The notes under the pieces are model-generated. The model was not told the DNA's origin, did not search any database, and saw only the letters and a program-made list of their open reading frames with translations. A DNA stretch of 23,530 nucleotides from a virus: IMG/VR virus record IMGVR_UViG_3300032282_003060, positions 1-23,530 of that record, one strand, 5' to 3'. Numbering within the stretch: the first letter of the stretch is position 1; each line of letters opens with the position of its first letter. The position numbers and the translations under genes are program-made. This document shows, one piece after another, positions 1 through 23,530 of this stretch.

Positions 1-624
1 TACAAGGCCGTTCGCTCAATGGACACGCTTGTCCGCGATAGCGTCCACAGCAACGCGCTGACGACCGCTATCTTTGGTGCCACTGGCTCCGCGACGCTGA
101 CCAACAACACTGCTAACTCGGCTGTTGCCGTTGCTGGCGTGTTGACGGGTTCGTTCGTGAAGCAGATGGTTGCACGCCTTAAGGGTGCAAACGTTCCTCA
201 GTTTGCTGACGGCACGTACCGCTGCATCATCCACCCTGCCCAGGAGTACGATCTTATTTCGGACACCTCGGTCAACGGCTGGATTGAAGCAAACAAGTAT
301 GTCAATCAGACCCCACTCCTCACTGGTGAGATTGGTCAGTTTGCTGGCGTACGCTTCATCGTCTCGTCCGACGCCAAGGTTTATTCAACCGCAGGCGCCT
401 CGGCGGGCAACGTGTACAACGCTCTGTTCCTCGGACCAGACGCCTACACGATTGGTGACTCGCAGACCCTTCAGAGCTACTTTGTGGCTCCAGGCGGCGA
501 TCACTCTGACCCACTCGCGCAGCGCGCAATCGTGGGCTACAAGATGCGCTTCGGCGTGCTCAACCTTGATGAGGCTGGTGCCCGTTACCGCATCCTGAAG
601 ACGCAGGCCACGGTCTCCGTCTAA
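1..624 (+). CDS. Major capsid protein, N4-gp56-like (3' part)
   Basis: The frame is open from base 1, so this is the C-terminal 207 residues of a longer gene whose start lies outside the window. The segment HPAQEYDLISDT, followed by a Trp-containing stretch, a GEIGQFAGVRF motif and a VGYKMRFGV-like C-terminal strand, is the pattern I associate with the N4-gp56 family of HK97-fold major capsid proteins, which build the icosahedral shell. The gene ends in TAA and is followed at once by a strong hairpin, as expected for a highly expressed structural gene. The Ala/Thr/Ser-rich early part is typical of capsid surface segments. The family call rests on recognised motifs only; a capsid role is well supported by the downstream connector and tail genes. 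Confidence 0.8.
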   Translation, partial: YKAVRSMDTLVRDSVHSNALTTAIFGATGSATLTNNTANSAVAVAGVLTGSFVKQMVARLKGANVPQFADGTYRCIIHPAQEYDLISDTSVNGWIEANKYVNQTPLLTGEIGQFAGVRFIVSSDAKVYSTAGASAGNVYNALFLGPDAYTIGDSQTLQSYFVAPGGDHSDPLAQRAIVGYKMRFGVLNLDEAGARYRILKTQATVSV

Positions 625-644
625 TCCTTCGGGATTGACCGAAA

Positions 645-668
645 CCCCCCACCCTTCGGGGTGGGGGG
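645..668 (+). terminator. GC-rich UUCG hairpin after the capsid gene
   Basis: A perfect 10-bp stem (CCCCCCACCC / GGGTGGGGGG) closed by a TTCG tetraloop lies 20 bases after the capsid stop. No T-tract follows, so it may be a factor-assisted terminator or a 3' end that protects capsid mRNA from exonucleases rather than a textbook intrinsic terminator. Confidence 0.65.
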
Positions 669-678
669 GAGTAGGACC

Positions 679-687
679 TGCTAGAAT
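679..687 (+). promoter_or_regulatory. Possible extended -10 promoter
   Basis: TGCTAGAAT fits an extended -10 element (TGn plus TAGAAT, 5 of 6 to TATAAT). It sits just after the capsid hairpin and about 100 bases before the glycosyltransferase start. No good -35 is visible, which is usual for extended -10 promoters. Confidence 0.4.
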
Positions 688-735
688 CAACGGAGAGGCC
701 TCCCCAGAGAGCATAGAGGCCCGATAATACTAAGG

Positions 736-781
736 GTGGCACTAAGTGCCACTAAATAAAAAGCGAGTTCCTATGCTCGCT
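736..781 (+). promoter_or_regulatory. Two stem-loops in the leader of the glycosyltransferase gene
   Basis: The first hairpin is GTGGCAC-TAA-GTGCCAC (736-752). The second is AGCGAG-8 nt-CTCGCT (762-781) and ends directly before the Shine-Dalgarno AGGAGGG at 783-789. They may stabilise the mRNA 5' end or modulate ribosome access. The leader at 19175-19211 has a similar arrangement. Confidence 0.4.
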
Positions 782-793
782 CAGGAGGGTCGG

Positions 794-2041
794 ATGAACG
801 TTCTTGTCTGGGGTACTGCTGAGCAGGGCCCCTGCGCCTACTTCCGTGGTCATATGTATGACGAAGAGTGGAAGAAGATGGGGATCAACGTCAGGCACAT
901 TGACAAGATCAACTTCATCGCCAAGGACGGTGCCCAGGGCCTGACACAGGAAGAAGCAATGAAGAAGGGTTTACTCTCGGTAGACACCAGCGACGTTGAG
1001 TGGGCAGACCTTGTGATGTTTCGTCGTTACTACAATTGTTCTGCAAAATGCAATGAGTGTGGTGATGCTACAAAAGATCAAGTAAAGATTCTGACCCATC
1101 CGCACAGGATGGAGCTACGCGACTCGGTCACTGAGTGGATGTGGCCAGCCTTTGAGTCAGAGATGTTTAATAAGGCAATGGTTTATGAGACCGACGACAA
1201 TCACTTCCAGATCCGCAAGTGGAATGGTTACTGGCCAGACGTCCAGGCGGAGATCCCGCTCATTGAGCGAATGGCACGGAGGGCTGACCTCGTTACCGTC
1301 AGCACGAATCCTATTAAGGATGCGTATTCACATCTCAACGAGAACATTAAGGTAATTAAGAATGCAATTGATCCGTCAATTTATACGACAGATCGTACTC
1401 GCCCAGAACACGGCGGTGACAAGCCACGTGTGGTCTATTACGGCAGCACGGCACGTATGCGCGACTACGGCGGCTACCCAGACGAGCGTGGAAAGTGGGA
1501 GGGCGGATACGCTGGTAAAGGCATCCAAGACCTCCGAAAGGAACTCTGGAGCGTCTTTATCGGAGTAAATCCAGGAACAGAACACGTCATTGCACCGTTC
1601 TTTGATGAGGCATATCCCTACGTTGAGAACATTCGCCAATTTGCCGAGACCCTTGCAGCAAGCCACGGCGACATCGGGATCGCACCACTCGGCGGCGACG
1701 AGTTTGACCGCTGTAAATCAGAACTCCATTGGCTGGAATACGCAATGGTTGGGGCTGCATTTATCGGCGAAGGCTTTAAGTACGGAGACGCGCCATATTC
1801 AGTGGTCAACCACGGGGTTGATGGACTCGTGGTCCGTGGACGTCAGCAGTGGTTTGACGCAGTCAAGAGCCTAGTCAGAAGCAAGGACCTGCGGGAGCAG
1901 CTCGCAGGCGCCGCCAGGGAGCGGGTACTCAAAGAATACGATTATAAGGATCGGGCCAAGGAGTGGGCCGATGCCTTCAAGTGGGCAGTAGAGCATAAGG
2001 GGATTTGGAAGAATGGCAGGAGAGACACTCTCAGCACTTAG
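794..2041 (+). CDS. GT-B type glycosyltransferase (GT4-like)
   Basis: This 415-residue protein looks like a GT-B fold glycosyltransferase that transfers a sugar from a nucleotide donor. Features are an N-terminal Rossmann half starting MNVLVWGTAEQGPCAYFR, a central segment ADLVTVSTNPIKDAYSHLNENIKVIKNAID, which is the classic hinge before the donor domain, and a C-terminal half with GIAPLGGDEFDRCKSELHWLEY, where the acidic stretch sits at the usual donor-binding site. I chose ATG 794 because AGGAGGG lies 5 bases upstream; an in-frame ATG at 746 lies inside a hairpin and has no good site. An odd Cys cluster (CSAKCNECGD) could bind zinc. It lies between the capsid and connector genes, so it may glycosylate the virion, but the substrate is unknown. 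The next gene overlaps its end by 29 bases. Confidence 0.8.
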   Translation: MNVLVWGTAEQGPCAYFRGHMYDEEWKKMGINVRHIDKINFIAKDGAQGLTQEEAMKKGLLSVDTSDVEWADLVMFRRYYNCSAKCNECGDATKDQVKILTHPHRMELRDSVTEWMWPAFESEMFNKAMVYETDDNHFQIRKWNGYWPDVQAEIPLIERMARRADLVTVSTNPIKDAYSHLNENIKVIKNAIDPSIYTTDRTRPEHGGDKPRVVYYGSTARMRDYGGYPDERGKWEGGYAGKGIQDLRKELWSVFIGVNPGTEHVIAPFFDEAYPYVENIRQFAETLAASHGDIGIAPLGGDEFDRCKSELHWLEYAMVGAAFIGEGFKYGDAPYSVVNHGVDGLVVRGRQQWFDAVKSLVRSKDLREQLAGAARERVLKEYDYKDRAKEWADAFKWAVEHKGIWKNGRRDTLST

Positions 2042-2651
2042 GACATCGGTACGGGCCGACCTCCGCGACCCCAATGGGGCAACCTGGAGCGACACAGAGG
2101 TCAGCGACCTCATCAACTCAGGCATTGACTGGGTCAATGGATTCTACCCAAAGGAAGCAATCCAGACTGTTGCGTATACGCAGCCGATCTCTGGCGCAGT
2201 CAACTCAGTTACACTCAGCACCGTGAGCTGGCCCTTCCGCGTGGATGTCTATGATAGTAGTGGCCAGTACCGAGAGAGCCTCCACCCATCCAGTGGTGAC
2301 GGCCCAGACTCAGGTTGGGAGGTCCACAGTGGGATCATCTTCTTCCCGCCACACTACACACTCCCGTCCCCAGGAACCCTCAAGATCTTTGGGTACTCTG
2401 GATTTGTCCAGCTCTCCTCCAGCACGGCGACCACGGATATGGATGTCTCTGCTATTGCTTCCGTCCGCGTCTGGGCGCAGGCAGAGGCCTTCAACCGACT
2501 CCTCTCTGACCGCGTGGCCTTCCAGCAGTGGCAGGTCCAGTCAGGTAACTCTGACGTCTCGGCACTCTCAATGAACCAGATCGCCCTCTCCAACCAGGCG
2601 AGGGTCCGACGCGAGGAGGCACGGCTTCGTCGCATTCGGAGGCTCGGATAA
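2013..2651 (+). CDS. Head-tail connector / neck adaptor protein
   Basis: This 212-residue protein begins with a helical segment LSALRTSVRADLRDPNGATWSDTEVSDLINSGIDWV. The 'short helix, D-x-x-x-x-x-W-S-D-T-E-V, helix' pattern is typical of phage neck adaptors that join portal to tail (the gp6-like connector group). The middle is beta-rich and the C-terminus is a basic helix (RVRREEARLRRIRRLG). The gene starts inside the end of the glycosyltransferase gene and its stop overlaps the next start as TAATG, so translation is probably coupled. A connector is expected between capsid and tail genes. The exact position in the neck cannot be assigned from sequence alone. Confidence 0.6.
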   Translation: MAGETLSALRTSVRADLRDPNGATWSDTEVSDLINSGIDWVNGFYPKEAIQTVAYTQPISGAVNSVTLSTVSWPFRVDVYDSSGQYRESLHPSSGDGPDSGWEVHSGIIFFPPHYTLPSPGTLKIFGYSGFVQLSSSTATTDMDVSAIASVRVWAQAEAFNRLLSDRVAFQQWQVQSGNSDVSALSMNQIALSNQARVRREEARLRRIRRLG

Positions 2652-3622
2652 TGGACTTTAATCTCCCAATTACCTACCAGATCGCTGGCTCCAGCACGAT
2701 CAATCTCAACAGCATTGCAGCCTCGGAGGTCACGACTTCCTCACCCCTGAGCGGGTACAAGGTCCTCTCTGCAAGCTTTGGTGACGTCACAATGACTGGC
2801 TATGTAGACAAGCGTGCACTCCACGACGGGGTGGACGCAGCTGATGCCTACCTTGCAACGAAGCAGCTTTCTATTGTTTGCGGCGTCTTTGGTTCCTCAA
2901 TTGCCGACTTCCACGATAGGGTCCAGGCCCTAATGGATTCTGCACGCCCAGTCCCAAGGGAGTACCAGGACAACTACGGTTTCCGTGATCTCTGCTTCTC
3001 GCAGGCTACGGCTGACACCGCAAACTTCCCCACTGGCTATATCCCAATGGCAATGAAGGTGCGGCCGACAACGATCCCTGGAATTCAGCTGACCTCTGTC
3101 CAGTCAATCGGTGTATCCGCAAAGGGCTTTGCAGCCAATGTACAGCTCACCTTTATGGCAAAGAAGCCATACAAGTTCCGACAGACAAGTCAGGCCATCA
3201 CGATCTCTGCGTCGTCGGCGACGACTTCATTCCCAAACCTTGGGTCGGCCATTGTTTACCCATCCTTTGAGATCGTCTTCTCCACGTCATCAACCTATTC
3301 GTCGGCAACGATTACCTCAGTGACCTTCACCTTTGACGGTTCGTCCCTCAAGCTGAACAGCCTGGACTTCCCAGCCAAAACAGCAAGTAGTGAGGTCCGC
3401 TGGTACATAGACTTTGATAACCAGACCGTCTACCGAGGCGTACGCTCAAGTGCGGGTGGATCTTACGTGAAGAGCCTGCGCCAGGATGTCATTGATACCA
3501 CGACCTACCTCTTCGGAGCAATCCCGCCAACGGACGATTCTACGACTTCAATGACAACAACATACAGTGGGGCAAGTATCCCAGCCCAGATCCTGGTCTC
3601 CTATACCGAGGCCTGGTACTAA
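2651..3622 (+). CDS. Distal tail protein, Dit-like
   Basis: This 323-residue, beta-rich protein is probably the distal tail or baseplate adaptor of a siphovirus. The N-terminal half contains a ring-forming type domain (GYKVLSASFGDVTMTGYVDKR, then DFHDRVQALMDSARPVP) and the C-terminal half reads as a beta sandwich with many Ser/Thr (about residues 175-300) ending in an aromatic tail (SYTEAWY). It is linked by TAATG overlaps to the connector before it and the Gp37-like gene after it, the usual place for Dit. A generic minor tail protein is the alternative. Confidence 0.6.
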   Translation: MDFNLPITYQIAGSSTINLNSIAASEVTTSSPLSGYKVLSASFGDVTMTGYVDKRALHDGVDAADAYLATKQLSIVCGVFGSSIADFHDRVQALMDSARPVPREYQDNYGFRDLCFSQATADTANFPTGYIPMAMKVRPTTIPGIQLTSVQSIGVSAKGFAANVQLTFMAKKPYKFRQTSQAITISASSATTSFPNLGSAIVYPSFEIVFSTSSTYSSATITSVTFTFDGSSLKLNSLDFPAKTASSEVRWYIDFDNQTVYRGVRSSAGGSYVKSLRQDVIDTTTYLFGAIPPTDDSTTSMTTTYSGASIPAQILVSYTEAWY

Positions 3623-4875
3623 TGGCCTACACCCAGTCAGAGTTCCGTATCTCCCTCTGGGACACCACTGGGACTGGCCGTGGGCGGGGCTCCCTAAAGG
3701 CAACCATTAAGGATGCAAAGTATGTTGGTGTCTCCTCCTACCTCAATGAGGGCGGGGAGATGTTCTTCACTTTACCCTATAACCACCCGCAGATCTCTGA
3801 GTGCCAGCCACTCCTCCGCCACTACAGTGTTGAACGCTTTGATGAGGATGACCTCATCTACCGAACCATTGGGAACGGGATCCTCCAGGACTATGTCGCC
3901 ACTGATGACGAGGTCGTATTCTACGGGATTGACTATATGACGGTCCTCAACCAGACACTCACCGACCCAACGGCAGCCCTTGGTGGTGCCACTGTGACCT
4001 ACGACAATAAGACACTTGGCTACATTGTCCAGGCAGAGCTAAGTGCTGCCCGCACGGCAACAGACTCCCGCCTCGGCTTCATTAGCGTTGAGTCAACCAT
4101 CAATGCGGCAACCACTACCTACGACATCTTCACCGCTGGGGAGCCAAGGACTGACTTCCTTAGGAATGTCTGCGCCATTGCCCAGGAGGGTCTGACCACT
4201 AAGGTCGTCTTCGGTAACCGCATTGAGACCGACTCAACCAGCTACAACAAGTTCTTCATTGACCAGAACTACTCAACTGCGATCAACAACAAGTTGACCC
4301 TATCCTATGGCGCCAACATTAAGCGGTTCTCCTATACCCCAAACTTCAAGAGCCTCCGAACCAAGGCCCTCCTCATCTCCACAAACCAGTTCCTTGCCGC
4401 ATCCTCACGGGTCTGGTCCTCCACTGCAACCTCAACCCTAATCCCAACCTATGGGGTCATTGAGCGCCTGGACATCCAACAGGACGTTGTCTCCTCAGCC
4501 TCCGCCACCAAGAAGGCCGCACAGAACCTCTACGAGTCCAGCCCAGAGAAGCTGAAGGAGATCACGCTCTCCCTCGTTGACGACTCAGTGGTCCCCTACA
4601 AGGACTACCAACTCGGCGACGACATCCGTGTCATCATCAACCGTGGGCCAGTCTCCATTAACACCAACTTAACATTGCGTGGGCAACAGTGGATTGGACG
4701 TGAGGATGGTTCAGAGTCCTTAACATTTGACTTCTACAACCGCAACCAGGCCAACAGTGAGGTCAGTCCCTACAAATCTGACTCCTCCATTGCACAGGCT
4801 GGTAAGAAGGGTCGGGCACGCCCTGGCAAGCAGAGTGGGGACAACCACCTCTCTGATAAGCCAAAGAAGCTGTGA
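3622..4875 (+). CDS. Minor tail protein, ReqiPepy6 Gp37-like
   Basis: This 417-residue protein resembles the Gp37-like tail proteins found next to Dit in many actinobacteriophages, which contribute to the tail tip or baseplate hub. Supporting segments are the early YLNEGGEMFFTLPYNHPQ, the GNGILQDYVATDDEVVFYGIDYMTVLN block, the mid-protein VERLDIQQD-type strand (seen as GVIERLDIQQDVVSSASAT) with the following helix, and the C-terminal YQLGDDIRVIINRGPVSIN plus LTLRGQQWIG. The last 35 residues are Lys/Ser-rich and probably disordered. Its TGA overlaps the GTG of the next gene (GTGA). Confidence 0.65.
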   Translation: MAYTQSEFRISLWDTTGTGRGRGSLKATIKDAKYVGVSSYLNEGGEMFFTLPYNHPQISECQPLLRHYSVERFDEDDLIYRTIGNGILQDYVATDDEVVFYGIDYMTVLNQTLTDPTAALGGATVTYDNKTLGYIVQAELSAARTATDSRLGFISVESTINAATTTYDIFTAGEPRTDFLRNVCAIAQEGLTTKVVFGNRIETDSTSYNKFFIDQNYSTAINNKLTLSYGANIKRFSYTPNFKSLRTKALLISTNQFLAASSRVWSSTATSTLIPTYGVIERLDIQQDVVSSASATKKAAQNLYESSPEKLKEITLSLVDDSVVPYKDYQLGDDIRVIINRGPVSINTNLTLRGQQWIGREDGSESLTFDFYNRNQANSEVSPYKSDSSIAQAGKKGRARPGKQSGDNHLSDKPKKL

Positions 4876-5114
4876 CGGGTAGCCAGTTCTCAAGTATCCT
4901 CAAGTCCATCCAGGAGGTTCGGACTGAGATTGCTGCACGCCTTGATTCCATTGACGAACGCCTAAGGGACGTTGAGGTTGACCTTGCCAGGGCCAACACT
5001 GCCGAAGAAATCAGCAAGGAAGCTGGGATTGCGGTAAGATGGAAGGTAGGAATCCTGGTGTCCGCTGTGGGCATCCTGATCTCCCTACTCGTGAAGATCT
5101 TGGAGGCACTGTGA
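4872..5114 (+). CDS. XhlA-like coiled-coil membrane protein (holin-associated)
   Basis: An 80-residue protein starting at GTG 4872. An amphipathic coiled coil (about residues 5-45, LKSIQEVRTEIAARLDSIDE and following) is followed by one hydrophobic segment (about 58-78, VGILVSAVGILISLLVKILE). This layout, coiled coil plus C-terminal membrane anchor in about 80-90 residues, is that of XhlA-type holin or haemolysin-associated proteins, which help make membrane lesions during lysis. No endolysin is adjacent, so the lysis role is inferred from shape only. It overlaps both neighbours through GTGA junctions, pointing to coupled translation with the tail genes. Confidence 0.6.
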   Translation: MTGSQFSSILKSIQEVRTEIAARLDSIDERLRDVEVDLARANTAEEISKEAGIAVRWKVGILVSAVGILISLLVKILEAL

Positions 5115-6244
5115 GCTTAGAGATTGAGATCAAGAACTACCGTTCCAAGGGTTTATCCTTTGCAGCGATTGGCGAGATCCTCAACATCACCAAGGACCAG
5201 GCCCAGAAGAGGTACCGCAAGTATCTCCTTGAGAACCCCCTCCCCCATACCCCCTCCCCAGAGGGGGACAGGTTATTCAGTGGGGGACCAGTTAAGAAAG
5301 ATTTAACCCCCCCTACCCCCCCAGCGGATCAGCAGTATACGCTTAAGCCAGACTTTGTCAAACTGGACTACATTAAGAGAATTGGCAAGCCTAGGGAAAC
5401 AAAGAACGAGCTGGTGGTTGCTGCTGGTGACTTCCAGTTCCCCTTTGAGGACCCTGAGGTCTATTCATCTTTCTTAACATTCCTTGCAGCAGAGCGTCCA
5501 GACCGTATCGTCCTCACTGGCGACATCCTTGACCTCACTGCAGTCAGTGCCTACGACAAGGACCCACGCCTGGGGATGCCAGTCCAGGAAGAGCTTGCGC
5601 ACACACACCGACGACTGGCGGAGATCCGCGCATCGGCTGGTGAGGAGGCACAGATCTTCTTCCTCTACGGTAATCACGAGGCCCGCTTCTCCAAGTGGTT
5701 GGCGAAGAAGGCACCAGAACTTGTTGGCCTCGCAGACGCCGAGGGCCGCGAGGTCCTCTCACTGGAGAACCTCCTCCGCCTGAAGGAGCTCAACATCCAG
5801 TCCTGCATCTCCGAGGGCGTGGGCTACGCTGGCCCTGAGCACCTCCGATCCTACTACCAGATCACCGAGGACCTCATCGCAACGCACGGGACATACTCCC
5901 GAAGCACTGGCGGCGGGGCCAGCATCATCCCAATCGTTGACGCCTCTGGTGTCTCCGTTGTCGGCGGACACGACCACTCACAGGGCGTTGCCTTCCGAAC
6001 CATCGGCGGCTTTGCTGGGATTGACGAGAAGCGTACTGCAGCCATCTCCACGGGGATGATGTGCCGACGGACGGAGCTGGGGTACCTGGCCCAGCACCAG
6101 GTCAGCCGCTGGTCAGCAGGCTTTGCGGTCATTGAACTCTGGGGCGACCAGGCTGGCGAGTGGCAGCCAGACTTTGCATCCTGGACTGGATCAGAGCTTG
6201 CCTGGAGAGGTAAGCGTTACGCGCCAAAGAGTGTTATAAAGTAG
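5111..6244 (+). CDS. Calcineurin-like metallophosphoesterase with N-terminal HTH
   Basis: A 377-residue protein starting at GTG 5111, chosen because it forms the same GTGA overlap seen throughout this operon. Residues 10-42 look like a helix-turn-helix (SKGLSFAAIGEILNITKDQA). A Pro-rich linker (about 43-80) follows, then the metallophosphoesterase core with all five metal-binding blocks: GDFQFP at 106 (D-x-Q instead of D-x-H), GDILD at 137, GNHE at 187, ATHG, and GGHDH. Such enzymes hydrolyse phosphomonoesters or phosphodiesters using two metal ions. The HTH suggests it acts on nucleic acid. Its location after tail genes is unusual but not unique to this phage. The linker DNA contains long C-tracts, annotated separately. 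Confidence 0.8.
   Translation: MSLEIEIKNYRSKGLSFAAIGEILNITKDQAQKRYRKYLLENPLPHTPSPEGDRLFSGGPVKKDLTPPTPPADQQYTLKPDFVKLDYIKRIGKPRETKNELVVAAGDFQFPFEDPEVYSSFLTFLAAERPDRIVLTGDILDLTAVSAYDKDPRLGMPVQEELAHTHRRLAEIRASAGEEAQIFFLYGNHEARFSKWLAKKAPELVGLADAEGREVLSLENLLRLKELNIQSCISEGVGYAGPEHLRSYYQITEDLIATHGTYSRSTGGGASIIPIVDASGVSVVGGHDHSQGVAFRTIGGFAGIDEKRTAAISTGMMCRRTELGYLAQHQVSRWSAGFAVIELWGDQAGEWQPDFASWTGSELAWRGKRYAPKSVIK
5236..5322 (+). repeat. C-tract low-complexity linker inside the phosphoesterase gene
   Basis: This stretch contains several runs of five or more C, including C7-T-A-C7 at 5307-5322, and a GC hairpin where CCCCTC pairs with GAGGGG around 5256-5271. It encodes the Pro/Gly-rich linker. It resembles the C-rich non-coding stretches at 645-668 and 18741-18920, and homopolymers of this length are prone to slippage. 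Confidence 0.55.
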
Positions 6245-6266
6245 TCAACATAAACAGGAGGGTCGG

Positions 6267-7109
6267 ATGTACGGGGTCATTGGGTCGGGACAAGTAGCGC
6301 AGCACGTCATTGCCGAACTGCGCCGCCGTAAGGCGCGATTCAAGGTCTACACACGCTCGCTTCAGCCAGACGCTGAGGCGGGCGTTTTTGTGTCCTACGA
6401 TATGGCAAGCCTTGCACAGCAACTTAAGGATGACGACGTCACTGGGGTCATCAATTGTGCCGCACTGAGGGACATCAACCTCTGTGAGAGGGACCAGAGG
6501 GGGGCACTGGTTGCCAACGTCCTCCTCCCAGAGATCATTGGTAACGTGGCCAAGCAGGTCTACATCTCCACCGACTACGTCTTTGACCTCAACGAGGAAG
6601 ACCGACCTCTTAACGAGGAGGCTGTAAGCCGAGGTGGACTCAGTATCTACGGCCAGACAAAGCTTATGGGCGAAGAGAAGACCCTGGAGCGCGGCGGCAT
6701 CGTTGCCCGCATCAGTAGCCCCTGGGGTGTCTACCCGTCCCCAATGAAGCCAAGCTTTGTGGATATGATCACCTCAACAAAGAACAAGATTGACCTCCCG
6801 ACCGACCAGTTCTTCAGCCCAACCTACCTCCCAGATGTGGCGGAGCACTTGGTTGACCTGGCTGGCGCCCAGTCGCGTGGTGTCTACCACCTTGTCAACC
6901 AGGGTGTCACCAGCTGGATGGAGTTTGGCCGCGTGGCCCGACAGATGACGCGGAACAAGGGCCGCATCACTGGCTCCTTCCGCTTTGATCGGACCCGCCC
7001 AAAGTATGGGGCACTCATTAATACGCGGCTCCCGCGCTTTCGCACGTGGGCTGAAGCAATGCAGGAATACATCAGCGGCCCCCGCGCCGAGGAAAGGATC
7101 AAGCGATGA
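6267..7109 (+). CDS. dTDP-4-dehydrorhamnose reductase-like (RmlD-like) extended SDR
   Basis: A 280-residue extended short-chain dehydrogenase. The nucleotide-binding motif is VIGSGQVAQ (residues 4-12), the STDYVFD motif is at 101-107, and the catalytic Y128-x-x-x-K132 lies in YGQTKLMGE, which is the RmlD signature. RmlD reduces dTDP-4-keto-L-rhamnose to dTDP-L-rhamnose with NAD(P)H. The start has AGGAGGG at 6257-6263; the 15 bases CAGGAGGGTCGGATG are identical to those at the glycosyltransferase start. It overlaps the next sugar gene as ATGA. A related 6-deoxysugar reductase remains possible because the usual substrate loop is divergent. Confidence 0.8.
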   Translation: MYGVIGSGQVAQHVIAELRRRKARFKVYTRSLQPDAEAGVFVSYDMASLAQQLKDDDVTGVINCAALRDINLCERDQRGALVANVLLPEIIGNVAKQVYISTDYVFDLNEEDRPLNEEAVSRGGLSIYGQTKLMGEEKTLERGGIVARISSPWGVYPSPMKPSFVDMITSTKNKIDLPTDQFFSPTYLPDVAEHLVDLAGAQSRGVYHLVNQGVTSWMEFGRVARQMTRNKGRITGSFRFDRTRPKYGALINTRLPRFRTWAEAMQEYISGPRAEERIKR

Positions 7110-8062
7110 GAGTACTAGTAGTCGGACACCGTGGCTTCATTGGCCCAATGTTGGTCAAGCACCTCAAGCGCAGCGGGGCAACGGTCCACGGGATTGACGA
7201 GGGCTGGTACGACGAGACCATCAGCGGCCTTGACGGCGAGCACATCCCTCACTCGGAGCGGAATGGGAAGAACTCACGCTTCTCCGACATTGACCCACTC
7301 GGAACATACGATGTGATCGTCTGGCTTGCCGCTGTGAGCAACGACCATATGGGGAACCTAGACGAGTTTGACACCTTCTGGAATAACTATGAGTTGCCGA
7401 AGCTGAAGGCCCAGGACTTCTGGGAGCGGAACCCTAACGGTCGCTTTGTCTACATCTCCTCAGCATCAGTCTACGGCGCAAACGGAGACATTGCCAAGGA
7501 GTCCACGGCAACCGATCCGCTGACGGCCTATTCCAAAAGCAAGGTCAAGATGGATGAGTGGCTCTGGCAGCAGGAACGCTCCTGGGTATCCCTCCGACTT
7601 GGGACGCTCTGGGGTGCGGCCCCCAATATGCGGCGCGACCTTGTGGTCAACGCCTTTACCTGGGAGGCCATCCAGAAGCAGCACATCCACCCGCAGTCAG
7701 CTGCCAGGCGGCCGATCCTCCACGTTGACGACGCTGGCTGGATCATCTCCTTGGCCTGCATTCTCCCAACGGTCCAAGGTATCTACAATGCCTGCGCTGA
7801 GAATGTGACAGTCACTCAGATTGCTGAGCGTGTTGCACTCACCCTCGGCGTTGACGTCTCACCATACGTTGGTGACGACGGCGACAAGCGGGACTACTGG
7901 ATGGACAACGGGCGACTCCTCTACCACTTTGAGATCCGAGATGGGGAGCTGATTAAGACCAGTGACCCACTGGAGATTGAGGAAGTGGAACGGGTTCTCC
8001 ACGACTACGACGGCCAGCTCCGCACACGGACCGAAATCTACAAAGAACAGTTGGAGAAGTGA
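7106..8062 (+). CDS. NAD-dependent sugar epimerase/dehydratase
   Basis: A 318-residue extended SDR. Visible are the NAD-binding GHRGFIG (7-13), LAAVSND (74-80), the ISSASVYG motif (117-124) with the catalytic Ser region, and Y142-x-x-x-K146. This family interconverts or dehydrates nucleotide-linked sugars. The YISSASVYG segment and the C-terminal substrate domain (HVDDAGWIISLACI, then GIYNACAENVTVTQIAERV) fit an epimerase/dehydratase rather than a reductase. It is translationally coupled to the RmlD-like gene upstream (ATGA) and to the nuclease downstream (GTGA). Substrate cannot be named from sequence. Confidence 0.75.
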   Translation: MRVLVVGHRGFIGPMLVKHLKRSGATVHGIDEGWYDETISGLDGEHIPHSERNGKNSRFSDIDPLGTYDVIVWLAAVSNDHMGNLDEFDTFWNNYELPKLKAQDFWERNPNGRFVYISSASVYGANGDIAKESTATDPLTAYSKSKVKMDEWLWQQERSWVSLRLGTLWGAAPNMRRDLVVNAFTWEAIQKQHIHPQSAARRPILHVDDAGWIISLACILPTVQGIYNACAENVTVTQIAERVALTLGVDVSPYVGDDGDKRDYWMDNGRLLYHFEIRDGELIKTSDPLEIEEVERVLHDYDGQLRTRTEIYKEQLEK

Positions 8063-8736
8063 GCAACTTTTCTGGCATCCTTGACGGCTACCTCTCCCGC
8101 AAGGCTGCGGTAGGGCGGCCCGCCATTGCGCGATGGCGTGGCTCCCTCCTCGGCGCCTGCGTTCGCCAGCAGTGGTATGCCGCTGAGAAGGTTGAGCCAA
8201 GCAACCCCTTCCCAGACAACCTTTACCGCATCTTTGAGCGCGGCCACTCGGTGGCCGAGGTCCTCAATAAAGCTGGCAAGGATGCCCTTGAGGCTGGGGA
8301 GCTCCTCAGCTTCCAGGAGGAGGTCCCAGTCCTCCTCCCAGAGTACGACTTCTCTGGTAACGTGGACGCCCTGGTCCAGTGGCCTGACGGGAGGCACGAG
8401 GTCTGGGAGTACAAGTCCACAACCAACCGAGGGATGCAGTACATCCGTGAAGTCAAGCCAGAGCACGCGGTGCAGGCCTCCATCTATGCCCTCATCCTTG
8501 AGGCAGAACTCGCTGTCCCAGTTGAGGCGCGGGTCATCTACGCCGCAGCCGAAGACTTCAAGCTCCTGGAGTTCAAGTTGGAACGTGGCTGGAGAGACCG
8601 CGCCATCCGAATCCTAAAAGTGCTACAGTACTTCGGCAAGCGTAAACCGCCTCGCTTGCCCTCCCGACGTGGGAAGGATATGAAGGCGGAGTGGCCCTGC
8701 AAGGGCTGCCAATGGCTAAAGGAGTGCAGAGGATGA
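8059..8736 (+). CDS. PD-(D/E)XK exonuclease with Fe-S cysteines (Cas4/RecB-like)
   Basis: A 225-residue protein starting at GTG 8059. It carries the active-site pattern of RecB-type nucleases: H63 in ERGHSV, GNVD (D103), EYK (E117, K119) and the following QASIYAL (Q139, Y143). One upstream cysteine (C34) and a C-terminal trio (C214, C217, C223 in CKGCQWLKEC) match the four-cysteine iron-sulfur arrangement of Cas4/AddB-like enzymes. It probably resects DNA ends to give single strands for the ERF recombinase encoded immediately downstream, to which it is coupled by ATGA. No CRISPR genes are nearby, so a Cas4 adaptation role is not suggested. Confidence 0.8.
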   Translation: MSNFSGILDGYLSRKAAVGRPAIARWRGSLLGACVRQQWYAAEKVEPSNPFPDNLYRIFERGHSVAEVLNKAGKDALEAGELLSFQEEVPVLLPEYDFSGNVDALVQWPDGRHEVWEYKSTTNRGMQYIREVKPEHAVQASIYALILEAELAVPVEARVIYAAAEDFKLLEFKLERGWRDRAIRILKVLQYFGKRKPPRLPSRRGKDMKAEWPCKGCQWLKECRG

Positions 8737-9248
8737 CGCAGTCAGTCCGCCTCGCCGCGAAGATCGCCAAGGTGATGGAAGCGGTTGGGTATGTAGCTAA
8801 GACGGGAACCAACTCAGCACAGGGGTACAAGTTTGTCCAGGCCTCAGCGGTTGCCGACAAGGTCCGCGAGCAGCTGGTCAAGTACAATGTCTCAATGACG
8901 CCGACCGCGATTGACGTCATCAGCGAGGGCCTCACCCCAAGCGGGAAGCAGGCCCTCCTGACCCTACGCTTTACGTGGACCCTCACCGACGGCGAGTCGG
9001 GTGAGACCATCTCCTTCCAGTCAATTGGGACAGGGGCAGACTCAGGCGACAAGGCAGCATATAAGGCAGCCACTGGCGCACTGAAGTATGCCCTCCTCAC
9101 GGGCTTCCTCATCCCAACGGGTGATGACCCAGAGGCCGACTTGGCTACGGACCGCGTAGCTGAGACCGCAAAGAAGATCTTTGGGGACACGGAGAAGGTT
9201 GCTCCAGCCCCAGCGAAGAAGTCCAACCTAGATGATTTGGAGTTCTAA
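8733..9248 (+). CDS. erf: ERF-family single-strand annealing protein
   Basis: A 171-residue protein. I chose ATG 8733 because it overlaps the upstream stop as ATGA. The diagnostic block is QSIGTGADSGDKAAYKAATGALKYALLTGFLIPTG read as successive short motifs: G-T-G-A-D, S-G-D-K-A, K-A-x-T-x-A-L-K-Y-A-L. This is the conserved core of ERF recombinases, which anneal complementary single strands in phage recombination and genome circularisation. The C-terminus is a Pro/Ala linker plus an acidic tip (SNLDDLEF) like those that recruit partner proteins. Neighbours (nuclease before, OB-fold protein after) form a complete recombination set. Confidence 0.88.
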   Translation: MTQSVRLAAKIAKVMEAVGYVAKTGTNSAQGYKFVQASAVADKVREQLVKYNVSMTPTAIDVISEGLTPSGKQALLTLRFTWTLTDGESGETISFQSIGTGADSGDKAAYKAATGALKYALLTGFLIPTGDDPEADLATDRVAETAKKIFGDTEKVAPAPAKKSNLDDLEF

Positions 9249-9249
9249 G

Positions 9250-9669
9250 ATGACTGAAGTAAAGCCACGCGGCCCGCAGGTCGCATACGACCTCTGGCTC
9301 TCGGATAAGAAGGAGCCAAAGGAGAAGACCTTCCAGACTGGCACGACGGCCATTGAGTTCTACGCGAGCCGATCCACGGCAGAGTACGCTGAGTGGAAGG
9401 CAGGTCCAAAGGAGGGCAAGGGCGAGGCCCCTGCCAACCGATACGTCTATGTGACCCTGACGGCCTTTGACAAGAAGCTGCAGGAGCACCTCTACAAGAT
9501 TTACTACAAGGTCACCGAGGCACGTGCTAATGCCTCAACGGAGAAGCGTCCGAACATCCACGTCACTGGCGAGCTCCGCAATGCCCGCGAGTACGACGGC
9601 AAGAACTATGAGGACGTCACGGTCAGGGACGCGAGCCCACTGATCTGGACTCCCTTGGAGCCTAGGTGA
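9250..9669 (+). CDS. OB-fold single-strand DNA-binding-like protein
   Basis: A 139-residue protein starting at ATG 9250, one base after the ERF stop. The centre reads YVYVTLTAFDKKLQEHLYKI, then RPNIHVTGELRNAREYDGKN and VTVRDASPLIW. The order 'strand with T-A-F-D, helix, H/V-V-T-G-E-L-R, strand' mirrors single-stranded DNA-binding proteins, but there is no acidic C-terminal tip. It probably coats single strands for ERF. An OB-fold of other function is the alternative. The downstream gene overlaps as GTGA. Confidence 0.5.
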   Translation: MTEVKPRGPQVAYDLWLSDKKEPKEKTFQTGTTAIEFYASRSTAEYAEWKAGPKEGKGEAPANRYVYVTLTAFDKKLQEHLYKIYYKVTEARANASTEKRPNIHVTGELRNAREYDGKNYEDVTVRDASPLIWTPLEPR

Positions 9670-9896
9670 TCAAGGACATCTCCGACGCCGTGAGCGCAGC
9701 AAGCTGCGCCCTGGCACGGATTTCCACCTTCAGGTCCACGACGGGTCACCGCGAAGACTGCTCGTGGTGCAAACAGGACCCGCGAGACCTATGTCGTATG
9801 GTGGCCGAGTTTATGGATGACTCTGCAAACTCGGCCTCCATCCGACTCTACGAGACGCAGGCAGCACAGAAGACGATGGAGTCAATGTGGCAGTAA
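9666..9896 (+). CDS. Small protein with a Cys-His cluster
   Basis: A 76-residue protein from GTG 9666. The motif HREDCSWCKQDPRDLC gives one His and three Cys with zinc-finger spacing (residues about 28-43), flanked by amphipathic helices. I do not recognise the family. It is coupled to the OB-fold gene upstream, and the next gene begins inside its 3' end, so all three are probably made together. Confidence 0.6.
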   Translation: MIKDISDAVSAASCALARISTFRSTTGHREDCSWCKQDPRDLCRMVAEFMDDSANSASIRLYETQAAQKTMESMWQ

Positions 9897-10072
9897 AGAA
9901 GCAGCAGGACGGCAAGAAGGCGCAGGTCTTTGTACCGCGCCCTTGCGGTCGCTGCTCGCAGCAGATCACCAAGGCTGCTGACGGCACCCCAGTGCGCATC
10001 CTTGCGTACAGCGGGGCACACCGCTCAAGCCTTTGGGAGTGGTCGCACCGAAGATGTCTGGATACGAAGTAA
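9887..10072 (+). CDS. Small zinc-binding protein
   Basis: A 61-residue basic protein from GTG 9887, overlapping the upstream gene by 10 bases. PCGRC near residue 20 and HRRC near the C-terminus (WSHRRCLD) could form a treble-clef or zinc-ribbon site. Function unknown. It overlaps the next gene by 19 bases. Confidence 0.55.
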   Translation: MAVKKQQDGKKAQVFVPRPCGRCSQQITKAADGTPVRILAYSGAHRSSLWEWSHRRCLDTK

Positions 10073-10344
10073 ACCGCGACGCACGGGCCATTGATGATGG
10101 CCTTGCCATCGTCCAAAACGGTGACGTCTGCTACCTCCTGGACCAGAACCTTGGTAGGAACTGGGCCTGGGTCTCCCGACGGTACGAGAACCATAGGGCC
10201 CCAGAGGGCTGGTTCTTTCTGCGGGAGATCCCAGAGAACCGAGTCCTCAACAAGGAGCTGGTCGCTGCTGGCCTCATTGAGTACGGCGAGAAGCAGGATG
10301 TCGGTAACCGTGTAGCACAGTTAGCGAGGGTAAAGAATGGGTAA
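10054..10344 (+). CDS. Hypothetical protein
   Basis: A 96-residue protein from ATG 10054; in-frame TTG 10033 and GTG 10039 are possible earlier starts, and none has a convincing Shine-Dalgarno site. The sequence has a beta-rich first half (GLAIVQNGDVCYLLDQNLGRN, a Trp-rich WAWVSRRYENHRAPEGWFFL) and a helical second half. Family not recognised. Its TAA lies inside the start region of the resolvase-like gene, so they overlap by 8 bases. Confidence 0.6.
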   Translation: MSGYEVNRDARAIDDGLAIVQNGDVCYLLDQNLGRNWAWVSRRYENHRAPEGWFFLREIPENRVLNKELVAAGLIEYGEKQDVGNRVAQLARVKNG

Positions 10345-10708
10345 GATGAAGGACCTGGCAATTGACCAGGAAAATGCTGAGAGATCCTCACGTGGCAAGC
10401 GTGCGCGTCAGAGGGGCAACAGCTTTGAACGTGATGTCGCCTCACGTCTGAATGGAAAGCGTACTGGCCAGTATGGCGGGAAGACCGACGTGGAGACTGA
10501 GATGTTTGTCATCCAGTGCAAGGTCGGACTCAGCTACCCCACCAGGCTGGACAAGTGGTTGAGGGAGCTGACCCCGAAGGCCGACCAGCTGGCCGTCCTT
10601 GTGGTCGGAGACTCCCCTGGGGCTGGCGTTAGAAGGTCCGCGCTGGCCGTCATAGACTTTGAGGACTTCGTGCAGTGGTTTGGTAAAGGAGAGAACAGTG
10701 AGCTTTGA
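10337..10708 (+). CDS. Holliday junction resolvase-like PD-(D/E)XK nuclease
   Basis: A 123-residue protein with a basic N-terminus (RGKRARQRGNSFERDV). The helix RGNSFERDVASRL gives the first acidic residue, KTDVETE the metal-binding Asp, and FVIQCKVG the third motif, where Q-x-K replaces the usual E-x-K. Size and order match archaeal/phage Hjc-type resolvases and related nucleases that cut branched DNA. It would complete the recombination set encoded just upstream. The Gln in the third motif is found in active relatives too, but activity is uncertain. The next gene starts 11 bases before its stop. Confidence 0.65.
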   Translation: MGKMKDLAIDQENAERSSRGKRARQRGNSFERDVASRLNGKRTGQYGGKTDVETEMFVIQCKVGLSYPTRLDKWLRELTPKADQLAVLVVGDSPGAGVRRSALAVIDFEDFVQWFGKGENSEL

Positions 10709-11249
10709 GCCAAAGATCATTAAGGCAAACGTATTCAAGGACAATCGCGGATACTTCAGCGAGGTCCTCAAGGACTACGGCTTTGCCCAGATCAATATGT
10801 CGTGGTCCCTGGGCGGCACCTTCCGTGGCATCCACGCCCAGCGCCTTATGAGCAAGGCGATGTGGGTTGCCAGCGGGAAGGCCATCGTCTACGCCGTGAA
10901 CCTGGACCCAGCGTCCATCCTCTACGGGAAGGTCATCTCTGAGACGATGGAGGCTGGGGACGGGAAGGTCTTCTTTGCCCCCTGGTGGTGGGGCCGTGGC
11001 TTCCTCGCACTTGAGGACACCACTGTGACCTACGCCACCACGGACATCTACCGAGCAGAGCACGAGATCGGGATCTCCTACCTTGGGCTCCCAGACATTG
11101 AGGCCGACCTTGAGAAGATCCGAGCCCAGCTCATCATCAGCGAGAAGGACAAGGCTGCACCATCCGTTAAGACGGACGGTACAAGTGAGACCCTCGCAAA
11201 TTGGAAGCGTGCTGGCGACGACCTCCTCCGAACTTCTGGAGAAGAGTAA
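10698..11249 (+). CDS. dTDP-4-dehydrorhamnose 3,5-epimerase-like (RmlC-like)
   Basis: A 183-residue cupin. Start GTG 10698 is preceded by a good AAGGAGAG. Family landmarks are FKDNRGYFSEV (13-23), FAQINMSWSLGGTFRGIHAQ (29-48) with the catalytic His at 46, the 'G-K-A-I-V-Y-A-V-N-L-D' strand, and WGRGFLALEDTTVTYATTD, the usual 'GF-x-x-L-x-D-x-x-x-x-x-Y' block. RmlC epimerises dTDP-4-keto-6-deoxyglucose at C3 and C5, the step before RmlD. It is separated from the RmlD-like gene by 3.6 kb of recombination genes. The last 40 residues are a charged extension. It overlaps the next gene as TAATG. Confidence 0.82.
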   Translation: MSFEPKIIKANVFKDNRGYFSEVLKDYGFAQINMSWSLGGTFRGIHAQRLMSKAMWVASGKAIVYAVNLDPASILYGKVISETMEAGDGKVFFAPWWWGRGFLALEDTTVTYATTDIYRAEHEIGISYLGLPDIEADLEKIRAQLIISEKDKAAPSVKTDGTSETLANWKRAGDDLLRTSGEE

Positions 11250-11422
11250 TGGCGGTACCATCCCATCGTCGGAAGCCAGACGCGGTCCTCATCTCACAGA
11301 TCTGGCTCCACATCTTTAAGCTCGTACTGGATGGCCTTGAGGGCCAGCCCAACAAAGAACAGTTGGCAGCATACGCCGCCAATACCATCATCAAGGAGGT
11401 TGACCTTGGCTACGCAGCCTAA
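11249..11422 (+). CDS. Small hypothetical protein
   Basis: A 57-residue protein from ATG 11249, coupled by TAATG to the RmlC-like gene. It begins with a basic stretch (PSHRRKPDAV) followed by helices (ISQIWLHIFKLVLDGLEG, KEQLAAYAANTIIKEVDLGY). No family recognised. The AAGGAGGT near its 3' end serves as ribosome binding site of the next gene. Confidence 0.6.
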   Translation: MAVPSHRRKPDAVLISQIWLHIFKLVLDGLEGQPNKEQLAAYAANTIIKEVDLGYAA

Positions 11423-11609
11423 CGAAGAGAGCGAGCAGATCGTGACCCAGACGATCCGACAGATCATCACGGCCCCAGTGGCGACACAGAACTCGCGGGT
11501 CGTCCTCGTCTATGGTGTGGCCGCCGCCCTTGGGGCATTTGCGCCAGCGCCGTTTGGACCGCTTGCAGCTGGCCTCATTGCGATCCTTGCTGCTGAACGG
11601 AAGAAGTGA
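11406..11609 (+). CDS. Small membrane protein with TTG start
   Basis: A 67-residue protein. TTG 11406 is chosen because AAGGAGGT (11393-11400) lies 5-6 bases upstream, an ideal spacing, inside the preceding gene. After a polar N-terminus (ATQPNEESEQIVTQTIRQII) comes a hydrophobic hairpin: RVVLVYGVAAALGAFAPAP, a Pro-Phe-Gly-Pro turn, and LAAGLIAILAAERKK. Two short membrane segments with a basic end suggest a holin-like or other small membrane protein. It overlaps the next gene as GTGA. Confidence 0.6.
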   Translation: MATQPNEESEQIVTQTIRQIITAPVATQNSRVVLVYGVAAALGAFAPAPFGPLAAGLIAILAAERKK

Positions 11610-11812
11610 ACATCGGCTTTGATTGTCCCCGCTGCGGTGGGGCAATCAAGCCAGACAGGCGCCCGCCATATATGCTGCGGGAGTATCGTCTGAGGGGCTT
11701 CATCTGCCAGAACTGCAGGAAGCTCCTCATCGTGGCCTCAACGATTGTGACGGCAGGGAAAGCAAGATGGCTGGAGAAGATCTATGAAGAACACAACGAA
11801 GAAAGACTTTGA
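11606..11812 (+). CDS. Zinc-ribbon protein
   Basis: A 68-residue protein from GTG 11606. CPRCGG near the N-terminus and CQNC about 25 residues later form a standard four-cysteine zinc ribbon; the rest is a basic helix. Such proteins commonly bind nucleic acid or act as small transcription adaptors in phages. Specific role unknown. The next gene begins 29 bases before its stop. Confidence 0.65.
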   Translation: MNIGFDCPRCGGAIKPDRRPPYMLREYRLRGFICQNCRKLLIVASTIVTAGKARWLEKIYEEHNEERL

Positions 11813-12134
11813 GGGATACTTCCAAGGCCTCTACAACGAGGCCCGCGACATCCTTGTCCAGCGTCAGGCCCAGTATGGTCCAGCCAACATTGAGTCCCTC
11901 GCCATCCCTGGGGTCTTCTCCCGACTCTCCGACGACAAGATGAGCCGCATCAAGAAGGCCCTCAACGGTGAGGTCATCAAGGGGCGTGTCGTCCTCTCGC
12001 AGGAGTCCCTCAGGGAGCTCCAGCACCCATCGGTCCGTGACGCCCTCATTGACTCAGCCAACTACGCCCTCATCCTGATCTCCCTCATTGAGCACGAGTG
12101 GTCCAACCTTGAGTTGGCCAGTGACGAAGGGTGA
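11784..12134 (+). CDS. Nmad1-like (DUF1599-type) all-alpha protein
   Basis: A 116-residue helical protein with the pattern QRQAQYGPANIES, FSRLSDDKMSRIKKAL and VRDALIDSANYALILISLI. This order of 'Q-Y-G', 'R-L-x-D-K-x-x-R-I' and 'D-x-x-x-D-x-A-N-Y-A' is the nucleotide modification associated domain 1 (Nmad1/DUF1599), related to MazG-type all-alpha pyrophosphatases. Members are often encoded by phages with modified DNA or altered nucleotide pools. Start ATG 11784 has GGAGAAG upstream. The family match is from memory of the motifs. Confidence 0.65.
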   Translation: MKNTTKKDFEGYFQGLYNEARDILVQRQAQYGPANIESLAIPGVFSRLSDDKMSRIKKALNGEVIKGRVVLSQESLRELQHPSVRDALIDSANYALILISLIEHEWSNLELASDEG

Positions 12135-12336
12135 CTGGCAGGCCCTAGAGAGCTCCCTAGAATCGCTGGAGGAGTATCTAGGGGCCTCCCAGAGACCCGA
12201 CCCCAGCGTTCTGCCACTACTGACACCCAGCGAGCTTCGGCTGGTCTCCTATGGCGTCTATTTGGCATTGAAGAAGGTAAGGGATGAGCGAGCTAGACAA
12301 GGCAACAAGGGACCTCTTCAGGGAGGCAGCAGCTAA
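12121..12336 (+). CDS. Small hypothetical helical protein
   Basis: A 71-residue protein from GTG 12121, overlapping the Nmad1-like gene by 14 bases. It reads as two helices (WQALESSLESLEEYLGAS and LTPSELRLVSYGVYLALKKVRDE) with a polar, Gly/Ser-rich end. No family recognised. The following gene starts 53 bases before its stop in another frame, an unusually long overlap, so its last residues may be poorly conserved. Confidence 0.5.
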   Translation: MTKGDWQALESSLESLEEYLGASQRPDPSVLPLLTPSELRLVSYGVYLALKKVRDERARQGNKGPLQGGSS

Positions 12337-12490
12337 GGAAGGCAAGGGCCTCCGTCAGTGGTGTCGGGACAACGGCATCATCTATGAGACGCTGGTCAAC
12401 AAGCCGATCCCCAGCCCGATGCCGCTGTCGGCGGTCCACGACCACGATGGGAAGCTCTTTGGGTCCTGCCCAGTCTGCGACGACCGATGA
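12284..12490 (+). CDS. Small protein with C-terminal CxxC
   Basis: A 68-residue protein from ATG 12284. A helical basic N-terminal half (DKATRDLFREAAAKEGKGLR) includes a short recognition-helix-like stretch RQWCRDNGIIYETLV; the C-terminus carries HDHDGKLFGSCPVCDD, a possible metal site. A small DNA-binding protein is conceivable. It is the last plus-strand gene before the strand switch and is followed within 6 bases by a hairpin terminator. Confidence 0.55.
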   Translation: MSELDKATRDLFREAAAKEGKGLRQWCRDNGIIYETLVNKPIPSPMPLSAVHDHDGKLFGSCPVCDDR

Positions 12491-12495
12491 TAGTA

Positions 12496-12530
12496 AGAGG
12501 CCCCACCAGCTCCCAGCTGGCAGGGCCTCT
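12496..12530. terminator. Long hairpin between convergent genes
   Basis: AGAGGCCC (12496-12503) pairs with GGGCCTCT (12523-12530); inside, CCAGCT pairs with AGCTGG around a CCC loop. Only a CA/CA internal loop interrupts the stem. No T-tract on either side. It separates the plus-strand operon end from the minus-strand gene ending at 12552 and may terminate both. Its minus-strand sequence shares a 14-base core, CTGCCAGCTGGGAG, nearly intact with the terminator at 12855-12886. Confidence 0.65.
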
Positions 12531-12551
12531 ACGCTATGTCGGAGAGCTTGA

Positions 12552-12725
12552 CTAGATCCCGATTACTACCGTCTTGACCCGAAGGCCAAGGAGTCGGATG
12601 TGCTGGTCAAAGTGCTCCTTGCACATCCAGCTCCTTGGGTTGGCCTTGGTGGCAAAGGCCCCAGCCTTGCCGCAGGCGACGTTTCCACCCATCTGGTAGA
12701 CCCTTGACTTGCACTTCTTGTCCAT
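12552..12725 (-). CDS. Small Cys/His protein, single-gene unit
   Basis: A 57-residue protein read on the minus strand from ATG 12725. It starts MDKKCKSRVYQMGGNVACGK and continues with WMCKEHFDQHI, giving three Cys and two His with zinc-site spacing. The gene is convincing although short: a perfect CAGGAGGT ribosome site lies 6 bases upstream, a near-ideal sigma70 promoter 50 bases upstream, and hairpins flank the unit. Function unknown; early expression at high level is likely. Confidence 0.75.
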   Translation of the reverse strand: MDKKCKSRVYQMGGNVACGKAGAFATKANPRSWMCKEHFDQHIRLLGLRVKTVVIGI

Positions 12726-12771
12726 TTGTTACCTCCTGACCAGAAGGCCTCTAGCTGCATCTGGCTACACC

Positions 12772-12801
12772 ATTATAACATTGTTACATTTGGGCTGTCA
12801 A
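12772..12801 (-). promoter_or_regulatory. Consensus sigma70 promoter
   Basis: On the minus strand TTGACA (12801-12796) and TATAAT (12777-12772) are both perfect, with an 18-base spacer. It drives the 57-residue gene ending at 12552. The 11 bases starting at its -35 (TTGACAGCCCA) are repeated exactly at the minus-strand promoter candidate near 18429. Confidence 0.88.
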
Positions 12802-12820
12802 TACCCCAAGTTGACCGTGG

Positions 12821-12841
12821 TAAGGTTAAGATTCCTTAATC
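12821..12841 (-). promoter_or_regulatory. Operator-like inverted repeat, copy 1
   Basis: On the minus strand this reads GATTAAGGAATCTTAACCTT. The core TTAAGG-AA-TCTTAA is an almost perfect palindrome. It lies 19 bases upstream of the -35 element of the promoter at 12772-12801. A copy with one difference occurs at 19044-19063, where the core palindrome is perfect. A phage regulator or host factor binding site is the simplest reading. Confidence 0.5.
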
Positions 12842-12854
12842 ATTTGGAAAAAGA

Positions 12855-12886
12855 AAGGCCTGCCAGCTGGGAGACTGGCAGGCCTT
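12855..12886 (-). terminator. Intrinsic terminator of the minus-strand operon
   Basis: A perfect 12-bp stem (AAGGCCTGCCAG / CTGGCAGGCCTT) with an 8-base loop is followed, on the minus strand, by TTCTTTTTCC. It lies 28 bases after the dnaB stop and should end the long minus-strand transcript. Confidence 0.88.
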
Positions 12887-12913
12887 AGTGTGGGGGTGAG
12901 GCGACCCCCGTAT

Positions 12914-14221
12914 CTAGTGTGGGTCCCCGAACGTCGTCGTCGCCTTTCGGAAGACGAGGTCCAGCTCCCCCGTAGGACCGTTGCGGTGCTTCGCTACGGC
13001 CAGCTTCACGTTCTCCTCTGGAGCACCGTGCTCTTGGCCGTTCGGTCGCCACAACAATAGCACAAGATCCGCATCCTGCTCAATTGCGCCAGAGTCCCTG
13101 AGGTCGGCCAGCCGTGGCTGACCACCCTCACGGTGCTCGGATGCGCGACTGAGCTGGGAGAGCGCGATCACTGGGACCTCCAGCTCGCGGGCCATCGCCT
13201 TCAGGCCTCGGCTGATGTCGCTGGTCTCCGTGACTCGGTTGCCGTCCTTGGTGGCCTTGGCAGGCATCATCAGCTGGAGGTAGTCCACGATGATGAGGTC
13301 AAGGCCATTGTCGTTTGCTAGGCGGCGTGCCTTTGACCTGAGGTCAATGGGGCTCGCCACTGGACTGTCGTCAATGAAGATCTTGGCACCCTCAAGGTGG
13401 TGTACCGCCCCAGCAATGCGGGCTAGGTCCACCCCCTCAACCTCACCCCTACGGATGCGGAAGATGTCAACTCCAGAGACGCCCGCCAGTAGGCGTGTGG
13501 CCAGCTGGTCGCGGCTCATCTCCAGTGAGAAGATGGCGACCCTCTTCCCCTCCCTGATGGCGGCGTGCTGTGCAATGTTGAGTGCCAGTGCCGTCTTACC
13601 GACACTGGGGCGTGCAGCTAGGATGGTGAGGTCGGATGGCTGCCAACCGCCAGTCATTGCGTCCAGTGCTGGGAGCCCAGAGCCAACGCCTACTGCGGTG
13701 CCCCTGTTGTGGCGTGTCCAGTCCAAACGTGAGACTGCCTCAGATACCAGTGCCTCCATCCCGACGAAGGCTGTCCTCCGACTGGCCCTCGCCACGCTGT
13801 AGATCTCCGCCTCAGCCCGATCCAGTGCCTCCTCGGCATTGGCTGGATTCTCGTACGCAATCTCGGCCACCTTGCCAGCTGCCTCAATGAGGCGCCTGAG
13901 GGTGGCCGTACGTCGTACTGCCTCGGCGTATGACTCCACATTGGCCGACGTCGGTGTCGTGTGGAGTAGGTCAACTACCCCAGTACGCCCACCAGCGTCG
14001 TCTAGGTGGCCAGTCCGCTCCAGCTCATCAGAGATGGTGACCACGTCCAAGGCCTCGCGCCGTGATGCCACCCCAAGGACGGCCCGCCACACCGCCCTAT
14101 GGGACGGCGTGGCAAAGTCCTCTGGCGTGATGTCCGACGCGTAGGTGATGGCGTTCTCGTCAATGAGGACTGACCCGATCAGGCCAGACTCAGCTTCCCT
14201 GCTCCTCGGCGGCTGCCGCAT
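12914..14221 (-). CDS. dnaB: Replicative DNA helicase DnaB
   Basis: A 435-residue hexameric helicase that unwinds the phage replication fork. The N-terminal domain contains EAESGLIGSVLID; the RecA-like domain has Walker A ARPSVGKT (203-210), FSLEMS (231-236), Walker B IIVDYLQLM with D313, the SQLSR segment and DLRDSGAIEQDAD near the C-terminus, all DnaB signatures. ATG 14221 is chosen because GGGAGG lies 6 bases upstream; a 34-residue upstream extension would run back far into the previous gene. It overlaps the upstream gene by 32 bases and is the last gene before the terminator. No loader or primase is visible in the window. Confidence 0.93.
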   Translation of the reverse strand: MRQPPRSREAESGLIGSVLIDENAITYASDITPEDFATPSHRAVWRAVLGVASRREALDVVTISDELERTGHLDDAGGRTGVVDLLHTTPTSANVESYAEAVRRTATLRRLIEAAGKVAEIAYENPANAEEALDRAEAEIYSVARASRRTAFVGMEALVSEAVSRLDWTRHNRGTAVGVGSGLPALDAMTGGWQPSDLTILAARPSVGKTALALNIAQHAAIREGKRVAIFSLEMSRDQLATRLLAGVSGVDIFRIRRGEVEGVDLARIAGAVHHLEGAKIFIDDSPVASPIDLRSKARRLANDNGLDLIIVDYLQLMMPAKATKDGNRVTETSDISRGLKAMARELEVPVIALSQLSRASEHREGGQPRLADLRDSGAIEQDADLVLLLWRPNGQEHGAPEENVKLAVAKHRNGPTGELDLVFRKATTTFGDPH

Positions 14222-14693
14222 CTCGTGCCTCCCTTTCCTTCCTGTACTCATAGCCGCCCTTGCGGCCCTTCCTCTGCGGGTATAGGTACTCGCCCTCCCT
14301 TGAGGTGATTGGGGGTGCATCAAACTGCCACCCAGAGTATCCGTCCCAAGCGTCTGCTGCCGTTACGGTGCCCCTGAAGTTGTCCCTCACCGCTGTGGGT
14401 GAGCAGTCTACCACCTTCAGGAGTGTCCCGCCAACTGACTCGTAGGACATCTTCATCATCGGAAGCCTACGGGTCATTGAGGCCCAGAGGTTGCAGTCGT
14501 CACAGGCGATGGCTAGCTCCCACTCGCTGTCAACGACGACCCTGAGGGCCTTGTGGCCGTACTGGAGGAGGGCCTCCGCTGATCGTCGGCCCTCCTCTCC
14601 CCACTCATTGGTCCTGATGCCGTACTTGATACGCCTAGCTGCTGAGAACTCATCAATCTCATCGTCCATCTCAGTAAACTCAATCTCAATCAC
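14190..14693 (-). CDS. Hypothetical protein
   Basis: A 167-residue protein from GTG 14693, two bases after the stop of a tiny upstream gene; ATG 14663 is the alternative. The acidic N-terminus (EMDDEIDEF) is followed by a mixed core with two cysteines (ACDDC) and a basic C-terminus (YPQRKGRKGGYEYRKERE). I do not recognise the family. Being coupled directly to DnaB, a replication role such as loader or regulator is possible but unsupported by motifs. Confidence 0.6.
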   Translation of the reverse strand: MIEIEFTEMDDEIDEFSAARRIKYGIRTNEWGEEGRRSAEALLQYGHKALRVVVDSEWELAIACDDCNLWASMTRRLPMMKMSYESVGGTLLKVVDCSPTAVRDNFRGTVTAADAWDGYSGWQFDAPPITSREGEYLYPQRKGRKGGYEYRKEREARDAAAAEEQGS

Positions 14694-14694
14694 G

Positions 14695-14769
14695 TTACCT
14701 GCCCGCCGCAGCGAAGGCGATGATGCAGACGAGGATGATGAACTTAAGTGTCTCCACAAAGTTTCTCAT
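14695..14769 (-). CDS. Tiny single-pass membrane peptide
   Basis: A 24-residue reading frame from ATG 14769 overlapping the upstream stop as TGATG. After MRNFVETLK comes a hydrophobic run FIILVCIIAFAAAG ending in Arg. The tight spacing on both sides (next start 2 bases away) and the membrane-like composition support a real gene, but its size keeps confidence low. Confidence 0.4.
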   Translation of the reverse strand: MRNFVETLKFIILVCIIAFAAAGR

Positions 14770-15146
14770 CAGCGCACCACCAGTCGCTTGCCGCCGAAAC
14801 GGATGGCCGTGATGGCGTCCGTTGGGATGCTGCGGTACTCGGCCGACTTGGCCTCCCACACAATGGCCAGGCCAAGCTTCGCTGGGTCGTAGGCCTTCTT
14901 CCCGCCCTTGAGGTGCTTCGTGACCCCAGTGCGGCAGGTCATCACCCGTGTCTCACCTGTCGTGCGCTTCGTGAACTCCACGGTCAGGAAGCGACCCTTT
15001 GACCCATTGAGGATCTCAATGGCCTTCTCCTGACTGATCTTGTTGGCGTGGTCGTCACGCTTCGGGCACGGCAGTGGGGCGTCGCCCACCTTGTAGCCGA
15101 CCCCCTCCCACTCGTGGTTGCAGTCATAGCACTTGTAGTTACTCAT
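14769..15146 (-). CDS. Zinc finger plus SH3-like beta-barrel protein
   Basis: A 125-residue protein. Residues 5-33 hold a zinc-finger-like set (YKCYDCNHEW, then CPKRDDH). The rest matches the small SH3-like barrel domain common in phages: FLTVEFTKRTTGETRVMTCR, then GVTKHLKGGKKAYDPAK, then YRSIPTDAITAIRFGG. These barrels usually bind nucleic acid or partners. It overlaps the previous gene as ATGA and the tiny membrane gene as TGATG. Confidence 0.65.
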   Translation of the reverse strand: MSNYKCYDCNHEWEGVGYKVGDAPLPCPKRDDHANKISQEKAIEILNGSKGRFLTVEFTKRTTGETRVMTCRTGVTKHLKGGKKAYDPAKLGLAIVWEAKSAEYRSIPTDAITAIRFGGKRLVVR

Positions 15147-15337
15147 AGGTCTCCGTCCTCTCTGGCCTCTTCAATGGCCTCTTCTTCTACAAAATTTTCC
15201 ATCACAGCTTCTGCGTGGTCTTCGGCACACCAGTTGTGCCATACGTCACCATTCTCGTCTGTGTAGTGCTCCTCATAGTCCGTGAGGATGGTCTCCTCAC
15301 AGGCCTGACACCTGTTTCCCCCAAGTGTGTTTGTCAT
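15143..15337 (-). CDS. Acidic zinc-finger-like protein
   Basis: A 64-residue protein from ATG 15337 (adjacent ATG 15340 is the alternative; 15337 has the better 6-base spacing from AAGGAGG and forms TGATG with the upstream stop). CQAC near residue 11 and HNWCAEDH near residue 35 give a CxxC...HxxC...H set. The C-terminal third is strongly acidic (VEEEAIEEAREDGDL). Function unknown. Confidence 0.65.
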   Translation of the reverse strand: MTNTLGGNRCQACEETILTDYEEHYTDENGDVWHNWCAEDHAEAVMENFVEEEAIEEAREDGDL

Positions 15338-15708
15338 CATCGTCCTCCTTGCATTGCCAGTGTGACCCTAATTATGCCAGCACCTAGGCTGTGCCCAAGG
15401 CTGATAAATACTGCAGGCGCGAGGTCAATGACACGCCCACCAGTTTTCTTCGCGCAGGCCTCACAGTAGTCCCTCACGGTGCAGATGGCTGTCTTACCAG
15501 TCACCTCGCTGGTCACGAAGATGTCGTAGGGCTCGTCGCCCCAGCGCCAACTCCCGACCGCACAGTAGTAGACCTGTGACCCACTCGTGTATGGGGTGCA
15601 GGTGCGCATCCACTGATGGCAGTCCCCACCGTACCCATACCACGTGGCCTTACCCTGCGACGGTATCCCCCCCAAGAGGAGTACCGCCGCAAGGATGAGG
15701 CCGCTCAC
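15337..15708 (-). CDS. Secreted RlpA-like double-psi beta-barrel protein
   Basis: A 123-residue protein from GTG 15708. The N-terminus is a signal peptide (MSGLILAAVLLLGGIPSQG). The remainder follows the RlpA/expansin double-psi barrel: GKATWYGYGGDC, then FVTSEVTGKTAICTVRDYC, then GRVIDLAPAVFISLG with the catalytic-type Asp, and a final GIIRVTL strand; six or so cysteines may form disulfides. RlpA-type proteins act on peptidoglycan, often as lytic transglycosylases. It is the only candidate cell-wall enzyme in the window, yet it lies in the replication operon. It overlaps the upstream gene as GTGA. Confidence 0.72.
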   Translation of the reverse strand: MSGLILAAVLLLGGIPSQGKATWYGYGGDCHQWMRTCTPYTSGSQVYYCAVGSWRWGDEPYDIFVTSEVTGKTAICTVRDYCEACAKKTGGRVIDLAPAVFISLGHSLGAGIIRVTLAMQGGR

Positions 15709-16076
15709 TTCTTACCGCCGAAGTAGTAGCCCCACCTCGCGTCGCCATCCTCAGCGAGGACGTCAACGGAGCCAGAACCATTGCCAGCGGGCTCGTCACC
15801 CAGCACCACCGCATTGTCGGCCTCACCTAGGGCGAGGGACTCAACGCTGATGGTGGACGCGATGTCCACTGCCTCGTCGCGGCTGGAGGCCTCAACGATG
15901 ACGCGCTTCACGATCCGCACGTCAACCTCAAGAAGAAACTTCCTGACCTGAGGCTCATCCTCCGTGGCGATCTTCTTCTCCAGCATATCGGCGATCACCC
16001 TGTTGGTCTTCGCGGAAGCTCCGACGACGACCACCTCAAACCCCAACGCGGGGATATTCAACTTCCGTGTGCTCAT
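15705..16076 (-). CDS. Hypothetical protein
   Basis: A 123-residue protein from ATG 16076, preceded by AAGGAGGAG. A first part with strands (LGFEVVVVGAS) and a helix (TNRVIADMLEKKIA), a second strand-helix unit (VRIVKRVIVEASSRDEAVDIAS), and an acidic Gly-rich tail ending RWGYYFGGKK. No family recognised. ATGA and GTGA overlaps bind it to both neighbours. Confidence 0.6.
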   Translation of the reverse strand: MSTRKLNIPALGFEVVVVGASAKTNRVIADMLEKKIATEDEPQVRKFLLEVDVRIVKRVIVEASSRDEAVDIASTISVESLALGEADNAVVLGDEPAGNGSGSVDVLAEDGDARWGYYFGGKK

Positions 16077-16261
16077 CTTTCTCCTCCTTCTGCTATTGAT
16101 GCCTTGATCATAATCCACGACCCTGAGACGGTCAATAGGATGGTCGCCGCCACCAGATCGGTTGGTGGCTGGTCGCCACCCACGATGTAATAGAAGCCCA
16201 CCCCGATGGTGAGGAGCAGCGTGGCAAACCACGCCACCGCCACCCACTGCCACCTACCCAC
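16073..16261 (-). CDS. Two-helix membrane protein
   Basis: A 62-residue protein from GTG 16261, which overlaps the preceding stop by 8 bases. Two hydrophobic segments are clear: WVAVAWFATLLLTIGVGFYY and LVAATILLTVSGSWIMI, separated by a short polar loop with DQPP. The charged tail is short (ASIAEGGER). It could be a holin or another small inner-membrane protein; its position just before the hypothetical gene and RlpA-like gene gives no firm clue. GTG 16303 is an alternative start. Confidence 0.55.
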   Translation of the reverse strand: MGRWQWVAVAWFATLLLTIGVGFYYIVGGDQPPTDLVAATILLTVSGSWIMIKASIAEGGER

Positions 16262-16433
16262 GGCGCACCGCGCCGATGTGTGCCACCGCAATGATGGCTG
16301 CACGGCGTACGGCCTCAGCGAGGACGTCGGCGCCAGCGCGGTCAGCCGCCTGGGCCAGCCGCATCAGGGACTGCTGTGAACGTGCAACCTCTTGCGTGAG
16401 GTGCGTCTGTGCTGTCTTCTGATCCCGATTCAT
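16254..16433 (-). CDS. Small alpha-helical protein
   Basis: A 59-residue protein from ATG 16433 with a strong AAGGAGG site 6 bases upstream. It is almost wholly helical and Ala/Arg-rich (QEVARSQQSLMRLAQAADRA, then VLAEAVRRAAIIAVAHIGAV). Family unknown. It is separated from the preceding gene by a strong hairpin rather than a ribozyme. Confidence 0.65.
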   Translation of the reverse strand: MNRDQKTAQTHLTQEVARSQQSLMRLAQAADRAGADVLAEAVRRAAIIAVAHIGAVRRG

Positions 16434-16457
16434 AACAACCTCCTTGATGATAGGGGT

Positions 16458-16480
16458 GGGGTGGCCACAGTGGCCACCCC
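16458..16480 (-). promoter_or_regulatory. Intergenic hairpin in the minus-strand operon
   Basis: GGGGTGGCC and GGCCACCCC form a perfect 9-bp stem around a 5-base loop, in the gap between the genes ending at 16488 and starting at 16433. No T-tract follows on the minus strand, so it is probably an mRNA-stabilising or processing element. It occupies the position that ribozymes occupy in the gaps further upstream in the operon. Confidence 0.5.
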
Positions 16481-16487
16481 TTGATCC

Positions 16488-16679
16488 CTAGAAGTCCTGC
16501 CCTGTGTAGTGGCGGCGGAGGCGACGACTCACCTCATCCGCGATCACTACGGCGAAGACCACGAACCCCGCCGTTGCGAAGAACGTGAGCACCCCTGCGA
16601 AGACGCTCTCCGTCAGCAAGAATGCCGCGATTGATCCAGCCAGCCCAGCCAGCACTGTTGCGAGAAACTCCGTGTTCAT
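16488..16679 (-). CDS. Two-helix membrane protein
   Basis: A 63-residue protein from ATG 16679 with AGGAGGT upstream. Two membrane segments are visible (FLATVLAGLAGSIAAFLL and VFAGVLTFFATAGFVVFAVVI) followed by a basic tail (RRLRRHYTGQ) that would face the cytoplasm. Holin-like in shape; function not established. Its mRNA 5' end would be set by ribozyme 1, which cleaves 63 bases upstream of the start codon. Confidence 0.6.
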   Translation of the reverse strand: MNTEFLATVLAGLAGSIAAFLLTESVFAGVLTFFATAGFVVFAVVIADEVSRRLRRHYTGQDF

Positions 16680-16709
16680 TTCCCATACCTCCTATTGCGC
16701 GAGGTGTCT

Positions 16710-16764
16710 GCCTCATCAGAGTGCGGGATACAACCCCGCACTGACCCCCGAAGGGGTTTCGGCT
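16710..16764 (-). ncRNA. Type II hammerhead ribozyme 1
   Basis: Read on the minus strand: AGCC, then GAA (16760-16758), stem III ACCCC-TTCG-GGGGT (16757-16744), cleavage base C16743, stem I AGTGCGGG / CCCGCACT with a 7-base loop (16742-16720), core CTGATGA (16719-16713), and GGC (16712-16710) pairing with GCC to make the open stem II; UCU and AGA can extend stem II around a bulged A. All invariant hammerhead core bases are present. Predicted cleavage is between 16743 and 16742. It starts inside the stop codon of the gene ending at 16763. Confidence 0.93.
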
Positions 16765-17002
16765 AGAGCGAGAATCCAAAGTCTAGTGCCATTGCCGTAA
16801 GGTCTTCGGCCCTCCAATCGTAGCCAGCAGCCTGGCAGACAGCACGCGCATTGCGGAGTATCTCCAGGGCCTCGTCGGTGGAGTTTGCCGCCGCGAAAAG
16901 ATCCGCGAAGGTCTGGGTGCCAGATCCGTTTGCCTTGATCTGATCCAGGTACCCCAAGACGTCAAAGTCCTGTTGCATCTGCTTGAGTGTCTCCTCGTTC
17001 AC
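16763..17002 (-). CDS. Small helical protein in ribozyme cassette
   Basis: A 79-residue acidic protein from GTG 17002, overlapping the upstream stop as GTGA. It reads as helices (NEETLKQMQQDFDVLGYLDQ, then TDEALEILRNARAVCQAAG) and ends LDFGFSL. Its first half has short similarity in style to acyl-carrier-like or regulator peptides but I recognise no family. Its TAG overlaps the first bases of ribozyme 1. Confidence 0.6.
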   Translation of the reverse strand: MNEETLKQMQQDFDVLGYLDQIKANGSGTQTFADLFAAANSTDEALEILRNARAVCQAAGYDWRAEDLTAMALDFGFSL

Positions 17003-17130
17003 TTTGCACCTCCATCTTCTGCGTTCACTTCCTCATCGTACTTGACCCAGTAGCAGCAGTCTGGGCAGAGGATCATCCCCTTGTGGACCACGTACTCAAT
17101 CGTGGCCAGGTGACATACTTCGCACTTCAC
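16999..17130 (-). CDS. Mini zinc-ribbon protein in ribozyme cassette
   Basis: A 43-residue protein from GTG 17130, with GGGAGG 5-6 bases upstream. It carries CEVC at residues 3-6 and CPDCC about 16 residues later, the knuckles of a zinc ribbon, then an acidic tail. It lies directly after ribozyme 2 and is coupled to the next gene (GTGA), making this the only two-gene cassette in the array. Function unknown. Confidence 0.65.
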   Translation of the reverse strand: MKCEVCHLATIEYVVHKGMILCPDCCYWVKYDEEVNAEDGGAK

Positions 17131-17158
17131 TTGAACCTCCCAGTTCACGAGGTGATCT

Positions 17159-17217
17159 GCCTCATCAGCGCCTGGTAATCAATCCAGGCGGACGGCCCTG
17201 TCACGGCCGTTTCGGCT
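17159..17217 (-). ncRNA. Type II hammerhead ribozyme 2
   Basis: On the minus strand: AGCC, GAA (17213-17211), stem III ACGGCC / GGCCGT with loop GTGACAG (17210-17192), cleavage base C17191, stem I CGCCTGG / CCAGGCG with loop ATTGATTA (17190-17169), core CTGATGA (17168-17162), GGC (17161-17159). Predicted cut: 17191|17190. Its first 28 bases are identical to ribozyme 4. It starts in the stop codon of the gene ending at 17216. Confidence 0.93.
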
Positions 17218-17479
17218 ATCGTCCGATGGTCTCCATTGCTGTGGCCCAGGCGTCAATCCTGGCGGCCTTGAGGTCCAGGCTCTCGGTGGCGACGCCATCT
17301 TCGGCTGTCTCACCTGCACCGTAGATCTCACCCTGGTCGTCAGAGTCCATTCCCTGGATCAGTGCATCCAGGGCCTCCTCTGCGGCCTCCGCAGTGGTGA
17401 CTGCCTCCTGGTATGCGGCCTCTGCCTTGGCTGCGGCTGCCATTGCCGCCTCAAACTTGGTTGCCTTTTCCTTGGTCAC
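17216..17479 (-). CDS. Ala-rich coiled-coil protein in ribozyme cassette
   Basis: An 87-residue protein from GTG 17479 with GGGAGG 5 bases before it. An in-frame ATG at 17512 lies in the ribozyme core and is not used as start here. The first 45 residues form an Ala/Glu-rich helix (KFEAAMAAAAKAEAAYQEAV, then TAEAAEEALDALIQ), followed by an acidic Gly-rich loop and a second helix. Function unknown. Confidence 0.65.
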   Translation of the reverse strand: MTKEKATKFEAAMAAAAKAEAAYQEAVTTAEAAEEALDALIQGMDSDDQGEIYGAGETAEDGVATESLDLKAARIDAWATAMETIGR

Positions 17480-17505
17480 TTTGACCTCCCAGTTTGCGAG
17501 GATCT

Positions 17506-17559
17506 GCCTCATCAGCGTTGGGTAATCAATTCCAACGGACGCCTCACGGCGTTTCGGCT
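17506..17559 (-). ncRNA. Type II hammerhead ribozyme 3
   Basis: On the minus strand: AGCC, GAA (17555-17553), stem III ACGCC-GTGA-GGCGT (17552-17539), cleavage base C17538, stem I CGTTGG / CCAACG with a 10-base loop (17537-17516), core CTGATGA (17515-17509), GGC (17508-17506). Predicted cut: 17538|17537. Stem III has a GTGA tetraloop of GNRA type. The stop TAA of the gene ending at 17559 overlaps its first base. Confidence 0.93.
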
Positions 17560-17876
17560 TATGCGTCTCCCAGTGCGCTCCTGAAGTGTGCGTTCTGGCG
17601 TGCGTTCTCGTCTTCCGCCAGGTCGGCCCCAGCGTTCACGGCCAGGGTGAACTTGTCCAGTGTCTTCTGGCTCTTGACGAAGGCACCCAGGAGGCCCTCC
17701 CCGATGGGGCCTGCTCCGATGTGCTCAAGGTGCTCCCAGGCCTCGTCCAGGTCTGCCTGAGCCTGGGCGAGTACATCGGCCAGGTGTCGTGCGTCTTCGG
17801 CCCCCAGGGCCACCACTGCGTTGCGTACTCGTGCGCTGGTGGCCCTATTGGCCCCAGTCCCATTTGCTCCTCGCAT
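17559..17876 (-). CDS. Hypothetical protein in ribozyme cassette
   Basis: A 105-residue protein from ATG 17876 preceded by CAGGAGGT. An upstream in-frame ATG lies within ribozyme 4's core and was rejected. After a Gly/Asn-rich start (MRGANGTGANRATSARVRNA) the protein is mainly helical and Ala-rich (DARHLADVLAQAQADLDEAW, then TLDKFTLAVNAGADLAEDEN). No family recognised. Confidence 0.65.
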   Translation of the reverse strand: MRGANGTGANRATSARVRNAVVALGAEDARHLADVLAQAQADLDEAWEHLEHIGAGPIGEGLLGAFVKSQKTLDKFTLAVNAGADLAEDENARQNAHFRSALGDA

Positions 17877-17902
17877 TTCAACCTCCTGTGTGTGAGGGAC
17901 CT

Positions 17903-17961
17903 GCCTCATCAGCACCTGGCGGTTAATCCAGGTGGACGGCCCTGTCACGGCCGTTTCGGCT
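17903..17961 (-). ncRNA. Type II hammerhead ribozyme 4
   Basis: On the minus strand: AGCC, GAA (17957-17955), stem III ACGGCC / GGCCGT with loop GTGACAG (17954-17936), cleavage base C17935, stem I CACCTGG / CCAGGTG with loop ATTAACCG (17934-17913), core CTGATGA (17912-17906), GGC (17905-17903). Predicted cut: 17935|17934. Relative to ribozyme 2 a stem I G-C pair is replaced by A-U (17933 with 17914), a compensatory change that supports the fold. Confidence 0.93.
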
Positions 17962-18172
17962 ACTTCGCGCAACTCATCTTCCTGAACTCGCCGCACTCGG
18001 CCAGGGTGTACTCGTCGCCATAGGCGGCGACTACCACGGCCTCGGCTGCCTCAACGGAGTCAACCAGTTCAGCGAAATCCTGCTGCTTCTCCAACTTCTT
18101 GAGGTCGGCGCAGCCAGCCTTGTGAAACTCCCAGCGCGGTCCGCTGTTGTTGCAGACGATTGCGTACTTCAT
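17960..18172 (-). CDS. First gene of the ribozyme operon, hypothetical
   Basis: A 70-residue protein from ATG 18172, with TGGAGG 5-6 bases upstream. It begins MKYAIVCNNSGPRWEFHKAG, a beta strand followed by a short basic loop, then DLKKLEKQQDFAELVDSVEA, and ends with two more cysteines (CGEFRKMSCAK). The first half resembles small proteins such as those with an H-x-x-x-C motif after a strand, often described in phages as unknown. It is the most promoter-proximal gene of the minus-strand operon. Confidence 0.65.
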   Translation of the reverse strand: MKYAIVCNNSGPRWEFHKAGCADLKKLEKQQDFAELVDSVEAAEAVVVAAYGDEYTLAECGEFRKMSCAK

Positions 18173-18191
18173 CTTGCCTCCAGGGCCCTTT

Positions 18192-18266
18192 GCCTCATCA
18201 GCACGGAGCGGGCCCCGACTCCGTGGACGGTGGGCTGCAGGGTTGCCTGTGCACCACCGTTTCGGT
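18192..18266 (-). ncRNA. Type II hammerhead ribozyme 5 (divergent)
   Basis: On the minus strand: CC, GAA (18263-18261), stem III ACGGTGG / CCACCGT (18260-18254 with 18233-18227) with a 20-base loop that contains a further TGCA/TGCA pairing, cleavage base C18226, stem I CACGGAG / CTCCGTG with a 10-base loop (18225-18202), core CTGATGA (18201-18195), GGC. Predicted cut: 18226|18225. Stem II is only two pairs (CC/GG), weaker than in the other copies. It is in the leader of the first gene, not after a stop codon. Confidence 0.82.
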
Positions 18267-18315
18267 GTCGCTTCTTGGTCCGTATTCATCTGTCCAGGTA
18301 CCCCTTGCGGTGGGC

Positions 18316-18375
18316 GGTGACCTTGCCAGCCTCTCTAGCGTTACCCCCTCGTGGGGGGCACTGGTGCTGGTCACC
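18316..18375 (-). promoter_or_regulatory. Structured 5' leader upstream of ribozyme 5
   Basis: GGTGACC (18375-18369 read on the minus strand) pairs with GGTCACC (18322-18316), enclosing a hairpin CCCCC-4 nt-GGGGG (18357-18344). A competing pairing CCAGC / GCTGG is available between 18326-18330 and 18366-18370. It lies between the promoter candidate and ribozyme 5. It might be a protective or regulatory structure; no known riboswitch was recognised. Confidence 0.4.
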
Positions 18376-18400
18376 TGTCGCCCTCTCGGTACAAGAGGAC

Positions 18401-18429
18401 CTTAGCAGGTGCCATTCGTGGGCTGTCAA
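18401..18429 (-). promoter_or_regulatory. Promoter candidate for the ribozyme operon
   Basis: A perfect -35 TTGACA (18429-18424) is followed after 17 bases by GCTAAG (18406-18401), a weak -10 with three of six matches. The 11 bases from the -35 match the strong promoter at 12801 exactly. A weak -10 fits an activator-dependent promoter. Confidence 0.45.
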
Positions 18430-19225
18430 GGACCTATTTTGAGCACGAAGAGGGTGCCTGGTCGGGGCCAGGTTGGGGTCCGTTTGGTTGAGAAATCTCT
18501 GGAGATTTGGGGCCTGGTCGGCCCTGGTCTTGGTTCACGGTGGGCGTCGGGGTAGGCGTAGGAGGCCCGTGGTGTATCCAGCGCGGGCCGTGGAGGCCCC
18601 TTGGCGGCCTGGTGGCTGTCTATGGGCCTCCCTGGCATCTGCGGGGCTCCTGGGGCTCCTGGTGCCAGCGTCGTGCTCAAGGTGGTCTCCCTGGTCTGTG
18701 GTGGCCACTGGCCTGGGTGGGCCTGGACTGGGATGGGTGACGCCCCCTCTCCCCACCCCCCACCACCACCCCATCAGACCTGAGAACCCCTCAGGTATCT
18801 GGTCTGGTCAGCCCATCCATACCTATACTGGGGGGGAGTATCCATCCTTGGCAGGTCAGCAGCCCTAGAGGAGCCTGTATGTGACGGAGCCTCACGTTTT
18901 TTTGCCCCCCTCCCCCCCCAGTAAATCTGTAACAAATCTCCCAGCGTGGAGGAATGCCCCCCCGCGATGAACGACCCCTCTGATAAGGCGCGGGGAAACC
19001 CCCGACAAGAAGGCCTTTTCAGCTGGGGGCCACCTCAAAGAAAGATTAAGGAACCTTAACCTTGTTATTTTCTACATCAGACCCCCATTTTCCTGGTTAT
19101 ATGGGGGAGACACAGAGGGGGCAACGAACCCGACCTCCTAGGATTCGGTCTCACGCTTAATCTGGGTTCGTAATAACCAGCCGCTAGGCTGGTTTAGTGG
19201 GGGGATACCCCTCATAGGAGAAGAA
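18430..19225. other. Non-coding, strand-skewed gap between divergent units
   Basis: No convincing gene is seen in these 796 bases. From 18440 to 18735 the plus strand is GT-rich with many GGCC/CCTGG blocks; a Pro-rich minus-strand frame (18680-18426, TTG start) exists but is weak. From 18740 to 18920 the plus strand is C-rich, with C-tracts whose complement could form G-quadruplexes. Hairpins: ACCTGAG / CTCAGGT (18778-18796), ATACT / AGTAT around G7 (about 18825-18842), GTGA / TCAC followed by T7 (18881-18903, possible plus-strand terminator), CCCCCAT / ATGGGGG (19082-19107), AACCAGC / GCTGGTT (19175-19194) and GGGG-ATA-CCCC (19201-19211), the last next to the next gene's ribosome site. A replication origin or regulatory hub is plausible. 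Confidence 0.5.
19044..19063 (+). promoter_or_regulatory. Operator-like inverted repeat, copy 2
   Basis: GATTAAGGAACCTTAACCTT contains the perfect palindrome TTAAGG-AA-CCTTAA. It differs by one base from the minus-strand copy at 12821-12841. A weak extended -10 (TGGTTATAT, 19094-19102) lies about 30 bases downstream, so this copy may control the plus-strand unit beginning at 19226. Confidence 0.5.
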
Positions 19226-19519
19226 ATGGCAGTAGTACGCCGACAAGAGGGCGACAAGACGAAGGTCAACGCGAACGGCGTCCTCGTCATTACTCGCGCC
19301 AATGGCAACGTGGTCAAGTTCAATGGCCCAAAGGGGACAATTACCAGGATCAAGACAGATGGGACCAAGATTAAGCAGAAGGCCACAGCTGGGCCGACGG
19401 CACCGATGAGGAAGACTGGCTCGGCATATGGGTCAAAGGTCAGGTGGAACGTTGAGGTACCAGCATTCCGAGTACGTAAGCCTAAGAAGGCGCCAGCAAG
19501 CACGATGAGGGCCCGATAA
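19226..19519 (+). CDS. Small basic protein
   Basis: A 97-residue, strongly basic protein from ATG 19226, with AGGAG 6 bases upstream. The first 55 residues look like short beta strands (GVLVITRANGNVVKFNGPKG, then TITRIKTDGTKIKQ); the rest is Lys/Arg/Pro/Ala-rich and probably disordered. First of eight small plus-strand genes before the tail fibre. A nucleic-acid-binding or virion-associated role is possible; not recognised. Confidence 0.65.
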   Translation: MAVVRRQEGDKTKVNANGVLVITRANGNVVKFNGPKGTITRIKTDGTKIKQKATAGPTAPMRKTGSAYGSKVRWNVEVPAFRVRKPKKAPASTMRAR

Positions 19520-19728
19520 TGGGTGTTGACAGCGGTTACGGCGTTCCAAAGCCAAAGCGAACAAAGCTTGCTCGACCACCTAAGGGTGGCGTAATGAAGG
19601 GCAACAAGGGATTTGCTCCTGGTCCAAATAATCCAGTAGGTCCAACGAAGCCAATAGGTAAGCCTGGTGTAAGCAGGCGACCAGCCAAGTCGGCGGGGAC
19701 TAGGACCACAAGAGAGAGGGGCCGATAA
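19519..19728 (+). CDS. Basic disordered protein, MGxDxxYG type
   Basis: A 69-residue protein (TAATG overlap with its predecessor) rich in Lys, Pro and Gly, e.g. GVPKPKRTKLARPPKGGVMK. It starts MGVDSGYG, close to MGTDKSYG of the 54-residue protein at 20107, so the two may be paralogues. Very high positive charge and no predicted fold. Function unknown. Confidence 0.6.
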   Translation: MGVDSGYGVPKPKRTKLARPPKGGVMKGNKGFAPGPNNPVGPTKPIGKPGVSRRPAKSAGTRTTRERGR

Positions 19729-20105
19729 TGGCATACGGTAAGATCAAGATGGACAAGGAGAAGGACCTCACTGACCCAGGGAGCCTTGGGAAGGGTGACG
19801 GCCGAATGTACACTGGTGGGACACCAAACTTTAATGAGCGCACTGGGAAGTACAGGAAGCCAAAGCTTGGTGGCCAGGAGAATTCAATCCCAGTACGACA
19901 GGGAGAGACTCCTGTTGGCCCAGGTGACCTACTGAAGCCTTCACCACGAAGGACCATTCAGCCGTTCCCAGGACCAGGTATGGGGATCGGGCAGCCGACC
20001 CCAATTGATATGGTTGGCCGACGGAAGCGACCAGTCTCACGTGGCCAGAAGCCAGGCCTACGGACCATCCAGCCAGTGAATCCACGCAAGGGAATGGGCT
20101 ACTAA
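19728..20105 (+). CDS. Basic, Pro/Gly-rich protein
   Basis: A 125-residue disordered protein linked by TAATG to the previous gene. It contains KMDKEKDLTDPGSLGKGDGR, an NxxTGKYRKPK stretch and two copies of a RTIQP motif (PSPRRTIQPFPG and GLRTIQPVNP), a small internal repeat. Strongly basic. Possibly a structural or DNA-binding accessory. Confidence 0.6.
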   Translation: MAYGKIKMDKEKDLTDPGSLGKGDGRMYTGGTPNFNERTGKYRKPKLGGQENSIPVRQGETPVGPGDLLKPSPRRTIQPFPGPGMGIGQPTPIDMVGRRKRPVSRGQKPGLRTIQPVNPRKGMGY

Positions 20106-20106
20106 G

Positions 20107-20271
20107 ATGGGTACCGACAAGAGCTACGGTTCGGGTAAATCACGGTCTGCAGCTGAATCAAATGCCAGGGCCCGCGTGGCAGCAGGGAGATTCACTAAGG
20201 GGCCAAAGCGACCAATTGATAACCTGGTATCAAAGTCAAAGACCACAAAGATCAAGACCAAGAAAGCCTAA
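20107..20271 (+). CDS. Basic protein, MGxDxxYG type
   Basis: A 54-residue protein from ATG 20107, 1 base after the previous stop. It starts MGTDKSYGSGKSRSAAESNA and ends in a Lys-rich tail (SKSKTTKIKTKKA). The N-terminus parallels the 69-residue protein at 19519. The segment VAAGRFTKGPK is typical of small phage DNA-binding or packaged peptides, which I state only as resemblance. Confidence 0.6.
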   Translation: MGTDKSYGSGKSRSAAESNARARVAAGRFTKGPKRPIDNLVSKSKTTKIKTKKA

Positions 20272-20278
20272 AATTTAC

Positions 20279-20292
20279 TAAACGACCGTTTA
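20279..20292. promoter_or_regulatory. Short palindrome before the HExxH gene
   Basis: TAAACG-AC-CGTTTA is a perfect 6-bp inverted repeat just before the ribosome site GGAGG at 20296. It could be an operator or a small mRNA hairpin. No promoter elements are obvious around it. Confidence 0.3.
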
Positions 20293-20304
20293 AGTGGAGG
20301 ACCA

Positions 20305-20694
20305 ATGCCGACAGCGGTAAGCGAATACGTCAACCGCTGTGCTAAGGCATTAGGACTTGGCCACTGGGAGATCAAGGTCTCCAAGGAAGCTGCATCGGAG
20401 GACGCTTGGGCCGACGTAGAGGTAAGCCAGAACCTATATCAGGCAACCATTCGCTTCTCGCCCGACCTCTGGAAGGAGAAGGCGACAGAGATCCGAAGGG
20501 TCGTCGCACACGAGTTGATCCATTGCCACTACGCAGGGGTAGAGCGCCTAGTGGAGACATTGGAGAAACCGTTAGGGAGTGCGGCGTTTGAGATTCTGTC
20601 CCACGTGTGGGACGTAGAGTCAGAACGGGGAGCAGACTCGCTCTCAACTGTTGTGGCACAGATCCTGCCACTCCCAACGTTTGGAGAGAAATAA
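20305..20694 (+). CDS. Putative zinc metallopeptidase (HExxH)
   Basis: A 129-residue protein from ATG 20305 with GTGGAGG upstream. RRVVAHELIHCHYAG carries the zinc-binding HExxH motif on a helix, preceded by the strand LYQATIRFSPDLW; a Glu-rich helix (WDVESERGADSL) could supply the third ligand. It resembles the small SprT/IrrE-like metallopeptidase-type proteins found in phages. Substrate unknown. Its setting among basic structural-type proteins might hint at processing of one of them. Confidence 0.65.
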   Translation: MPTAVSEYVNRCAKALGLGHWEIKVSKEAASEDAWADVEVSQNLYQATIRFSPDLWKEKATEIRRVVAHELIHCHYAGVERLVETLEKPLGSAAFEILSHVWDVESERGADSLSTVVAQILPLPTFGEK

Positions 20695-20695
20695 G

Positions 20696-20857
20696 ATGCC
20701 AGGTAAGAAGAAGAAGCCAGCAATGATTGAGGGTTACCCAGGGGCATTTGAGCGCTACAAGACTGTGGCTCAGAAGAAGAAGCACGAGAAGACTGAGTCA
20801 AAGGCACAGCTTGCTAAGGAATCCAAGCGCGAGAAGAAGCTGGGTAAGAAGAAGTAA
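20696..20857 (+). CDS. Lys-rich small protein
   Basis: A 53-residue protein from ATG 20696, immediately after the previous stop. More than a third is Lys (MPGKKKKPAMIEGYPGAFER, then a KKKHEK and SKREKKLGKKK tail). The conserved-looking core EGYPGAFERYKTV suggests a functional segment. Nucleic-acid binding likely. Overlaps the next gene as TAATG. Confidence 0.6.
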   Translation: MPGKKKKPAMIEGYPGAFERYKTVAQKKKHEKTESKAQLAKESKREKKLGKKK

Positions 20858-21081
20858 TGCCACGTAACTACCGTAAGGAGTACGACTCCTACCACGGCAC
20901 CCCTGAGCAGAAGGAGAACCGAGCCTCGCGGAATGCTGTCCGAAGGGACGCCATCAAGAAGCACGGGAAATCTAAGCTCAAGGGTAAAGAAGTTGACCAT
21001 AAGGATGGCAACCCAAAGAACAATGACAAGAAGAACCTACAAATCATTAGCCGCAAGGCCAACCGACAGAAGGGTGGATAA
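20857..21081 (+). CDS. HNH-like small protein
   Basis: A 74-residue basic protein. It follows a pattern common in small phage HNH-type proteins: RNAVRRDAIKKHG, then KGKEVDHKDGNPKNNDKKNL and ISRKANRQKGG. The VDHKDGN...N-x-x-x-N-L block is the beta-beta-alpha metal finger with the catalytic-type His. It may nick or cut DNA; the short length and missing upstream domain leave activity open. Confidence 0.65.
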   Translation: MPRNYRKEYDSYHGTPEQKENRASRNAVRRDAIKKHGKSKLKGKEVDHKDGNPKNNDKKNLQIISRKANRQKGG

Positions 21082-21082
21082 T

Positions 21083-21349
21083 ATGGCAAGCCATAAGAAT
21101 AATGGATATAAGCTACCAAAGTCAAAGGTCCAGGGCCCTTCGTATCGTGGCATCTCTGGCAGTGGACTCAGGACTGCAGAGGGTAAGCCAAATTGGAAGA
21201 ACCCTGTAAATAAGGGTCTAGTTGGCGTTGCGGCGGCAATTGGCCTTGGCGAGGCACTCCTGATTAAGGGTGTCTTCGGTGGGGGCGGACCAAAGATTGG
21301 TGGCGGCGGCGGAAGCAATGGCCTGCCAAGTAGCAACAAGGTAAAGTAG
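21083..21349 (+). CDS. Basic protein with membrane segment and Gly-rich tail
   Basis: An 88-residue protein from ATG 21083, 1 base after the preceding stop. Basic N-terminal half (NNGYKLPKSKVQGPSYRG), one hydrophobic segment (VGVAAAIGLGEALLIKGVFG) and a C-terminal Gly-rich tail (GGGGPKIGGGGGSNG). Function unknown; a virion or ejection component is possible. The tail-fibre start overlaps by TAGATG spacing with no gap. Confidence 0.6.
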   Translation: MASHKNNGYKLPKSKVQGPSYRGISGSGLRTAEGKPNWKNPVNKGLVGVAAAIGLGEALLIKGVFGGGGPKIGGGGGSNGLPSSNKVK

Positions 21350-23530
21350 ATGGCAACATTTAAGTTCGGGCGAGCAATTGACCTCCACTGGAATGGATAT
21401 GACATCCAGGGCCCAGCGGAGACTGTCTTCTCCATCCCCGACCAGCTCTACGAGGAGTTTGATGCCGACATCGCTCCAGTAGAGCCGACCCTTGTCTGGA
21501 TTGACACCAATGAGTTCAGTACACTTCAGAACTCGGTTGTCACATCAACCATTATTGGGTCATCATATATCTCTGTTGCCTCCACAACTGCTGGTACGCA
21601 GCTCTCCCTTAAGTCTGGGGCAGCAACAAATGGCTATGTACTCACCGCAGACGGTGCTGGCGGGCAGGCATACCAGGCAGCCCCAGGTGGTGCTGGTGCG
21701 CTGTCTGCAGTTATTGGGACATCACCACTTTCTGTAATCACATCTGCTGGAACTGCGACGGTAAGCATTGATTCCTCCATCATTACATCAGAGAATGCTG
21801 CAAGGATGCGGACATATGTACGAAATACCACCGCATCAACTATTGCCAAGGGGTCAGTCGTCTACCTTGATGGATCAAATGGCACTGTCCCATCCATCAA
21901 GAACGCCCTAGCCAACGCAGATGCAACCTCAGCACGTACCTTTGGCATCGTTGAGGCAGACATTGCAACAAACACCAATGGCTACGTCACAAATCAGGGC
22001 CTACTCTCACCGCTAAATACATCTGGAGTTGCTGATGGGGACGTCCTCTGGCTCTCACCTACCGTTGCTGGTGCATTCACCACGACCAAGCCTGCTGGAC
22101 CAAACCACGGTGTCCTCGTCGGCATCGTTGTTAAGGGGACCAGCGTTGGTGCTGGATCTATCTACGTCCTCATCAAGAATGGTGCAGAACTAGACGAGAT
22201 TCACGACGTTAACATCACCTCGCCAGTCACTGGACAGTCCATTATCTGGTCATCTACAGCCTCCGTATGGCAGAATGCCCTCATTGGTAGCGCATCAATC
22301 AGTGCATCTGCCGTCACAAGCGGACATATCTCCACAGGTGCCGTTGGATCTGCTGCACTTGCCGCCAATGCTGTTGTTGCTGCGGCAATCTCTGCTGGTG
22401 CTGTAGGGACTGCCGCACTGGCCACGGGAGCTGTTACTGACGCCAAGATTGCTGCAAACGCAGTGACCAGCGGACACATCCTAGCGGGTGCTGTCGGGAC
22501 GGCTGCTCTAGCCACAGGTGCCGTTACTTCGATTAAGATTGCTGCAGGAGCCGTAGATAGCGCAGCACTAGGCACTGGGGCAGTTACCTCCGCAAAGATC
22601 TCTGCTGGAGCCGTAGATACGGCTGCACTGGGAACAGGCGCTGTGCTTTCAGCAAAAATTGCTGCTGGAGCGGTGGATACCGCTGCACTAGGAACTGCAG
22701 CCGTCATCTCGGCTAAAATTGCCGCATCTGCCGTCACAAGCGGACACATTGCGGCAGGAGCTGTAGGCACTGCTGCACTTGCAACGGGGGCAGTTACAAG
22801 TGCTGCCATTGCGGCCTCCGCCGTCACAAGCGGACACATTGCTGCGGGTGCAGTTGGTACGGCAGCCCTTGCCACAGGAGCAGTCACCACAATTAAGATT
22901 GCAGCAGGGGCTGTAGATTCTGCTGCCCTAGGAACGGGTGCAGTCACCGCAGCAAAGATTGCCGCATCCGCCGTCACGAGTGGACACATCTCCGCCGCAT
23001 CAGTTGGCACGGCTGCAATCTCATCTGGCGCTGCAACATCTGGACAACTACTTCAGGCTAATGGATCTGGTGGAGCAACATTTGCTACAATTACTACTGG
23101 GGTTCAGATATATACTACTGTCCTATCTGGAACTGGAACCTGGCTTGTTCCAACTGGCGTAAAGAGAGTTGAACTATATGTAACTGGAGCTGGTGGCGGT
23201 GGTGCAAGTGGTTCAATTATGGCCAGTCTTGCTACAGTTGCAAATGGTGCTGGAGCAGCTGGTGGCGGTGGTGGCGGATCATCTGGTTACGCATACTTCC
23301 CAGAACTTATTCTTCCAAGCGGATCTACTTCGATTTCCTATTCAGTTGCAACTGGAGGAAATGGTGGTGCAGCAAAAACATATACAGCAGCAGAGGCAGC
23401 AGTAAAGACACTTCAACTACTCTCTGGAAATAATGGATCAGCTGGAAGTGGCGCAACGACGTTTGGATCAATACTTACTGTTGCCGCTGGGTCAGGTGGA
23501 ATTGCTGGCAATGCAGTTACAACTACTACA
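21350..23530 (+). CDS. Repeat-rich tail fibre protein (5' part)
   Basis: An open frame of 727 codons running off the right edge. Residues about 1-140 are a head domain with Trp/Tyr-rich start. About 140-310 match a fibre domain I know from many phages: VRNTTASTIAKGSVVYLDGS, then TSARTFGIVEADIATNTNGY, VTNQGLLSPL, VADGDVLWLSP and the NGAELDEIHDV block. Residues about 315-555 are a 15-residue periodic region (GAVGTAALATGAVTSAKI type). The end (from about 580) is a Gly-rich domain beginning with a TWLVPTGVKRVELYVTGAG motif, common at phage fibre tips. Such proteins recognise the host surface. The 3' 450 bases are visibly more AT-rich. Confidence 0.82.
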   Translation, partial: MATFKFGRAIDLHWNGYDIQGPAETVFSIPDQLYEEFDADIAPVEPTLVWIDTNEFSTLQNSVVTSTIIGSSYISVASTTAGTQLSLKSGAATNGYVLTADGAGGQAYQAAPGGAGALSAVIGTSPLSVITSAGTATVSIDSSIITSENAARMRTYVRNTTASTIAKGSVVYLDGSNGTVPSIKNALANADATSARTFGIVEADIATNTNGYVTNQGLLSPLNTSGVADGDVLWLSPTVAGAFTTTKPAGPNHGVLVGIVVKGTSVGAGSIYVLIKNGAELDEIHDVNITSPVTGQSIIWSSTASVWQNALIGSASISASAVTSGHISTGAVGSAALAANAVVAAAISAGAVGTAALATGAVTDAKIAANAVTSGHILAGAVGTAALATGAVTSIKIAAGAVDSAALGTGAVTSAKISAGAVDTAALGTGAVLSAKIAAGAVDTAALGTAAVISAKIAASAVTSGHIAAGAVGTAALATGAVTSAAIAASAVTSGHIAAGAVGTAALATGAVTTIKIAAGAVDSAALGTGAVTAAKIAASAVTSGHISAASVGTAAISSGAATSGQLLQANGSGGATFATITTGVQIYTTVLSGTGTWLVPTGVKRVELYVTGAGGGGASGSIMASLATVANGAGAAGGGGGGSSGYAYFPELILPSGSTSISYSVATGGNGGAAKTYTAAEAAVKTLQLLSGNNGSAGSGATTFGSILTVAAGSGGIAGNAVTTTT
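22303..23020 (+). repeat. 15-residue periodic repeats in the tail fibre
   Basis: About sixteen degenerate units of 45 bases alternate two types, (S/G)AVTSGHI-A-A-G and GAVGTAALATG-like, with AAKI links. DNA copies such as GCCGTCACAAGCGGACA recur with few changes near 22310, 22730 and 22820. The regular Ala/Gly/Val spacing suggests a trimeric beta-helix or coiled stalk, and the repeats could change number by recombination. Confidence 0.75.

Follow-up and report, generated by a model that had tools for sequence, protein, structure and literature searches.

What is the role of self-cleaving RNAs set between the genes of a phage operon? The window, by which we mean the whole stretch of DNA analysed (23,530 nt of a metagenomic phage, IMG/VR record IMGVR_UViG_3300032282_003060, positions 1-23,530), raises this question, as five same-strand hammerhead copies lie among six genes of a minus-strand operon that is probably an early one. 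The reading considered probable here is that the early transcript is processed into units with standard ends, whereby exchangeable accessory genes are insulated from changing neighbours. How far does the evidence carry it, and which other roles have to be weighed?

Five type II hammerheads on the minus strand

A first-pass annotation proposed five type II hammerheads on the minus strand, and comparison with the Rfam type II model bears this out. All five places match RF02276 (Hammerhead_II) over the whole model (Table 1). Three copies score above the curated cut-off of 37 bits and two fall below it, at 36.3 bits (17498-17559, E 3.8e-4) and 31.6 bits (18187-18267, E 6.7e-3) in the Rfam search; in a single-family search with RF02276, these two have E values of 8.9e-8 (copy 3) and 1.6e-6 (copy 1). 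The core, CUGAUGA ... GAAA ... UH, is present in every copy, and the core pattern with both spacers is matched five times in the window and not once in 100 dinucleotide shuffles. The cleavage positions computed from the stem limits are the same five that had been listed earlier. Judged from these features, the five copies are expected to be self-cleaving.

Stems I and III are closed and stem II is open in all five copies, as was first described. Stem II of the leader copy has only 2 bp (GG/CC); each of the other four copies has 3 bp there (GGC/GCC). The earlier statement that the stem sequences differ between copies holds for stem I, which is different in each of the five, but not for stem III, which is shared by copies 17895-17961 and 17151-17217; these two are 89% identical and have unrelated flanks.

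A published feature of type II hammerheads is the pairing of loop I with the tail in a pseudoknot, and by inspection a pseudoknot of 3-6 bp is found in all five window copies. In copy 1 it is formed by GGGCCC/GGGCCC, with the tail segment beside the ribosome site. Pairs in the window and its relatives include TGATT/GATCA, GATT/GATC, GGGCCC/GGGCCC, GAGCCC/GGGCTC, TGACC/GGTCA and TGGTC/GACCA, a few of the tabulated pairings (e.g. that of copy 5) being chance pairing with stem letters instead. The pseudoknot covaries: at least 4 bp can form in 94% of 95 copies vs 54% when tails are swapped between copies, and none of 2000 shuffles reaches the observed level. Core, stems and pseudoknot are kept with compensatory changes, and the RNA fold is therefore under selection.

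Minimum-energy folding of each copy alone gives the ribozyme fold in three of five cases. Copies 1 and 2 are without stem II, and the lowest-energy fold of copy 2 differs from the ribozyme fold in this type of folding, which ignores pseudoknots; stem II is expected to depend on the tertiary contact. This fold of copy 2, the 2-bp stem II of copy 1 and the scores of copies 1 and 3 below the Rfam cut-off count against the preferred reading of transcript processing.

Table 1. Positions of ribozymes, genes and promoter-like sequences in the window, and of related features in other contigs
Feature	Position	Strand	Remarks
Promoter-like TTGACA (18429-18424) and leader	18268..18429	-	by eye; not called by the consensus promoter scan
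GACAGATGAATA	18294-18283	-	inside the block conserved in all relatives with such a leader; alignment of seven phages
Copy 1, leader type II hammerhead	18187..18267	-	31.6 bits, E 6.7e-3; predicted cleavage after C18226
Gene 1, 70 aa	17960..18172	-	ORF with GGAGG; single-gene unit, sites 1-2
Copy 2, type II hammerhead	17895..17961	-	52.1 bits; adjoins UAG 17962-17960; predicted cleavage after C17935
Gene 2, 105 aa	17559..17876	-	ORF with AGGAGGT; single-gene unit, sites 2-3
Copy 3, type II hammerhead	17498..17559	-	36.3 bits, E 3.8e-4; adjoins UAA; predicted cleavage after C17538
Gene 3, 87 aa, GTG start	17216..17479	-	ORF with GGAGGT; single-gene unit, sites 3-4
Copy 4, type II hammerhead	17151..17217	-	60.7 bits, E 1.6e-10; predicted cleavage after C17191
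Gene 4, 43 aa, GTG start	16999..17130	-	CxxC, zinc-ribbon-like; first of dicistronic unit, sites 4-5
Gene 5, 79 aa	16763..17002	-	ORF; second gene of dicistronic unit, overlaps gene 4
Copy 5, type II hammerhead	16702..16764	-	42.3 bits; predicted cleavage after C16743
Gene 6, 63 aa, hydrophobic	16488..16679	-	first gene past the last ribozyme; conserved operon part begins
Clamped leader hammerheads	L015 1310-1410, L139 5830-5940, L140 4613-4710; L168, L172, L179; independently L175/L192		anti-Shine-Dalgarno pairing
Promoter-like sites	L145 209, 521, 1425, 3180; L132 382, 731, 1492, 3661		hammerhead-less relatives; some 72-91 nt ahead of genes in the same region; TTGACA-N16-18-TANNNT

Other parts of the window hold features of separate interest. 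On the minus strand, a perfect extended promoter (TTGACA-18-TATAAT with TG) comes after a strong terminator (12886-12855) and is followed by a 57-aa cysteine-containing open reading frame (12725-12552); the stretch with promoter and reading frame (12801-12552) is 98% conserved in L126. A weak ftsZ-DE match (12853-12909, minus strand; 30.6 bits vs a cut-off of 72.2) lies on the hairpin that terminates transcription past DnaB and is probably no more than a terminator. On the plus strand, the virion module appears by eye to include a glycosyltransferase-like gene and two sugar-nucleotide epimerase/reductase-like genes (746-2041 and 6267-8062), and a long open reading frame rich in AVTSGHIAAGAVGTAALATGAVT-like repeats (21350-23530) is probably a tail fibre gene.

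Stop codons, ribosome sites and predicted transcript units

Each of the four interior copies extends from the upstream stop codon to a point ahead of the next ribosome site, GGAGG, in agreement with the first-pass annotation. They adjoin UAG in three cases and UAA in one, and the first base of the stop lies 5 or 6 nt before GAAA. Does this placement extend to other phages? With open reading frames of at least 50 codons, and with positions shifted along the same contigs as controls, 90 of 145 copies have a stop codon that begins 5-9 nt ahead of GAAA, vs a control mean of 1.9 and maximum of 7. Open reading frames that end inside the ribozyme do not exceed the controls (13 vs 19.9), and the start codon follows CUGAUGA at a median of about 35 nt. 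From the stop abutment and the start-codon distance it follows that the ribozyme fills the gap between the stop codon and the ribosome site. These abutment statistics are new relative to published clusters; the abutment itself may reflect genome compactness alone. With the stop codon so placed, a ribosome at termination would sit over the 3' strand of stem II, and translation could then affect folding.

How might such an operon transcript be processed? As the polymerase passes, each ribozyme would fold into stems I and III, an open stem II of 2-3 bp and the pseudoknot, and would cut itself after GUC. The predicted units are the leader, genes 1, 2 and 3 each on its own, genes 4 and 5 as a pair, and the remainder from gene 6. 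At the 5'-OH start of each released unit, stem I and the pseudoknot would lie close before the ribosome site of that unit; units up to gene 5 would retain their own stop codon, and the stem III hairpin would form their 3' end a short distance beyond it. Accessory genes would then receive like 5' and 3' ends whatever reads through from upstream, and such insulation is the presumed benefit of the array.

Would cutting by itself open the ribosome site? Predicted ribosome-site access in 135 copies has a median of 0.45 uncut and 0.50 cut, and the interior copies of the window are likewise hardly altered; access that stays nearly unchanged is as expected of an insulator and not of a switch. In the four interior window copies a CCUC in the tail faces GGAGG (16710-16680, 17160-17130, 17510-17480 and 17905-17877, minus strand), which may come from shared ancestry. 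A tail CCUC/GGAGG hairpin as a general part of these elements was considered and rejected, as the longest pairing equals that in shuffled tails (3.11 vs 3.14; 105 copies).

The same anatomy bears on another role, in which cleavage sets differential mRNA stability, and hence protein ratios, through decay rates specific to each unit. The 5'-OH structured start and the stem III end of the products follow directly from the ribozyme architecture, the stems differ between copies, and neither RppH nor RNase E in its 5'-sensing mode acts well on 5'-OH ends. A like end on every unit, however, suits uniformity and not graded rates, and we regard this explanation as possible but doubtful. The first-pass annotation also suggested that stability and relative protein amounts may be tuned in this way.

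Gene exchange around conserved ribozymes

How widespread are such arrays? A pattern scan of viral contigs gave at least 120 matching stretches. When 80 contigs were rescanned with RF02276, 71 had a match, 24 had two or more and eight had four or more, with a maximum of ten, but these contigs were picked by the ribozyme pattern and the counts do not represent prevalence in phages. Arrays larger than that of the window occur in L016 (ten copies), L189 and L082 (nine each) and L008 and L024 (seven each); in L016 some copies are 100% identical although their flanks are unrelated.

Upstream of a related DnaB helicase gene, arrays are present in four of 29 contigs (4, 5, 4 and 2 copies) and absent from the other 25. 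The function of the array is dispensable, because only these four of the contigs with a related DnaB gene carry one. Ten of these 25 hammerhead-less relatives contain no other ribozyme or RNA family at the Rfam gathering score. A search for close phage isolates gave a best DnaB identity of 42%, and window positions 16400-18500 have no DNA match in 50,697 phage records.

The genes flanked by the ribozymes are not constant, as is also the case in published clusters. Genes 1, 2 and 3 have no PHROG or Pfam match, and 126 proteins encoded downstream of ribozymes include no recurrent family. In comparisons with L126, L139, L140 and L144, the between-ribozyme genes of the window are without homologue, gene 5 included, except for gene 4, which is 72% identical to L126 gene 6 and 41% identical to L140 gene 7. 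The genes past the last ribozyme are common to the window and its relatives: gene 6 is 95% identical in L126, 46% in L144 and 41% in L139, and the window DnaB is 96% identical in L126. The genes between ribozymes are thus exchanged.

The ribozymes themselves are found again in other surroundings. Over 82 nt, copy 1 has 93% identity with the L139 leader ribozyme, and copy 5 is 92% identical over 66 nt to an L140 copy with unrelated flanks. There are 37 near-identical pairs (at least 88% identity over most of the length, with flanks no shorter than 90 nt that were compared at the nucleotide and translated levels); neither flank is related in 19 pairs, one flank in six and both in 12. With unrelated flanks on both sides in 19 of the 37, the ribozymes form conserved islands among genes that are exchanged.

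Are the ribozymes, then, mainly islands of DNA homology or spreading elements that aid accessory-gene exchange, with self-cleavage secondary? The 19 pairs with unrelated flanks, seven of which sit within one contig, are in keeping with this, as is the DNA homology between the window and L126, which restarts inside copy 5 and continues for 4 kb at 91%. Yet the compensatory changes that preserve core, stems and pseudoknot argue for selection on the RNA fold, and such selection together with gene turnover yields islands without any role in recombination. We regard this explanation as unlikely.

Leader ribozymes, promoters and known systems

The first ribozyme of the array sits in a leader and is preceded by no gene. 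Shortly upstream of it, a ACAGNUGAAUA / ACAGNTGAATA block is kept in all seven leaders of the lineage, that of the window included; the leader (about 130 nt, with the conserved block at its end) has no Rfam family match. In L015/L126, L139, L140, L168, L172 and L179, the sequence ACCUCC-AA stands directly before the leader hammerhead and can pair over 6-8 bp with the GGAGGU of the first gene, and the leader copy of L175/L192 has an unrelated 9-bp anti-Shine-Dalgarno segment. In six of seven such clamped leaders the site is predicted to become more accessible on cutting (0.01-0.31 before, 0.27-0.65 after); in L168 its access does not rise (0.52 to 0.46). The L140 leader copy retains the clamp and has apparently lost its pseudoknot.

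Could the ribozymes be switches, in which a sequestered ribosome site is released by cleavage so that translation is turned on? The leader copies of the relatives invite the idea, with their 6-9 bp of pairing through an anti-Shine-Dalgarno segment beside stem II and the modelled gain in access in six of seven. However, the leader copy of the window has no such segment (predicted access 0.56 to 0.46), its interior copies hardly change, the tail CCUC facing the ribosome site is no commoner than chance across copies, and once the RNA is cut the 5' piece has yet to come away. Switching is rated improbable. For the clamped leaders in particular, folding models point to a possible cleavage-released translation lock on the ribosome site of the first gene. 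No description of a natural hammerhead with this form was found in the open-access literature. Four pattern matches for clamped leader copies in bacterial genomes were all judged to be chance sequence without ribozyme stems, and anti-Shine-Dalgarno segments upstream of copies in general were not above chance (117 copies).

A more elaborate proposal, which is offered tentatively, combines exchange and lock. Arrays would be plug-in cassettes bounded by ribozyme halves, with stem I and the tail at the 5' end and the stop codon and stem III at the 3' end, such that swaps would leave the mRNA ends unchanged; in this phage group the first ribozyme would in addition be a cleavage-released lock on the first gene, whose ribosome site would be paired in an extended stem II.

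What do relatives without ribozymes have in the same region? Forward promoter-like sites stand mostly 71-94 nt before the genes there, and across all 18 regions a single such site lies on the reverse strand, in a comparison by regular expression (TTGACA-N16-18-TANNNT) over few genomes. In L139, one of these sites (7433) lies directly before the last hammerhead. The two kinds of element may thus stand in for one another, and there is a hint that separate promoters do in ribozyme-less relatives what the ribozymes do in the window.

That neighbouring hammerheads ligate to give circular or spliced RNAs is very improbable: two ribozymes around one gene could in principle circularise it, but Perreault et al. 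sought such products and detected neither (PMC3088659).

The preferred reading, processing into insulated units, has precedents. The operon-array interpretation of the first-pass annotation stands as to identity, strand, cleavage sites and transcript processing, but its claim that an inter-gene array had not been described was wrong. Hammerheads clustered around prophage genes have been reported, with processing of phage transcripts proposed; such clusters cleave in vitro and in Escherichia coli, and for three of them, other than that of the window, cleavage of the native polycistronic RNA was shown (Perreault, 2011; PMC3088659). Hammerheads that flank small non-conserved open reading frames, and their presence in phages, were also noted by De la Pena et al. 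(2017; PMC6155905), who describe the function of these ribozymes in bacteria and phages as open. The kind of array is therefore already known, and the additions made here are the placement and exchange statistics and the clamped leader copies. The A. tumefaciens ardA triple and the A. caulinodans and C. scindens clusters likewise have several copies around small varying genes, whereas in the window, which comes from an uncultured phage, a single operon has five copies, all of type II. The main text of Perreault (2011) contains neither 'stop codon' nor 'Shine', and abutment and ribosome-site pairing are undiscussed there. Structurally, the window copies share with RF02276 the core, the open stem II, the closed stems I and III and the loop I/tail pseudoknot, and differ only by the 2-bp stem II of the leader copy. 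Theta (HDV-like) ribozymes by phage tRNAs are also self-cleaving elements in phage transcripts but belong to another ribozyme class with other partner genes (PMC10879173).

This lineage constitutes a natural experiment, with phages that have arrays and phages that do not, a five-copy operon, and leaders with and without a clamp. A useful comparison is RiboJ, an engineered insulator made of a satellite-RNA hammerhead and a hairpin and set between promoter and ribosome site. Like the window copies, it places a ribozyme directly upstream of a ribosome site, which gives a fixed 5' end; RiboJ sits after a promoter, whereas the window copies sit between genes. If insulation is indeed their role, phages reached a design that was later engineered as RiboJ.
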